Origin: Prochlorococcus marinus str. MIT 0917
GTDB taxonomy: Bacteria > Cyanobacteriota > Cyanobacteriia > PCC-6307 > Cyanobiaceae
Length of the DNA: 64,000 nucleotides
Assembly (NCBI RefSeq): GCF_027359575.1
Contig: NZ_CP114784.1
Coordinates: 1,673,819 to 1,737,818, forward strand
Direction of reading: 5' to 3'
Part shown: positions 1 to 64,000 of the stretch, piece after piece
How the letters are laid out: each line of letters opens with the position of its first letter
Numbering within the stretch: position 1 is the stretch's first letter
Position numbers and translations under genes: made by a program
Notes under the pieces: model-generated
Database searches by the model: none
The model's input: the letters and a program-made list of their open reading frames with translations, nothing else
What the model was told of the DNA's origin: nothing

Positions 1-666
1 CGAATTGCGGCAATAGATGAAAAAGGTAGATATTGCAATACGCAGTTATTAATGCCTGTCCTGATAGACCATGTAGCAAGAGTCAGAAATATGGCAGGTT
101 GTGTTGTTAAAACTGTAAGTGGTTCGGACTTGATGCGATTGGTTGCGCAGGATTTGGGGAGAGAAGTTATCGAAAAGCCTGTTGGGTTTAAATATATAGC
201 TGAGGAAATGCTTTCAAGAGAAGTTCTCATTGGAGGAGAGGAGTCCGGGGGAGTTGGATTTGGTCATCATCTGCCAGAACGTGATGCTTTGTTTACTGCT
301 TTGCTTTTGATGGAGTCAATAGTTGCTGATAGTAAATGTTTAGGTGAGAAAATAGATTCTCTTCATGCTCGTTTTGGTAAGAGTCATTTTGAACGTATTG
401 ATTTAACTCTCGAAGATATGGAAATGAGAAGTGACTTGGAAAATTTTTTGAATCAGAAGACCCCATCCTCAATTGGTCATAAATCCGTTTTAGAGGTTAT
501 TTCAACTGATGGAATAAAACTTGTACTTAATAAAAGTCATTGGCTGATGTTCCGTTTTTCTGGAACAGAACCTCTTTTAAGAATTTATTGTGAAGCTCCA
601 TCAATCGAAGAAGTTACTTCAACTTTGTATTATGCAAAGCAACTTATAGATAATAGTTTTGGATAA
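1..666 (+). CDS. Phosphoglucomutase/phosphomannomutase family protein, C-terminal part (5' end outside window)
   Basis: The reading frame is open from base 1, before the first internal ATG at 52, so this is the 3' portion of a longer gene. The product belongs to the alpha-D-phosphohexomutase family, which interconverts hexose 1- and 6-phosphates through a phosphoserine intermediate. Visible are the substrate-specificity loop region (GGEESGG, near base 235) and the C-terminal phosphate-binding motif FRFSGTEPLLRIY near base 550. The active-site serine and metal loop would lie upstream of the window. The stop overlaps the start of the next gene by 8 bases, which suggests cotranscription. Whether it prefers glucose or mannose phosphates cannot be told from this part. 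Confidence 0.9.
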   Translation, partial: RIAAIDEKGRYCNTQLLMPVLIDHVARVRNMAGCVVKTVSGSDLMRLVAQDLGREVIEKPVGFKYIAEEMLSREVLIGGEESGGVGFGHHLPERDALFTALLLMESIVADSKCLGEKIDSLHARFGKSHFERIDLTLEDMEMRSDLENFLNQKTPSSIGHKSVLEVISTDGIKLVLNKSHWLMFRFSGTEPLLRIYCEAPSIEEVTSTLYYAKQLIDNSFG

Positions 667-1249
667 TCTCCCTCTAGTAATTGCTAGTGGCAATGAAGGT
701 AAAATTCGAGAATTTAAAAAACTTTTGGCTGATTTCCCATTTGACTTGTTGACTCAACCTGTTGGTTTTGAGATTGAGGAAACAGGAAAGACTTTTATCG
801 AAAATGCAAGAATCAAGGCTATTGCTGTTAGTAAAGCAACGGGCCAATTGTCTCTTTCAGATGACTCTGGATTAAGTGTTGAGGCGCTTGGAGGAGCTCC
901 AGGAATTTATTCTGCTAGGTACGCAAGATCAGACAAGGAAAGAATTGAAAAACTATTGACGGAGTTAAAACCTTTTCCAAATAGAAAAGCTAAATTTGAG
1001 TGTGCATTATGTATTGCTAGTGGAGAAAAAGTTTTGATAGAAGTTTCAGGATTTTGCGAAGGTCTAATAACGTTTTTTCCAAAAGGGGAAAACGGGTTTG
1101 GTTATGATCCAATTTTTGAAGTTTCTGGATTAGGTGAGACTTTTGCTGAAATGGAGCACGAAAAAAAGAAGCAGATTGGTCATAGGGGGAGCGCTTTCAA
1201 ATTGCTAAAACCTGAATTGAAAAAGCTATTGAATTTTATAAAAAATTAG
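659..1249 (+). CDS. rdgB: Non-canonical purine NTP pyrophosphatase (RdgB/HAM1 family)
   Basis: This enzyme hydrolyses dITP, ITP and XTP to monophosphates plus pyrophosphate and so keeps deaminated purines out of nucleic acids. The 196-residue length is normal. The N-terminal motif ASGNEGKIREF and the central LSDDSGLSVEALGGAPGIYSA are family signatures, and GENGFGYDPIF near residue 140 is the conserved nucleotide-binding segment. The start is a TTG at 659 that overlaps the upstream stop by 8 bases. No nearby ATG would preserve the conserved N-terminus, so the TTG start is preferred. It probably sits in an operon with the phosphohexomutase. Confidence 0.93.
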   Translation: MDNLPLVIASGNEGKIREFKKLLADFPFDLLTQPVGFEIEETGKTFIENARIKAIAVSKATGQLSLSDDSGLSVEALGGAPGIYSARYARSDKERIEKLLTELKPFPNRKAKFECALCIASGEKVLIEVSGFCEGLITFFPKGENGFGYDPIFEVSGLGETFAEMEHEKKKQIGHRGSAFKLLKPELKKLLNFIKN

Positions 1250-1279
1250 TTTTGTTTTGCAAATCAACTTTTTTGGTTT

Positions 1280-2776
1280 TTAGTTTTCAACCCAGCTTCC
1301 GTGTAATCCATGGGGTATGGAAATAGGAACTTCAAGAATAGCTTGTTCAGTAAGATCTTTCGAATCAAGGATTATTAAATCAGTTCCAGATCTAATGCTA
1401 TTCCAAACCAATACAACAACCCACCCATTGTCTTCTTGAGACTTGGATCCTTCTTGGGAAGGAATAAATATTGGCTCACTTACAAAACCTCTTGGGGCGG
1501 CACTCCAACTAATTTCTTTATTGTTTGCTAAGTCGATTTTTTTTATAGCTTGTAGTGGGCCATTACCCTCCTTTCGTTCTGCAGTTGCCATCCAACTGAA
1601 GCGTGCCTTCAGTCCTTCAAAATTAGGGTTGACCATTGCAAATTCACAACATTGATTGCTTATGGTTGAGCAGGTAAATGAATTATCTATTGGATTGATT
1701 TCGCTTCTTTTTAAAACTCCTTCTGGTAAAAGATCAAAATCAATTTCTCTGAAATTATCCTCGGGACCAATACTAGGAAAATCATCATAAAAAATGCTTT
1801 CAATATTTATTTTTTCACCATCTTCCCAAGCATTTAGATGATGGAAAACAAAACCCTTTGGCGCATCAATTGATTTTGGAGGTTGACCAGCAAATTTCCC
1901 ACAATCCCTTGGAATTAATAAGAATTTTGGAGTCCCATAAGATTTGGAAGCTAAGCATTGTGCTGCTCCTTTTTGTCCAAGAAGGAATGGGAGAGGATTA
2001 AAACTTATCGCATTTTGTAGAAATATTGCCCAGTTTGGAGTGATGGCAAAATCATGCAAAAAAGCAAATCCATTAAAAGAATCTTTTCTATCGCTTACAA
2101 GAGAACCAATATTTTCTCCCTCTGTAGAGAATTCCATCAATCTAATTGTGCTTTTAGGACCAGTAGATACTCCAAAAGTAACCATTCTTTGACCTTTGTG
2201 ATGGCCAGGGTCGAATCGAGGATGAGCACTAAATGCTTCTCCTTTTTTTAAAACTCCTTTTAAATTAGATAAACCATTGGTTTCTAGAGTGTTTGGATTG
2301 AGTGAATATGGACTAGATGCTTCCCATAGGGCTAATAGATCATTCCCAAGTTTTATTACGTGAGTATTGGCAATATTTTTTAGCCTTACATCAAAAGCAT
2401 TAGCTAAGATGCCGCCTTCTTTTTGAGTTCCAAATACACCTCTATACAGAAATTTCTGGGATTTTTCTTCTTCTACCCATTCCTTTGTTCGAACAAAACG
2501 ATTAGTCAGGTTTATTTTTCCGTTTTCAAATTGAAAAGCGGCAATCATACCATCTCCATCAAATGGATGGTGAACCCATCTTCCTCCTCTTTCTAGTCTT
2601 CCTGGACCATTTCGATACAAGGTACCAGAAATTTGTTTAGGAATAGATCCTTCTACAAGTTTTAGTTCAGCGTGATCGAGTTCTTTTTCAACATTGCAAT
2701 ATGCACTTGACCAATCCTCTTGGCTGAAGATTGTTTGCTGTGGTGATGTTCCTCTTCTTAAATAACTAACGGCCAC
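1280..2776 (-). CDS. Carotenoid cleavage oxygenase (RPE65/CCD family)
   Basis: The 498-residue protein belongs to the Fe(II)-dependent carotenoid/apocarotenoid oxygenases, seven-bladed propellers with iron held by four histidines. Visible family segments are SGTLYRNGPGR near residue 50, HPFDGDGMIAAF near 70, the histidine-bearing VFHHLNAWEDG near 310, and the C-terminal IPHGLHGSWV, which carries the last iron ligand. Cyanobacterial relatives cleave apocarotenoids to retinal-type products, but the substrate here cannot be assigned from sequence. It faces rdgB tail to tail across about 30 bases. It was probably annotated in older genomes as retinal pigment epithelial membrane protein. Confidence 0.9.
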   Translation of the reverse strand: MAVSYLRRGTSPQQTIFSQEDWSSAYCNVEKELDHAELKLVEGSIPKQISGTLYRNGPGRLERGGRWVHHPFDGDGMIAAFQFENGKINLTNRFVRTKEWVEEEKSQKFLYRGVFGTQKEGGILANAFDVRLKNIANTHVIKLGNDLLALWEASSPYSLNPNTLETNGLSNLKGVLKKGEAFSAHPRFDPGHHKGQRMVTFGVSTGPKSTIRLMEFSTEGENIGSLVSDRKDSFNGFAFLHDFAITPNWAIFLQNAISFNPLPFLLGQKGAAQCLASKSYGTPKFLLIPRDCGKFAGQPPKSIDAPKGFVFHHLNAWEDGEKINIESIFYDDFPSIGPEDNFREIDFDLLPEGVLKRSEINPIDNSFTCSTISNQCCEFAMVNPNFEGLKARFSWMATAERKEGNGPLQAIKKIDLANNKEISWSAAPRGFVSEPIFIPSQEGSKSQEDNGWVVVLVWNSIRSGTDLIILDSKDLTEQAILEVPISIPHGLHGSWVEN

Positions 2777-2865
2777 TATTTTTATTAAATTGGAACTTGA
2801 TTTTCGCTTAAACTTATGATTTTTGCGAGCTCCAGCTCAAAATTATTTATTTGAATATGGAGCAT

Positions 2866-3477
2866 TTAACTACCAGCTTGTTCAAGAACTCCTTTACTGC
2901 TGGGTATTTGACTTGATCTTCTTGGGTCAATTTCAGTAGCCATGCGAAGAGCTCTTGCAAAAGATTTGAAAGTAGCCTCAATTATGTGGTGAGTATTATT
3001 TCCTTCCAGTTGTCTTATGTGGAGAGTTAAACCACAATTGCTGACAACAGCACCAAAGAATTCTTTAACCAACTCCGTATCGTAAGTTCCAACTTTTTGA
3101 GAAGGAATATCTAAATTAAAACTTAAATGTGGTCGACCTGAGCAATCAACCACAACTTGAATAAGGGCCTCATCAAGAGGAGCTAAAAAATGACCAAAGC
3201 GTTTTATTCCCAATCGATCACCTAATGCCTTTGATAACGCTTGTCCAATTGCAATCCCAACATCTTCATTCGTGTGATGATCGTCTATGTGAGTATCTCC
3301 ATTTGCTCTTACCTCAATATCAAATAATCCATGACTAGATAATTGTTGGATCATATGGTCTAGAAAACCAATACCTGTATTTGCATTGCATTTGCCAGAA
3401 CCATCAAGATTAATTTGGACAAAAACGTCCGTTTCCTTAGTTATCCGGCTAATCTCTCCTTCTCTAGTTTTCTTCAT
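2866..3477 (-). CDS. hisB: Imidazoleglycerol-phosphate dehydratase
   Basis: HisB removes water from imidazole glycerol phosphate to give imidazole acetol phosphate in histidine biosynthesis. The 203-residue monofunctional form lacks the histidinol phosphatase domain, as usual in cyanobacteria. The metal-binding histidine clusters are clear: [30 protein letters not shown] in the first half and [16 protein letters not shown] in the second. It lies about 30 bases downstream of fabI on the same strand, so the two may be cotranscribed although their pathways are unrelated. Confidence 0.97.
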
Positions 3478-3507
3478 ATTTAATTGGCAATTTAAATTGG
3501 CTTAAAA

Positions 3508-4290
3508 TTACATTCCATTTATGCAATAACCTGCATCAACATAAACAGTTTGTCCTGATATACCACTCGAAAGATCGCTAAGCAAGAAAGCAGCGGTATT
3601 ACCTACCTCGATTTGAGTAACGGTTCTCCTCAGCGGAGCTTTTTCCTCGACGTTATGAATCATGTCCAGAATTCCTCCAATAGCTGAACTGGCGAGAGTT
3701 CTTATTGGCCCAGCACTGATGGCATTAACTCGAACCTGATTTTCAGGCCCAAGTTCCTCCGAAAGATATCTAACTGATGCCTCCAAAGCTGCTTTAGCAA
3801 CTCCCATTACGTTGTAATTAGGAATTGCTCTTTCTGCTCCTAAATAAGTCAAGGTGACTACCCCTGCACCTTTGCTGAAAAGAGGTTTTGCATATTTACA
3901 TAGTGGGGCGAGTGAGTAAGCGCTAATTTCTAGGGCTCTTGAGAATCCCTCTGAAGTAGTTGCACTGTAATTACCAACTAATTCTTCTTTCCCTGCAAAG
4001 GCTAAACAGTGAACTAATCCGTCAAGCTGTCCCCATTGATTTTGAATGGCTTCAAAAACTTCTTCAATTTGAGAAGTGTTTTGAACATTAAGTGGTAAAA
4101 ACAAGCTTGGATTTAAAGGAGAAGTAAGTTCTTTTACTTTTGCTTCAAATCTACCTTTTTCATCGGGCAAGTATGTAATTCCTAATTCAGCTCCAGCTGC
4201 TTTTAACTGTTGAGCAATGCCCCAGGCAATTGATCTGTTGTTTGCTATTCCTGTAACAAGGATTTTTTTGCCACTAAGATCGAGAAGCAT
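3508..4290 (-). CDS. fabI: Enoyl-[acyl-carrier-protein] reductase (NADH)
   Basis: FabI carries out the last reductive step of each fatty acid elongation cycle. It is an atypical short-chain dehydrogenase of 260 residues. The N-terminal cofactor segment reads VTGIANNRSIAWGIA, typical of FabI rather than of ordinary SDRs. The catalytic Tyr and Lys are in PNYNVMGVAKAALEASVRYL, with the six-residue spacing found in FabI. The C-terminus SGISGQTVYVDAGYCINGM is also diagnostic. The ATG at 4290 is followed directly by the conserved N-terminus. It is divergent from the thioredoxin-fold gene at 4411, leaving about 120 bases for both promoters. Confidence 0.97.
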   Translation of the reverse strand: MLLDLSGKKILVTGIANNRSIAWGIAQQLKAAGAELGITYLPDEKGRFEAKVKELTSPLNPSLFLPLNVQNTSQIEEVFEAIQNQWGQLDGLVHCLAFAGKEELVGNYSATTSEGFSRALEISAYSLAPLCKYAKPLFSKGAGVVTLTYLGAERAIPNYNVMGVAKAALEASVRYLSEELGPENQVRVNAISAGPIRTLASSAIGGILDMIHNVEEKAPLRRTVTQIEVGNTAAFLLSDLSSGISGQTVYVDAGYCINGM

Positions 4291-4410
4291 CTTTCGGACT
4301 CATTTGGTTAGTATTACTAATTGTCCCTTATTTAGGGCTAAGACTCATAGTTAAATGAATATATAGTTAAAAGTTCTGTAATCCATTAAACCCCTCAAAT
4401 CATAAGAATC

Positions 4411-5031
4411 ATGGTTCGAACAGCGTCAACAATGCTTCCATTAGGAACTCCATTACCTGATTTTGAGTTAGGTGTAGTTTCAGGCGTGAACCTTGCTCCT
4501 GATGATTCTTTAAAAGGCTTTAGTAAAATTAGAAGTTTTGATTTAACAAAAAGACCATTATTTTTGATGGTTATATGCGCTCATTGTCCATTTGTTAAAC
4601 ATGTAGAAAGTGGAATCACAAATTTGTTCAATTCTTTTGGAGAGGATGTTCAATTTTTGGCTATTTCTAGTAATAGCGTTATCACACATCCGCAAGACTC
4701 GCCGGAATTCTTAGCCTCTCAAGCTAATAAATTGGGATGGAAGTTTCCATATTTATTTGATGCTGATCAAAAATTAGCAAAAGCGCTTAAAGCGGCATGT
4801 ACTCCCGATTTTTATATTTTTTGGCCTTCTTCAGATGGAGAATCAAAACTGAGATACAGGGGACAGATGGACGAAAGCCGTCCTGGCAATGAAACACCTG
4901 TTTCTGGCGATGATATTCGTCTAGCACTCAGATCATTATTAAAGGGAGAAGATATTTCAGCTAATCAAAAACCTTCTATTGGTTGCAACATTAAATGGCA
5001 TCCTGGTATGGAGCCTGAGTGGTTTGGATGA
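4411..5031 (+). CDS. Thioredoxin-fold protein (AhpC/TSA-like, CxxC)
   Basis: The 206-residue protein has a thioredoxin fold of the AhpC/TSA or redoxin type. The likely redox centre is CAHCPFVKH near residue 54, a CxxC in the position of the thioredoxin active site. A cis-proline region (ACTPDFYIF) follows near residue 130, and RGQMDESRPGN is conserved in cyanobacterial homologues. No signal peptide is visible, so it is probably cytoplasmic. The partner and substrate are unknown; a peroxiredoxin-like or disulfide-reducing role is inferred from the fold. It is a single gene between fabI and a DegT aminotransferase on the same strand, 52 bases apart. Confidence 0.85.
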   Translation: MVRTASTMLPLGTPLPDFELGVVSGVNLAPDDSLKGFSKIRSFDLTKRPLFLMVICAHCPFVKHVESGITNLFNSFGEDVQFLAISSNSVITHPQDSPEFLASQANKLGWKFPYLFDADQKLAKALKAACTPDFYIFWPSSDGESKLRYRGQMDESRPGNETPVSGDDIRLALRSLLKGEDISANQKPSIGCNIKWHPGMEPEWFG

Positions 5032-5083
5032 ATTAATAAGTGCCTTTTTGATTTTTCATCGTTTCAACTTAATTTAAATAGTT

Positions 5084-6253
5084 ATGCAAATACCTCCTTT
5101 TAGCCTTGAAGCTCAAATTTCTGAAATAGGAGAAGAGATTGAAGAAGCTTTAATTAAAGTTTTTAGAAGCGGAAAATATATTGGTGGAGAGGAAGTAGCT
5201 TCATTTGAAAAAGCTTTTGCATTAGCCATAGAAACTTCTTTTTCAGTTAGTTGTAATAGTGGAACAGATGCATTAATTCTTGCCTTAAGATCGCTAAATA
5301 TTGGTCAAGGTGATGAGGTGATCACCTCATCATTTAGTTTTTTTGCTACTGCAGAAGCAATTACCAGTGTTGGTGCTAGGCCTGTTTTTGTAGATATTGA
5401 GCCTGAAAACTATCTTATGGATCTGGGTCTAATAGAAAAAGCAATAACTTCTAGAACAAAAGCTATTTTGCCTGTGCATTTGTTTGGTCATCCACTAGAT
5501 ATGGATAAAGTAATGGCAATTGCTGAAGAAAATAATCTAAAGGTTGTAGAAGATTGTGCTCAAGCGGCTGGTGCCCATTGGCGAGGTAAACCTGTAGGAA
5601 GTTATGGAGATGTAGGTTGCTTTAGCTTTTTCCCTACTAAAAACTTAGGTGCAGCAGGAGATGGAGGAGCTGTAACTACTAATGATTTTGATCTGGCAAA
5701 AATAATTAGGGAATTAGCTATTCATGGAATGCCAAAGAGATATTTACATACAAATATTGGATATAATAGTAGACTTGATTCCTTACAAGCTGCAATCTTA
5801 AATGTTAAATTAAAACGATTAAACAAATGGATAGAGCAAAGAAAAGCTATAGCAATTAATTATATAAATAAGCTATCAATGATAGAAGGAATTAAGTTGC
5901 CATCTAATACTTTGATCAACAATTCTGGTCATTCTTGGAATCAATTTGTAATAAGAATAATGAACAATTCTTTTGTTGAAAATCTAAAATCTACTTCAGA
6001 GAATGTTTCTGATATTTCAAATAGAGATCTGTTTCAAACTGAACTTCATAGCCTTGGAGTTAATACAATTATTTATTATCCAGTACCCATACATCTTCAA
6101 CCAGCATATAAAGAGTTAGGTTATAAAGAAGGTTCTCTTCCTATTACTGAAAAGGTATGTAGTCAGGTAATTAGTTTACCCATTTTCCCTGAATTTAAAT
6201 CTATTCAGCAATTATATGTTATTGATACAATAAAGGAATTATTTGGAAAATAA
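5084..6253 (+). CDS. DegT/DnrJ/EryC1/StrS-family PLP aminotransferase
   Basis: These fold-type I PLP enzymes transaminate keto-sugar nucleotides during surface polysaccharide synthesis. The product has 389 residues. The N-terminal FRSGKYIGGEEVASFE is typical, SCNSGTDALILALRS binds cofactor phosphate, VVEDCAQAAGA carries the PLP-contacting Asp, and the Schiff-base lysine is Lys186 in FFPTKNLGAAGDGGA. The C-terminal YYPVPIHLQPAY is also a family hallmark. No sugar-nucleotide dehydratase is adjacent here, so the sugar substrate is unknown. Related cyanobacterial genes are sometimes labelled pleiotropic regulatory protein; the enzymatic role is better supported by the intact lysine. Confidence 0.93.
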   Translation: MQIPPFSLEAQISEIGEEIEEALIKVFRSGKYIGGEEVASFEKAFALAIETSFSVSCNSGTDALILALRSLNIGQGDEVITSSFSFFATAEAITSVGARPVFVDIEPENYLMDLGLIEKAITSRTKAILPVHLFGHPLDMDKVMAIAEENNLKVVEDCAQAAGAHWRGKPVGSYGDVGCFSFFPTKNLGAAGDGGAVTTNDFDLAKIIRELAIHGMPKRYLHTNIGYNSRLDSLQAAILNVKLKRLNKWIEQRKAIAINYINKLSMIEGIKLPSNTLINNSGHSWNQFVIRIMNNSFVENLKSTSENVSDISNRDLFQTELHSLGVNTIIYYPVPIHLQPAYKELGYKEGSLPITEKVCSQVISLPIFPEFKSIQQLYVIDTIKELFGK

Positions 6254-6254
6254 T

Positions 6255-7736
6255 CTAATTAATACTTGAATATAATTCTTTGAAGATAGATGTTTGATTT
6301 TTGTGGTTTACAATAGGTTTTGGATAGCCGTTTCTCTCCGCAGAATTTATTTCACCGGACAGCAAATTAGGAGTTGAGACATGTGTTAACTCTGGGATCC
6401 ATTTTCGTATATAGTTGCCATTCTCGTCGAATTTAGAAGCTTGTCTAAAAGGATTGAATATTCTCATCGGTTTTGGATCCATTCCACTGCTAGCACTCCA
6501 TTGCCACCCTCCATTGTTTGATGCTAAGTCACCATCAACTAAGCTTTTCATGAAGAAAAGTTCTCCCCATCTCCAATCAACTAAAAGGTCTTTTACTAGA
6601 AAAGAAGCAACAATCATTCTGCATCGATTATGCATCCATCCAGAATGCTTAAGCTGTCTCATCGCAGCATCAATTATGGGGATACCAGTTAATCCCTCCT
6701 CCCAGGATTTAAACCAATCATGATTATTTTGCCATGGAAACTTTAACCACTTTTCTCTATATGGACCTTTCTCTAGCTCTGGAAAATTAATGAGAGCATT
6801 TTGATAAAACTCTCTCCAGGCAAGTTCCTTTATCCAAGTATCAATAGAATTTATTTGATATCCATTAGTCGCCATATTTCTTGAGATTTGAGCCCCATTC
6901 CAAACTGCCCTACAACTTATTGTCCCTAAACTTAAAGCCGCACTTAGATTAGAAGTTGATTCTAAAGATGGAACATCTCTTGCTTGGTTGTATGAATGTA
7001 TAACTCCTGAATTGATAAAAAAGTTTAATTGTTTTATTGACTCTGATTCTCCTGGCTGGCAAGGACAGCGGTTAGTATTATTAAATATATTTGAAGTAAG
7101 TAAATCATCTACAGGTTTTCTTTCTCTGGAAATACAATAGTTTAAATCAGAGTTTTGAATTAATGATAAATCTCTTTCATTAAAACCTATAATCTCTTCA
7201 GGTGTCCTTGATATTTGTATTAAATTATCACTTGATATTTTTGTCCTGTTGATTATATCAATCCATTTTCGATAAAAAGGGCCATACACTTTGTAAGGGT
7301 CATTATTGTTCGTTTTTATGTTTCTTGGATTGACAATTAATTGATCTGAAAATGTATATATTTTCCTTTTCTCTTTAGAAAATTGTTCTGATATTTGTTT
7401 GTCTCTGTTGATTTCATAAGGCTCAATATTTTCGTTCCAGTAAATACATTCAGCTTTAACTAAGTCCGCTAATTTACAAATTAATCTAATAGGGTCTCCA
7501 TTCAGGATTAATAAACGACTTCCTCTCCTTTCCCAATTCTTTTGGAGTTCTAAAAGGCTTTCGCCCAAAAACCAATTTTTTGCCTCAGAAGTAGTTCTAC
7601 TGAGATTTAAAAGATTGGGATCTAAAATATATACTCCAATTAAATTTTTTGAATTTTTAGATGCTTCATATAGACCTATATTGTCTTCTATTCTTAAATC
7701 TCTTCTATGCCAAAATATTGATCGAAACTTAGTCAT
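6255..7736 (-). CDS. phrB: Deoxyribodipyrimidine photolyase
   Basis: This flavoprotein splits cyclobutane pyrimidine dimers with blue or near-UV light. It has 493 residues. The N-terminal antenna domain begins with FWHRRDLRIEDN, and the C-terminal FAD domain carries TWIKELAWREFYQNAL, DAAMRQLKHSGWMHNRCRM and the photolyase signature GGWQWSASSGMDPKPMRIFN. Conserved tryptophans of the electron-transfer chain are present. Its start codon overlaps the stop of the upstream Nudix gene by 4 bases (ATGA), so the two are translationally coupled. A class I CPD photolyase is the most likely assignment; a cryptochrome cannot be wholly excluded. Confidence 0.95.
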   Translation of the reverse strand: MTKFRSIFWHRRDLRIEDNIGLYEASKNSKNLIGVYILDPNLLNLSRTTSEAKNWFLGESLLELQKNWERRGSRLLILNGDPIRLICKLADLVKAECIYWNENIEPYEINRDKQISEQFSKEKRKIYTFSDQLIVNPRNIKTNNNDPYKVYGPFYRKWIDIINRTKISSDNLIQISRTPEEIIGFNERDLSLIQNSDLNYCISRERKPVDDLLTSNIFNNTNRCPCQPGESESIKQLNFFINSGVIHSYNQARDVPSLESTSNLSAALSLGTISCRAVWNGAQISRNMATNGYQINSIDTWIKELAWREFYQNALINFPELEKGPYREKWLKFPWQNNHDWFKSWEEGLTGIPIIDAAMRQLKHSGWMHNRCRMIVASFLVKDLLVDWRWGELFFMKSLVDGDLASNNGGWQWSASSGMDPKPMRIFNPFRQASKFDENGNYIRKWIPELTHVSTPNLLSGEINSAERNGYPKPIVNHKNQTSIFKELYSSIN

Positions 7737-8311
7737 TTTTTATTCAAGACTTGGCATGCTCTGAACCATGCAGTAATAGTTTTACCATCAAGTGATTCTT
7801 CTCCGCTTGCAATCAATTCATTTAACTCTTTGGGGGCAATTTTTAATACTTCAATATCTTCATCTGCATCGCCCTCAGGCTTATGTTCAAGTTTAGTTAA
7901 ATCTCTTGCAAGGAAAAGATGAATTATTTCGTCTGAATATCCAGGACAAGGGAGCATCTCTCCAAGAGAGTTCCATCTTTTTGCAGAGTAACCACTTTCT
8001 TCTTGAATTTCTCTTTTAATTGATTCAGATGGGCTTTCACCTGGTTCTAGCGTTCCAGCTGGAAACTCGAGAATTCTTCTCGAGCAAGCAAATCTGTATT
8101 GACGAAGAATAATGACTTCTCCTGAATCTGTTATTGGTACTGCCAAGGCAGCTCCTGGATGACGAATAATCCCAAATTCACCCTCCATTGAATTAGGTAA
8201 AAGAAACTTATTAATTTCAAAACGAATTTTTTTTGCATCAAGACAATCTTTTGTCTCGATTATTTCTGATGGTTCCGGTCCTGGAATAGACATACTTTTT
8301 TTTATATTCAT
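7733..8311 (-). CDS. Nudix hydrolase, ADP-ribose pyrophosphatase type
   Basis: The 192-residue protein contains a complete Nudix box, GTLEPGESPSESIKREIQEE, starting near residue 94 (the box continues SGY). It therefore hydrolyses nucleoside diphosphates linked to another moiety. The upstream VIILRQYRFACSRRILEFPAG resembles ADP-ribose/ADP-sugar pyrophosphatases (NUDT5/YqiE-like), whose substrate-binding Glu and Arg lie here. It sits between folK and phrB on the same strand and overlaps phrB by 4 bases. A link between NAD-derived ADP-ribose turnover and DNA photorepair is possible, but linkage alone is weak evidence. Confidence 0.9.
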   Translation of the reverse strand: MNIKKSMSIPGPEPSEIIETKDCLDAKKIRFEINKFLLPNSMEGEFGIIRHPGAALAVPITDSGEVIILRQYRFACSRRILEFPAGTLEPGESPSESIKREIQEESGYSAKRWNSLGEMLPCPGYSDEIIHLFLARDLTKLEHKPEGDADEDIEVLKIAPKELNELIASGEESLDGKTITAWFRACQVLNKK

Positions 8312-8361
8312 ATAGGATGGCTGATTTTTTTAGAAAAGTTTGGTGATTTTTGTTAGGAGTT

Positions 8362-8943
8362 TTATTCAGGCCAAATTTTTGGAGAATTAATTTGTTTTGG
8401 TTTCCCTTGATCTTTTGATAAAACTTCTGCAAGGGGAATTAAAACAAAGTTTCTTTCACTTAATCTTGGATGAGGCAAAATTAGAGTTTCTGTATTTATT
8501 TGCAGTCCTCCCCAGGAAATGAAGTCAATATCTAAAGATCTTGGCCCCAAAAAAATTTCTGTATTTTCTCTTTCCCTCCCTGCGATTTTTTCTAAATCTA
8601 AAAATTTTTTCATTAAACAGATAGCTGCTTTTTCATTTGGGGTTACTGAGCTAAAATCCTTACCCTCTACAACCAGTACGGTATTAATAAATTTTGGTTG
8701 ATCAATTGGCCCACCTAAAGGTTCAGTCTCAAATAAAGGCGCCCATTGAAAAGATAAAGACTTATCAATATTTTGAGAGTCGATTTTTGGACAATTTAAA
8801 GCAACAATCCAATCAAGTATGCTTTTTTCAATGAGCGGCCTCATGGCAGCAATTGTTCTTATGGGATCTCCAAGAATGCCAGGGATATTTGCGCCTATTG
8901 AGATAACTAGTTTCAATTCTGTTTTTTGTTTTGCATAAGTCAT
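8362..8943 (-). CDS. folK: 6-hydroxymethyl-7,8-dihydropterin pyrophosphokinase
   Basis: FolK transfers pyrophosphate from ATP to 6-hydroxymethyl-dihydropterin in folate synthesis. The 193-residue protein shows the N-terminal SIGANIPG, the pterin-binding FETEPLG and the signature LGPRSLDIDFISWGG followed by LPHPRLSERNFVLIPLAEV, which contains the Mg-binding Asp pair. It is the first gene of a minus-strand cluster folK-Nudix-phrB. It faces chlD head to head with only a few dozen bases between the start codons, so the two promoters must be compact or overlapping. Confidence 0.95.
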   Translation of the reverse strand: MTYAKQKTELKLVISIGANIPGILGDPIRTIAAMRPLIEKSILDWIVALNCPKIDSQNIDKSLSFQWAPLFETEPLGGPIDQPKFINTVLVVEGKDFSSVTPNEKAAICLMKKFLDLEKIAGRERENTEIFLGPRSLDIDFISWGGLQINTETLILPHPRLSERNFVLIPLAEVLSKDQGKPKQINSPKIWPE

Positions 8944-8990
8944 GCGAATATTAAAAGACTTTTAAAAATTTGCTTGATTTATCCAAGCCT

Positions 8991-11144
8991 ATGGTTTCCA
9001 GTGGATTGAATAACAACAATATGTCTTCGGCTTCAAAAGACACTGCTGTTATGGATAGAGCTAATCGTTCTTTCCCTTTGGCTGCAATTACAGGCCATGG
9101 AACTTTAAAGCTTGCTTTAATGCTTGCTGCAGTCGATCCAGGTTTGGGAGGAGTAATAATTGCTGGTGGTCGTGGTACTGGTAAATCTGTTTTGGCTAGA
9201 GGTTTACATGCCCTTCTCCCTCCGATTGAAATAATTGATTTAGAAAAATTAGCTAACAATGAAGGTGATAATGATTCATTGATTTATCCAGCAGGTAGGA
9301 ATTTAGATCCTTCTTTTTCAGGCGAGTGGGATGATTTGACTAAAAAGCTATTCACAAAAAACATAGGAAGTCTTGAGAATATTGATGACTTAGAAAATAT
9401 CCCTAAGAAAGTTGTTTCCGCCCCTTTTATTCAGGTTCCCCTAGGAGTAACAGAGGATAGGCTTGTTGGTGCTGTTGATGTTGCTGCTTCACTATCAAGT
9501 GGAGCGCCGGTTTTTCAGCCAGGATTACTAGCTGAAGCTCATAGAGGAGTTTTGTACATAGACGAATTGAATTTGTTGGATGATGGAATTGTTAATCTTC
9601 TTTTGGCTTCAGTAGGGGCAGGTGAAAATAGAGTCGAACGAGAAGGCTTGAGCCTCAGTCACCCATGCCGTCCTTTATTGATTGCTACTTATAACCCTGA
9701 AGAGGGGGCATTGAGGGATCACCTTTTAGACAGATTTGCAATTGTGTTGTCTGCTGATCAATTAATTACAAATGAGCAAAGAGTTGAAATAACCCAAGCT
9801 GCCATTTCTCATGGTCAATCAAGTGAAGCTTTTTCTAAGAAATGGACAGAAGAAACAGAATCGCTTTCAACGCAATTGCTTTTGGCAAGGCAATGGCTTC
9901 CAGATGTTCAAATTAGTGAGAATCAAATTGAATACTTAGTTCTAGAAGCTATTCGAGGAGGTGTAGAAGGACATAGGTCAGAGTTATATGCAGTAAGAGT
10001 TGCAAAGGCTCATGCTGCTTTATGCGGTAGGGATTCAGTGGACGCTGAAGATTTAAAGGCTGCAGTAAGACTTGTAATTGCTCCCAGGGCTATGCAAATG
10101 CCTTCAGAAGAGGAGATGGAGCCTCCGGCGCCAGAAGATCAGCAGCCTCCCCCTCCGCCTCCTGAAGACTCTGATGAAAATAATGATCAAGAAGAAGATC
10201 AAGAAGAAGATCAGGAAGAGGACCAAGACCAAGAGTCATCACCTCCAATCCCTGAGGAATTTATGCTTGATCCAGAAGCATGTGCTGTTGATCCTGATCT
10301 GTTACTGTTTTCATCCACTAAATCAAAAAGTGGAAATAGCGGAAGTAGGTCAGCTGTTTTAAGTGATAACCGGGGAAGATATGTAAAGCCAATTCTTCCA
10401 AGAGGTCCTGTTAGAAGAATTGCAGTTGATGCAACTTTAAGAGCTGCTGCGCCTTACCAGAAAGCTAGAAGGGAAAGAGAACCTAATAGAAAAGTTATTG
10501 TTGAGGAAGGGGACTTGCGCGCAAAATTACTTCAGCGTAAAGCAGGCGCACTTGTGATCTTCTTGGTTGATGCAAGTGGTTCAATGGCTCTCAATAGAAT
10601 GCAAAGTGCAAAGGGAGCTGTTATTCGTTTGCTAACCGAAGCTTATGAAAATAGAGATGAAGTTTCCCTAATACCTTTCAGAGGAGATCAAGCAGAAGTT
10701 CTGCTTCCTCCAACAAGATCAATCACTGCTGCGAAAAGGCGACTTGAGGCAATGCCATGTGGTGGTGGATCTCCACTTGCTCATGGATTAACTCAAGCTG
10801 CAAGAGTAGGAGCAAATGCTTTGGCAACAGGAGATCTCGGTCAAGTTGTTGTAGTGGCAATTACAGATGGTAGAGGAAACGTTCCATTGAGCACTTCATT
10901 AGGCCAACCAGTTCTTGAAGGAGAGACACCACCTGACTTGAAGCAGGAAGTTCTTGATGTTGCTTCGCGCTATCGAGCGCTTGGTATCAAATTACTTGTT
11001 ATTGATACAGAAAGAAAGTTTATTGCAAGTGGTATGGGTAAAGACTTGGCTGAAGCGTCAGGAGGTAAATATGTTCAATTGCCTAAGGCAAGTGATAAAG
11101 CTATTGCTTCAATAGCAATGGATGCAATTAATAGTGTGACCTAA
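8991..11144 (+). CDS. chlD: Magnesium-protoporphyrin chelatase subunit D
   Basis: ChlD works with ChlI and ChlH to insert Mg2+ into protoporphyrin IX, the first committed step of chlorophyll synthesis. An N-terminal AAA+ domain carries [13 protein letters not shown] and the Walker B-like [13 protein letters not shown] linker rich in Pro and then Glu/Asp lies around residues 375-415. The C-terminal von Willebrand A domain has the MIDAS motif [13 protein letters not shown] and [10 protein letters not shown]. The frame also offers a TTG at 8970 and ATGs at 9021 and 9051; 8991 is chosen as the first ATG upstream of the conserved [11 protein letters not shown] core. The exact start is uncertain. 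Confidence 0.95.
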
Positions 11145-11157
11145 AACTGTTTGTTTT

Positions 11158-12003
11158 TTAAGGATATATATCATCGAATAATTTACTCAGGCCTATAGTC
11201 ACTCTTTTTAGAGCATCTAACAGTTCTTTGTCTTCCATAATATTCCCCATGTCTGAGCTCATTTGGTCTATTTTCTTTGTAAGTGAACTAGATGTTGAGG
11301 CAAGTTCCTGAATGTCTTTTAGAGTCTTAGGATTGTCGAGGCTTTCAAGAATATTATTTAAATGAATAGAAGCTTTTGTTAATTCAGAAATTATAGGTTT
11401 TGCTCTTAGAAGTTCTGATTTAGATAATAAGACAAGTTCATCAAGATTGGCTTGAGTTCTATCAAACTGTTGAATAGATTCTGATACTTTATTTACTATT
11501 GCTTGTCTATCTGCTTCGTCAATAATTCCATTTATACCCTCTGTCAAGCCAGATATGCTAACCATTTCTACACCTTTAATCTTATCTCCACTACATAAGA
11601 TTTTTTTATTGGGACAATCTTTTTTGACTGTAATTACTTCGTTACTATTGAATGATTTGCCTAATGAGACTAGCGATAATTGAGCATCTCCTCCAAGCAT
11701 AGAGCTTGTAACTATTTTTGCAATTACAGGTTTTGGTAAAATTAGATTATCATTGTTTAATTTGATTTTAGTTTCAACAGTGTTTGGGGTGAAATTTATC
11801 TTTTGAACAGAGCCAACAATGATTCCCCGATAAGTTACCGGAGACATCTTCGCAAGACCACTTGCATCTTTGAAGCTTGCAGATACCTCCCAGGTTTTAG
11901 ACCCTAAACGAAAATCTCTTAACCAAAGCATTGCTCCTGAAAAGATAATTAATCCACCTAATAGTGAAAATCCAACAAACGCATCTCGTAAACTTCTACG
12001 CAT
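11158..12003 (-). CDS. MlaD/MCE-domain lipid transport protein
   Basis: The 281-residue protein has one N-terminal transmembrane segment (GFSLLGGLIIFSGAMLWL) followed by an MCE domain (ASFKDASGLAKMSPVTYRGI). The domain forms periplasmic hexamers that pass lipids between membranes, as in MlaD or chloroplast TGD2. The C-terminal half is helical and Leu/Ser-rich, probably a coiled coil. The ABC ATPase lies immediately upstream on the same strand, 4 bases away, forming the ATPase and substrate-binding part of an Mla-type importer. The permease (MlaE/TGD1) is not in this window. Confidence 0.88.
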   Translation of the reverse strand: MRRSLRDAFVGFSLLGGLIIFSGAMLWLRDFRLGSKTWEVSASFKDASGLAKMSPVTYRGIIVGSVQKINFTPNTVETKIKLNNDNLILPKPVIAKIVTSSMLGGDAQLSLVSLGKSFNSNEVITVKKDCPNKKILCSGDKIKGVEMVSISGLTEGINGIIDEADRQAIVNKVSESIQQFDRTQANLDELVLLSKSELLRAKPIISELTKASIHLNNILESLDNPKTLKDIQELASTSSSLTKKIDQMSSDMGNIMEDKELLDALKRVTIGLSKLFDDIYP

Positions 12004-12007
12004 AAAT

Positions 12008-12793
12008 TTATAAGTCCTCAGGTTGCATTGGTCCTTGAAGATTACCTGTGCGAAATTGTTTTACATAGGAATTCTCACTTTGTTTAAATTGATCTATAGA
12101 TCCATCCCATTTAAACTTTCCATCGTAAAGCAAGATAACTCTATTAGCTGTTCGTTCAATTGTACTGGAAACGTGACTTACAACGATTGAAGAGCCTTCC
12201 GCTGCATCGGTTGTCTTAATAATTAGATCTTCAATACGAGTGCTAGCTATTGGATCTAAACCAGCAGTTGGCTCGTCATATAGAAGAAGAGGGATAGAGT
12301 CTTTTCCTTTCTTGGAGTTACTAATTAATGCACGAGCAAAACTTACTCTTTTTTGCATTCCTCCACTAAGTTGATTTGGAAATTTGTCTGCTACATCATA
12401 TAAGCCTACTTTCTGTAAACAATTTATGACTTTTTTATTGATAATTTCTTCGGAAAAAAGTTTCTGCTTTTCAAGCAAAAAACCTACATTTTCTCTAACT
12501 GATAATGATGCTAATAATGCTGGGTTTTGAAAAACTAATCTCACGTCGGGAGGGTCGTTTTGATCAAGCCTTAAATAATTTTGCTCTATACCTGATATTT
12601 GCAGACTTCCTTTAGAAGGTAATAGCAAGCCAGCTAGTAGGCGAAGTATTGTTGACTTGCCTGCGCCAGACGGACCAACAATTGCCAGTCTCTCTCCCGC
12701 ACGCATGTCAAGATTGACTTCATTGAGAATTTTATTTGATCCCAGTTGAACACTGAGATCTTTCATCAACATTACTTGAGTGTTTTTTGGCAC
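12008..12793 (-). CDS. ABC transporter ATP-binding protein (MlaF/TGD3 type)
   Basis: A 261-residue ABC ATPase. Walker A is GPSGAGKSTILRLLAGLL near residue 39, the Q-loop is VFQNPALLASLSV, the signature is LSGGMQKRVSFARAL and Walker B is LLLYDEPTAGLDP, so it should be catalytically complete. The adjacent MCE-domain gene points to lipid transport between inner and outer membranes or thylakoids rather than solute import. A perfect 11-base inverted repeat lies 22 bases upstream of its start, in the intergenic region shared with the divergent yvcK-like gene. Confidence 0.92.
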   Translation of the reverse strand: MPKNTQVMLMKDLSVQLGSNKILNEVNLDMRAGERLAIVGPSGAGKSTILRLLAGLLLPSKGSLQISGIEQNYLRLDQNDPPDVRLVFQNPALLASLSVRENVGFLLEKQKLFSEEIINKKVINCLQKVGLYDVADKFPNQLSGGMQKRVSFARALISNSKKGKDSIPLLLYDEPTAGLDPIASTRIEDLIIKTTDAAEGSSIVVSHVSSTIERTANRVILLYDGKFKWDGSIDQFKQSENSYVKQFRTGNLQGPMQPEDL

Positions 12794-12814
12794 ACTCTCT
12801 CCTAATGTTTGTTT

Positions 12815-12841
12815 ACCTATCTCATTTTGTATGAGATAGGT
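12815..12841. promoter_or_regulatory. Perfect inverted repeat in the divergent ABC/yvcK intergenic region
   Basis: Two 11-base arms (acctatctcat and its exact complement) are separated by 5 bases. The element lies between two divergently starting genes. It has no long T run, so it is less like a terminator and more like an operator or an mRNA 5' hairpin. The function is inferred from position only. Confidence 0.45.
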
Positions 12842-12911
12842 GAATTGGGAAGTTTAAGTAGTGTTTATATGAATTAATTATTTAGGTCTGTTTGTTGAAA
12901 TCTTATCTAAT

Positions 12912-14318
12912 TTGAATCCATTGAACAAAAGAAGGAAAAGAAAATCAAGAAGATCTACTTTGCGAAAAAGTTTTTTCGCTAGTTTGTCTTTTCATCTTTA
13001 CTCACGCTTTAAAAGAGGCATTAGATGGCTTTTGCCAGGCCTAGTAGTCAAAAGGTGGATGATGACATCAGGATTGGGTTTATTAATTGCTTTGATTGGA
13101 GCCTCAATTTGGGCTGATTTACGTCCAATTTATTGGGTGGTTGAAATACTTTTTTGGTTTTTAGGATTCATTACCACTTTTGTACCTAGAAATATTTCTG
13201 GACCAATAGTTTTTTTGATAGGGATATCTCTTTTGGTTTGGGGGCAAGGAAGAAGTTTTGAATCTATTAGGCAAGCCTTAGGTTCCAAAAAAGATACTTT
13301 TTTAGTTGATGCATTAAGAGCTAAGCAAAAATTAAATAGAGGTCCGAATATTGTTGCGATTGGAGGTGGTACAGGATTATCATCATTATTAAAAGGCTTA
13401 AAAAGATATAGCAGTCGAATAACAGCAATAGTTACTGTTGCAGATGATGGAGGAAGTAGTGGAGTGCTCAGAAGAGAACTGGGTGTCCAGCCTCCAGGAG
13501 ACATAAGAAATTGTTTGGCAGCTTTAGCAACAGAAGAGCCACTAATAAAAGGGCTTTTTCAATATCGCTTCCCTTCAGGAAGTGGACTTGAGGGACATAG
13601 CTTTGGAAACCTTTTCCTTTCGGCTTTAACGGCAATAACTGGAAGCTTAGAGACAGCAATCACGGCATCAAGCAGGGTTCTTGCTGTTCAGGGTCAAGTT
13701 GTACCAGCTACAAATGTAGATGTCCGGTTATGGGCCGAACTTGAGAATGGTGATCGAATAGATGGAGAATCAGCTATTGGTAATGCGCGCTTACCAATAA
13801 TTAGAATCGGTTGTTATCCTTCTCGACCTCCAGCTTTGCCAAGAGCACTGGAAGCAATAAGAAATGCTGAAATTATTTTGATAGGGCCAGGAAGCCTATA
13901 CACTTCAATTCTTCCAAACCTACTTGTTCCTGAAATAGTCGAAGCTATAGAGAGGAGCAAAGCTCCAAAGCTATATATATGTAATTTAATGACTCAACCA
14001 GGTGAAACTGATGGACTTGACGTTACTGGTCATGTGAGGGCTATAGAAGCGCAACTGGCCTCTAGAGGAATTACTAGGAAAATATTTAGTTCAATACTTG
14101 CTCAAGATGAATTAGAACCCTCCCCATTGGTTGATTATTACAAATCAAAAGGGGCTGAACCCGTCAAATGCAACAAGGTTGATCTTTTGTCTAGAGGTTA
14201 TAAGGTTTATTTAGCTTCTCTTCAGGGCTCAAAGGCTACTCCGACTTTGAGGCATGATCCTAGGAGTCTAGCTTTAGCAATAATGAGATTTTATAGAAGA
14301 TACAAAAAAGGTAAATAA
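12912..14318 (+). CDS. YvcK/CofD-like protein with N-terminal membrane segments
   Basis: The 468-residue product has a basic N-terminus, then hydrophobic segments around residues 40-110 (for example LGLLIALIGASIWADL and IVFLIGISLLVWGQG). A UPF0052/CofD-like domain follows, beginning with VAIGGGTGLSSLLKGLK and containing TVADDGGSSGVLRRE and PPGDIRNCLAALA. Bacterial YvcK proteins bind UDP-sugars and affect cell wall synthesis and growth on gluconeogenic carbon. The membrane-anchored form is common in cyanobacteria. The start is a TTG at 12912; the next in-frame ATGs lie within the first membrane region, so TTG is favoured. Confidence 0.88.
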   Translation: MNPLNKRRKRKSRRSTLRKSFFASLSFHLYSRFKRGIRWLLPGLVVKRWMMTSGLGLLIALIGASIWADLRPIYWVVEILFWFLGFITTFVPRNISGPIVFLIGISLLVWGQGRSFESIRQALGSKKDTFLVDALRAKQKLNRGPNIVAIGGGTGLSSLLKGLKRYSSRITAIVTVADDGGSSGVLRRELGVQPPGDIRNCLAALATEEPLIKGLFQYRFPSGSGLEGHSFGNLFLSALTAITGSLETAITASSRVLAVQGQVVPATNVDVRLWAELENGDRIDGESAIGNARLPIIRIGCYPSRPPALPRALEAIRNAEIILIGPGSLYTSILPNLLVPEIVEAIERSKAPKLYICNLMTQPGETDGLDVTGHVRAIEAQLASRGITRKIFSSILAQDELEPSPLVDYYKSKGAEPVKCNKVDLLSRGYKVYLASLQGSKATPTLRHDPRSLALAIMRFYRRYKKGK

Positions 14319-14320
14319 AT

Positions 14321-14842
14321 TCAGTATGCATCCTGCATTTCATAAAAATCTGGCTGAACATAGTCTTTCCTAAGTGGCCATCCTTTCCAGTCTTCAGGCA
14401 TTAAAAGTCTTTTAGGATGAGGGTGGCCTGTAAAGTTAACACCATACATATCGAATGTTTCTCTTTCTTGCCAATCTGCTCCTCTAAAAAGACTGTATAA
14501 ACTAGGAACATTTAAGTCTCCATCTCTATCCAGGAATACTTTTAATCTTACTTCGCGAGGAGAAAAATCTTTCTTAAATTCATTCATTTCTATTAAATTA
14601 TAAAAACAAACAATATTTAAACCAGGACCTTCATCGTATCCACCTTGGCATTGAAGATAGTTAAATCCATCATTTTTTAACGCTTCAACTACTGATAAAA
14701 TATTTTTTGGAGTGATTTTTATTACTTCAACTCCTAAGTGGTCATCTTGGAGAGGAATGTTTTCAAATCCATTTTTAGATAGCCAATCGCTTATTGGACC
14801 TGAGATTTTTTCTTCGACTACAATTTCAGATTCATTTGTCAT
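14321..14842 (-). CDS. ndhJ: NAD(P)H-quinone oxidoreductase subunit J
   Basis: NdhJ is the NuoC-like 30-kDa subunit in the peripheral arm of NDH-1, which serves respiration, cyclic electron flow and CO2 uptake in thylakoids. The 173-residue protein contains the family signature [18 protein letters not shown] followed by [20 protein letters not shown]. It is the last gene of ndhC-ndhK-ndhJ, the order conserved in cyanobacteria and chloroplasts, 18 bases after ndhK. It ends 2 bases from the stop of the convergent yvcK-like gene. Confidence 0.97.
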
Positions 14843-14860
14843 TTTTTTAATAGGAGATGC

Positions 14861-15610
14861 TTAATTACTTGAAAGTTGTTCAGATATTTTTTGAACCTCT
14901 TTTAAAGATTGATCAAATTCTTCAGATAAGGAAGGATTTAATGCAATTAGTTGGGATTTTGCGTTTAGATATTTACCATTAACTTTTGACTCTGATCTTT
15001 TCATTTTATGAGGAATAGTTAAATAACGATGAGTTTGAGTCATTTTTGATCTCTCAGAGATTGATTCGTTAGCAACTTTTTTTCTTAATTTGATAACAGC
15101 ATCAAATATTGCTTCTGGTCTTGGAGGACATCCAGGAAGGTAAAGGTCAACTGGTATTAATTTGTCAACACCTCTAACTGCCGTGGTTGAATCGGCGCTG
15201 AACATGCCACCAGTAATAGTGCAAGCCCCCATAGCTATTACATATTTTGGATCTGGCATTTGCTCATAAAGTCTTACAAGAGCTGGTGCCATTTTCATTG
15301 TGACCGTACCTGCCACTATCAATAAATCTGCTTGTCTAGGAGAACTTCGTGGTACTAATCCAAATCTATCAAAATCAAATCGCGAACCGATTAGAGCAGC
15401 AAATTCAATAAAACAACAAGCAGTTCCATAAAGAAGAGGCCATAAACTGCTTAATCTTGCCCAGTTGTGAAGATCTTCAAGGCTCGTGAGGATTATATTT
15501 TCGCTTAAATCATTAGTTACTTTTGGAGTCCCAACAGGGCCACATGAAGATTCTCTGAGATTTCTTACGGCTTCAGAGGAGGGAGATTTATTCAAGGGAT
15601 TTAACTCCAT
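14861..15610 (-). CDS. ndhK: NAD(P)H-quinone oxidoreductase subunit K
   Basis: NdhK (NuoB/PSST homologue) holds iron-sulfur cluster N2, the last electron carrier before plastoquinone. The four cluster cysteines are visible as Cys65-Cys66 ([11 protein letters not shown]), Cys130 (MGACTITGG) and Cys161 ([11 protein letters not shown]). At 249 residues it is of usual length, with a hydrophilic C-terminal tail. Its start overlaps the ndhC stop by 10 bases, so the two are translationally coupled. Confidence 0.98.
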
Positions 15611-15963
15611 TCAAGGGCACCTTTTCTCCATGCATATGCTAATGCCACAACCAATATTGTGATAAAAACAAGTGCTTCTATAAATGCTAATAACCCAAGT
15701 TTGTGAAATGCAACTGCCCATGGGTAAAGGAACACCGTCTCGACATCAAAGATAACGAAAACAAGTGCAAACATGTAGTAACGAATATTAAATTGGATCC
15801 ATGCTCCTCCAATGGGTTCCATTCCAGATTCATATGTAAGCTGCCTTTCTCCTGCTTTGCTTTTAGGAGAAATTAACTTATTTGTTGTGAGAGCAAGAAT
15901 GGGAACTGCTCCGGAAATAAGAAGAAATCCTAAAAAATACTCATAACCCTGAAGGGAAAACAT
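15601..15963 (-). CDS. ndhC: NAD(P)H-quinone oxidoreductase subunit 3
   Basis: NdhC (NuoA homologue) is a small membrane subunit with three transmembrane helices near the quinone channel of NDH-1. The 120-residue protein shows the loop [18 protein letters not shown] and the second helix [20 protein letters not shown], which carries the conserved acidic residues. It is the first gene of ndhCKJ. The start is about 60 bases from the divergent rubredoxin gene. Confidence 0.98.
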
Positions 15964-16047
15964 GAATGAATTACTGATTTCAATATCAGTCTGACAGTCA
16001 TTTTCTAGATTAGTGCCATAGAGTTGTTCTGTGTGAAGGTGAAAACT

Positions 16048-16473
16048 GTGAGTGAAGACATCAAAACAAAATCAAATCCTTTGGGAAATTCGAATTCTGA
16101 TGAAAAACAGAATCAAGTGATTTCAATGGAACTAGAAAACTCAACCGAGGAGTTTGATCCAAGATTAAATCGCTTCGAGTGTATGAGTTGTGGTTTTATT
16201 TATGATCCTGATGAGGGTATAAAAAAGCTAAATATTGAACCAGGGACGGCATTCTTGGATATAGATAGAGAGAAGTTTAGATGTCCAGTCTGTCGAGTAG
16301 GATTTGGTGGATATAAGGATATTGGACCTAAATCAAAGCCTAGTGGATTTGAAGAAAACCTTACTTATGGCTTTGGATTTAATAAACTGCCTTCAGGCCA
16401 GAAAAACGTTCTTATTTTTGGAAGCCTGGCTTTAGCCGCTGCCTGTTTTCTCTCTCTTTATTCTTTGAAATGA
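16048..16473 (+). CDS. Membrane-anchored rubredoxin (RubA type)
   Basis: The protein has a variable N-terminal stretch, a rubredoxin domain with the two iron-binding cysteine pairs ([14 protein letters not shown] and [11 protein letters not shown]), and a C-terminal transmembrane helix ([20 protein letters not shown]). In cyanobacteria and plants this RubA/RBD1 type is required for photosystem assembly. The next gene overlaps it by 4 bases and is the PSII assembly factor ycf48, followed by psbE, the conserved order. GTG at 16048 is the preferred start; the frame could open at a TTG at 16024. Confidence 0.93.
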
Positions 16474-17486
16474 AACGTCTGCTTTCAAATGTCATTAATT
16501 TGACCCTTGTCTTAATAGTCGGAGTAGCTCTTAGTGGTTGTACTGTTAGCAATGCTTCCATTGGTTCATCTAGCCCTTGGTCACTAATCGATCTCGATAC
16601 TGAGGCAAATCCACTTGATGTTGACTTCGTCGATGACAAAAATGGGTTTTTAGTTGGCACCAACAGGTTGATTCTTGAGACAAATGATGCGGGAATTACC
16701 TGGAAAGAAAGAAATTTAGATATTCCAAGCGAAGGCAACTTTCGTTTGATAAGTATTGATTTTAAAGGCCAAGAAGGTTGGATTGCAGGACAACCAGGAT
16801 TGATTCTTCACACAACTGATGGAGGGAAAAATTGGACTCGTCTCGATTTGGGAAATAAGTTGCCAGGAGATCCATATTTGATAACAACAATTGATACTGA
16901 TTCTGCTGAGTTAGCAACTACTGCTGGAGCAATTTATAAAACAACAGATGCTGGTACAAATTGGGAAGCAATAGTTGTTGATACCTCAGGCTCTGGAGGT
17001 ATTAGAGAATTAAGACGTACAAATAATGGTGGCTATATAAGTGTTAGTAGCCTTGGTAACTTCTTCTCGCTTCTAATTCCAGGAGAGGAGTCATGGGAGC
17101 CTCATCAAAGAGCAAGTAGTAAGAGAGTTCAAAGCGTTGGTGAACAGCCAAATGGCGATTTATGGATGCTTTCAAGAGGAGCTGAAATCAGATTTAATGC
17201 AGACCCTGATGATGTTGACTCCTGGTCAAAGCCAATAATCCCAATCGTCAACGGTTATAACTATCAAGATCTTGTTTGGGATCCATCTAAATCGATTTGG
17301 GCAGCGGGTGGAAATGGAACATTGTTAGTAAGCAACGATAATGGAAAAACTTGGGGAAAAGACCCAGTTGGTGAATCTGTTCCAACAAATTTCATCAGAA
17401 TTTTATTTGTGGACGATTCTAATAGTGACAGTCCAAAGGGATTTGTTTTCGGAGAAAGGGGCAATTTACTGCGATGGCAGGGTTGA
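16470..17486 (+). CDS. ycf48: Photosystem II assembly factor Ycf48 (HCF136 homologue)
   Basis: Ycf48 binds newly made D1 and assists PSII reaction centre assembly at the lumenal side. The 338-residue protein begins with a lipoprotein signal (LTLVLIVGVALSGCTVSNAS), with Cys as the acylation site. Several beta-propeller blades follow with recurring motifs such as TNDAGITWKER, TDGGKNWTRLD, TDAGTNWEAI and SNDNGKTWGKD. It overlaps the rubredoxin gene by 4 bases and precedes psbE by about 107 bases, placing two assembly factors beside the cytochrome b559 gene. Confidence 0.96.
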   Translation: MKRLLSNVINLTLVLIVGVALSGCTVSNASIGSSSPWSLIDLDTEANPLDVDFVDDKNGFLVGTNRLILETNDAGITWKERNLDIPSEGNFRLISIDFKGQEGWIAGQPGLILHTTDGGKNWTRLDLGNKLPGDPYLITTIDTDSAELATTAGAIYKTTDAGTNWEAIVVDTSGSGGIRELRRTNNGGYISVSSLGNFFSLLIPGEESWEPHQRASSKRVQSVGEQPNGDLWMLSRGAEIRFNADPDDVDSWSKPIIPIVNGYNYQDLVWDPSKSIWAAGGNGTLLVSNDNGKTWGKDPVGESVPTNFIRILFVDDSNSDSPKGFVFGERGNLLRWQG

Positions 17487-17593
17487 AATCATAAATTTTT
17501 GATGATTTCCATAACTCTGTGTAACCACCTTGCAACAGAGCCCCATTCTTTTGATTTCGCTTGATAAGATCACTGAGCTGATTAAGTGAGGCT

Positions 17594-17842
17594 ATGGCTG
17601 CCGGCTCTACCGGGGAACGCCCGTTTTTTGAGATCATTACTAGTGTCCGCTATTGGATTATCCATGCGGTTGCACTTCCTGCGATCTTCGTGGCAGGATT
17701 TTTATTTGTGTCTTCTGGGCTTGCCTACGACGCTTTTGGAACTCCTAGACCAGATACGTATTTTCAGGCTGGAGAAAGCAAAGCTCCTGTTGTTGTTCAG
17801 CGCTTTGATTCCAAGGCTGAACTTGACACGCGTCTGAAATAA
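17594..17842 (+). CDS. psbE: Cytochrome b559 alpha subunit
   Basis: PsbE is the alpha chain of cytochrome b559 in the PSII reaction centre. The 82-residue protein is full length, with one transmembrane helix. The heme-ligating His is in [20 protein letters not shown]. The lumenal tail contains [11 protein letters not shown]. The next gene downstream is psbL, only 29 bases after the stop. The psbF gene normally found between them is absent, so no partner for the second heme ligand is encoded here. Confidence 0.98.
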
Positions 17843-17871
17843 ACAAATTTCATCTGATTGCTTTATTATCC

Positions 17872-17991
17872 ATGCAAGTCAATCCAAATCCAAATAAAGT
17901 TCCGGTTGAATTAAACCGAACAAGTCTTTATCTTGGACTCTTACTTGTTTTTGTAATGGGAATTCTTTTTTCCAGTTACTTCTTTAACTAA
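17872..17991 (+). CDS. psbL: Photosystem II protein L
   Basis: A 39-residue single-helix PSII subunit at the monomer interface, needed for forward electron flow to QA and plastoquinone. The N-terminus [20 protein letters not shown] and the tail ILFSSYFFN are diagnostic. It starts 29 bases after the psbE stop and is followed after 11 bases by psbJ. Confidence 0.97.
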
Positions 17992-18002
17992 ATCTCTTTA
18001 TC

Positions 18003-18200
18003 ATGAGCAAATTAAAAGGACCTGATGGACGAGCAGGAGATCGTCTGCCAAATGGTATGCCTGCAGTCTCCTGGGAAAGACGTTGGACAGAGGGAGCACT
18101 TCCTTTGTGGTTAGTAGCTACTGCAGGTGGAACAGCTGTTATTTTTGTTCTTGGTATTTTCTTCTACGGTTCATACACTGGTATTGGTAACGCTGGTTAA
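18003..18200 (+). CDS. psbJ: Photosystem II protein J
   Basis: A 65-residue PSII subunit with one transmembrane helix ([20 protein letters not shown]) ending [10 protein letters not shown], the conserved C-terminus. PsbJ affects QA/QB electron transfer and PSII assembly. It is the last gene of the psbE-psbL-psbJ group and is followed by a strong hairpin with a T run at 18238-18275. Confidence 0.97.
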
Positions 18201-18237
18201 TTTTAACTAGAAAAATACTATTTATTTGAAATAACTA

Positions 18238-18275
18238 AAAAAACCAACTTACATTTAATGTGAGTTGGTTTTTTT
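18238..18275. terminator. Bidirectional intrinsic terminator between psbJ and mtnP
   Basis: Two 18-base arms pair with one mismatch or wobble around a single central base. A run of A on the left and of T on the right would stop transcription from either side. It abuts the mtnP stop codon. Confidence 0.85.
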
Positions 18276-19206
18276 AGAGCCAATATTTATCTGTAAATAA
18301 TTTTATCTTTTCTCTAGTTTTATTTGGTACATGCTCTTTTGGAGTAACTAACGCATTTTTTAATGCATTATGAAAAGAGCTTGAAGGCCTTAATGATGAG
18401 ATTCTTTTAGCGGCAGCAGAGATTATTAATTTTGCAAAATTTGCATTTTCCTGAAGGTTCTCAATGACCATCTCGACAGATACATTTTCGCAATTTTGAT
18501 TCCAGCAATCATAATCAGTAACCATGGACAGGCTTGAGTAAGCGATTTCGGCTTCTTTTGCCAATCTAGCTTCCGTATGGTTTGTCATACCTATTATTGA
18601 GCATCCCCAATTTCTATATAAATTTGATTCTGCTCTTGTTGAAAATGCTGGTCCTTCCATAGCAAGATATGTGCCTCCAGTGTGTATTTTTTTTTCTTCG
18701 GTTAACAATTTTTCTATTTCTTGCGAAAGTATTTGAGAAAGAATTTCGCAAAAAGGATTTGCCATGCTTATGTGAGCTACAACTCCATTGTTAAAAAAAG
18801 TCAATGGTCTTTGATGAGTTCGGTCAATAAATTGATCAGGAATAACAATGTCGCAAGGTTTGATATCTTCTTTTAATGATCCCACAGCTGATGCGGAGAT
18901 TAACCATCTCACGTTTAGAGAGCGCATAGCCCAAATATTTGCTTTATATGGAATTTCGCTTGGGTTTAAAGTATGTTTCTCTCCATGGCGAGCTAGAAAA
19001 ACAATTTCTATTCCAAATAGATTGCCTATTAGTAACTTATTAGAAGGTTTTCCATATGGAGTGTCTAAGCTTAACTCGACTATATTTTTAAGATTTTCAA
19101 TCCTATATAGTCCGCTCCCTCCAATAATTCCTAATCTTGCTTTTTTGAAATCATAGGCATCTGATTGTGTTCCAGAAATATTCAAAAAATCATGTTCACT
19201 GATCAT
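18274..19206 (-). CDS. mtnP: S-methyl-5'-thioadenosine phosphorylase
   Basis: MtnP cleaves methylthioadenosine (from polyamine or ethylene-type chemistry) to adenine and methylthioribose 1-phosphate for methionine salvage. The phosphate-binding motif RLGIIGGSGLY, the FLARHGEKHTLNPSEIPYKA segment and YLAMEGPAFSTRAES with GMTNHTEARLAKE support the family. The start is unclear. ATGs at 19236 and 19206 both precede a non-conserved stretch and overlap the 5' end of the divergent selD fusion; 19206 is used here. A start nearer the GGSGLY core with a non-ATG codon is also possible. Confidence 0.92.
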   Translation of the reverse strand: MISEHDFLNISGTQSDAYDFKKARLGIIGGSGLYRIENLKNIVELSLDTPYGKPSNKLLIGNLFGIEIVFLARHGEKHTLNPSEIPYKANIWAMRSLNVRWLISASAVGSLKEDIKPCDIVIPDQFIDRTHQRPLTFFNNGVVAHISMANPFCEILSQILSQEIEKLLTEEKKIHTGGTYLAMEGPAFSTRAESNLYRNWGCSIIGMTNHTEARLAKEAEIAYSSLSMVTDYDCWNQNCENVSVEMVIENLQENANFAKLIISAAAKRISSLRPSSSFHNALKNALVTPKEHVPNKTREKIKLFTDKYWL

Positions 19207-21369
19207 CTCGTTTTGGCTGGTGGTGGACATACTCATGCCCTTGTGTTGCTCCGATGGGCAATGAATCCAAAATTGAAGCCTGCTGGAATGATTACTTTAG
19301 TTAATAAAGAAAGTACAACCATTTATTCTGGGATGTTTCCAGGGGTCCTGGCAGGTAAATACAAGATTGATAAAATACTAATTGATTTGAGGACTATTGC
19401 TTCAAAAGCCGGCGTTTCATTTGTCATGGCAGAAATTGAGGGGATTGATCTTAAGAAAAAAAAATTACTTTTAGTAGGACGTCCTGAAATTGAATATTCT
19501 TTATTATCCTTAAATATCGGAACAAAAACTAACTTAAATTCTAGATCTTTAATTAGGCGGGATAAAGATTTAGTTGTTCCAATTAAACCTTTTTCCGAAT
19601 CATATAAATTTATTGTTGCCCAAGATATTCATAAGGATGATTCTTTGGCAAAACCATTTGTAATTATTGGTGGTGGATTTGCTGGAATAGAAATAGCTTT
19701 TTCTTTAAGAAAAAGATGGCCAAAAAGATCTATTTTATTAAAAGTCAAATCGGGAAGAAAAATCAATAAGAATCTATTAAGATATTTAAAGGATTTAAAT
19801 ATTGAGATCACACAAAAGAATCCATCTATTTCATATCCACGACTAATATGCACTGGTAATAAATCATATGATTGGATAAAAGATAGTGGTTTGCCTATAG
19901 ATAAGAATGGGAGGGTATTAACAAAAAAAACTCTCCAAGTCCTTAATTATCCTGAATTATTTGCTGTAGGAGATTGTGGAGTAATTAAGCATCATTTTCG
20001 CCCTTCATCTGGAGTGTGGGCAGTTCGTTCGGCAAAACCACTTGCGAAAAATTTAGAGCTTATCAGTAAAGGTTTAAAGCTTGAGGAATGGAAACCTCAA
20101 AGAAAAGCAATACAACTTTTAGATATTAACTTTGCAAATAAAGAATCTAAAGCTTTTATCTCTTGGGGGGGGGTTGTTATGGGCCCTTATAATTTTCTAT
20201 CAAGATTGAAAGAATTAATTGATAAAAAATTTATCTCTAAATTTTATCTTATTAAAAAAATAGATTCAGAAATGTTCTCTGGTACAGAGATGATTAAGTG
20301 TAGAGGATGTGCCGCAAAATTAGCTTTTATTCCATTAAAGTCAGCATTGAATAAATTAGATTTAATAGAAACTTCAACAGATGATTCTATTAATATAGGA
20401 ATATTAAAATCAAGCAAGACTTTGATACAAAGTGTCGATGGATTCCCATCTTTAGTTAGTGATCCATGGTTAAACGGTAGGCTTTTGGCTTTTCATTCTT
20501 GTTCTGATATTTGGGCATGTGGAGGGTCTGTAATCTCTGCACAATCTGTTGTTAAATTACCATCTTTACAAAATCATTTGCAGCAAGAATTGTTATTTCA
20601 ATTATTGGAAGGCATTAATTCTGCTTTGACTATTCAGGGGGCAAAACTTATAGGTGGGCATACATTAGAATCAAGAAAAATATCTGAAGAGCCTTTCTCT
20701 CTAGATATTGAAAGCTCATTAATGGTAAATGGAATTATTGATGAAAAGAAATATTTTTGGTCTAAGGGAGGAATGGAAAAGGGAGATCAAATTCTGATAA
20801 GTCGTCCTTTGGGAACTGGAATTATTTTTGCTGCATTTATGAATGGTCAAATCAAACCTCATTTACTTGATTTAGTTCTAAAAGAAATGAATAGAAGCCA
20901 GCATTATATTGTTAATTATATTAATCAATTAACAAATATAAATTTACATTCAAAAATTATTAATGCATGTACTGATATAACTGGTTTTGGATTACTAGGT
21001 CATTTGTCTGAAATGTTAGAATCTACAAATAACGATAAATTAAAAAAGAATTTAGAACCCTTAAAAATTATCCTTGAGTTGGATAATATACCAGTATATG
21101 ATGGAGTGAAAGAACTTATAGATCAAGGTTTTGAAAGTAGTTTAGCTCCTTCAAATGAAATTTTTTTAAAAAATATTGATGGAGATAAAAACCTCAGATT
21201 TGATCTTGTATCTAATAATTTTTTTTCGAATGAATCGTTTTATAATAAAATGTTAAAGATTTTAATAGACCCACAAACATGTGGACCCTTGGTTGTTAGT
21301 TGTTCTCCCATTCATGCACAAAAACTTATAGTCAAAGGACCTTGGATTAAAATTGGATTTGTTTCTTAA
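19192..21369 (+). CDS. selD: FAD-dependent oxidoreductase fused to selenide, water dikinase (SelD)
   Basis: This is a two-domain protein of about 725 residues. The first half is an NDH-2-like pyridine nucleotide-disulfide oxidoreductase (LVLAGGGHTHALVLLRWA, VIIGGGFAGIEIAFSLR, LFAVGDCG). The second half, from about residue 365, is SelD, which makes selenophosphate from selenide and ATP. The catalytic segment CRGCAAKLAF has Cys373, not selenocysteine; SVDGFPSLVSDPW and TDITGFGLLGHLSEM are SelD motifs. The fusion is known in cyanobacteria and other bacteria. ATG 19192 is preferred over a TTG at 19165, since conserved sequence starts there. The start region overlaps divergent mtnP. Confidence 0.93.
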   Translation: MFTDHLVLAGGGHTHALVLLRWAMNPKLKPAGMITLVNKESTTIYSGMFPGVLAGKYKIDKILIDLRTIASKAGVSFVMAEIEGIDLKKKKLLLVGRPEIEYSLLSLNIGTKTNLNSRSLIRRDKDLVVPIKPFSESYKFIVAQDIHKDDSLAKPFVIIGGGFAGIEIAFSLRKRWPKRSILLKVKSGRKINKNLLRYLKDLNIEITQKNPSISYPRLICTGNKSYDWIKDSGLPIDKNGRVLTKKTLQVLNYPELFAVGDCGVIKHHFRPSSGVWAVRSAKPLAKNLELISKGLKLEEWKPQRKAIQLLDINFANKESKAFISWGGVVMGPYNFLSRLKELIDKKFISKFYLIKKIDSEMFSGTEMIKCRGCAAKLAFIPLKSALNKLDLIETSTDDSINIGILKSSKTLIQSVDGFPSLVSDPWLNGRLLAFHSCSDIWACGGSVISAQSVVKLPSLQNHLQQELLFQLLEGINSALTIQGAKLIGGHTLESRKISEEPFSLDIESSLMVNGIIDEKKYFWSKGGMEKGDQILISRPLGTGIIFAAFMNGQIKPHLLDLVLKEMNRSQHYIVNYINQLTNINLHSKIINACTDITGFGLLGHLSEMLESTNNDKLKKNLEPLKIILELDNIPVYDGVKELIDQGFESSLAPSNEIFLKNIDGDKNLRFDLVSNNFFSNESFYNKMLKILIDPQTCGPLVVSCSPIHAQKLIVKGPWIKIGFVS

Positions 21370-22622
21370 TAAATATTTTTTTCATCAATTAATTTCATTC
21401 TTTGCCGTTTGATTTCTTTTCCTATTTCTGGTCCAGGTTTCCAACCTTTAGCAATTAAGTCATCTCCTTTTATTGGAGACTCTATATACTTCCAATTGAA
21501 TAGCCAATATTTCAAATATTCTTTTAGAGGGTTTTCTTTACATATTTCAAGCATGAAACAAGATTCATTAACATTTATTGCCTCTAAATTTATTGTCCAT
21601 TTTGATGGAGACCAATTTTTATATAAATCATTAGCGATTATAAGTTCAAGATATTTATTTAATTTAAATGCCCCTTGGATAATTTCTTTTTGTTGTTGAT
21701 TTAAGTGTAATCTTTTAGCTAGTGTTATAGGGTTTTTAGATTCATATACTAATGCGATAAGAGGTTCAATATTTGACTTCTTTGCAATGATTATTTTTTC
21801 GATTAGTCTCTTATCATTCTGTAATTTGGAATCTACTATTTTTAGTCCTCCCCAGGTTTGTAGATTTTTTAATGCAGTCTCCCAATATTCACTTTTTAAA
21901 AGTAATTCGAGTTCCATTTTTAATCTTATTGATAATGCTGAAGGTGCCAAATCAGTATTATCTCCAATATGCCACTTCCATGGCCAAAGATTTATTGTAT
22001 CTTTTATTTGCCTTAAGGCTTGACTTGATAGATCAAAATCTAACTTTGCAGAATAGCGAGAAGCCCTAATAATTCTTGTTGGGTCATCTAAAACACTTGA
22101 TTCATGCAAAAAGTCGATTTTCATATTGCAAATAGCATCTAATCCTGAAAATAAATCTATGATTTTATTACCTTTAAGATCAATTGCCATTGCATTTATA
22201 TTAAAGTCTCTCCTGATTAGATCATTATTGATTGTTGATGATTCTACTATTGGATTTTCTCCAGGTATGGGGTAAGTTTCTTCACGAGCAGATGCAATAT
22301 CAACTTTTATATCATTAATTGTTATTTCTGATGTTTTATAAGTTGTATTATTGCGAATTACTTTTACTCTTTCGGGCCCAAGGGTTTTTTGCAATTCTTT
22401 GACATAAGTTGATGTCTCACCTTCTATTACCAAATCTAGATCATTAAAGATAATTTCATAATCTTGGTTTTTAGATTTTGTTATTAAGTCTCTAACAACT
22501 CCTCCAACTATGGCTATAGATTTTATATTTATTGAGACTGCTACATCTAATAGAATAGTTAGAATTCCATTGGGTAATTCTCGTATTTTTTTTTCAATTG
22601 TATCTTTATCAAATAATTCCAT
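21366..22622 (-). CDS. tRNA nucleotidyltransferase / poly(A) polymerase family protein
   Basis: A class II nucleotidyltransferase of 418 residues that adds or repairs the 3' CCA of tRNA, or part of it. Visible are IAIVGGVVRDLI, the catalytic DLDLVIEG, REETYPIPGENP and RRDFNINAMAID, followed by LDDPTRIIRASRYSAKLDF. Since most tRNAs in this genome lack an encoded CCA (the tRNA-Thr here has none), such an enzyme is essential. It overlaps the end of the convergent selD fusion by 4 bases. CCA-adding versus poly(A) or CC-only activity cannot be told by eye. Confidence 0.92.
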   Translation of the reverse strand: MELFDKDTIEKKIRELPNGILTILLDVAVSINIKSIAIVGGVVRDLITKSKNQDYEIIFNDLDLVIEGETSTYVKELQKTLGPERVKVIRNNTTYKTSEITINDIKVDIASAREETYPIPGENPIVESSTINNDLIRRDFNINAMAIDLKGNKIIDLFSGLDAICNMKIDFLHESSVLDDPTRIIRASRYSAKLDFDLSSQALRQIKDTINLWPWKWHIGDNTDLAPSALSIRLKMELELLLKSEYWETALKNLQTWGGLKIVDSKLQNDKRLIEKIIIAKKSNIEPLIALVYESKNPITLAKRLHLNQQQKEIIQGAFKLNKYLELIIANDLYKNWSPSKWTINLEAINVNESCFMLEICKENPLKEYLKYWLFNWKYIESPIKGDDLIAKGWKPGPEIGKEIKRQRMKLIDEKNIY

Positions 22623-22661
22623 GAGATATATGATTTTTAATTTACATTTTTTGTTTAAATT

Positions 22662-25079
22662 TTACTCATCTATTAATTTCAATGGAGCTAATCTTGGGTC
22701 CAGTATTTTGGGTCCCATTCCTGAGAATTTTATAGCAAGTGATATTTTTTCTCCTGAACCAAATACATGTGTTACTTTTCCTTCTCCAAATGAAGAGTGT
22801 TCAACTTTATCGTTGACTGACCATTTTTTACCTGGATAAGGACCTGAATATGTTTTTCTCACTCCATTTTCAGCTCCACTAGGAAAAGAATTTTTATTAC
22901 TTTGGCGATCAATTCTAGTTAGTCTATCTAGATTTTTTTCTCTCCTTAGTGTGGCTCCACCAGATAAAGGGATATCGCCTTTAACAAGATCTTCTGGGAT
23001 TTCGGAAAGAAATATAGATGCGATAGCAGGTTCTCTCATTCCTCCCCACATTCTTCTCTCTGATGCATGAAATAGAAATAGTTTTTCTTTAGCTCTAGTT
23101 AGGCCTACGTAGCAAAGTCGCCTTTCTTCCTCAAGTGAAGATGGATCATCAAGTGATCGATAGCTTGGGAATAAACCTTGCTCCATTCCCACAAGACAAA
23201 CCACAGGAAATTCCAAACCTTTGCTGCTGTGAAGAGTCATTAATGTGACTCGATTTGAAGCAGTGTCTTTATTATCTGCATCGCTTGATAAAGCTGCAGT
23301 TGATAAAAAACCTTCTAAATTTGCATCTTCACTTTCTTCCTGATATTGCAAAGCAGCGTTAACTAATTCTTGAAGATTGCGCCTTCTTTCCTCTGCCTCA
23401 TCTGTTCCTGTTGCAATTAATTCACTTAAGTAGCCACTTTTTTCTAAAACTAATTGAACTAACTCAGCAGGGCTTGAAGAAAGAAGATGACTTTGTAATT
23501 CATTGATAAGTTCACTAAAAATCAAAAGACCTTTAGCAGATCTTCCAGCGAGAGATCTAACAGCCTCGGGGTCATTAACAACTTCCCAAAGAGGAATTTT
23601 TAATTGACTAGCAGCATCGCTCAATCTTTGGACTGTTGTTTTACCTATCCCTCTTTTAGGAACGTTTAAAACTCTTAGAAGGCTTATACTGTCAGATGGG
23701 TTAATTAAAAGTCGTAAATAAGCTAGCAGATCTTTAATTTCTCTTCTGTCATAAAAACGCAATCCTCCAACCACTATGTATGGGATACTCCATCGGACCA
23801 ATGAGTCCTCAATTGCTCTTGATTGAGCATTAGTTCTATAAAGAATAGCCATATCTCCCCAATTTAATTCTGGATTCGAGGCATCTAAAATTCTTAGCCT
23901 ATGAATAACTGCCTCTGCCTCTGCTATTTCATCGTCACATCTTGTTAATTTAATAGGCTCACCTTCTCCCCTAGTAGCTCTAAGAACTTTATCTATTCTT
24001 TCTTTATTGTTGGAAATTAGTGAATTTGCTGCTTCGAGGATGGTAGAGGTAGACCGATAATTTTCTTCAAGTTTTACAAGAGTTGAATCATTTGTATTCT
24101 CCTGGCTTTTCTTCCCAAAGTCCTCTTGGAATCCCATTAGTATCCTAAAGTCCGCAGCTCTAAAGCTATAAATGCTTTGATCTGCATCGCCAACAACAAA
24201 AACTGATCGCTTATTCCAATCTTTAAAAGAAGATGGATTTTTACCATTGGTAACCAATTGTTTAATTAATTCGTATTGGGTCCAATTAGTATCTTGATAT
24301 TCATCGACTAAAACATGTCTAAAACGATTGTGCCAATAAGTTCTAATTTGTTCATTTTGCTTTAGTAATTGAACAGGTATTAATAGAAGATCATCAAAAT
24401 CTAATGCATTATTAGCAGCTAAAGCTTTCCTATAAAGTCTATAAGTTTCAGCGACTAATTTTCCTCTCTGACCTTCTTCACTCTTTGATAAATCATCAGG
24501 AAGTAAACATTGATTTTTGGCATTACTTATGGCCCAGCGGACTTTTTTGGGTTCAAATCTTTTAGGGTCTAATTGTAGGTCTTGTGTAACTATTTCTTTG
24601 ATAAGACTTTGTGCATCTGTTTCATCATATATTGAAAACTGTCTAGTCCAGGTTAATCCTTCAGTATCTTTGAATTTGTCAATGTCAAAACGTAACAATC
24701 TTGCAAATAAGGCGTGAAAAGTTCCTATCCATAATTCACGGCTTATTTCACGGTATATACGATTACGAATTTGTCTTTGTTCTGCAACTTGTAAGGCTGA
24801 CCAGGTCTTGCCATGAATGACATTTGCTAATCTTTTTGCTAAAAGTATTTCAAGTCTATCTTTCATTTCTCTTGCAGCTTTATTGGTAAAAGTGACTGCA
24901 AGAATAGAGCTTGGATCAACTTTATATTCAATAATTAAATGTGCAATTCGATGAGTAAGAGCCCTGGTTTTTCCACTCCCTGCCCCTGCTATAACTAACA
25001 ATGGACCATGAAAATGATCAACTGCTTGAGACTGAGCCTGGTTTAATCCATTTAAAAATATATTGTTTGATTTTTTCAT
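22662..25079 (-). CDS. UvrD/PcrA/Rep-type ATP-dependent DNA helicase
   Basis: A superfamily 1A 3'-5' helicase of 805 residues acting in repair and replication restart. Motifs in order: Q-motif LNQAQSQAVDHF, Walker A IAGAGSGKTRALTHRI, LAVTFTNKAAREMKDR, the DEYQDTN Walker B region, VGDADQSIYSFRAAD, the GIGKTTV segment, TLMTLHSSKGLEFPVVCL and VGLTRAKEKLFLF. The C-terminal Tudor-like VNDKVEHSSFGEGKVTHVFG is typical of PcrA/UvrD. It lies about 40 bases upstream of the CCA enzyme, possibly in one transcript. Confidence 0.95.
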   Translation of the reverse strand: MKKSNNIFLNGLNQAQSQAVDHFHGPLLVIAGAGSGKTRALTHRIAHLIIEYKVDPSSILAVTFTNKAAREMKDRLEILLAKRLANVIHGKTWSALQVAEQRQIRNRIYREISRELWIGTFHALFARLLRFDIDKFKDTEGLTWTRQFSIYDETDAQSLIKEIVTQDLQLDPKRFEPKKVRWAISNAKNQCLLPDDLSKSEEGQRGKLVAETYRLYRKALAANNALDFDDLLLIPVQLLKQNEQIRTYWHNRFRHVLVDEYQDTNWTQYELIKQLVTNGKNPSSFKDWNKRSVFVVGDADQSIYSFRAADFRILMGFQEDFGKKSQENTNDSTLVKLEENYRSTSTILEAANSLISNNKERIDKVLRATRGEGEPIKLTRCDDEIAEAEAVIHRLRILDASNPELNWGDMAILYRTNAQSRAIEDSLVRWSIPYIVVGGLRFYDRREIKDLLAYLRLLINPSDSISLLRVLNVPKRGIGKTTVQRLSDAASQLKIPLWEVVNDPEAVRSLAGRSAKGLLIFSELINELQSHLLSSSPAELVQLVLEKSGYLSELIATGTDEAEERRRNLQELVNAALQYQEESEDANLEGFLSTAALSSDADNKDTASNRVTLMTLHSSKGLEFPVVCLVGMEQGLFPSYRSLDDPSSLEEERRLCYVGLTRAKEKLFLFHASERRMWGGMREPAIASIFLSEIPEDLVKGDIPLSGGATLRREKNLDRLTRIDRQSNKNSFPSGAENGVRKTYSGPYPGKKWSVNDKVEHSSFGEGKVTHVFGSGEKISLAIKFSGMGPKILDPRLAPLKLIDE

Positions 25080-25167
25080 TTTATAGACTGAAAATACATT
25101 AATTTAAATTTAGTTTTAGCTATATTAATAAAGATAATTTTATATTATTTAAGCAGATAAAATAAAG

Positions 25168-25392
25168 TTATGTTATCAAGCTAGAAGTCATATTTTCTTT
25201 TTGTTTATTTAGTTTGGAAAGTATTATCTTGATTTGATTAAGCTCTGAATGAGTTTTGATAATTGCGTTGATTTTTTTCTGAGGCATTTTCAGCTTATTT
25301 GAAATAGTTACCACTTCTTTTTCTAGACGATTTTTGTACTCGGTTAGTTCCTTAATTGATTCTTCCAACTCTTCTTCTGTAGGGCTTTGCAT
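25168..25392 (-). CDS. Small coiled-coil hypothetical protein
   Basis: A 74-residue, charged protein without recognised domains. Heptad-like spacing of Leu/Ile with Lys/Glu through most of its length (from EELEESIKELTEYKNRLEKE onward) suggests a coiled coil. It lies between the helicase gene and cpeB, transcribed away from cpeB. No function can be assigned. Confidence 0.55.
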   Translation of the reverse strand: MQSPTEEELEESIKELTEYKNRLEKEVVTISNKLKMPQKKINAIIKTHSELNQIKIILSKLNKQKENMTSSLIT

Positions 25393-26170
<778 letters not shown>

Positions 26171-26232
26171 ATATTCAACTTTAATTTTAATTCCTCTTCT
26201 AGGGTACTTCCAACCAAATCTTATTAATCATT

Positions 26233-26700
26233 ATGAAATCTGCAGTTACAACCGTTGTAAGCGCAGCTGATGCAGCAGGAAGATTTCCTAGCATGAGCGA
26301 TTTTGAGTCTGTGAAAGGTTCTTTTGATAGGGCAAATGCTCGTCTAGAGGCTGCAGAAAAACTTGCTTCTTGTCTTGATAAATTTACTAATCTTGCTGTT
26401 GATGCTGTGTATGAAAATGGTTCATATGAGCAGGCTAATAAAGATAAGTGCGTGAGAGATATTCATCATTACTTGCGTCTTATCAATTATTGCTTAGTAA
26501 CTGGTGGCACTGGTCCTTTAGATGAATGGGGAATCTCAGGTATGAGAGAAATTATTCGTATCCAGCTACTACCAACAGCTGCATATATAGAAGCATTTAT
26601 TTTTATTCGGGATGAAATTAAGATCAATGATGTTATGAGTCAGCAAGCCGCAACGGAATTCAAAGGATTATTGGATTATTTAATAAACGCACTTGCATAA
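26233..26700 (+). CDS. cpeA: Phycoerythrin alpha subunit, shortened
   Basis: A 155-residue alpha chain, about nine residues shorter than the usual 164. The central bilin site is kept (Cys73 in DKCVRDIHHYLRLINYCL, equivalent to Cys82). The missing residues lie before it, around SYEQANK. The second alpha bilin cysteine (standard Cys139, normally in an RACAP-type loop) is replaced: the corresponding stretch reads RDEIKINDVMSQQ, with no Cys. The chain should therefore carry one bilin rather than two. It forms an operon with cpeB and the HEAT-repeat lyase subunit downstream. Confidence 0.97.
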   Translation: MKSAVTTVVSAADAAGRFPSMSDFESVKGSFDRANARLEAAEKLASCLDKFTNLAVDAVYENGSYEQANKDKCVRDIHHYLRLINYCLVTGGTGPLDEWGISGMREIIRIQLLPTAAYIEAFIFIRDEIKINDVMSQQAATEFKGLLDYLINALA

Positions 26701-26759
26701 AAATAAATTAATTTAATTCAATATTTTTTACGACTTTTAAATAAGTATTTGAAATTATA

Positions 26760-27365
26760 ATGATTGATTCTATAGATTTAAATAAATATATAGAACTTTA
26801 TCAAGATTTCTTGCATCCAAATCCAAATATTAATTCTCAAGCATTTTTGATTTTAAGAAAAGAATTTGAGTCTAAATTTATGAATAATCTTTTAGCTAAT
26901 CTCAAGGAAGAAGATTTATTTCTAAGAAGAAAATCAATATTAGCTTTGGGACGATTTGGAGAAAAGACTTTAAAGTCAATAGTTACATTGTATATGGATA
27001 GTAATAATACAACTGTTAAAGTTAGCTGCCTTAAAACGATGATCAAAGTTGTTGTTAATTTTGATTTAGAAGAATTAACTCAGGAAAATATGTTAGTAGT
27101 GGAATCAGCACTTAATGAAGACGCGCCTGAGATAATATTGACTGTTATTTCTCTTTTGAGGCAATTAGGGGAAACTGGTAGAAATATTTTGATCAAAATT
27201 AGTAGAGATAAAGACTTGTTAAAAGCTAAAGCTTCTATAAGCGCTCTTTTGGAAATGAAAGACCAGACTGTTGATGATTTATTTGATGAATTATTAAATG
27301 ATAAATCTATTGATCCAATGATAAAAGAAGATATTTTAAGAGACAAAAATATTGAATATTCTTGA
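26760..27365 (+). CDS. cpeZ: HEAT-repeat bilin lyase subunit (CpeZ-like)
   Basis: A 201-residue protein with HEAT/PBS-lyase repeats (for example LFLRRKSILALGRFGEKTLK). It follows cpeA by 60 bases on the same strand. In phycoerythrin-containing cyanobacteria, CpeZ acts with CpeY as a chaperone-like partner in attaching phycoerythrobilin to alpha Cys82. Length and position fit CpeZ; the assignment is by size, fold and context rather than a unique motif. It ends 16 bases from the convergent HEAT-repeat gene. Confidence 0.7.
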   Translation: MIDSIDLNKYIELYQDFLHPNPNINSQAFLILRKEFESKFMNNLLANLKEEDLFLRRKSILALGRFGEKTLKSIVTLYMDSNNTTVKVSCLKTMIKVVVNFDLEELTQENMLVVESALNEDAPEIILTVISLLRQLGETGRNILIKISRDKDLLKAKASISALLEMKDQTVDDLFDELLNDKSIDPMIKEDILRDKNIEYS

Positions 27366-27380
27366 TTATTTTTAATTCTT

Positions 27381-28244
27381 TTAGTTATCAATTTTTTTTA
27401 TAGCTAATTTAATTATTTTTCTAACATTTTTATCTTTCTCAATCTTCAGTAGTTCTTTTAGTGGACATATAGCTTCGTTAATATTAAGTTGCATTAAAGA
27501 CAATACTGAGGTTTTTCGAATATCTACACTATTGTTTTTTAATTTTGATATTAAGGTTGGAATAAATGATTCTATTTTATTTAATTTACCAACTAATTTA
27601 ATAGCTTCAATCTGAACATTTTCAGCAGTATCATTAATAGCACCTTCTACTAGCTGAATTGCTTCTTGGTCTTGCGACTGCCTAATGTGTTCTTCAAGTG
27701 CTGAAATTGCAGCTGATTTAACATTTGTGTTTTTTGATTTAGCTGCTCTCTTTATTGCACTTGGTGCTTCGGATCCAATAAATTCTAAACACCAGGCTGC
27801 AAGACCATATTGCATTTCTGTATATTCTCCACTTTCTAAAACAATGATTAAATGATTCACAGCAGCCTCGCCAAAAATCGCAATTGCACCAGCGGCAGAG
27901 AATTGCACTACAGAATCTGAATCATTAGTAAGTGCTTTTATTAAATGAGGTAAGGCTACTGGATCTCCAACTAACTTTATAGTTTTGGCTGCTGCTCTTC
28001 TTTGTATTACGTTTTTACTATTGAGCAGAGCATTAATTAACTCAGGTAAAGCGGCTGTACCTACTTTAGCTAAAGCTTCTGCATGACTTCTTCTAACTAA
28101 ACCATTTTCATCATTAAGACCTTTTATTAAAAACTTGATTTCGTCTTGAATTGATTTTTTCTTACTCCTCATATTTTGGTTGCCACCCTGGGTGTTTGAT
28201 GTCTGTTCTTCTGTTGTTAGATTACTTTTAGAGTAATTATCCAC
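27381..28244 (-). CDS. HEAT-repeat bilin lyase, CpeF/MpeV-like
   Basis: A 287-residue HEAT-repeat protein on the opposite strand within the phycoerythrin cluster. After a hydrophilic N-terminus it has LNDENGLVRRSHAEALAKVG and further repeats up to the C-terminus. The segment QYGLAAWCLEFIGSEAPSAI resembles the CpeF/MpeV/MpeU lyases, which attach the doubly linked bilin of beta subunits. CpeB here keeps both cysteines for that site (Cys50 and Cys61), so such a lyase is expected. The exact orthology (CpeF, MpeV or another E/F-type lyase) is not settled by eye. Confidence 0.65.
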   Translation of the reverse strand: MDNYSKSNLTTEEQTSNTQGGNQNMRSKKKSIQDEIKFLIKGLNDENGLVRRSHAEALAKVGTAALPELINALLNSKNVIQRRAAAKTIKLVGDPVALPHLIKALTNDSDSVVQFSAAGAIAIFGEAAVNHLIIVLESGEYTEMQYGLAAWCLEFIGSEAPSAIKRAAKSKNTNVKSAAISALEEHIRQSQDQEAIQLVEGAINDTAENVQIEAIKLVGKLNKIESFIPTLISKLKNNSVDIRKTSVLSLMQLNINEAICPLKELLKIEKDKNVRKIIKLAIKKIDN

Positions 28245-28411
28245 TTTTTTATTATCGACTTAAAAGCTTCTTATATAATCTAGATTAAACTATTCGCTGC
28301 AATGTTATTACATGTATTTTCATAAATAATATCTTTTTATATTCATCATCAATTTTATGCTGAATATAATGCTCTCAGAGTATCTATTGAATAAAGACCC
28401 TTAAATTTAAA

Positions 28412-29716
28412 GTGCAATCCAATTCATTTGATAATCTACCTAAAATCAAGAAAAGAGATGCTATCAATATTCTTAGAAAACCAATTTCTGAAGTTAAGAT
28501 TTTAGCCGACTATTATAAAGCTGTATTTCACTTGGCAAATTTCCCTTGTGAAGAATCAGAAAACATACTTCTTGACTTTATTAAATATGACTGCGAAAAA
28601 CTTGAATATAAGATAGCAAAAAGAAAAGCGATAGAAGTACTTGCTATTTTTGATTGTAAAAGGGCTATACCAATTATTGCAGATTTTCTAAAACATGATG
28701 ATGATTATCTCATTGAGACATCTGTATGGGCATTAGGTAAACTTAAATGTGATGATATTTATATTATTAATAGTATTTGTTCAATATTGTATAAACAATT
28801 CAATAACAAAAGAGTAGTAATACAAACCTTAACTAAATTGGGAGTTAAAAACGAAATAGATAAGATAAGATCATTATCAACGGATATGCAATCCTCAAAT
28901 GGAGTTAAAGCAGCTTCTTTTACCGCATTAATAAAACTTTGTGGGGAAGAGGATAAGCTTAGTAATTTAAAGGATTTCTTGAGACTATCTAATCAAAATG
29001 ATAGACATTGCGCAGTTCAAGATATTATAAATGCTGGTCAAATAGCTGTTCTACCTTTTTTAATCAAGTCCCCAATTTCTCCATCATTTAAATTACAGGC
29101 AATAGACTCTCTTTGGATTGATGACATATTATTTTGCAAAAATATAAATATCCTTGATTGTATAGATTTAGTAATTATTGATGATCCAAAAAAGATAAAC
29201 ACATTAGATATTAATAATTTTAAAAAAGATTTAGCTTTTTTGATAGAGCAACTTTTTCATACTGACTTCAATAGATGTTATAAATCAATGAAGGAGTTAG
29301 AAAAATTCCCCTTAGATGAAGTTTTGTATCACCTAAATAATAATTGGGATAGAGCAAAATCAGATTATGGAGCAATATATTTCTTTATAAATGCATATAA
29401 AATATTATTAGCTAAGCAATTATATGATAAATCAATTTTAGATAAAGTAGATTTTTTATTATCAGACTATTGGCCTAATTATATGAAATTTAAATCTTCA
29501 GCAATAGAAATTCTGGGCTGTTTAAATGATGCTAAATTCTATAATAATATAAATAAATTTTCCGATGAGAGGCTTACACCTTATTGGAAAAATAGATATA
29601 CAGCTTTGCTTGTATTACAAAATAGGCAAATACATATTAAAAAAGATTTTGGTAAATCATTTCTCAATGATAGCAATAGATTTGTGAGATTAAAGGCGCA
29701 AGAAATTTGTTCTTAG
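28412..29716 (+). CDS. cpeY: Phycoerythrin alpha-subunit bilin lyase CpeY
   Basis: A 434-residue E/F-type lyase with HEAT-like repeats. The N-terminus DAINILRKPISEVKILADYY and VFHLANFPCEESE match the CpcE/CpeY start region, and AIPIIADFLKHDDDYLIETS and VWALGKLKCDD follow. CpeY attaches phycoerythrobilin to alpha Cys82 (Cys73 here), helped by CpeZ. The start is GTG at 28412. It is divergent from the CpeF-like gene and separated from it by about 170 AT-rich bases that must hold both promoters. Confidence 0.85.
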   Translation: MQSNSFDNLPKIKKRDAINILRKPISEVKILADYYKAVFHLANFPCEESENILLDFIKYDCEKLEYKIAKRKAIEVLAIFDCKRAIPIIADFLKHDDDYLIETSVWALGKLKCDDIYIINSICSILYKQFNNKRVVIQTLTKLGVKNEIDKIRSLSTDMQSSNGVKAASFTALIKLCGEEDKLSNLKDFLRLSNQNDRHCAVQDIINAGQIAVLPFLIKSPISPSFKLQAIDSLWIDDILFCKNINILDCIDLVIIDDPKKINTLDINNFKKDLAFLIEQLFHTDFNRCYKSMKELEKFPLDEVLYHLNNNWDRAKSDYGAIYFFINAYKILLAKQLYDKSILDKVDFLLSDYWPNYMKFKSSAIEILGCLNDAKFYNNINKFSDERLTPYWKNRYTALLVLQNRQIHIKKDFGKSFLNDSNRFVRLKAQEICS

Positions 29717-29748
29717 TCAATTTCTATTTTTAAAGATAAATAGAAGAT

Positions 29749-30348
29749 CTATACCCAATTCTCGTTGATGAAAAAATCAAAATTATCTAATTTTTTAAAT
29801 ATTAATGGTCCAAAGTCTGATCCCCAAATTTTTTTATCAGTTTCTATTTCATAACCAGAATCTTCAGCAATAAAACTATTTTTATTAACTGTAACTTCAC
29901 TTTTTACGTAAGTCTTATGTTTCCCATATTGTATATAGCATCTTAACCCTGGTTCTAAAGTTCCTGAAAAATTTCCTGGGCTTGTCTCTCTGAAATGCAT
30001 AGAACAACCAGACTTTTTATATAACTTATATTTAGATATTGTATCTAGAAGAGATATATCTAAAGCACCACCTGTGAATCTTTCTTTATCTTCAATCTTA
30101 TGATTACTTAAAATAAAAATTTCTTTTTCGTGGGATAATTTATTTATAGACTGTCTATATGGATTCCATATATCATGTTGATATCTCTGTTCTGAGTAAA
30201 AAGCAAAACATTTATATGTTTTAAAAAACAATGGTCGAATATGTATTTGAATATGCGCAAAGTTTTTTGGATTATCTAAGGCTTGCTCCTTATTGCTAAA
30301 TATGCCTGAAATTATCTTTGCAAATTCTAGTAAGTTTTTGTTGCTCAT
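29749..30348 (-). CDS. cpeT: Bilin lyase CpeT
   Basis: A 199-residue T-type lyase. These calycin-fold enzymes attach phycoerythrobilin to the beta Cys165 position (Cys163 in this CpeB). Visible are IHIRPLF, FYSEQRYQHDIWNPYRQ, the conserved GCSMHFRETSPGNFSGTLEPG, CYIQYGKHKTYVKSEV and the C-terminal KKIWGSDFGPLIFKK. It lies 14 bases downstream of cpeS on the same strand. Confidence 0.9.
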   Translation of the reverse strand: MSNKNLLEFAKIISGIFSNKEQALDNPKNFAHIQIHIRPLFFKTYKCFAFYSEQRYQHDIWNPYRQSINKLSHEKEIFILSNHKIEDKERFTGGALDISLLDTISKYKLYKKSGCSMHFRETSPGNFSGTLEPGLRCYIQYGKHKTYVKSEVTVNKNSFIAEDSGYEIETDKKIWGSDFGPLIFKKLDNFDFFINENWV

Positions 30349-30362
30349 CTTATAGATATAAT

Positions 30363-30896
30363 TTATTTTTTTATAGAACGAATTTCGGATGCATAAGATG
30401 TTTGCAGAATAGCTGATGAATCTATTGCTCTTGTTACAGAAGTTCTACTCCTTAAATTGTTTGATACAAACCAAATTCTTTCTTCGGTACAAATATGACT
30501 ATAGTCTGAATAAATAATTAGAGTTCCATCATCAAGAATTTTATATAATGATACTACTTGCACCGCTTCAGTATATCCAACACTCCTAATTATCTTTCCT
30601 TCTGTTTTAGAAATTTCTATTGGAACGAGTATGCTTTCACCAGAAGATGTTTCTTTTTGATTCTCTTCACCCCATTCACTTTTTGCTTGCCAATTAATTA
30701 GGAATGCTTTATTTTCTGCATTAGTATTTATTAAATTATCTTTTAAAAATTTAACAACTCTAGAATCGTTTCTTTTTGAAGGAACTATTTTTATTTTACT
30801 TCTTATTTCTTCAAACTCTTGAAATGCTAGTGAATGTCCGCTTCTCATTGAGTTCCATTCTCCAACGCTTTTTAAGAAAAACTCTTCAATATTCAT
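30363..30896 (-). CDS. cpeS: Bilin lyase CpeS
   Basis: A 177-residue S/U-type lyase, a lipocalin-like fold that attaches phycoerythrobilin to Cys82 of the beta subunit. The N-terminal FFLKSVGEWNSMRSGHSLAF and the C-terminal ERIWFVSNNLRSRTSVTRA with YASEIRSI are the family hallmarks. It stands between the linker gene and cpeT on the minus strand. With CpeT, CpeY/Z and the CpeF-like protein, every bilin site visible in CpeA and CpeB has a candidate lyase in this cluster. Confidence 0.92.
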   Translation of the reverse strand: MNIEEFFLKSVGEWNSMRSGHSLAFQEFEEIRSKIKIVPSKRNDSRVVKFLKDNLINTNAENKAFLINWQAKSEWGEENQKETSSGESILVPIEISKTEGKIIRSVGYTEAVQVVSLYKILDDGTLIIYSDYSHICTEERIWFVSNNLRSRTSVTRAIDSSAILQTSYASEIRSIKK

Positions 30897-30935
30897 CTAA
30901 TTTATTTGAGTTGAGATTAATTTATTTTTAGAAAA

Positions 30936-31721
30936 TTAAATAACTTGACAAATGTCACTTGTAGCAAAGGCTTTTGTTATCGCTGCAGTTTCTAGAAAAC
31001 TTTTTGTTTTAAAACTAATTGGAGAATTCCATGACCTCATGTAAGGAACTATATCTTCACCAAAAACATTATTATATTCATCAGAATCTATTAGAAAATC
31101 AATATGAGCTTCAAAACCTAGGTTATTTATAATATTAGAACTTTGAGCTACTTCGAGTTGACTTTTGATGGGCCTACCAAGAATATGTTTATATCTTAAC
31201 TTGATAGATTTATATTGACTAATACTATCAAAGTAGAAATTTCTATAAATAGTAGATTTACAAATTTTTCTCGTAAACTCTCTTACTGTTATATCACCAT
31301 TTCTTAGTTTCCTTTCAATATCAATTGGTCGCTCTGATTGCATTAAAGATAAGTTTCCAAAGATGTGTTTATACAATGCATTGATTGCTTCAAGTAATGC
31401 ATCATCATCATTAGGAACAAATTCATTGATTTGAAGTAAATTTATTTCATTGTTATTTTGTATTTTATAATTGTATGTATTTATCTTATTTCGCTTGTAA
31501 GAGCTCATAACATTGTTGTTTAGAAGGCTTGAGTTTGATTTAGGTTTTGTCGTAGATGTTGTGGTGAATTTATTTTTTTGACCGGGCATTGATGCACCTC
31601 TAATGTGTAAATTGTATGGTATTCTATTGCTTCCAGATATCCTGCTTTTATTATATTTAACTGGTTCTTTATTAATAGTTTCTGCTCCTATTCTTAATGC
31701 TTTAAATGGAATAGATAACAT
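30936..31721 (-). CDS. ppeC: Phycoerythrin-associated linker polypeptide
   Basis: A 261-residue protein with a non-conserved basic N-terminus of about 85 residues, followed by a phycobilisome linker domain (Pfam PBS_linker_poly type). Visible are ALLEAINALYKHIFGN, NGDITVREFTRKICKSTIYR, LRYKHILGRPIKSQLE and IDFLIDSDEYNNVFGEDIVPY. It is the only linker in the cluster and would connect phycoerythrin hexamers or attach them to the membrane. Cys is rare; whether it carries a bilin like gamma subunits is unknown. It is the first gene of the minus-strand linker-cpeS-cpeT set. Confidence 0.9.
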   Translation of the reverse strand: MLSIPFKALRIGAETINKEPVKYNKSRISGSNRIPYNLHIRGASMPGQKNKFTTTSTTKPKSNSSLLNNNVMSSYKRNKINTYNYKIQNNNEINLLQINEFVPNDDDALLEAINALYKHIFGNLSLMQSERPIDIERKLRNGDITVREFTRKICKSTIYRNFYFDSISQYKSIKLRYKHILGRPIKSQLEVAQSSNIINNLGFEAHIDFLIDSDEYNNVFGEDIVPYMRSWNSPISFKTKSFLETAAITKAFATSDICQVI

Positions 31722-31820
31722 ATGATTGATTTGTACTGGTCAATTTTAACAATACAGTTAGGCTAAATATAAATTTTGTGCATTTAATTCTCTTTATTAT
31801 TTAATTTCTTAATATTAGTA

Positions 31821-32480
31821 TCAACTGCCTTGGCTTTTACCTTGAGTTAAAGAAACCCTTTTTTTTATCAAACCACTAATAATAGCAAGTACAAACATAC
31901 CAACCATTGCAAATACGATATATATCTTATCCGCGAGTCCAGCTCCTATAGCAACTGCTACAGGGACAAAAATCAGAAGACAAAGAAGCAAAGCAGATGT
32001 AAATAGTCTCCACCTTGTTCTTCCTAGCCCTAATCCGTAGCTGAGGAAATCAAAAAGTCCTGTCATTAGAACCCCAGTCATTAGGAAGAAATTTCCTTCT
32101 AGTTGGTTTTGATTGAAACTTTCAATTCTTTTCATTGCTTTTATTCCAACCAAGCGACGCACAGGTTCACGTCCTAAATTTCTTGCTATCCAAAATGCCA
32201 CTTGGCACGATATAAAGTCAGCCAAAAAAATTGTTAAACAAGCAGTTTTGAAATCCAACAACCTTCCAGCAAGAATTGCATATGGGAGATTTGATATAAC
32301 AGGGAAGATAGTACTTATACCTCTAAGAATAAAGATTCCTAAAGGAGCCAAGATACCCATATCCTTAACAATCTGATTAATCTGTTCTTCCCATTCGATT
32401 ACAATAAAGTAGTAAAAGAGAGCAGCTGCCAATACGAAAAGCGCTATCAATAGGAATTTTCGTAATTTTTCCTTTCTCAA
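31821..32480 (-). CDS. TVP38/TMEM64-family (DedA-like, SNARE-associated) membrane protein
   Basis: A 219-residue integral membrane protein. It has an N-terminal helix (FLLIALFVLAAALFYYFIVI), the family core from PLGIFILRGISTIFPVISNL to GRLLDFKTACLTIFLADFIS, the glycine-rich GLFDFLSYGLGLGRTRWR and further C-terminal helices. Relatives are lipid scramblases or transporters. It borders the phycoerythrin cluster but has no evident link to it. The start ATG at 32480 follows a short AT-rich leader. Confidence 0.88.
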   Translation of the reverse strand: MRKEKLRKFLLIALFVLAAALFYYFIVIEWEEQINQIVKDMGILAPLGIFILRGISTIFPVISNLPYAILAGRLLDFKTACLTIFLADFISCQVAFWIARNLGREPVRRLVGIKAMKRIESFNQNQLEGNFFLMTGVLMTGLFDFLSYGLGLGRTRWRLFTSALLLCLLIFVPVAVAIGAGLADKIYIVFAMVGMFVLAIISGLIKKRVSLTQGKSQGS

Positions 32481-32645
32481 AGTTCACTCCTAGCTGTCTG
32501 TGATCAGATCTTAAAAGATTTCTAATTTAATTATCCTATTTAAAATGTATTTATTTTTATTAATCCATAATTTACGAGAAAATAATTAATCAATTTCATG
32601 AGTCTTGGCAAGATACTAAAATTAAATTTTAAAGCGTGAAACTTG

Positions 32646-33562
32646 ATGCACACATCTGCTGAAAAAAACTTGTTTACTTGAGGATCTGGCTTTGTAAGTT
32701 CTCATTTGGTTGATCGCTTAATGAAATCTGGAGAAAAAGTTATATGTTTGGATGATTTTTTACTGGGAGTCAAGAAAATATTGAACATTTGATTGGTCAT
32801 TCATCTTTTGAGCTTATGAATCATGACGTTACCAAGCCAGTCAAGCTTGATGTGGATAGGACTTGGCATTTTGCTTGTCCAGCTTCTCCAATTCATTATC
32901 AATTTAACCCTATTAAAACAACTAAAACGAGTTTTCTTGGGACTTACAATATGCTTGGATTAGCGAGGAGAGTTGGAGCTCGAATATTATTCGCGAGCAC
33001 TAGTCAAATTTATGGAAATCCCGAAACATATAATCATACTGAAAATATAACTTTAATTAAATCCTATAGGAATTCGTAGTTGCTCCGATGAGGGTAAACG
33101 TGTTGCCTAATAATTGTGTTATGACTATATGAGAATGAATGGTATTGAGATAAGAATTTCCAGAATATTTAATACCTTTGGTTCTAGAATGTTATTAAAT
33201 GACGGAATACTGTTTAGTAACTTATTAGTTCAATAAATAGATGTAAAGGACCTAACTATATATTGCAATGGTAATCAAACTATAAGCTTTTGTTTCGTTT
33301 GTTTTTTATTGATGGTTTAACTTTATTCATGAATTTTTCAAATATAGAACCAATTAATTTAGGCGATACTGAAGAATTATCTATTCTTTAAATTAATAAC
33401 TTAATGATAAAAGTAATTGAATAAGTAAATCTGAAATTTTTAGAAGAACTATTGTATGATCCTTAGATAATAAACCTTGAATTTATCTTTCAAAAAAGAA
33501 TTAAATTGGGATCACAAAATAATCTTGAAAGACTGATTAGAAATTATGAGAGAGTATTTTGA
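32646..33562 (+). pseudogene. Decayed UDP-glucuronate decarboxylase (UDP-xylose synthase-like)
   Basis: Translated pieces in successive frames match an extended short-chain dehydrogenase of the UDP-glucuronate decarboxylase type along its full length. In order: a NAD-binding start interrupted by an in-frame stop at 32679-32681 (in place of the Gly of the GGAGF-like motif), SSHLVDRLMKSGEKVICLDD, then in another frame FELMNHDVTKP and FACPASPIHYQFNPIKT, FLGTYNMLGLARRVGARILF and STSQIYGNPE. After a further frameshift near 33060 come PIGIRSCSDEGKRVA with stops, DYMRMNGIEIRISRIFNTFG and more. Multiple stops and shifts spread throughout indicate an old inactivation. The intact sugar epimerase follows at 33684. 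Confidence 0.85.
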
Positions 33563-33683
33563 AATGAAATTAACCTTTGTAAAAACTAAATAAGTAATTA
33601 ACTATTATAAATTTAAAAAGTTAATCACTATGATGCTATGATCATAGTGAAAATGTTTATTCTTAGTAAATTATAATAAACAC

Positions 33684-34730
33684 ATGAATTTAAAGCCGAG
33701 TGATGAGACAATTCTTGTAACAGGTGCTGCAGGTTTTATTGGTGCGGCTTTAGTAAAAGCTCTTCTTACTTTGGATTGTAAAGTTATAGGTATTGATAAC
33801 TTGAATGACTATTATTCTATTTCCTTAAAGAGATCTAGATTAACAGAAATTGAGAAAGTTTCCACGAAAAATGGAGAATGGTTTTTTCATGAGATTCCTA
33901 TAGAAGATAATAAAGTATTGCAAGATATAATTAATAGATACAATCCAAAAGTTTTTGTTCATCTTGCCGCGCAAGCTGGTGTTCGTTATTCAATAACAAA
34001 TCCTGCTGCATATATACAAAGTAATTTGGTAGGTTTTGCAAATGTACTTGAAGGATGTAGGCAGAATAAGATTCCTCATTTGATTTATGCATCTAGCAGT
34101 TCTGTTTATGGTGGCAATAAAAATCTTCCTTTCTATGAAGAACAAGCAGTAAATCATCCAGTGAGTTTATATGCCGCGACTAAGAAATCTAATGAATTAA
34201 TGGCCCATACCTATAGCCACTTATATGACTTGCCAACAACTGGGCTTCGATTCTTTACCGTTTATGGCCCATGGGGAAGACCAGATATGGCTCCAATGAT
34301 TTTTGCGAGATCAATTTTAAATAATGAGCCAATCCAAGTATTTAATCACGGCAGAATGAAGAGGGATTTTACATACATTGATGATGTCGTAGAAGGGATA
34401 ATTCGTTGTTGCTTCAAGAAAGCAAGAGTTGATGATCATTTTAATCCTCTTACTCCTAACCCTTCAACGTCATCTGCACCTTATAGAATTTTTAATATAG
34501 GTAATTCACATCCAATTCAACTCACATATTTTATAGAGTTATTAGAGAAGAATTTAGGAAAGAAAGCTATAAAGAATTTTCAACCTATACAGCCAGGAGA
34601 TGTGGTTTCAACTGCTGCAAGGATGGACTTGCTTAATTCATGGGTAGAATACAAACCAACGACATCCATAGAGAATGGTATTAAATTGTTTTCTGAATGG
34701 TACTTAGATTATTTTAAAAATACGTATTGA
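33684..34730 (+). CDS. UDP-glucuronate 4-epimerase-like NAD-dependent epimerase
   Basis: A 348-residue extended SDR. The Rossmann motif is LVTGAAGFIGAALVKALL, the IDNLNDYYSISLKRSRL segment is typical of UDP-glucuronate/galacturonate epimerases, LAAQAGVRYSITNPAAYIQS follows, and the catalytic pair is in SLYAATKKSNELMAH. The C-terminal FRFF-like TVYGPWGRPDMAP and RDFTYIDDVVEGI are also conserved. It probably converts UDP-glucuronate to UDP-galacturonate for surface polysaccharide. Directly upstream lies a dead UDP-glucuronate decarboxylase that would have used the same substrate. Confidence 0.93.
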   Translation: MNLKPSDETILVTGAAGFIGAALVKALLTLDCKVIGIDNLNDYYSISLKRSRLTEIEKVSTKNGEWFFHEIPIEDNKVLQDIINRYNPKVFVHLAAQAGVRYSITNPAAYIQSNLVGFANVLEGCRQNKIPHLIYASSSSVYGGNKNLPFYEEQAVNHPVSLYAATKKSNELMAHTYSHLYDLPTTGLRFFTVYGPWGRPDMAPMIFARSILNNEPIQVFNHGRMKRDFTYIDDVVEGIIRCCFKKARVDDHFNPLTPNPSTSSAPYRIFNIGNSHPIQLTYFIELLEKNLGKKAIKNFQPIQPGDVVSTAARMDLLNSWVEYKPTTSIENGIKLFSEWYLDYFKNTY

Positions 34731-34764
34731 AGAATTATTTTGGTTTTTTCTGATTATTTATAAC

Positions 34765-34995
34765 TTAGGCTAGTCCTAATAATTTAATTCTGAAGAGAGC
34801 AACATTTTTTGATTGGATTGGATTAGAAATTAGAAAAGGGTGATTTTTAATCTTTTCAAAAGCTATTTCAATCTTTTCATCTATTTCTACATCTTTATTA
34901 GTTCCTAGATCACAATCCTTCCAGGCTGCATCAAAGGACATTGCAAAACTATCAGCATTATCATATAAATTTTCACTAGATGCTTCTAAATTCAT
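34765..34995 (-). CDS. Hypothetical acidic protein
   Basis: A 76-residue, net acidic protein with no recognised domain (N-terminus MNLEASSENLYDNADSFAMS; C-terminus NVALFRIKLLGLA). It is convergent with the epimerase gene. It may be a short lineage-specific gene; coding status rests on the open frame and ATG alone. Confidence 0.4.
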   Translation of the reverse strand: MNLEASSENLYDNADSFAMSFDAAWKDCDLGTNKDVEIDEKIEIAFEKIKNHPFLISNPIQSKNVALFRIKLLGLA

Positions 34996-35402
34996 AAGAA
35001 TAGAATCAAATCTTTAAATCATTTTAACTCCTTAATAGGATATTAAAAATATCCTATTCTTTGCAATATAGTTAATCATTATTTATTTTGGTCTATAAAG
35101 ACTATCTCAGTATGATTTTTGATTTATAAGCTAAATAAAGCATTTGGAGATAAATGATATGAAAACCAACATAAATTATGATTATTGTATAAAATATAAT
35201 TGATTATCAACTATTGATTTTGCCAGATATTAACGATCTTTTAGTTTTATTTATTATTGTATTCATTTTACTTGTGAACTTCTTTCGAAGAAATCGAAAT
35301 TAGAATCGTCAAATTTTATTAATGTTTTAAGAAAAAAAATTACTTAGTCTTTGAAGATTATCAAATATAGTAAAAGTATTTAATATGTAATATTCTTAAA
35401 AA
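34996..35402. other. AT-rich intergenic stretch with one possible tiny membrane ORF
   Basis: No conserved gene is seen. On the plus strand at 35220-35303 a TTG-initiated frame encodes 27 residues: a short acidic start, a hydrophobic run (LLVLFIIVFILLV) and a basic tail (FFRRNRN). This is the pattern of a small single-helix protein. Without an ATG or clear ribosome site it remains doubtful. Confidence 0.3.
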
Positions 35403-35567
35403 CTAAGAGTCTCTAAGAGTTGTTCCCAGTCTCAATGCTAAAACCCCCGCAAAAATAACCATTAAAAATGATATACCAGCAAGATCAGGTGAATTTATAC
35501 CTAGACCTGAGGAGAAATCGACTTTAGAAAGATCAAATGTACTTTGAACTCCGAGTAAAAGGTTCAT
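35403..35567 (-). CDS. Small single-helix membrane protein (54 aa)
   Basis: An ATG at 35567 opens a 54-residue frame: an amphipathic N-terminus (MNLLLGVQSTFDLSKVDF), then GINSPDLAGISFLMVIFAGV forming one transmembrane helix, then ALRLGTTLRDS. The clean composition, the ATG and the -LRLGTTLRDS tail look like a real small photosynthetic-membrane-type protein, but I cannot match it to a named Psb, Pet or Ndh subunit. It is too short for ordinary gene finders. Confidence 0.6.
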   Translation of the reverse strand: MNLLLGVQSTFDLSKVDFSSGLGINSPDLAGISFLMVIFAGVLALRLGTTLRDS

Positions 35568-35766
35568 AATCTCTTAACTACTAGTTTCTTTTATGCTAAC
35601 TCAAGATTGAAATGATCTTTTAATTTTCGAGCTTCAAGTATCAACTCTTATGCAGTTTTGTAATAATTATGTTTTGTCTCCTTATCAACTTAGGACTTAA
35701 ATGCCTTTTAGTTTCATAGGATGGGCAGGTAAATTCAGAAATCAAAAGTATTGCTAATACTGTCCT

Positions 35767-35857
35767 AGGCATTAAAAATAGCCTTTTTGGAGGTGCTTTG
35801 AATATTCAAATAATCCTATTTGAATGGTTCCAGGACTCAGATTTGAACTGGGGGACA
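35767..35857 (-). repeat. Degenerate copy of the tRNA-Phe 3' end plus terminator (attachment-site remnant)
   Basis: Bases 35823-35857 match 42701-42734 of the intact tRNA-Phe region with two substitutions and one inserted G. They cover the encoded CCA, the acceptor 3' strand and the T arm. Further left, aggcattaaaaa (35767-35778) matches 42669-42680 exactly, and a degraded hairpin with ggtgctt is shared, so the copy also includes the tRNA's terminator. Both copies are in the same orientation, as expected for att sites at the two ends of an island integrated into the tRNA 3' end. Confidence 0.75.
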
Positions 35858-35888
35858 TTTACAGAAAACTCCTTTAAAACATCATATT

Positions 35889-35948
35889 TGGTATGAAAGG
35901 ATATGAAAAAGCACTATTTTTGGAGGTTTTTCATACAATTCCATACCT
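35889..35948. repeat. Imperfect inverted repeat near the left island junction
   Basis: Arms of about 24 bases, built around ggtatg..tatgaaaaa and its complement tttttcata..catacc, are separated by roughly 14 bases, with several mismatches. The position about 40 bases inside the tRNA remnant suggests a recombinase-binding or regulatory site. That is inference only. Confidence 0.45.
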
Positions 35949-36201
35949 GTACCTTTCTTAGGAATGTTTCTGTTTCTTATTTCAGACTCATAGGTATGGA
36001 AGTTCTGGGGACTTTTAGTAGCTTCAAAACTTCAAGAAGAGTGGAATACAGACTCATAGAGGCTAGAAATGGTTCAATTCTTCCGTTATCTATGCCTTAA
36101 AGAGAAAACATGAAATATATGTAAGAATTAAATAGGTAATAAACCAACATTTCCCTAAAAAAATCAAAGTTTGGGGTAAATTACTATACTTTTTGATAAC
36201 T

Positions 36202-36807
36202 TCAGAGCATAATCTTCTTCAAGACGAATTCAATTGCACACTCTCCTATTGGAGTCATACTTTGATCAAATCTGGGAATATTTATTTTCTGGTTTAAGTT
36301 GTATCTGAATGTCGCATCAAGCAATTCAATTTTTTTAATTTCAATAGGCAAGGAAGTATTTGACAACATTTGGATTAAATTAATACTTTTATTAGACCAT
36401 GATTTTTTTTTGTGTATTGTAAACGTATGCTTGTGATCGTGATTGAATGTTGATGGGAATATCCCTTGCTCATAAAGGTCCTCATCGGGAATAGTGCAAA
36501 CAAGATGACCACCAGGTTTTAATATTCTTATCCAATTGTCAAGTGATATATAAGGATTCACCGTGTGCTCTAAGCAATGTGATGAATAAACAAAATCGAA
36601 ATAGTTATCTTCAATACTCTCCATTAATTGAGCATCTCCATCGGGTGTATCCCATGCTCGGCAAGAGTTCATTAAAGGAAAAAATTCGCCATACTGTGAT
36701 AAACAATCTTCACCTGATCCTATATCAATGCCGTTCCCGACTATATATCTTGTCCCATATCTAGAATCTTTTATTTTGTGAAAAATAGATTTGCTAGTTT
36801 CGTGCAT
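36202..36807 (-). CDS. SAM-dependent methyltransferase (type 11)
   Basis: A 201-residue class I methyltransferase. The SAM-binding motif I is VGNGIDIGSGEDCL, motif II/III is YFDFVYSSHCLEHTVNPY and the post-motif is WIRILKPGGHLVCTIPDEDL. The substrate is unknown; relatives modify sugars or small molecules made by surface glycan clusters. It is the leftmost gene of the island and is transcribed away from the TPR/dioxygenase genes. Confidence 0.88.
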   Translation of the reverse strand: MHETSKSIFHKIKDSRYGTRYIVGNGIDIGSGEDCLSQYGEFFPLMNSCRAWDTPDGDAQLMESIEDNYFDFVYSSHCLEHTVNPYISLDNWIRILKPGGHLVCTIPDEDLYEQGIFPSTFNHDHKHTFTIHKKKSWSNKSINLIQMLSNTSLPIEIKKIELLDATFRYNLNQKINIPRFDQSMTPIGECAIEFVLKKIML

Positions 36808-37178
36808 ATTGATCTCACGTTATGTATAGATTCTCATATTGGTATATGAATTAAATATTTACTACATATTAATTTGCAGAAATAATCAAAAAATACAGTA
36901 CTTTATAGTCTCTTTTTGAACCTTGATTTCCATAACAGTACATTTTTGAGGAGTTTTGTCTGATTAAAGAGCCATTCATAAGTACTGGTGATAAAAAGAC
37001 TTGCCAAAGAATATCATTCAAGGAGAAGCAAGCAGTTAAATCATTAGCGTTAGAATTTTTGCAGAAAGATTCTGGTTAGTAGATATGTAAGCAACTTCAG
37101 GAAACCAACCAATTTGAATTATCTGCTTGTCTTTAGTAGTAAAATTGGAAACACAAAAAATATAAAATATAAGAAAAG
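36808..37178. other. Intergenic region upstream of the TPR-dioxygenase module
   Basis: 371 AT-rich bases between the divergent methyltransferase and TPR genes. It should hold promoters for both. A short plus-strand frame around 36955-37079 (reading LIKEPFISTGDKKTC and onward) has no acceptable start codon and may be a gene remnant; no gene is called. Confidence 0.4.
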
Positions 37179-37958
37179 ATGTATAATTCTATTCAAGAAG
37201 AAGGACAAAATAAGATCACTGAAGTGAAAGTATTCTCCGTTCCATTTGCTCTAGGAGAAATTAAAGAAAACATTATTATTTCTACTAATAATTCATTTGA
37301 AACTTCTAAAGAAGAAATAATCAATCAAGCATTTAATTTTCATTCACAAGGAAACATTTCAGAAGCAGCAAAATATTATCAATATTGCATTAAGCAAGGT
37401 TTGATTGACCACAGAGTTTTTTCTAATTATGGAGTTATATTAAAAGATCTTGGCAAATTAAAAGAAGCAGAATCTTTACAGTGCAAAGCAATTGAACTTA
37501 ATCCTAATTTCGCTAATGCTCATCACAATCTGGGAAACATATTAAAAGATCTTGGCAAATTACAAGAAGCAGAATTGTCATATCGCAAAGCAATAGAAAT
37601 CAAACCTAATTACGCAGATGCTCATTTGAATCTAGGAAACATATTGAGTGATCTTGGCAAATTACAAGAAGCAGAATTATCTATTCGCAAAGCAATAGAA
37701 ATCAAACCTGATTTCGCAGCCGGACATTACAATCTCGGAATCATATTGAACGATCTTGGAAAGTTACAAGAGGCAGAATTATCACTACGCAAAGCGATTT
37801 GTCTTAATAAAAGCTTAGATAATGTAATTTCCTCACTTGGATCAGTTTTAATGAGGCAAGGTAAGCATAAAGAAGGTATTCAGAAATTAAGAGAGGGAGA
37901 TGGTTGTGTAAAAATGGATTATCGTTCTCCATCAAAAACAATAAAGTTTTTTAAATAA
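37179..37958 (+). CDS. TPR-repeat protein, short member of the duplicated module
   Basis: A 259-residue protein. An N-terminal block of about 60 residues (ITEVKVFSVPFALGEIKENI) is shared with the larger TPR gene at 38623. A first TPR (GNISEAAKYYQYCIKQG) and about four 34-residue repeats of the form LGKLQEAELSYRKAIEIKP then follow. The C-terminus (MRQGKHKEGIQKLREGDG) is also shared. TPRs bind proteins or peptides. There is no signal peptide or transmembrane segment. Its stop overlaps the start of the dioxygenase gene by one base (TAATG), so the two products are made together. Confidence 0.85.
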   Translation: MYNSIQEEGQNKITEVKVFSVPFALGEIKENIIISTNNSFETSKEEIINQAFNFHSQGNISEAAKYYQYCIKQGLIDHRVFSNYGVILKDLGKLKEAESLQCKAIELNPNFANAHHNLGNILKDLGKLQEAELSYRKAIEIKPNYADAHLNLGNILSDLGKLQEAELSIRKAIEIKPDFAAGHYNLGIILNDLGKLQEAELSLRKAICLNKSLDNVISSLGSVLMRQGKHKEGIQKLREGDGCVKMDYRSPSKTIKFFK

Positions 37959-38557
37959 TGGAAAGAGTAATATTAGCAAAACCAAAATCTAATCCCACAT
38001 TTATTAGCTCCTGGATTATCAAACCAACTTCATTATGTGATGAATTAATAAAATATTTTGAAGCAAATAAAAGCAAACAATATTTAGGGGTAACCGCATC
38101 GGGATTAAATCCAGAAATCAAAGACACTACAGATTTATCTATAAAACCAAAAGATATACTTATACCTGGAAATGAAATTTTTAAAAATTATATCGAAGAA
38201 ATTCATAAATGTCATAAAGATTATATTTCTCAATGGGAGTTTTTAGAAAATAATCCTACAGCATATGAAATAGGGACATTCGCAATGGTTAGATATAAAC
38301 CTGGGCAGCATTTCAAGAAAATACATACTGAACGTTTTAGCTTGGACACACTTCATCGCGTTTTTGTATTTATGACTTACTTGAATGATGTAGAGGAAGG
38401 TGGTTCTACATACTTTAGTAATTATGATCTTGATATAAAACCTAAAAAAGGATTAACTTTAATCTGGCCTGCTGAATGGACCCACGCACATAGAGGCAAA
38501 ATATTAAAATCCGGATTAAAATATATTATTAGTGGTTGGATAGATTTTAGTTATTAA
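37958..38557 (+). CDS. Fe(II)/2-oxoglutarate-dependent dioxygenase, prolyl 4-hydroxylase-like (first copy)
   Basis: A 199-residue double-stranded beta-helix enzyme. The likely iron ligands are His123 and Glu125 (HTER) and His178 (WTHAHRG), with Lys188 ten residues after the distal His in the 2-oxoglutarate position, the spacing of prolyl 4-hydroxylases. The acidic ligand is Glu, whereas P4H enzymes usually have Asp. YKPGQHFKKIHTE, TYLNDVEEGGSTYF and KKGLTLIWPAEWTH are the core strands. It is coupled to the upstream TPR gene by TAATG. A paralogue with the same arrangement is at 40617. Confidence 0.88.
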   Translation: MERVILAKPKSNPTFISSWIIKPTSLCDELIKYFEANKSKQYLGVTASGLNPEIKDTTDLSIKPKDILIPGNEIFKNYIEEIHKCHKDYISQWEFLENNPTAYEIGTFAMVRYKPGQHFKKIHTERFSLDTLHRVFVFMTYLNDVEEGGSTYFSNYDLDIKPKKGLTLIWPAEWTHAHRGKILKSGLKYIISGWIDFSY

Positions 38558-38622
38558 TTAAAAAATAACCTAATTTAAGTAGTAAAATCTGAAGAACCAC
38601 AAGAGAGAAAAGATAAGAGAAG

Positions 38623-40617
38623 ATGGATGGCTCTACTCAGGAAGGAGAAGTAAAGAAAAAAGTCACTGAAGTAAAAACATACTCAGTTCCATATGAGTTC
38701 AAAGAAATCAAAGAAAATATTACTGTTAATACAAATACTTCTTCTAAACCTTCTAAAGAACAAATAATTAATCAAGCAATTCAGTTTCACCTAAAAGGAA
38801 ATATTATAGAAGCAGGTGAACTTTATCAGTATTGTATAAATCAAGGTTTTAAAGATCACCGAGTTTTTTCTAATTATGGAGTTATATTAAAAGATCTTGG
38901 TAAATTAAAAGAAGCAGAATTGTCATATTGCAAAGCAATTGAAATCAAACCTGATTACGCAGATGCTCATTACAATCTGGGAATCATGTTGAAAGATCTT
39001 GGTAAATTAAAAGAAGCAGAATTGTCATATTGCAAAGCAATTGAAATCAAACCTGATTACGCAGATGCTCATTACAATCTGGGAATCATGTTGAAAGATC
39101 TTGGTAAATTACAAGACGCAGAATTGTCATATCGCAAAGCAATTGAAATCAAATCTGATTACGCAGATGCTCATTACAATCTGGGAATCATATTGAAAGA
39201 TCTTGGTAAATTAAAAGAAGCAGAATTATCGACTCGCAAAGCAATTGAAATCAAACCTGATTACGCAGATGCTCATTCCAATCTGGGAATCATATTGAGA
39301 GCTCTTGGTAAATTAAAAGAAGCAGAATTATCGACTCGCAAAGCAATTGAAATCAAACCTGATTATGCAGATGCTCATTCCAATCTAGGAAATATATTGA
39401 GAGCTCTTGGTAAATTAAAAGAAGCAGAATTATCGACTCGCAAAGCAATTGAAATCAAACCTGATTACGCAGAGGCTCATTACAATCTGGGAATTATATT
39501 GAGTGATATGGGCAACTTACAAGAAGCAGAATTGTCATATCGCAAAGCAATTGAAATCAAACCTGATTACGCAGATGCTAATTACAATCTGGGAATTATA
39601 TTGAAAGATCTTGGTAAATTAAAAGAAGCAGAATTATCGACTCGCAAAGCAATTGAAATCAAACCTGATTACGCAGATGCTCATTCCAATCTGGGAAATA
39701 TATTGAAAGATCTTGGTAAATTAAAAGAAGCAGAATTATCGACTCGCAAAGCAATTGAAATCAAACCTGATTACGCAGAGGCTCATTACAATCTGGGAAT
39801 TATATTGAGTGATATGGGCAACTTACAAGAAGCAGAATTGTCATATCGCAAAGCAATTGAAATCAAACCTGATTACGCAGAGGCTCATTACAATCTGGGA
39901 ATTATATTGAGTGATATGGGCAACTTACAAGAAGCAGAATTGTCATATCGCAAAACAATTGAAATAAAACCTGATTTCGCAGAGGTGCATTCTAATCTGG
40001 GAAATATATTAAAGGATCTTGGCAAATTACAAGAAGCAGAATTGTCATACCGCAAAGCAATTGAAATCAAACCTGATTACGCAGAGGCTTATTCCAATCT
40101 AGGAAATATATTGAGAGCTCTTGGTAAATTAAAAGACGCAGAATTATCGACTCGCAAAGCAATTGAAATAAAACCTGATTACGCAGAGGCTCATTACAAT
40201 CTGGGAATCATATTGAAAGATCTTGGCAAACTTCAAGAAGCAGAATTGTCATATCGCAAAGCAATTGAAATAAAACCTGATTACGCAGAGGCTCATTCTA
40301 ATCGGGGAATCATATTGAGTGATCTTGGCAAATTACAAGAAGCAGAATTATCGACTCGCAAAGCAATTAAATATAATCCTAATATAGGGGAAGCATATTT
40401 TTACTTAGGCAATATTTTAAAAGCTAGTGCTAAGTTTGATGAGGCTTTGTACAACTACAAAAAAGCAAAAGAAAACAAAATTGAACCTAAAAAATGTATA
40501 GCTGCTATCGGAAAAGTGCTTTTAAATCAGGGAAAGCATATTGAAGGTATACAAAATATCAGAGAAGGAGATGGCTCAATTATATTTGATCTTAAGAAAG
40601 GATTTTCGAGAATCTAA
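38623..40617 (+). CDS. Large TPR-repeat protein (about 17 repeats, recently expanded)
   Basis: A 664-residue protein built from an N-terminal block like that of the 37179 gene (VTEVKTYSVPYEFKEIKENI), one divergent TPR, fifteen nearly identical 34-residue repeats (LGKLKEAELSTRKAIEIKP with DYADAHSNLGNIL-type ends), one degenerate TPR (KFDEALYNYKKAKEN) and a conserved tail (LLNQGKHIEGIQNIREGDG). The repeats are also nearly identical in DNA at 102-base spacing, which implies recent expansion. It should form a long superhelix for protein binding. It has no signal peptide. The stop overlaps the next dioxygenase start (TAATG). Confidence 0.88.
   Translation: MDGSTQEGEVKKKVTEVKTYSVPYEFKEIKENITVNTNTSSKPSKEQIINQAIQFHLKGNIIEAGELYQYCINQGFKDHRVFSNYGVILKDLGKLKEAELSYCKAIEIKPDYADAHYNLGIMLKDLGKLKEAELSYCKAIEIKPDYADAHYNLGIMLKDLGKLQDAELSYRKAIEIKSDYADAHYNLGIILKDLGKLKEAELSTRKAIEIKPDYADAHSNLGIILRALGKLKEAELSTRKAIEIKPDYADAHSNLGNILRALGKLKEAELSTRKAIEIKPDYAEAHYNLGIILSDMGNLQEAELSYRKAIEIKPDYADANYNLGIILKDLGKLKEAELSTRKAIEIKPDYADAHSNLGNILKDLGKLKEAELSTRKAIEIKPDYAEAHYNLGIILSDMGNLQEAELSYRKAIEIKPDYAEAHYNLGIILSDMGNLQEAELSYRKTIEIKPDFAEVHSNLGNILKDLGKLQEAELSYRKAIEIKPDYAEAYSNLGNILRALGKLKDAELSTRKAIEIKPDYAEAHYNLGIILKDLGKLQEAELSYRKAIEIKPDYAEAHSNRGIILSDLGKLQEAELSTRKAIKYNPNIGEAYFYLGNILKASAKFDEALYNYKKAKENKIEPKKCIAAIGKVLLNQGKHIEGIQNIREGDGSIIFDLKKGFSRI
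38878..40370 (+). repeat. Tandem array of about fifteen 102-base repeats encoding TPRs
   Basis: The unit contains gaagcagaatt, tcgcaaagcaattgaaat and cctgattacgcaga at 102-base intervals. A higher-order duplication is visible: the stretch starting at 39421 recurs at 39727, 306 bases (three units) on, with very few differences. This marks unequal recombination or slippage in blocks of three units. Confidence 0.9.
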
Positions 40618-41219
40618 TGACAAAGCGAGTAAATTTAGAGAAATCAAAACTCTCTCCTAACTTTATAGGTTCATGGGAAATAGAATCTTCATTATGTGAT
40701 CAAATAATAGCTTATTATGATAAGAATAAAGAAAAACAAATAAAAGGTGCAACTGGTCTTGGAGGTATCAGTTTAGAAACTAAAGACAGAAGCGATATAT
40801 CTATGTCTCCAAAAGATATAAATCTAAAAGGCAACGAAATATTCAATAAATACTTTGCGAGCTTATATGAATTATATAAAGACTATAATAAACAATGGCC
40901 ATTTCTAGCATCAATTGTTTCTACTCTTGAAATAGGTAGATTCAATATAGGAAAATATAGACCTGGTCAGCACTTTAAAAGAATACATACTGAACGATCC
41001 AATCTAGGTACACTTCACAGATTATTAGCATTTATGACCTATTTAAATGATGTAGAAGATGGAGGATCAACATATTTCTCACATTATGATTTAGATATAA
41101 AACCTCGAAAGGGACTAACTATTATTTGGCCAGCTGAATGGACTCACTCACATAAAGGTAATATTGTAAATACAGGTTCAAAATATATTATTACTGGCTG
41201 GTTAACATTTCCAAAATAA
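40617..41219 (+). CDS. Fe(II)/2-oxoglutarate-dependent dioxygenase, prolyl 4-hydroxylase-like (second copy)
   Basis: A 200-residue paralogue of the enzyme at 37958. Ligand positions match: His124 and Glu126 (HTER), His179 (WTHSHKG), and Lys189 for 2-oxoglutarate. Strands YRPGQHFKRIHTE, MTYLNDVEDGGSTYFSHYD and RKGLTIIWPAEWTH are nearly identical to the first copy, while the N-terminal 90 residues are more divergent, perhaps setting partner choice. It is coupled to the large TPR gene by TAATG, exactly as in the first module. Confidence 0.88.
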   Translation: MTKRVNLEKSKLSPNFIGSWEIESSLCDQIIAYYDKNKEKQIKGATGLGGISLETKDRSDISMSPKDINLKGNEIFNKYFASLYELYKDYNKQWPFLASIVSTLEIGRFNIGKYRPGQHFKRIHTERSNLGTLHRLLAFMTYLNDVEDGGSTYFSHYDLDIKPRKGLTIIWPAEWTHSHKGNIVNTGSKYIITGWLTFPK

Positions 41220-41282
41220 AACATATTCTAACAATTCAGACCTATTACAATAATATTAGTATTTCAAAATTCAAAAAAATAA

Positions 41283-41939
41283 ATGAGATTTGTAAATATT
41301 AAAAATAGGAAGTTTGCTACAGTAATTTATCAATTATCAGCTGCTTTCCTTCAAAGTTATACTCAGACAATAAAAGCCTCTAAATGGAATAAACATAAGT
41401 GGAAAGGGCTTACATTAATGAAAGATCCAATGACTCTAAGTATCTACATGATGATGATACAAGAAATAAAGCCTAAAACTATATTGGAATTTGGAACATA
41501 TGATGGAGGTAGTTCTCTATGGATGGAAGATATTATGAAATCTCTATCATTAGATTGTAAAATTCATACTTTTGATATTAACCCAGACAGAGTAAAACTT
41601 CCAGAAGATAGCAAAATAAAATACCATCAACTTGACAATAACAAAATCAATGAATTTATAGATAAAAGTAGAGATTTATTCGAAAATATGGAAAGCCCAA
41701 TTCTAATTATTGAAGACTCTCATGTAAATGTTGACGAGATAGTTAGATCTATTGATCCTTTCTTAAGATCTGGAGATTATCTAGTAATAGAAGATACGTT
41801 AGATCAAATAAAGTATCAAGAGACAATACAATCTGAGAATGGTATAAGAAATCTGAATTATGAAGTTGATACTTATTTTTGCGATTTTTGGGGAATGAAT
41901 AATAGTTGGAATATAAACTCTATTTTTAGAAAAGTATAG
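41283..41939 (+). CDS. CmcI/cephalosporin-hydroxylase-family methyltransferase-like protein
   Basis: A 218-residue protein of the CmcI fold (class I SAM-binding). Motif I is KTILEFGTYDGGSSLWMED, the acidic motif II region is IHTFDINPDRV, and LIIEDSHVNVDEIVRSIDPF with GDYLVIEDTLD carries likely metal-binding acids. Relatives methylate sugars (often rhamnosyl) or small molecules. It follows the second dioxygenase by 63 bases on the same strand and may be cotranscribed with it. Confidence 0.82.
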   Translation: MRFVNIKNRKFATVIYQLSAAFLQSYTQTIKASKWNKHKWKGLTLMKDPMTLSIYMMMIQEIKPKTILEFGTYDGGSSLWMEDIMKSLSLDCKIHTFDINPDRVKLPEDSKIKYHQLDNNKINEFIDKSRDLFENMESPILIIEDSHVNVDEIVRSIDPFLRSGDYLVIEDTLDQIKYQETIQSENGIRNLNYEVDTYFCDFWGMNNSWNINSIFRKV

Positions 41940-42127
41940 TTATTAAGTTTTTATTATTGAATCAAACAAATTATTATATAAATACAATTTATAAGAAGAT
42001 ACAAAACAACCAGGCTTACAGAAATGAGTACGTTTTAAAGAGAAGGATGCCAATACTTTCAGATCTATTTATCAATTTTGGGTTTCTAAAGGCGAATAAA
42101 TAATTATTATAAAAATATGAAAATCAA

Positions 42128-42337
42128 ATGAGAAAACAAGGCATTTGGTTAAATATTTCAAGCAGAAATGATGACCTATCTCAACTAATTGAGGAGTATT
42201 CAGAACAGTTCAATCTATCCAAAGCAGATACGGTTGCTGAGATTCTTAGAGCGTATCCAAAACTTCTTGCTTACAAGCACAGAGTTATGGAGCAAGAAAG
42301 TAGATCATTTGGGAGGATATTTTCTAATGCCGTATGA
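42128..42337 (+). CDS. Small hypothetical protein, possible ribbon-helix-helix regulator
   Basis: A 69-residue protein. A short strand-like start (KQGIWLNISSRNDDLSQLIE) is followed by two predicted helices with FNLSKADTVAEILRAYPKLL, a layout reminiscent of ribbon-helix-helix DNA-binding proteins. No family can be named. It overlaps the next tiny ORF by 11 bases and ends about 100 bases before a strong terminator, at the right end of the island. Confidence 0.5.
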   Translation: MRKQGIWLNISSRNDDLSQLIEEYSEQFNLSKADTVAEILRAYPKLLAYKHRVMEQESRSFGRIFSNAV

Positions 42338-42410
42338 AAAGAACAAATCCGCCTACCAAGACGATGCTTATTTTGAGCGAGAGCGTAGAAAAGATTTAGT
42401 TAATACATAG
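42327..42410 (+). CDS. 27-residue ORF coupled to the preceding small gene
   Basis: ATG at 42327 is preceded by a strong Shine-Dalgarno gggagg at 42311-42316, 10 bases upstream. It encodes a highly charged 27-residue peptide (MPYEKNKSAYQDD, then AYFERERRKDLVNT). It overlaps the 42128 gene by 11 bases. The good ribosome site is the main support; the function is unknown. Confidence 0.5.
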   Translation: MPYEKNKSAYQDDAYFERERRKDLVNT

Positions 42411-42441
42411 AACAGAAGATCCTATTCCTCATTTGGATTAG

Positions 42442-42470
42442 AGAGCACCTACCGTTACAGGTGCTCTTTC
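42442..42470 (+). terminator. Intrinsic terminator at the right end of the island operon
   Basis: A perfect 9-base stem (agagcacct / aggtgctct) with an 8-base loop, followed by a T-rich run. It would end transcription of the small genes at 42128-42410. Confidence 0.85.
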
Positions 42471-42674
42471 TTTATGCTTTTTTGCGTGTGGACTGACCCT
42501 GATGGTTATGTAAGTGAGTTGTTATGGGACTTATCGGGTACTTACATACCAGTTTTACTCCTCTCGGAATCGCCTCTAATACCCTTGTTTTCGACGGAAG
42601 GCATATTCTATTTCTCTCTAAAACATTGTTGTGATAGGCGGTTACAGCATAGTGAATTGATGGTAAATAGGCAT

Positions 42675-42698
42675 TAAAAAAGCACCTTTCGGTGCTTA
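42675..42698 (-). terminator. Terminator of tRNA-Phe
   Basis: On the minus strand the hairpin aagcacc-gaaa-ggtgctt is followed by a T run, just downstream of the tRNA-Phe 3' end. A degraded copy accompanies the tRNA remnant at 35.77-35.82 kb. Confidence 0.8.
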
Positions 42699-42702
42699 AT
42701 AA

Positions 42703-42778
42703 TGGTGCCAGGACCCAGATTTGAACTGGGGACACGGCGATTTTCAGTCGCCTGCTCTACCAACTGAGCTATCCCGGC
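42703..42778 (-). tRNA. tRNA-Phe (GAA)
   Basis: On the minus strand the gene starts GCCGGGATAGCTCAG, has the anticodon loop CTGAAAA (anticodon GAA) and T-arm GTTCAAATC, and ends with the acceptor strand TCCTGGC, discriminator A and an encoded CCA. The cloverleaf is complete. Its 3' end is duplicated at 35.8 kb, marking it as the integration site of the adjoining island. Confidence 0.97.
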
Positions 42779-42921
42779 ATTAACCCTTGATAATCTACCA
42801 ATTCGTAAGTACTTTATAGAAAAATAAATTGAAATCTCCTTAATTTTCTTTTGTCAATTGCAAACGTAATTTGAAAATCATGAGAACGCTAGCTTCTCCA
42901 TGGTTTTGTTGTAAGCAAATT

Positions 42922-43191
42922 TCATAACGTAGGAATAGCTTTAATCATCCGAACCAATGTTTTATGAGCATCTGAGCAGTCTTGAAGAATATGATCAAAT
43001 TTTATTTCCAATGTCTTGTTATCAATTTGAAGCTGGAGAGATTCTTTAGATATGCTTATCATTGTTGCTGATTTAAAAGTTTTAACTTTTCCATAATATT
43101 TTGCATATGCATTGACTGCATCCTTATGGTCCTTGTTCATATGATTACATATTCTTGTACTTGACTCTTGGGTGATTGGTTCGGGATTCAT
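42922..43191 (-). CDS. DUF2470 domain protein
   Basis: An 89-residue protein matching the DUF2470 domain, otherwise found at the C-terminus of heme-degrading HugZ-like proteins. The motif ICNHMNKDHKDAVNAYAKYY near residue 14 is diagnostic. As a stand-alone domain its role is unknown; a link to heme or tetrapyrrole handling is possible by analogy. It is the first core gene beyond the tRNA-Phe. Confidence 0.8.
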   Translation of the reverse strand: MNPEPITQESSTRICNHMNKDHKDAVNAYAKYYGKVKTFKSATMISISKESLQLQIDNKTLEIKFDHILQDCSDAHKTLVRMIKAIPTL

Positions 43192-43286
43192 AAGTTTTTT
43201 TACTATTGACTTTGGAATTAATTAATAATTTAGTTAAGTTTAAAGAAAGTAAAATTAAAAATTTCATAAAGAATTTAATCCTTTAT

Positions 43287-44522
43287 TCATAATAATCTCT
43301 GCAATGCAATACTTGCCACTCCTGCTGCGGGTGGGGTATTGCAAACTTTTATTGGTATACCGATTTCTTTTTCTCTTATTTTTTTCCAAGTAATATTTTT
43401 TGCACCTCCTCCAATAGTAATTATTCGCTTAGGTAAATCAGCTCCTAATTCATGAAGTTTCTGCCAGCCTTTCGCTTCTATTTTCGCCAATCCTTCAAAT
43501 AATGCATGTAGATAAAGAGAATCACTTACTGGTCTGGGCTCAAGTTTAGGTTTTAAACTGGGATCATCTATTGGGAATCTTTCGCCTTGATTTGATAGTG
43601 GAAGAAGATTCAATCCGGTAGACTTATTAGGATTTATTTGTTTGCTTAGTTCTTCAATATATTCAATATCAAAGAAATCTAAGAGTATCGCTGCCCCTGC
43701 ATTAGATGCTCCCCCAGATAACCAATTCCCAAATAATTTATGATTTGATATGCCTTTGCCTGAAAGGGCTTTATTAACAAACTTCTTAATAACTATTGTG
43801 CTACCAAGGATTGTTATACCATCATTTTTATTAGGTAAAGTTGCTAAAACTCCAGCATTAGAATCTGTCGTTCCTGCTATGATTTGAAGGTTTTTTGGTA
43901 AATTTAATTCATGGGCTTTTTTAATACATATATTTCCCATTATTTGTCCTGAAGGAATTATTTTAGGAAGACATTTTAACCATTTTAAATTTTGAAATTT
44001 TGCTGGCCATGAACTATTTGATATTTCCCATCCCATCCTAATATTGTTACCTTCTTCACCATATTCCCAATTATTGATAAGCCATCCACTCACCCAATCT
44101 GCTTGGTGCCTTAAGATTATTTCATTACCGTATAAGGCTATAAGTCTTAATGCTCTCCCAACACTTCCACTTATGCTTGAGCCAGCACATTCTTTGGTAA
44201 ATATCTTTTTAATATCGTATGAATATTCCGAACAAGATACAAAATAAGGTAGGGCTTTTCCTAAAGGTTCTCCATTTCTTTTGCATGCTAAAAGTGTTCC
44301 AGAAGTACCCGCTATTGAACAAGAAACCAATTTTTCTTTTAGACTTTTTGGAATTTCTTGTATTAGATTTTTGAGGCTATTTATCCAGTCTTCCGATATT
44401 TCGAGACCTTTAGAGTATGTTTTTGATGATGTGAATAGTATTTTTTTTTTAGTATTGATTATTGCAATTCTTGTACCCGATGTACCAAGATCTATGCCAA
44501 GTACAAGAGAATCATTTAACAT
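43287..44522 (-). CDS. FGGY-family carbohydrate kinase (xylulokinase-like)
   Basis: A 411-residue sugar kinase of the FGGY/ASKHA fold. The phosphate-1 motif is VLGIDLGTSGTRIAI, the second-domain motif is IIAGTTDSNAGVLATLPN, and the adenosine segment is RIITIGGGAKNITWKKIRE. It is shorter than typical bacterial xylulokinases (about 480-500 residues), as in cyanobacterial and plant XK-1-type enzymes. The sugar is likely D-xylulose or D-ribulose but is not settled by sequence. It follows metK by 18 bases. Confidence 0.88.
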   Translation of the reverse strand: MLNDSLVLGIDLGTSGTRIAIINTKKKILFTSSKTYSKGLEISEDWINSLKNLIQEIPKSLKEKLVSCSIAGTSGTLLACKRNGEPLGKALPYFVSCSEYSYDIKKIFTKECAGSSISGSVGRALRLIALYGNEIILRHQADWVSGWLINNWEYGEEGNNIRMGWEISNSSWPAKFQNLKWLKCLPKIIPSGQIMGNICIKKAHELNLPKNLQIIAGTTDSNAGVLATLPNKNDGITILGSTIVIKKFVNKALSGKGISNHKLFGNWLSGGASNAGAAILLDFFDIEYIEELSKQINPNKSTGLNLLPLSNQGERFPIDDPSLKPKLEPRPVSDSLYLHALFEGLAKIEAKGWQKLHELGADLPKRIITIGGGAKNITWKKIREKEIGIPIKVCNTPPAAGVASIALQRLL

Positions 44523-44540
44523 TTTTTGATTTAAATCTTT

Positions 44541-45770
44541 TTACACGAGTAAATTGATTTCTTTGGCTTTTTGAGAAACATCTTCCCATGGAAGAGATAT
44601 ATCAGTTCTTCCAAAATGACCATAAGCTGCAATATCTTTATAAAAATGTCCTCCTCTTAGTCTAGGAAGTTCTTGTAGGTTAAAAGATTTAATAATTGCC
44701 CCTGGTCTTAAATCAAATTGTTCTTGAACTAGTTGAGTTAATTCAGCGTCTGAAACTTTTCCGGTGCCATAAGACTCAACAAGTATTGAGACTGGTTTGG
44801 CTACACCAATTGCATAACTAAGTTGGACTTCAACTTTTTTTGCAAGATTTGCTGCAACCAAAGCTTTCGCGACAAATCTTGCTGCATAAGCTGCTGATCT
44901 ATCAACTTTTGTAGGATCCTTTCCAGAAAACGCTCCACCACCATGGCGAGCATATCCACCATATGTGTCTACGATTATTTTGCGACCTGTGAGTCCTGCA
45001 TCTCCTTGCGGTCCTCCAATTACAAATTTTCCTGTTGGATTCACTAGAAAACGAGTAGTTTCTAGTGAAGGTTTTAGAGCTAGGTCCTCTGTGGCTGGCT
45101 CGACAACTAATTCCCATAGGTCTTTTGCAATTATTTTTTGGATTTCATCTTCAAGAGTTATTCCATTGACTTCTGATTTGTGTTGAGTAGAAATCAGAAT
45201 TGTGTCTATGGAGCTGGGTAATCCGTTTTCATATGAGACACTTACTTGGGTTTTCCCATCAGGTAAAAGATAATCAATTAATTTTTGATGCCTCACTAAT
45301 GCCAATCGTCTTGCTAATCGATGAGCGAGACTAATTGGCAATGGCATAAGTTCAGGAGTCTCATCACAAGCAAATCCAAACATAATTCCTTGATCGCCAG
45401 CACCAACTTGATCTAGTGGGTCTGTTGAATGGTCTTCAGCTTCATCTACTCCTTTAGCAATGTCTGAGGACTGTTGGTCAAGTGCAACTAGGACTGCGCA
45501 GCTATTAGCATCAAAGCCACCAGCACTTGCACTTTCATAGCCAATGTTTTTGATGACCTCTCTAACAAGCTTATTGAAATCAACCTCCGCTTTAGAAGTT
45601 ATTTCTCCAGTTATTAGACATAATCCAGTATTTACTACTGCTTCACATGCAACCCTACTTGTTGGATCTTCAGTTAGAAGAGCATCTAAAACAGCATCAC
45701 TTATTTGATCGCAAATTTTATCGGGATGCCCTTCTGTTACCGATTCAGAGGTAAAAACGTATCTACTCAT
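44541..45770 (-). CDS. metK: S-adenosylmethionine synthetase
   Basis: MetK makes the methyl donor SAM from methionine and ATP. The 409-residue protein has all signatures: [20 protein letters not shown] at the N-terminus, [18 protein letters not shown] in the middle, and [18 protein letters not shown]. It lies in a minus-strand run with the HAD phosphatase, ribosomal protein S1 and the FGGY kinase. Confidence 0.98.
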
Positions 45771-45794
45771 TGGAAATCTGACTTGAATACTACT

Positions 45795-46604
45795 TTAGGT
45801 GTTTATCTGAATATTTAATTCATTTAATTTTTCGATAATGAATTGTGTTTCGGTGAGAATGGGAGGATTTTTCCATCCACCACTAAAGCCTATTATTATT
45901 GGTATGTCAGCTTCTTTGGCCATTTTTAAATCAGTATCAGCATCTGAAATAAGTGCACATTCTGAAGGATTTATTAGCATTCTTTTGCAAAGTTCTATAA
46001 CTGCTTTTGGGTTGGGTTTTGACGGTTTATTCTCAGCACTCCAAAGATAATCAAACATACCCTCTAGTTGATTGCTGGAAATAAATTCTTCGATGCCAAC
46101 TTGTGTATCATTCGTCATTAATGCAATACTTACACCTTTATTTTTGATAGAAGCTAATAGATCAAATGCCCCAGAAATTAATTTCTTGCGCTTCTGTCTA
46201 TTATTTTTATTTTTAGCAAGGAAAATATCTACTTCATCGAATATTGTTTGACTTATTGAAATTGATTTAAACCAATCAAAACCAAAAATAGTGAATATTG
46301 TTGCTGTAGATATAATATTTTGTTCTTTCGATGCAATTGCTAGACTTGCATTAGCTGAAAGAGTTTGATTTGTTAATCCATAAACAGAATTAAGTAATTT
46401 TTTTAATAAAAAGATTTTAAAATTGTTTATTTTTAATTTTCTAAATTTGGCAACTGCAAAATCTACTCTAGTTTTGGCTAGTTCTAATAAGTATTCCTCA
46501 CTATTCGATAATGTTCCATCCTTATCAAATATTATTGCTTTAATAAAACCAACAGAACTATTTTTTATTAACAGCTCTGCCATTCCTATAAATTCAATAA
46601 TCAA
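45795..46604 (-). CDS. HAD-superfamily phosphatase
   Basis: A haloacid dehalogenase-type hydrolase. Motif I is IIFDKDGTLSNSEE (nucleophile Asp), motif II is IALMTNDTQ, and motifs III/IV are KPSKPNPKAVIEL and CALISDADTDLKMAKEADI. The helical cap lies between motifs I and II. This resembles phosphoglycolate phosphatase-like enzymes, which matter in photorespiration, but the substrate is not proven. The frame opens at 46604, overlapping the S1 gene by 4 bases; an internal ATG at 46583 would also fit. Confidence 0.85.
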   Translation of the reverse strand: MIIEFIGMAELLIKNSSVGFIKAIIFDKDGTLSNSEEYLLELAKTRVDFAVAKFRKLKINNFKIFLLKKLLNSVYGLTNQTLSANASLAIASKEQNIISTATIFTIFGFDWFKSISISQTIFDEVDIFLAKNKNNRQKRKKLISGAFDLLASIKNKGVSIALMTNDTQVGIEEFISSNQLEGMFDYLWSAENKPSKPNPKAVIELCKRMLINPSECALISDADTDLKMAKEADIPIIIGFSGGWKNPPILTETQFIIEKLNELNIQINT

Positions 46605-47710
46605 ATAGTCATTACTGCAATAGGATCTTCTCCTTCCTCAGCTTGCTCAAGAAGCATTTGTTTATATCTTGCGGCCATCTCCTCAGCTTTATCAAAAACT
46701 TTTTGAGGGTCTGTCAGCATATCTCCTGGCTCTGGTTCAAGTGCCTTAGTAGAAAGGGAAATTCGTCCTCTTTCAGCATCTAGGTCTATGATCATGACTT
46801 TCATTTGGTCATTGACGTTTAATACAGAGTGGGGAGTTTCAATATGTTCATGACTTATCTCGGAAATGTGAAGCAGCCCACTTACACCCCCAATGTCTAT
46901 AAATGCACCATAAGGTTTGATTCCTCTAACTGCTCCTACAACAACTTCTCCAACTTCAAGACGATTCATTTTTCTTTCAACCAAAGCCCTGCGATGACTT
47001 AGGACGAGCCTATTTCTTTCTTCATCAACTTCTAAAAATTTCAAAGGTAGGAAATCAGCAACTAGTTCTTCTTTCGCCTTTCTAGTGCTTATATGGGATC
47101 CAGGAATAAAGCCCCTAAGTCCTTCAACTCTAACTAGCGCTCCACCTCTATTTGTAGCAAAAACTTCTGAATAAATTGTTGCATCTTCTTTTTGCAATTG
47201 TCGAACTCTTTCCCAAGCTCGTTGATATTCAATTCTTCTAATTGATAAGGATAATTGACCATCCTCATTCTCTTCCGTCATTATAAAAAATTCTCTAATT
47301 TCTGAAGGCTGTAAAACATCACTCAGGCCCTCGACTCTATTTATGGATACTTCTTGCATTGGCATAAAAGCAGCTGTTTTTGCACCAATGTCAATCATTG
47401 CTCCTTTGGATTCAAGAGCAAAAACAGTTCCATTTACTATATCTCCAGGTTTAAAGTTGTAGTCATATTTGCTTAGTAAAGATGCAAATTCATCAAGAGT
47501 GAAGCCTGCACTTTCAAGATCACTCTTATTAACTCTGCTTGAAGAGTTATCAGCAGCAGGAATGTTTTTTGGGATATCTTCTTCTTTTAATTCATTATTG
47601 GAATTCTCTTCTAATTCAGCACTTACAGAATTTGAGATAGTTTCTTCAGGTATTGATGTTTCTTTTTCAGGATTCTTTTCTTGAACTTTGCTTGCTTGAT
47701 TTTCGGACAT
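46601..47710 (-). CDS. rpsA: 30S ribosomal protein S1
   Basis: A 369-residue cyanobacterial S1 with an acidic N-terminus of about 75 residues and three S1/OB-fold domains. The first begins YNFKPGDIVNGTVFALESKG, the second lies around ATNRGGALVRVEGLRGFIPG, and the third is VGEVVVGAVRGIKPYGAFID. S1 helps mRNA bind the ribosome. It is shorter than the six-domain E. coli protein, as usual for cyanobacteria and chloroplasts. The N-terminal region rich in Glu, Ser and Asn is variable. Confidence 0.95.
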   Translation of the reverse strand: MSENQASKVQEKNPEKETSIPEETISNSVSAELEENSNNELKEEDIPKNIPAADNSSSRVNKSDLESAGFTLDEFASLLSKYDYNFKPGDIVNGTVFALESKGAMIDIGAKTAAFMPMQEVSINRVEGLSDVLQPSEIREFFIMTEENEDGQLSLSIRRIEYQRAWERVRQLQKEDATIYSEVFATNRGGALVRVEGLRGFIPGSHISTRKAKEELVADFLPLKFLEVDEERNRLVLSHRRALVERKMNRLEVGEVVVGAVRGIKPYGAFIDIGGVSGLLHISEISHEHIETPHSVLNVNDQMKVMIIDLDAERGRISLSTKALEPEPGDMLTDPQKVFDKAEEMAARYKQMLLEQAEEGEDPIAVMTI

Positions 47711-47813
47711 GCTTGAATGACGGTCTGCCTTTTTAGGACAGTGCGATAGAAATACAAAATGGCCCGCCGACCATATTGAGCTTAAATTCTACTTTATTGA
47801 TAGGTCTTTCTAG

Positions 47814-48293
47814 TTAAAGAACTGATGCCAATTGTTCTTTTTTTATTGGTTTTAGTGATTCAAGGGTTTTCATAAAATCATTTATCCCATCAAATTGTCT
47901 ATAAACAGAGGCAAATCTTATGTATGCAACTTCATTAATATCTTTTAATTGTGAAAGAACCATTTCTCCAATCTCATTTGTTTTTACTTCTTTTCGAATT
48001 CCTTGATTAAGTTCTAGTTCAATTTCATCAACAATAAATTCAATTTGAGATCCATTTACAAGTGTTTTTTCACATGCTCTGTTTATACCATTAACTATTT
48101 TACTTCGATTAAATAATTCTTTTGCTCCACTTCTTTTTAAAACAGTAATTGGTGTAGTTTCCACTCTTTCATAAGTAGTAAATCGGAAGTCGCAATTTAA
48201 GCACTCCCTTCTTCTTCTGACGCTTCTTCCAGAATCGGCGGAACGAGATTCAAGAACTCGACTGTCTGTATTTTGGCAAGATGGGCACTGCAT
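47814..48293 (-). CDS. nrdR: Transcriptional repressor NrdR
   Basis: NrdR senses ATP/dATP and represses ribonucleotide reductase genes. The 159-residue protein has the zinc ribbon [17 protein letters not shown] with [18 protein letters not shown], then an ATP-cone starting [20 protein letters not shown]. Length and architecture are normal. It starts about 150 bases beyond the long palindromic terminator shared with psbT. Confidence 0.97.
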
Positions 48294-48436
48294 GCAGCCC
48301 TTTTCAATGATTTAACTAACTTTAAACATTTATTTGGCTTATGAGAAGGGGAAGATTAAATAAAACTACTTTTTAATTAAATAAATTGTATTTGTTATTG
48401 AAGAATGAAGTTAATAAAAATTTTAAATTAAGGTCC

Positions 48437-48480
48437 AGTCACAAAAAAAGCCCTGAAATTTCAGGGCTTTTTTTGTGACT
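48437..48480. terminator. Perfect 44-base palindrome terminator between psbT and nrdR
   Basis: Two exactly complementary 22-base arms (starting agtcacaaaaaaagccctg) meet with no spacer. The A and T tracts on either side of the GC core make it a terminator in both directions. It lies just past the psbT stop codon. Confidence 0.85.
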
Positions 48481-48481
48481 T

Positions 48482-48577
48482 TTACTTGTCGTATTTCGGA
48501 GGATCGCGAAATGCTACAGCAAAGAAGAGAGTTACAAGTGCCAAAGTAAGTATTAGCACGTAGGAGAAAGCTTCCAT
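48482..48577 (-). CDS. psbT: Photosystem II protein T
   Basis: A 31-residue PSII subunit at the dimer interface. It starts [20 protein letters not shown] and ends RDPPKYDK. It lies 36 bases downstream of psbB, the usual psbB-psbT order, and is followed by a perfect palindromic terminator. Confidence 0.97.
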
Positions 48578-48613
48578 CTAAGTTCTCGGTATAAGGGGGT
48601 AAAGAATCCTGAG

Positions 48614-50137
48614 TTAGGCTCGACCTGGAACTCGGCGCGTTGATTCGTCTCCTAGTTTTTTGAAGAGACCAAACTCAACTTGATCCCCAAGCTCTGGATC
48701 GATACCTGAGAATCTGTCGCCAAATAGAGTTCTTGCGGCGTGCCACCAGTGCCCGAAGAGGAATAACAAGCCAAAGCACAAGTGTGCATAAGTGAACCAG
48801 GCTCTTGGAGAGCTTCTGAATACACCATCAGACTTGTAGCGATCTCTATCAAACTTGAATGCTTCTCCAAGTTGAGACTTTCTAGCTAAACGCTTTACTA
48901 TGACTGGATCAGTAAATGTTTGACCATTTAATTCACCACCATAAACAGTAGCTGTTACTCCAGTTTGTTCAATAGAGTACTTAGCTTCGGCGCGACGGAA
49001 AGGAATGTCAGCTTTAACGTTCCCATCCTTGTCTTCAAGAATGACTGGGAAGTTTTCAAAGAAATTTGGAATTCTTCTTACTTCTAAGTCATTGCCATCG
49101 CTATCAGTAAATGAGATGTGACCTTGCCATCCACTTGGAACTCCATCGCCATTAACCATTGCTCCAACTCTGAATAGTCCTCCTTTTGCTGGACTATTGC
49201 CGACATAGTCATAGAAAGCAAGTTGCTCAGGAATGGCTTCATAAGCTTCAGCTTTCGAAGCACCATCATTCATAGACTCTTGAACTCTGCGGTTGATTTC
49301 AGTTTTGAAATACCCAGAATCCCATTGATATCTGGTTGGACCAAATAATTCAACTGGAGTTGTTGCTGATCCATACCACATGGTTCCAGCGACTACGAAG
49401 GATACAAAAAGAACAGCTGCTAGAGCACTTGCTAGAACGCCCTCTAGGCTACCTAGCTTTAAAGCCCTATATAGCCTTTCTCCAGGTCTATTGGTGATAT
49501 GGAATATTCCACCAATTATTCCTAAAAGTCCTGCCCCAACGTGATTGGCGACAATCCCTCCAGCATTAAATGGATTAAATCCTTCTGCACCCCAGACTGG
49601 AGCAACTTTTTCTACATGCCCGGTTAATCCATATGGGTCAGAAACCCATATGCCTACAGTTGAGCAATGAAATGCGCCAAACCCAAAGCATGTCAAGCCA
49701 GCTAAGAAAAGATGGATTCCAAATATTCTTGGAAGATCTAAAGCTGGTTCTCCAGTGCGGGAATCTTCCCACAATTCAAGGTCCCAATATGTCCAGTGCC
49801 ATACGGCAGCGAGCATTAAAAGACCACTGAAAACTATATGAGCTGCAGCAACACCTTCGAAGCTCCAGAATCCGGGGTCAACTCCGGTTGCTCCGGTTAT
49901 ATCCCATCCGTTCCAGCTACCTGTAATTCCTAGGCGGGCCATAAACGGCATGACATACATGCCTTGGCGCCACATTGGATTAAGTACTGGATCAGAAGGA
50001 TCAAAAATGGCCAATTCATATAAGGCCATTGAGCCGGCCCAGCCGGCTAACAAAGCAGTATGCATGAGGTGCACGGCCAAGAGGCGGCCAGGGTCGTTGA
50101 TAACGACTGTGTGCACCCGATACCAGGGCAATCCCAT
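48614..50137 (-). CDS. psbB: Photosystem II chlorophyll-binding protein CP47
   Basis: CP47 is a PSII inner antenna protein with six transmembrane helices and about 16 chlorophylls. The 507-residue protein starts [20 protein letters not shown] and contains [18 protein letters not shown] and the large lumenal loop. It ends with [20 protein letters not shown] and the C-terminal [19 protein letters not shown]. It heads the psbB-psbT unit. About 480 bases lie upstream before the divergent psbM. Confidence 0.98.
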
Positions 50138-50614
50138 GGGTCAGGTTCGTGTAACGAAGCTGCTTAATGCAGCAAGACTGGAAAGATCGTAAATGGTATT
50201 GCTTGAGTTAAGGCACAGGATGTAGAGACCTGAAATGACTTTTGACACTCTTGAGTCAAATCTAACTGGTTTTGAGGGTCTAAAAATGGCGAATAGACAG
50301 TGATAGACTAGAAAAGATGAAAAAAAGAAGAAAAAAAAGAATTTGTTGAATTTAAATTTATTTTGTAATTTTAAGACTTTTTTATAACCAATTAGTTTTA
50401 AAAAAACTGAAAATCGGCAATGAATTTACTTAAAACCGATAAGTTTGGGAAATTTTTTTGGCCATATCAAATCCAAATAATTGAATAGGGTTTTAAAATC
50501 GTAATTTTTCGGCAAATTACAAAATCTCAGTCTCTTTGATTTAAAACCCAGTTTTTTTGCTTAAGGGATATATAGTTTGTTTCAGTTAAAATTGTTCTGA
50601 GTAAAAACCTGGGT
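50138..50614. other. Divergent promoter region between psbB and psbM
   Basis: 477 bases with no accepted gene. Near psbB a short hairpin (gctgc-ttaat-gcagc at 50159-50173) lies in its 5' leader. A 22-codon plus-strand frame at 50237-50305 is not supported. The right part is very AT-rich and ends in the psbM leader. Exact promoters are not recognised. Confidence 0.45.
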
Positions 50615-50773
50615 ATGGAAACCACTAGTTTTGGATTTGCCGCAAGTCTTTTATTTGTTGGAGTACCAACGATCTTTCTTATTGGCCTTTTCGTTTCTAC
50701 CAGCGATGGCGAGAAATCAAGCTTTTATTCTGATACCAGCAAGGGTAGATTGAGCCCTGAGCCTAAAAAGTAA
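50615..50773 (+). CDS. psbM: Photosystem II protein M, with extended C-terminus
   Basis: A PSII dimer-interface subunit with one helix: METTSFGFAASLLFVGVPTI, then FLIGLFVSTS. At 52 residues it has a hydrophilic tail (DGEKSSFYSDTSKGRLSPEP) beyond the roughly 34-residue PsbM of freshwater cyanobacteria, as seen in other marine picocyanobacteria. Confidence 0.93.
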   Translation: METTSFGFAASLLFVGVPTIFLIGLFVSTSDGEKSSFYSDTSKGRLSPEPKK

Positions 50774-50910
50774 TTTAGGACTTAAATCAAATAAAAGTTC
50801 TCAAGTATTTGCTTGAGGTATTTAAAATTTTTGAAGTTTTACCGTAAAGGTATGGCTTCAAATACTTATACGTTAAATTAAAAGACTAAGATAATTTGTT
50901 CTTCTTTAGG

Positions 50911-51351
50911 ATGAGTGCAGCAAATAATAGATGGAAATTAAAAAAAACAGTTCTTCCTCAGCACACTGACCATGCAGGAGTTATGTGGCATGGCTCTTAT
51001 TTAGATTTCTTAGAAGAGGGGAGAATCGATGCATTAGATAAAGTTGGATGCTCATATTCCGAATTATCCAAACAAGGCTTTGAAATAATAGTGATTTCTA
51101 TGCAAATAAAATATAAAATATCTTTTTTTCATGGGGAAAAGGTTTTATTAAATAGTCAATTTAAGCTGGAAAATAAAATAAGACTTAATTGTAAAACTTT
51201 ATTTTTGAAATCAAATGGTGATATTGGTGCAGAAGCCTCAATAGGTCTTGTTGTCGTAAACAAAATAAATAATTCAATAAAGTTAGTTAGAGATTTACCA
51301 GTACAAATAAAAAATATATTATTACTCCTTGAAGAAGGACCTGAATTTTAA
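50911..51351 (+). CDS. Acyl-CoA thioesterase, 4-hydroxybenzoyl-CoA thioesterase family
   Basis: A hot-dog-fold thioesterase of about 146 residues. The motif QHTDHAGVMWHGSYLDFLEE includes the catalytic Asp of this family, followed by GRIDALDKVGCSYSEL and IVISMQIKYKI. In cyanobacteria such enzymes may act as 1,4-dihydroxy-2-naphthoyl-CoA thioesterase in phylloquinone synthesis; that role is a guess here. ATG 50911 is preferred over an in-frame TTG at 50896. It is followed closely by prmC. Confidence 0.87.
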   Translation: MSAANNRWKLKKTVLPQHTDHAGVMWHGSYLDFLEEGRIDALDKVGCSYSELSKQGFEIIVISMQIKYKISFFHGEKVLLNSQFKLENKIRLNCKTLFLKSNGDIGAEASIGLVVVNKINNSIKLVRDLPVQIKNILLLLEEGPEF

Positions 51352-51365
51352 ATCATTATATTATT

Positions 51366-52238
51366 TTGATTGTCAACTCCATTACTGGTAATACTTTTCT
51401 TCAATGGAGAAAAAAAATGATATTGAAAGGAGGAAGTAAAGTTGATTTTGATTGGCTTTTAGATATAGCTGCTGGAGTTTCTTGGATTAAGTTGCAAAAG
51501 ATAATTTTGAATCCTGAGCATTTTATTTTCTTAGAAATCTCAACTGAAGAATTAGAATCTATTTGGGAATCTCATTTGAAAGATCAAACACCACTTCAAT
51601 ATTTGATTTCTAAATGTCCCTGGAGAGATGTTGAGTTAGAGGCTTCATCAGAGGCTCTGATCCCTCGGCAAGAAACAGAATTTTTGATTGATTTTGCTTT
51701 GAAAAAAGTGACTCATATTGATCGTGGAAGATGGGCTGATCTAGGTACGGGCTCTGGACCGATTGCAGTATCTTTAGCTAAATCTCTTCCTAATTGGAAT
51801 GGACATGCCTCTGATATTTGTAATGAAGCTTTAGACCTCGCAAAAAGAAATTTAAAATCTATTGTTCCTAATGCGAATGTGAGATTTTCTTTGGGAGATT
51901 GGTGGGAACCTTTGAAAAGATGGTGGGGAAGCTTTGATCTAGTTTTAAGTAATCCTCCTTATATACCTTCTGACTTAATTGCAGAGTTAGAACCAGTTGT
52001 TAAAAACCATGAGCCTCGTATAGCTTTGGATGGTGGAGAGGATGGAATGAATGCTTCTCGAAAAATCATTCTCGGGGCATCAAATGGACTTGCTAAAGGA
52101 GGTTGGTTAATTCTTGAACATCATTATGATCAAAGTGAAAAGATAATTGATGTCATGAAGAATATTGGAATGGAAGAAGTTTCCTTTGAAAAAGATTTAA
52201 GTGGAATTAAGCGTTATGCAATTTGCCGTAAAAAATGA
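51366..52238 (+). CDS. prmC: Peptide chain release factor N5-glutamine methyltransferase
   Basis: PrmC methylates the Gln of the GGQ motif in release factors. The 290-residue protein has the N-terminal helical domain and the catalytic domain with SAM motif RWADLGTGSGPIAVSLAK and the substrate motif VLSNPPYIPSDL, plus IPRQETEFLIDF upstream. The TTG at 51366 is chosen because conserved TFLQWRKKMILKGGS lies before the first internal ATG. The stop is one base before the sua5 start. Confidence 0.94.
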   Translation: MIVNSITGNTFLQWRKKMILKGGSKVDFDWLLDIAAGVSWIKLQKIILNPEHFIFLEISTEELESIWESHLKDQTPLQYLISKCPWRDVELEASSEALIPRQETEFLIDFALKKVTHIDRGRWADLGTGSGPIAVSLAKSLPNWNGHASDICNEALDLAKRNLKSIVPNANVRFSLGDWWEPLKRWWGSFDLVLSNPPYIPSDLIAELEPVVKNHEPRIALDGGEDGMNASRKIILGASNGLAKGGWLILEHHYDQSEKIIDVMKNIGMEEVSFEKDLSGIKRYAICRKK

Positions 52239-52239
52239 A

Positions 52240-52815
52240 ATGATCATCGAGCAATTGGGAGTTTCTGACTTGGCTTTAAAGTTGAGAAAGGGATCTTTAG
52301 CTTTATTCCCTACTGATACTTTGCCAGCACTTTGTTCATACCCCAAATACTCAAAGAAAATATGGGCTATCAAGAAAAGGCCTTCAACTAAGCCACTTAT
52401 ATTAATGGGAGGATGCTTGGATGATTTATTTGAGTTTGTTCATCCTTGTGCCAAAGAAGACGGCTTGAAATTGGCAAAAATTTATTGGCCTGGAGCTTTA
52501 ACAATTGTTTTGCCAACAACAGGAAATTTTTCTGAGAATCTAAATTGTCATTCTAATTCTCTAGGTTTCAGAGTCCCCGCCCAAAAGCTTGCAAGAGATT
52601 TGCTTATAAAAACAGGTCCTCTTGCAACTACTAGTGCAAACATTTCTGGAGAAGCACCTGTTAAAGATGCTTTAGAAGCTTCGATTAAATTCCCTGGGAT
52701 TCCAATACTTGCTCCTGTTCCTTGGCCAAATTCCTCTGGTCTCGCAAGCACAGTTGTTGAATGGAGAGAAGGGGACTGGAATTTATTAAGAGCTGGTTCA
52801 GTTGTTTTGAATTAA
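52240..52815 (+). CDS. Threonylcarbamoyl-AMP synthase (Sua5/YciO/YrdC family)
   Basis: This family makes threonylcarbamoyl-AMP for t6A37 in tRNA. The 191-residue product has the signature KGSLALFPTDTLPALCSYP, KKRPSTKPLILMGG, WPGALTIVLPTTG, LGFRVPAQKLA and TTSANISGEAP. It is the short TsaC form without the Sua5 C-terminal domain. The frame is open from 52201, but ATG 52240 directly follows the prmC stop and gives a normal N-terminus, so it is preferred. Confidence 0.9.
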   Translation: MIIEQLGVSDLALKLRKGSLALFPTDTLPALCSYPKYSKKIWAIKKRPSTKPLILMGGCLDDLFEFVHPCAKEDGLKLAKIYWPGALTIVLPTTGNFSENLNCHSNSLGFRVPAQKLARDLLIKTGPLATTSANISGEAPVKDALEASIKFPGIPILAPVPWPNSSGLASTVVEWREGDWNLLRAGSVVLN

Positions 52816-52824
52816 AAGACAAGA

Positions 52825-52983
52825 ATGATTTATCTGCTTGTGACCGTTTTATTTTTGCAGTTTCTTTTTTGGTGGGTGTTTAGATTGCCCATGATTGGTT
52901 TTGATTGGATTTATCAATTAAAGTTTTTCAACTTCTTTGTTTTTGTTTTTTTTATTTGGATTGTCTCTGGTGAATCTAAATAG
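52825..52983 (+). CDS. Small aromatic-rich membrane protein (52 aa)
   Basis: ATG 52825 starts 9 bases after the tsaC-like stop. It encodes 52 residues with two hydrophobic segments (YLLVTVLFLQFLFWWVF and FFNFFVFVFFIWIV) and a short loop LPMIGFDWIYQ. Phe and Trp are very abundant. It probably spans the membrane twice. No family is recognised, and it may be cotranscribed with prmC and the Sua5-like gene. Confidence 0.6.
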   Translation: MIYLLVTVLFLQFLFWWVFRLPMIGFDWIYQLKFFNFFVFVFFIWIVSGESK

Positions 52984-53008
52984 ATATTTTTAGCTCTGCT
53001 TTCTAAAA

Positions 53009-53080
53009 TGCCGGCTAACAGATTTGAACTGATGACCTTCGCTTTACAAAAGCGCTGCTCTACCGCTGAGCTAAGCCGGC
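53009..53080 (-). tRNA. tRNA-Thr (UGU)
   Basis: On the minus strand the gene begins GCCGGCTTAGCTCAGCGG, has anticodon loop TTTGTAA (anticodon TGT), T-arm GTTCAAATC and ends TTAGCCGGCA. No CCA is encoded. The total is 72 bases with a complete acceptor stem. Confidence 0.95.
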
Positions 53081-53201
53081 TTTTTTTTATATTACCTAAG
53101 AAAGTAATCTAAAAGTTAATCCATATAGGAAATTTGTTGAAAATAATTTTTAAGTTTCTTTTTGATCTCATCCAACACAATGAATGCAATCTTTTCAGTG
53201 A

Positions 53202-53549
53202 TTAAGAATTTTTATCTGTGGCTTCAGTTTGTTGAGGATTTTCTTTTGGCTGATCCTTAGGCTCTTTAAGTTTGATTTGACCATTCATAGTTCTTTTTAT
53301 TGGTAGGTTCGCAACTAATGCGGTCATGCGATCTTCTGTCTCAAGGCTTACTGCGCCTTCATCGACATCTATCTCTACATACTTAGCTACTACCTCAAGT
53401 ATTTCTCTTCTCATTTGATCTAAAAGTTCTGTACTGAGATCTGATCGATCATGAGCTAAAACAAGTTGCAACCTCTCTCTCGCAGTGCTAGCGCTAGCGG
53501 GCTGCCTACGTAGCAACTTGTTGATAATGTCTCTAAGTGTCATTGCCAT
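53202..53549 (-). CDS. minE: Cell division topological specificity factor MinE
   Basis: MinE drives MinD off the membrane and restricts MinCD to the poles. The 115-residue protein starts [19 protein letters not shown], with the anti-MinCD region [17 protein letters not shown], then the dimerisation domain. The tail ([19 protein letters not shown]) is hydrophilic and longer than in E. coli. It is the last gene of minC-minD-minE. Confidence 0.95.
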
Positions 53550-53553
53550 TGTT

Positions 53554-54390
53554 TTAGAAAATTTTTGTTTGCATTAGTCTTCTAAATTTCGCACCAAATC
53601 CCGAACTCTCCTCTATTGGGTCAATAAGTGGAATATCTTCTCCTTGTAATCTCTTGGCAATATTTAAATAACATTTAGCTGCTGGGGAATTAACGCTATT
53701 TAAAGTTAGAGGCTCACCTCTGTTTGTACTGACAATTACCTGTTCATCTTCTAATACAAGACCAAGTAAAGGTAAGGCTAAAATATCAGTTACATCATTG
53801 ATAGAAAGCATTTCTTGGTTTGCCATCATCTTTGGTCTAACTCTATTAAGAACTAACTGGACTGGTTTAATAGAATTTGTATTAAGTAAACCAATTACTC
53901 TGTCTGCATCTCTTACTGCTGATACCTCAGGGTTGGTAACTACAATTGCTTCTTGAGAGGCTGCCATAGCATTTTTAAATCCATCTTCAACTCCTGCAGG
54001 GCAGTCAATTAAAACGTAATTGAACTGTTCTTTTAACATATCGACTATACGCTTCATATCATCTGGTTTTAACCAATCAAGCATTCTTGGATTCCCAGCA
54101 GGAAGTAAAGATAGATTAGATTCTTGCTTGTGCTTGACTAAGGCCTGATCAAGCCTGCATTCCTCCTCAAGAACTTCTTGTGCCGTATACACAATTCGAT
54201 TTTCAAGACCTAAAAGTAAATCCAAATTTCGCAGACCAAAATCTGCGTCTAAGACAGCAGTGTTTAACCCCTGCCTTGCCAGTGAAATGCCAAGATTTGC
54301 TGTAAGGGTTGTCTTGCCGACACCACCCTTCCCTGAGCAAATAAGAATTACACGCGTATCTGTCGCCACGGACCTCCTTGGATTCGACAA
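53554..54390 (-). CDS. minD: Septum site-determining ATPase MinD
   Basis: MinD is a membrane-associated ATPase that recruits MinC. The deviant Walker [19 protein letters not shown] is near residue 18, followed by [14 protein letters not shown] and [13 protein letters not shown]. The C-terminal amphipathic helix ([15 protein letters not shown]) is the membrane-targeting sequence. Length is 278 residues. The gap to minE is 4 bases. Confidence 0.97.
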
Positions 54391-54533
54391 ATTTTAGTTC
54401 GATTTTGATGAAGAAAAAAGCTTTATTGTCAGATCGATTGCATTGGGTTTGCTTTTGAAGACATCTCTCAGGTCTTAAGTAGTAATTTATTCTTGATTTT
54501 ATTTGTAAATCCTATTTGGATTAACTTCTCGTA

Positions 54534-55181
54534 CTATGTGTTCTCGAGTGGGGAAATTATAATTACTTCGGAATCTATTCTTGCTTGCTCTGCAAGACCA
54601 AGTTGAGGCTTCTCCTTAGGCCCTCTGGCAACTTTTTTAGCGATTCTTAGTTGAACAGGTCTAAAATGAAGTGCCGAAATAGTTGCTTTAGAGTTGCCTT
54701 TGTTGCCTGCATGGGCAATCCCAAGAAGTCTTCCCCATATAATAATATTTCCTTCTGCACTAACTTTTGCCCCTGGATTTACATCTCCAAGGATTAACAA
54801 ATCCCCAGGGCTTTCAAGATATTCTCCTGATCTTACAGTCCCTTGATGAAAGTTAGTTTTTGAAACAGTCAAATCTTTTTCTTTTGTTTTTAAGTTTTCG
54901 TATGAATCGTTTTCAAGAATAAATTGAGATTTATAACCTAATGATTGAGAGCTTACTATTGTCTTTGAAGATGATGAATAAAAACTAATTACTTTACAAT
55001 TAGATTGATTTACAATTGAAATTATATCTGATATTTCTGTACATGAAAGATCGAGATTTTTACAATCGATTTCTATGTTGCTTGACTTCAGATTTTTTAA
55101 TTTATTTCTTAAGCATAATTTCCAATTTAGATATTTACTATCTTCGAGATTAATAATAATTTTTTGAGTCTTTGAATTCAT
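54534..55181 (-). CDS. minC: Septum site-determining protein MinC
   Basis: MinC inhibits FtsZ polymerisation. The 215-residue protein has a weakly conserved N-terminal domain and the C-terminal beta-helix: GTVRSGEYLESPGDLLILGD, VNPGAKVSAEGNIIIWGRLL, GIAHAGNKGNSKATISAL and RPVQLRIAK. It is the first gene of the min set, about 140 bases before minD, and starts 2 bases after the HD phosphohydrolase gene. Confidence 0.95.
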   Translation of the reverse strand: MNSKTQKIIINLEDSKYLNWKLCLRNKLKNLKSSNIEIDCKNLDLSCTEISDIISIVNQSNCKVISFYSSSSKTIVSSQSLGYKSQFILENDSYENLKTKEKDLTVSKTNFHQGTVRSGEYLESPGDLLILGDVNPGAKVSAEGNIIIWGRLLGIAHAGNKGNSKATISALHFRPVQLRIAKKVARGPKEKPQLGLAEQARIDSEVIIISPLENT

Positions 55182-55183
55182 TT

Positions 55184-56443
55184 TTAATTATGTTTCATTT
55201 TTAGATTTTCTATCTCTATTTTTAACTCACTTTCTATTTCTTTAGGATAAATCAACCATGAAGATTGATTAGGCTCTATTAATCTCTCAACTAATGGTGA
55301 AACTTCCTCTAGAGCCTGTAAGTTTTCTCCATCCCATAAACGAAGTCCATATTTATAAGGATGATAGCTTTTAACCACTTGCTCTCTTAATCCACAGGAG
55401 ATATCTGGCTCCATGTAATATTTTTCTGATAGTATTCTAGCTTTTGCTAGAGCTTCTAGCCTTATCTCTAAAGAGAAGGAGGATAAATTTAATGCTTTTA
55501 ATAAATTTCTATTTATAAAACGTTTACAAAGATTAGATAAATTATCAGAACTAGAGTATTGCCATTTATTAATATGATAACAAGTTACTATGTCATCATT
55601 AGATAAAAAACTTTCTAGGCTCATTTCTTCATGATTCCATAGCCATTCAGACATGTTTCCATCAGCCCATACTTTTTTTGGTCCAATTTTTCTTGCTGTT
55701 TTTATGATTTGTTCTAATAACCAATTGCAAACTTCATTTAATCTATGATTGTATACGCTTCTATACATAAGATTCCTTATTACTAAATAATGCTCAACTG
55801 CCATTAATCCTTTAGGGTGTATTGCTAAATCTCCATCTGGTGCAATTATCATTGCTGATATTATTCGATCAATATCTAACTGACCGTATCTTGCTCCTGT
55901 TGTATAGCTATCCCTCATTAGGTAATCAAGCCTATCACAATCAAGCTGACTACTAATTAAAGAAATTATTGATTTTTCTGAGGCTTTCCTCGATTGGATT
56001 AGATCTGAAATTGCTTTTGCATTTCCCTTCCCATATTTATTAAGTATCATAGTAATTTCTTGATTTGAATTTATTAATTTTGCTGTCCATTCTTCGTGCT
56101 TGATTTTGAATATTTCCTCACTTGTATGACTTAGTGGTCCGTGACCTAGATCATGTAAAAGAGCAGCACCGTAGAGAATGAATTTGTGCTCTTTTAATCT
56201 AGAATTCATCTCAGATAAATGATTTATTGCTCTTCTTGCAATATGAAATACACCAAGAGAATGAGTAAATCTGCTTGATTCTGCACCATGAAACGTTAAA
56301 TAAGCAGGTCCTAGTTGTTTGATTCTTCTTAATCTTTGAAATGGAGAGGAATCTATTAATTCCATAACCATTTTCTCCTCTGGAATTGAGCTGCTTAATT
56401 TAATAGATTGATGCAGAGGGTCATAATAAGTTCTTGTTGACAT
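55184..56443 (-). CDS. HD-domain phosphohydrolase (dGTPase/SAMHD1-like)
   Basis: A 419-residue HD-domain protein. The metal site is in YGAALLHDLGHGPLSHTSEE (His, His-Asp), with the first His in SSRFTHSLGVFHIARRAI and the last Asp near QLDCDRLDYLMRDSYTTG. Relatives hydrolyse dNTPs or other nucleotides. The substrate is unknown. It lies between the ctpA-like gene (2 bases upstream) and minC on the same strand. Confidence 0.9.
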   Translation of the reverse strand: MSTRTYYDPLHQSIKLSSSIPEEKMVMELIDSSPFQRLRRIKQLGPAYLTFHGAESSRFTHSLGVFHIARRAINHLSEMNSRLKEHKFILYGAALLHDLGHGPLSHTSEEIFKIKHEEWTAKLINSNQEITMILNKYGKGNAKAISDLIQSRKASEKSIISLISSQLDCDRLDYLMRDSYTTGARYGQLDIDRIISAMIIAPDGDLAIHPKGLMAVEHYLVIRNLMYRSVYNHRLNEVCNWLLEQIIKTARKIGPKKVWADGNMSEWLWNHEEMSLESFLSNDDIVTCYHINKWQYSSSDNLSNLCKRFINRNLLKALNLSSFSLEIRLEALAKARILSEKYYMEPDISCGLREQVVKSYHPYKYGLRLWDGENLQALEEVSPLVERLIEPNQSSWLIYPKEIESELKIEIENLKMKHN

Positions 56444-56445
56444 TA

Positions 56446-57756
56446 CTATTTAATTTCTTGGCTTTTTAATTGTTCTTCTTTTACTTGATTCTCTTTTGAT
56501 AATTTTTCTGAGACTTCTTCTTTGTCCAAAGTAGCTTGCATGATTAGCTCTGCATCTAAAAGCCATCTGTCATCATCAGAACCTGGGTTAAGTGGCTCTG
56601 GCATTTCCAAGAGGCGATCAGGATCAATTCCAAGATTTTGTATGTCTCTTCCACTTGGAGTTAAATAGCTTGCAACTGTTACAGCTAAACCACTCCCATC
56701 GCTGAGATTGGTTAGAGATTGTATGAGGCCTTTCCCGAAAGTTTTATTACCTATAAGTTCAGATCTTTTATTGTCTTGAAGAGCACCAGCAAGAATTTCA
56801 CTAGCGCTTGCTGTCCCCTCATTTACAAGAGTAACCATGGGGCCGTCATAAAGAGTTTCTATCCCAGAACTGATTGGATCATTTATGGAATCTCTTTTTT
56901 TTGTTTCAACAATCGGCATATTGCTTAGGAAATCGTCAGCAACGGCGAGTCCAGAACTTACAAGACCTCCAGAGTTATTCCTTAAGTCCAAAATTAGTCC
57001 ATCTATTTCTTTGTCAGAGAGCTCTTCCAATGCTTCCTTGACTTGCTCAGGGACTCCCTCACTAAATTGTGTAATTCTTAAGTAACCCAATGTATGAGAT
57101 TCATTTCTTATCCTCTTAGTCCTAACTGGTCTTAAATCAACACTTCTTCTTTCTAAAGAAATTTCTGTTATTTCATTGTCAGGTTGTTCTAATTCAACGA
57201 TTACTTGCGTTCCGGTTTGTCCTCTTAATTTTGCTGCTGTTGCTTCAAGTCCTAATTGTTTGGGAGATTGACCGTTGACTTTTTTTAAAATTGTTCCACT
57301 TTTAATACCCGCATCCGAGGAGGGAGAGCCTTCAAGAGGAGATATCACAACTATCTCTCCATCTTCTTTTCGAGCCCCTAGCTGAAGTCCAACGCCATTT
57401 ATTTCACTCCCTATATTGCTTTTCTTCATCGCTTCATAATCAACTGGTCTTAGTAAACGTGTATAGGGATCTCCAAGAGGAAGAAGCATTGCCTCTATAG
57501 CTGAATAAGCCTGTTGAGAGTTGTTTATTGGCTTTTCAAGAGCTTTTTGACGCAATCTTTTCCATTGAATTTCATCAAATTTCTTAGGATCTAAAAAACC
57601 CGCATTAACTAGATTCCAGGCCTCAATAACAAGTAATTGTCCATCATTCAGGGCAAAAGCGGGCTGAGTAAAGACTTGAAATAAAATACCAAAACAAATT
57701 ATTACTGCAAAAAATCTTTGCAGTAGCTTAGTTAAAGATTTAACAGATGAAAGCAT
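56446..57756 (-). CDS. Carboxyl-terminal processing protease (S41, CtpA family)
   Basis: A secreted S41 serine protease. In cyanobacteria CtpA cleaves the D1 precursor (pD1), and paralogues exist. Visible are a signal peptide ([20 protein letters not shown], cleavage after AFA), a PDZ domain ([20 protein letters not shown]), and the catalytic domain with [13 protein letters not shown] and the Ser/Lys dyad in [15 protein letters not shown]...[12 protein letters not shown]. The frame is open to an ATG at 57819, but that is only 7 bases from the divergent petB ATG. The start at 57756, just before the signal peptide, is preferred. Confidence 0.9.
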
Positions 57757-57825
57757 TGGATTGATCTTTTGCGGCGACCAAGGGGCACATCGAGTAAGAT
57801 ATTTGAAAGTACAGTGCATAAGTGG

Positions 57826-58482
57826 ATGGCGAACTCTTCACCGGTTTATGACTGGTTCCAGGAACGTCTTGAGATACAGGACATAGCTGATGATGTCACT
57901 TCAAAATACGTTCCTCCACATGTCAACATTTTTTATTGTCTTGGTGGAATAACACTGGTTTGTTTTTTGATTCAATTCGCGACTGGATTCGCGATGACCT
58001 TTTATTACAAGCCTACTGTAACTGAAGCTTATAGCTCAGTCAGTTACCTAATGACAGACGTCAGCTTTGGTTGGTTGATTAGATCAGTTCATAGATGGAG
58101 TGCCTCAATGATGGTGCTTATGCTTATTTTGCATGTTTTTCGAGTTTATTTAACTGGGGGATTTAAAAGACCCAGAGAATTGACATGGATAACTGGCGTA
58201 GTTATGGCAGTTATAACAGTTGCTTTTGGAGTCACAGGTTATTCATTGCCCTGGGATCAAGTCGGTTATTGGGCAGTTAAAATTGTTTCTGGAGTACCTG
58301 CTGCTATTCCAGTAATTGGAGACTTTATGGTTGAACTTTTAAGAGGTGGTGAGAGTGTTGGGCAGTCAACTTTGACAAGGTTTTACAGTCTTCATACTTT
58401 CGTAATGCCATGGCTATTAGCAGTATTTATGTTGATGCACTTTCTAATGATTAGAAAACAAGGAATCTCCGGACCATTATAA
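57826..58482 (+). CDS. petB: Cytochrome b6
   Basis: PetB is the heme-bearing core of the cytochrome b6f complex. The 218-residue protein starts [20 protein letters not shown], with four transmembrane helices. Heme ligands are the histidines in [20 protein letters not shown] and [20 protein letters not shown]. Cys in VNIFYCLGG attaches the extra heme c'. ATG 57826 is used rather than an upstream ATG at 57776 or the open frame from 57769, because the conserved N-terminus begins here. petD follows after 60 bases. Confidence 0.98.
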
Positions 58483-58542
58483 TTAAAAATTAAAAATATA
58501 TATTCCAATAAAACTCAATTATCTTAAAAATTTTCTTAAATC

Positions 58543-59025
58543 ATGTCTACTCTTAAGAAACCTGACTTAGCTGATACAAAATTAAGAGCAAAACTTGCTA
58601 AAGGAATGGGGCATAATTACTACGGCGAACCAGCATGGCCCAATGACCTGTTGTATATTTTCCCTGTGGTTATTCTTGGGACCATTGCATGTGTTGTTGG
58701 CTTAGCAGTTCTTGATCCTGCATTCCTTGGAGATAAAGCTAATCCGTTCGCAACCCCATTGGAGATTCTTCCTGAATGGTATTTATACCCTGTTTTTCAA
58801 ATTTTACGTGTTGTACCTAATAAGTTACTTGGAATTGCTCTCCAGACTTTGATACCTCTTGGTTTGATGATTCTTCCTTTTATAGAAAATATCAATAAAT
58901 TTGCTAACCCTTTTAGAAGGCCAGTTGCAATGTCATTATTTTTGTTTGGAACATTTTTGACAATGTATCTGGGTATAGGAGCATGTTTACCTATTGATAA
59001 ATCTCTAACTCTTGGTTTGTTTTAG
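58543..59025 (+). CDS. petD: Cytochrome b6f complex subunit IV
   Basis: PetD forms the quinol-oxidation site with cytochrome b6. The 160-residue protein starts [20 protein letters not shown] and contains the PEWY motif in [20 protein letters not shown], part of the Qo pocket, then the third helix. Its stop overlaps the convergent invertase gene by 4 bases. Confidence 0.98.
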
Positions 59026-60473
59026 AAACTTTCCTCTAAATCCAGCATCAATACATCCTCAGGCTTAGCTCTCAATAAGTGATGAAGTAATAAAAATCCA
59101 ACAATAGTCCATGTTTGATAAGTTCTGGATTGTTGACCTACCCATGTACCAGTTGGCCCGTCAAAATATTCTGCCCATTTTTGTCTTGGGAGCTGATTCA
59201 ATTGACTCCAATAACATTCTTCAATAAGAGCCCTCATCTGTCCCATGAGTAAAACATCGGCTTTTGGATAACGTTTTTCATGAAGCAATATAGATGCACC
59301 AAAAAACCATAAAAGACTTGGCCAATGACCTCCATTGTGATAACTCCATGGCCAGTTTTTCGGGTCTGAGCCTGTTTTATTTTGCCATTCCTCTATATCC
59401 ATTGGTGGATGACAGATTCTCATTGGCATTTGTGCCATGAGGTGTTCCCGGTTATGTAAAACAAGTCGAAATAATGCTCTCTGCTGCGGTGCAGTCAATA
59501 CTCCAAACATGCACGCTAAGGAATTCCCCAAGCTATAAAAACGAAAATCTGGTCTACCAGTTCTAATATTTCCAATAAGGTATCCACCTCTATTTTCGAG
59601 CCAATCTTGAAGCCATGAAGGGACTACTTGGGGTTGGACATTGAATTCATTTTGATGTTGATCTTCACCGTATTGCTCAGTAGGCCTTCTTCTTAGAACT
59701 TGCATCGTTTTGCTTGTTACCCAATAGTGTTTCAGAAGAAATTGTCTAAGGTCATGCACCCACTGACGAGTTAAAACAAGTCTTTGATCAAGTAATCGAC
59801 TTTTTTGATTTTTTCTGCTTAATTCCATTAGTTGAATGCAGCTTTTTAAGCATGCATGCAACAAAACTTCTACCTCAAGAGGAGCTCCCCAAACATCCAT
59901 AGGTCGATCGATCATAAATGAACAATCTGGTACAAATAAAACTGGATTCCCCTCAAAAGTTGGATGCAAAACTAAATCAAGAAGAAGTTGAACACCTCTT
60001 TGAACTTGTTGACTTGTCCCAAAACTTTGATCACCACTTTTTCTTACATACAGCCAACAAAGTACCGGCCACCACAGGCTTGCATCAGCAGAGGTAATTC
60101 TTCCAATAGATCTTTGACCATAATCTGCTATTAACTTTCCTTTTTCTTCTACAAAGCTTGTGGGAAAAACCCCTCGAGTTTGATAAGTAGTACTTTGCAA
60201 ATCGAGACTTACTGTCAAGAATTTCTTGACTATGTCAAATCGTTTTTGAGTCAGTAGATAAATCATTACTGGGACGTTGTCCCTTAAAAAGATCTCTCCA
60301 TAATTGAGAGCATCATTTTTTGTTGGATGTTCTAAAGCCGCGACACTTCCTGCGATATCTCCAGAGATTTCAATCAGAGTTTTTTCAAAATGTTCTTTGG
60401 CTCTTGCAACAACTTTGTCTTCATTCGAGTTAGGGCGAACCCTTTGGTGTTGTTGGCTAAAACGTGCGGGCAT
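59022..60473 (-). CDS. Alkaline/neutral invertase (GH100)
   Basis: A 483-residue glycoside hydrolase family 100 enzyme, which cleaves sucrose to glucose and fructose at neutral pH. Visible are [16 protein letters not shown] near the N-terminus (the catalytic Asp region), [40 protein letters not shown] and [20 protein letters not shown]. No signal peptide is visible. It would recycle sucrose, a compatible solute. The 5' end shares a 16-base exact match with the rRNA leader downstream of it. Confidence 0.93.
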
Positions 60474-61116
60474 TAAGATAATCTGTTGCCATCGCTAAAA
60501 GCTAGTTATGGCTTACTCCTTTGATATTGATAGTAAGAGGTAAAACATTTCATTTGCAACTTTGTTGCATCTAAGTACGTTGATGGTTTAAATTATTCTT
60601 CTGCGCAAAAGTCAATCTGGAGCGTACTCAGTTAGCGAAATTACGAAAGTTTTTTAGTTAAGTGGGAGTTTTACAACATTCGAAGACTAAACCCTTTGGT
60701 GTTGTAAGCTGAGAAACGGTCGCAAGATCGAAAATGTTCTTGGCTTTTTAAGTCAAAGACATTGCACCTGGACAACTTAAAAGTTTAGGAACTGACGCTT
60801 TTATCGCGTTCAATTATTTATTAATTGGATGTATTTGCGATAAAGGTGTGAGGTCCCGTCAAAAGAAATTAGTTGCATAATTCTGTCACTATTTCGGATT
60901 AGAGTTTCACGGCTCTATCTTGATATTTGGTGTTACGGAGTTAGAGCAACGACGGATCTGAGATCCGGGAAAGTCACGAAGATAAAACTAAGTGCACTCT
61001 TTAGAACCCTTATTTAAATAAGGTGGCAACAATCACAGTCAGTACGCCAGTGCTGTTATTAGTGGGAGAAGCAAATCAGACTGAGTAGAATTAATTTTTA
61101 CAATAGGGCCTGACTA
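60474..61116 (+). promoter_or_regulatory. rRNA operon promoter and leader
   Basis: 643 bases without a protein gene, between the divergent invertase and 16S rRNA. It must hold the rRNA promoter and the processing leader. A short hairpin (cggat-ctgag-atccg, 60953-60967) is visible. The segment 60678-60725 resembles the first codons of the invertase gene (complement) with an exact 16-base match (60690-60705). Promoter boxes are not confidently recognised. Confidence 0.5.
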
Positions 61117-62600
<1,484 letters not shown>

Positions 62601-62767
62601 CAGGGAGACAATTAATTGATTGTGATGTCTAAGTAATTTATCTTAGGCCGCAATCCTGTCACCTTAAGGTCGATCGGTACCTCAGATTTTCGAATTAATT
62701 TTATAAATTAATCCTTTAATTTCAGTTCCTAAACTTGTCTAGGTCACACCCAACAAGGGTTTCTCCT

Positions 62768-62841
<74 letters not shown>

Positions 62842-62850
62842 TTCGTTGTT

Positions 62851-62923
62851 GGGGGTATAGCTCAGTTGGTAGAGCGCCTGCTTTGCAAGCAGGATGTCAG
62901 CGGTTCGAGTCCGCTTACCTCCA
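62851..62923 (+). tRNA. tRNA-Ala (UGC)
   Basis: The second spacer tRNA, 9 bases after tRNA-Ile. It starts GGGGGTATAGCTCAG, the anticodon loop is TTTGCAA (TGC), the T-arm is GTTCGAGTC, and it ends TACCTCCA. It is 73 bases long, with no CCA encoded. Confidence 0.98.
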
Positions 62924-63229
62924 CTGAAACCTACCCTGGTAACTAAATTTCCGGAGGAAAATTGTAGATGTGACTTAGATTGTCTATTTGAAAAGAACCT
63001 AGCTTCTTATCATCTTTTTTAAGTTGATAACATGCTGGGCTCACATGGATTTATTCCATGAGAATTCAGTAGAACCTTGAAAACTGCATAGATTAGAAAG
63101 AATAAAGCATCTCATGGATGCATAATTCTGAACAAATAATGTGGCCTTAAAACCAAATTATTTGTTTATGGAATTCATGTTTAATTCTTGAGTAATAGCC
63201 GAGCACAATTGATTTTGTGATTGTATTAA
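62924..63229 (+). other. Distal 16S-23S internal transcribed spacer
   Basis: 306 bases between tRNA-Ala and 23S, with no gene. AT-rich segments are likely to pair with the region flanking 23S to form RNase III processing stems. Nothing else is recognised. Confidence 0.7.

Positions 63230-64000
<771 letters not shown>

Follow-up and report, generated by a model that had tools for sequence, protein, structure and literature searches.

Recurrent decay of a UDP-xylose synthase gene in Prochlorococcus and its possible replacement by a diverged relative

The gene for UDP-xylose synthase (UXS, a UDP-glucuronate decarboxylase) is kept in most of the sampled genomes of this cyanobacterial family, yet within a single genus its decay has recurred at one and the same position. 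What becomes of the pentose nucleotide when this gene is lost is the question raised by a 64,000-nucleotide stretch of the Prochlorococcus marinus MIT 0917 chromosome (hereafter the window; G000:C1:1673819-1737818, in a genome, G000, that consists of a single contig of 1,924,674 bases). An initial annotation of the window had described a full-length UXS ghost next to an intact UDP-glucuronate 4-epimerase, and had read this arrangement as a change of surface glycan in which UDP-xylose production was lost and UDP-galacturonate was kept.

The ghost is a canonical UXS gene in decay, and it can be followed over its full length on the forward strand from an ATG at 32646 to 33593, where the last frame ends. 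The initial annotation had the start right but closed the feature too early, at 33562. In a tblastn search of the window with an intact sister protein, HSPs of 167, 52 and 41 bits correspond to residues 1-219, 223-275 and 286-314, so that the pieces cover residues 1-314, and the ghost frame that includes residues 38-133 scores 174 bits (E values of 1e-59 and 1e-51). The sole other significant match in the window is the paralogous epimerase next door, at 62 bits. Chance similarity to UXS was rejected, since 100 shuffled versions of the ghost region, with two-base blocks permuted, scored no higher than 21.2 bits. The intact sister protein matches human UXS1 (PDB 2b69 and 4gll) with 427 bits over residues 8-315, and the ghost is a decaying version of this sister gene that carries 16 disabling, frame-breaking lesions in about 950 bases. 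In pairwise alignment to an intact sister gene (L010, from G028; 87.4% DNA identity over 945 aligned bases), these are seven frame-shifting indels, the last being a +2 near the gene end, and nine premature stops in the ancestral frame, and there is one in-frame deletion of three bases. The open reading frame of a canonical UXS is gone, with the longest ORF left encoding 96 aa (32789-33079, forward strand), and catalytic residues have been lost. Relative to the intact sister gene, the Glu of STSEVYG is replaced by Gln (STSQIYG, within the 96 aa ORF), the Tyr of YxxxK in the CYDEGK motif is replaced by Ser (SCSDEGK), and both Arg codons of DDPLRRKPSI are changed and broken. The G+C content of the ghost is 0.296, versus 0.319-0.335 in five intact copies. 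No relative of the ghost was detected in phage records at an E value of 1e-5.

Adjacent to the ghost, an intact NDP-sugar epimerase-like gene of 348 aa (33684-34730, forward strand) is under purifying selection, with Ka/Ks values of 0.12-0.20 against five sisters. It is probably a UDP-glucuronate 4-epimerase. Its closest solved relatives are 5u4q at 393 bits, which was labelled a dTDP-glucose 4,6-dehydratase by its depositors, and then the UDP-GlcA 4-epimerase of B. cereus (6zl6) at 152 bits, and no NCBIfam model reached its cut-off among the best 25 of 28 listed. The intact state of this neighbor thus stands as first described, whereas a UDP-galacturonate product can be predicted only at the level of the family. 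A 467 aa nucleotide sugar dehydrogenase, the single PF00984 match in G000, is the likely source of UDP-GlcA. On the other side of the ghost lies a gene for a 219 aa membrane protein (31821-32480, reverse strand) that is presumably DedA-like and that had no NCBIfam match. This gene marks a conserved locus: the same upstream neighbor was present in all 11 genomes compared, and the order of DedA-like gene, UXS and epimerase is kept in them.

Substitution patterns indicate that selection on the ghost was probably relaxed over a good part of this species' branch. Against 11 intact sisters, the ghost has median values of 0.124 for Ka, 0.287 for Ks and 0.44 for Ka/Ks, compared to a median Ka/Ks of 0.153 (range 0.11-0.24) for 55 pairs of intact genes. 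Likewise, changes are shared among the three codon positions as 0.33/0.23/0.44 in the ghost versus 0.24/0.15/0.61 in intact pairs. Because Ka/Ks is raised and sister species keep an intact gene at the same place, the ghost is old but not ancient, as had been proposed from the length of readable homology. Ka/Ks is also raised in the ghosts of G019 (0.43) and G003 (0.31). The values for G015 (0.21), G033 (0.23) and G031 (0.18) fall within the intact range, and these losses therefore look younger.

Sister strains do carry an intact UXS at this position, and we find in addition that the locus decays repeatedly in the genus, which is a new observation. Our survey comprised 41 genomes of the genus, relatives that we take to be the low-light LLI group, and the copy near the epimerase was judged in 24 of them. 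The gene is intact in 14 (G028, G024, G022, G032, G020, G025, G007, G021, G035, G001, G060, G014, G023 and G006), a ghost in six (G000, G015, G019, G033, G003 and G031) and a fragment in four (G005, G061, G002 and G012). The G006 copy was counted as intact on the basis of a frame open up to a contig end (263 aa). The G014 locus has no DedA-like neighbor, and in both G014 and G023 another SDR gene lies between UXS and the epimerase. The 17 genomes left out have the locus missing, elsewhere or unassembled. Outside the genus, a canonical UXS match was found in 110 of 130 sampled family genomes and was absent from 20 (E<=1e-40; 141 family genomes were sampled in all). A tree was built from the rpoB-C1-C2 stretch of 37 genomes, excluding G024, whose marker fragment gave an absurd branch; no rpoC1 match was obtained for G035, G008 or G011. 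On this tree, the intact and decayed states of 22 genomes require eight changes, a count that is blind to gain versus loss. If stops held in common reflect common descent, the six ghosts represent at least four inactivations. Stop 199 is common to the ghosts of G000 and G015, and stops K32 and W75 are common to those of G003 and G031 (L024 and L027), which are far apart on the tree. Such sharing could be due to common descent, recombination or chance. In a literature search with most subscription journals outside its reach, we found no paper containing both 'Prochlorococcus' and 'UDP-xylose', and nothing by title or abstract on UXS loss in picocyanobacteria.

An intact UXS-family gene of 322 aa is present in G000 far outside the window (G000:C1:802376-803341; also a 323 aa ORF at 12374-13345 of L049). 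We refer to this gene and its counterparts as type 2. The possibility had been raised that an intact second copy elsewhere would make the ghost a mere redundant duplicate. A second gene was indeed found, but at 37% identity to canonical UXS it is a diverged relative of the ghost and no duplicate of it, and neither DNA nor protein searches of G000 revealed a near-identical second copy. Type 2 occurs in 12 of the 41 genomes, with 37-41% identity to canonical UXS in every case, and all 12 examples are uninterrupted, with no internal stop. Ka/Ks among the type 2 genes of G000, G002, G015 and G031 is 0.09-0.18. The gene has moved laterally, as is evident from its Ks of 0.30 between G000 and G031, compared to 1.60 for rpoC1; between G000 and G002 there is no such gap (0.45 versus 0.47). 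Among the matches listed for the 130 family genomes outside the genus (E<=1e-40), none was at the type 2 level of 37-41%. The single-cell genome Prochlorococcus AG-363-P08 encodes a relative with 49% identity, which belongs to the best 72 of 519 outside relatives (identity 44-52%); about 50 of these 72 are alphaproteobacterial by title, as counted by eye.

Several comparisons suggest that type 2 is a putative UXS-like decarboxylase that may synthesize UDP-xylose. Human UXS1 ranks first among its solved relatives with 173 bits, followed by a UDP-GlcA 4-epimerase with 117 bits. A fold search with the AlphaFold model also places 2b69 (human UXS1) first, although the model is middling (mean pLDDT of 74.9, with residues 122-151 below 50) and the search therefore supports the family only. 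The best NCBIfam match is NF008872 (bifunctional UDP-4-keto-pentose/UDP-xylose synthase), which type 2 matches with 124.5 bits, below the cut-off of 294; the canonical sister UXS, at 84.4 bits, is also under this cut-off. Residues S122, E123, Y152, K156 and R289, among others, are invariant in the 12 type 2 and five canonical proteins, and type 2 retains the decarboxylase set of S/T, E, YxxxK and an Arg of the ArnA-R619 type. When epimerase-, GalE-, RmlB- and Gmd-like SDRs of G000 are included (names assigned in this analysis), all six SDRs compared have S, Y and K, and Glu is also found in the RmlB- and Gmd-like proteins, so that only the Arg pair and a long segment are discriminating. UXS and type 2 both contain this segment, GxRSCYDExKR, together with the second Arg, and the other four lack them; of the Arg pair, a single residue is aligned in the RmlB-like protein. 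In PMC10338323, the conserved Arg is the marker by which glucuronate decarboxylases were recognized, and when this residue is mutated in EvdS6, only the reduced product decreases. Type 2 has the same layout of S/T, E, YxxxK and Arg pair as the enzyme described there.

Decay of the locus co-occurs with another UXS-family gene. Such a gene is present in nine of the ten genomes with a decayed locus versus two of the 14 with an intact one (Fisher p=0.0005, with species treated as independent). Six of the nine have type 2 (G000, G015, G031, G033, G002 and G005) and three carry a canonical copy at another site (G019, G003 and G012). The tenth, G061 (92% complete), has no other UXS at E<=1e-30, and the two intact-locus genomes, G020 and G021, keep both genes. 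The association persists among genomes at least 90% complete (7/8 versus 1/7, p=0.010) and without the doubtful intact entries G006 and G014 (p=0.0019). Counting type 2 as the only other gene, the figures at the locus are 6/10 decayed versus 2/14 intact (p=0.032), or 6/8 versus 1/7 in the more complete set (p=0.041). Over all 41 genomes, type 2 occurs in 8/17 without and 4/24 with an intact canonical copy, two of these copies being cut by contig ends (p=0.045), and in 7/9 without versus 1/8 with any such copy when completeness is at least 90% (p=0.015). All of these Fisher tests take species as independent, several were drawn from a single table, and genes may be missed where a genome is incomplete. 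Correction for the tree gives five independent pairs on supported branches, of which three to five agree and none opposes. Among 200 pairings, five agree in 109, four in 74 and three in 17, yielding p=0.0625 at best (also the median) and up to 0.25, which is short of 0.05, a value that fewer than six pairs differing in the trait cannot reach. Pairs chosen from the other trait number seven, with five agreeing in 144 pairings and four in 56, none opposing and the rest tied; the set at least 90% complete provides three pairs and a median p of 0.25. G004 is among the 17 genomes left out at the locus, having type 2 and an epimerase with no adjoining UXS, and its omission biases the comparison against the replacement reading. 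Given an intact relative with decarboxylase residues and this pattern across the genus, the loss of UDP-xylose proposed in the initial annotation is not established.

The strongest argument that type 2 is not simply a UXS comes from its surroundings. In G000 the gene is part of a cluster that reads cupin, C-methyltransferase, Gfo/Idh and type 2. A C-methyltransferase (Methyltransf_13/14, the Pfam assignment of the G000 member) is near type 2 in eight of 12 genomes, G000 included. None was found in the stretch around the intact type 2 of G002, G015 and G004, and the G031 stretch is cut by a contig end; beside the G015 gene there is a Gfo/Idh remnant of 72 residues. TPR proteins are near type 2 in 11 of 12 genomes and fall in the same similarity cluster as the G000 member, which matches Glyco_transf_41 with 42 bits (cut-off 25). 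At the loci of the best 72 of 519 outside relatives, tblastn with G000 proteins places the methyltransferase near 66, Gfo/Idh near 50, cupin near 46 and a relative of UDP-glucose dehydrogenase near only five; 32 of these loci are cut by contig ends, and by whole ORFs the methyltransferase count is 57. From this association with the methyltransferase, type 2 may feed a branched-sugar pathway leading to a C-methylated pentose.

In a general pattern, a relative that arrives by lateral transfer supplants a native gene, and the native copy decays. Our tentative preference, at chances just short of even, is that type 2 took over the UDP-GlcA step in this way and the ancestral UXS decayed. The ghost would be the ancestral chromosomal UXS of the picocyanobacterial lineage, inactivated on this species' branch. 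Its loss was probably tolerated because type 2, acquired laterally and located at about 802 kb amid genes for TPR/GT41-like proteins, would use this UDP-glucuronate as well and yield the pentose nucleotide, UDP-xylose and/or UDP-4-keto-pentose. With the second enzyme present, the old copy would drift, acquiring stops and frameshifts first and being reduced by deletion to fragments later, while the neighbors stay. As in the general pattern, the old copy decays in place while purifying selection acts on a diverged copy elsewhere; the differences are that the process appears recurrent within one genus and that the other gene is of two kinds, type 2 or a second canonical UXS. The occurrence of intact type 2 in G002, G004 and G015, where no methyltransferase was found nearby, argues for replacement. 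The tree-corrected test above 0.05, G061 and G027 without another UXS, G020 and G021 with both genes, and the low identity and below-cut-off NF008872 score of type 2 argue against it. A competing possibility, serious though less probable, is the plain loss proposed in the initial annotation, with UDP-xylose production ended. On this view the cell gave up a xylose-bearing glycan and kept UDP-galacturonate, and type 2 was a separate acquisition for a C-methylated branched sugar, amounting to a surface-glycan swap. The cluster in G000 and the gene counts at outside loci are what this explanation would predict, as are G061 and G027, but type 2 retains its decarboxylase residues even where the methyltransferase was not found, and G019, G003 and G012, decayed locally but equipped with a second canonical UXS, fit replacement. 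Overall, replacement is somewhat better supported than plain loss.

It is improbable that the gene simply eroded as a dispensable one in a streamlined genome, with the other UXS genes unconnected. G061 and G027 (97% complete), the latter with neither canonical nor type 2 UXS, show no other UXS-family gene at E<=1e-30, the 20 family genomes without a match are consistent with dispensability, and the corrected association is short of significance. However, the gene is otherwise widely kept across the family, the raw association is strong, and no independent pair opposes it. Sequencing or assembly error, which could produce frameshifts on its own, has virtually no chance of being the cause: it is ruled out by the 16 disabling lesions, and the open conserved gene next door, the substitutions in catalytic motifs and the occurrence of ghosts at this position in five further genomes also speak against it. 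More speculatively, and on balance unlikely, type 2 could represent a separate subfamily of UDP-GlcA decarboxylases whose UDP-4-keto-pentose would undergo C-methylation and reduction to a branched pentose that GT41-like TPR glycosyltransferases would use, and whose lateral spread would repeatedly displace the ancestral UDP-xylose synthase and switch the cell-surface pentose. The ghost itself is an ordinary pseudogene within a testable genus-wide pattern. If a swap by a mobile relative is true, the intact, ghost and fragment states would form a natural series for the replacement of a sugar-nucleotide step in a streamlined genome, and surface pentose chemistry would be a changing trait and perhaps a plausible phage and grazer target.

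The DedA-like gene of G000 shares 94% identity with its G003 counterpart and 59-64% with those at the other 20 loci compared, and exchange of this flank is therefore probable; G003 also has a broken UXS. Beyond the epimerase, about 1.1 kb (34740-35850 of the window) is 82-87% identical at the DNA level in eight sisters (over 934 bases only in one) and about 75% identical in two further sisters. This region holds small ORFs only, including two of 76 and 54 aa on the reverse strand, and gave no Rfam match at the gathering score. Between the epimerase and a conserved block, positions 36202-41939 form a variable slot, in which G000 has methyltransferase, TPR protein, 2OG-Fe(II) oxygenase and CmcI-like genes and the ten sisters have different genes or none; a tRNA-Phe is located at 42703-42778. 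A mirror case is seen in G007 (L260, 7317-8353), where UXS is intact, the local epimerase is broken, and an uninterrupted epimerase with 65% identity is present elsewhere.
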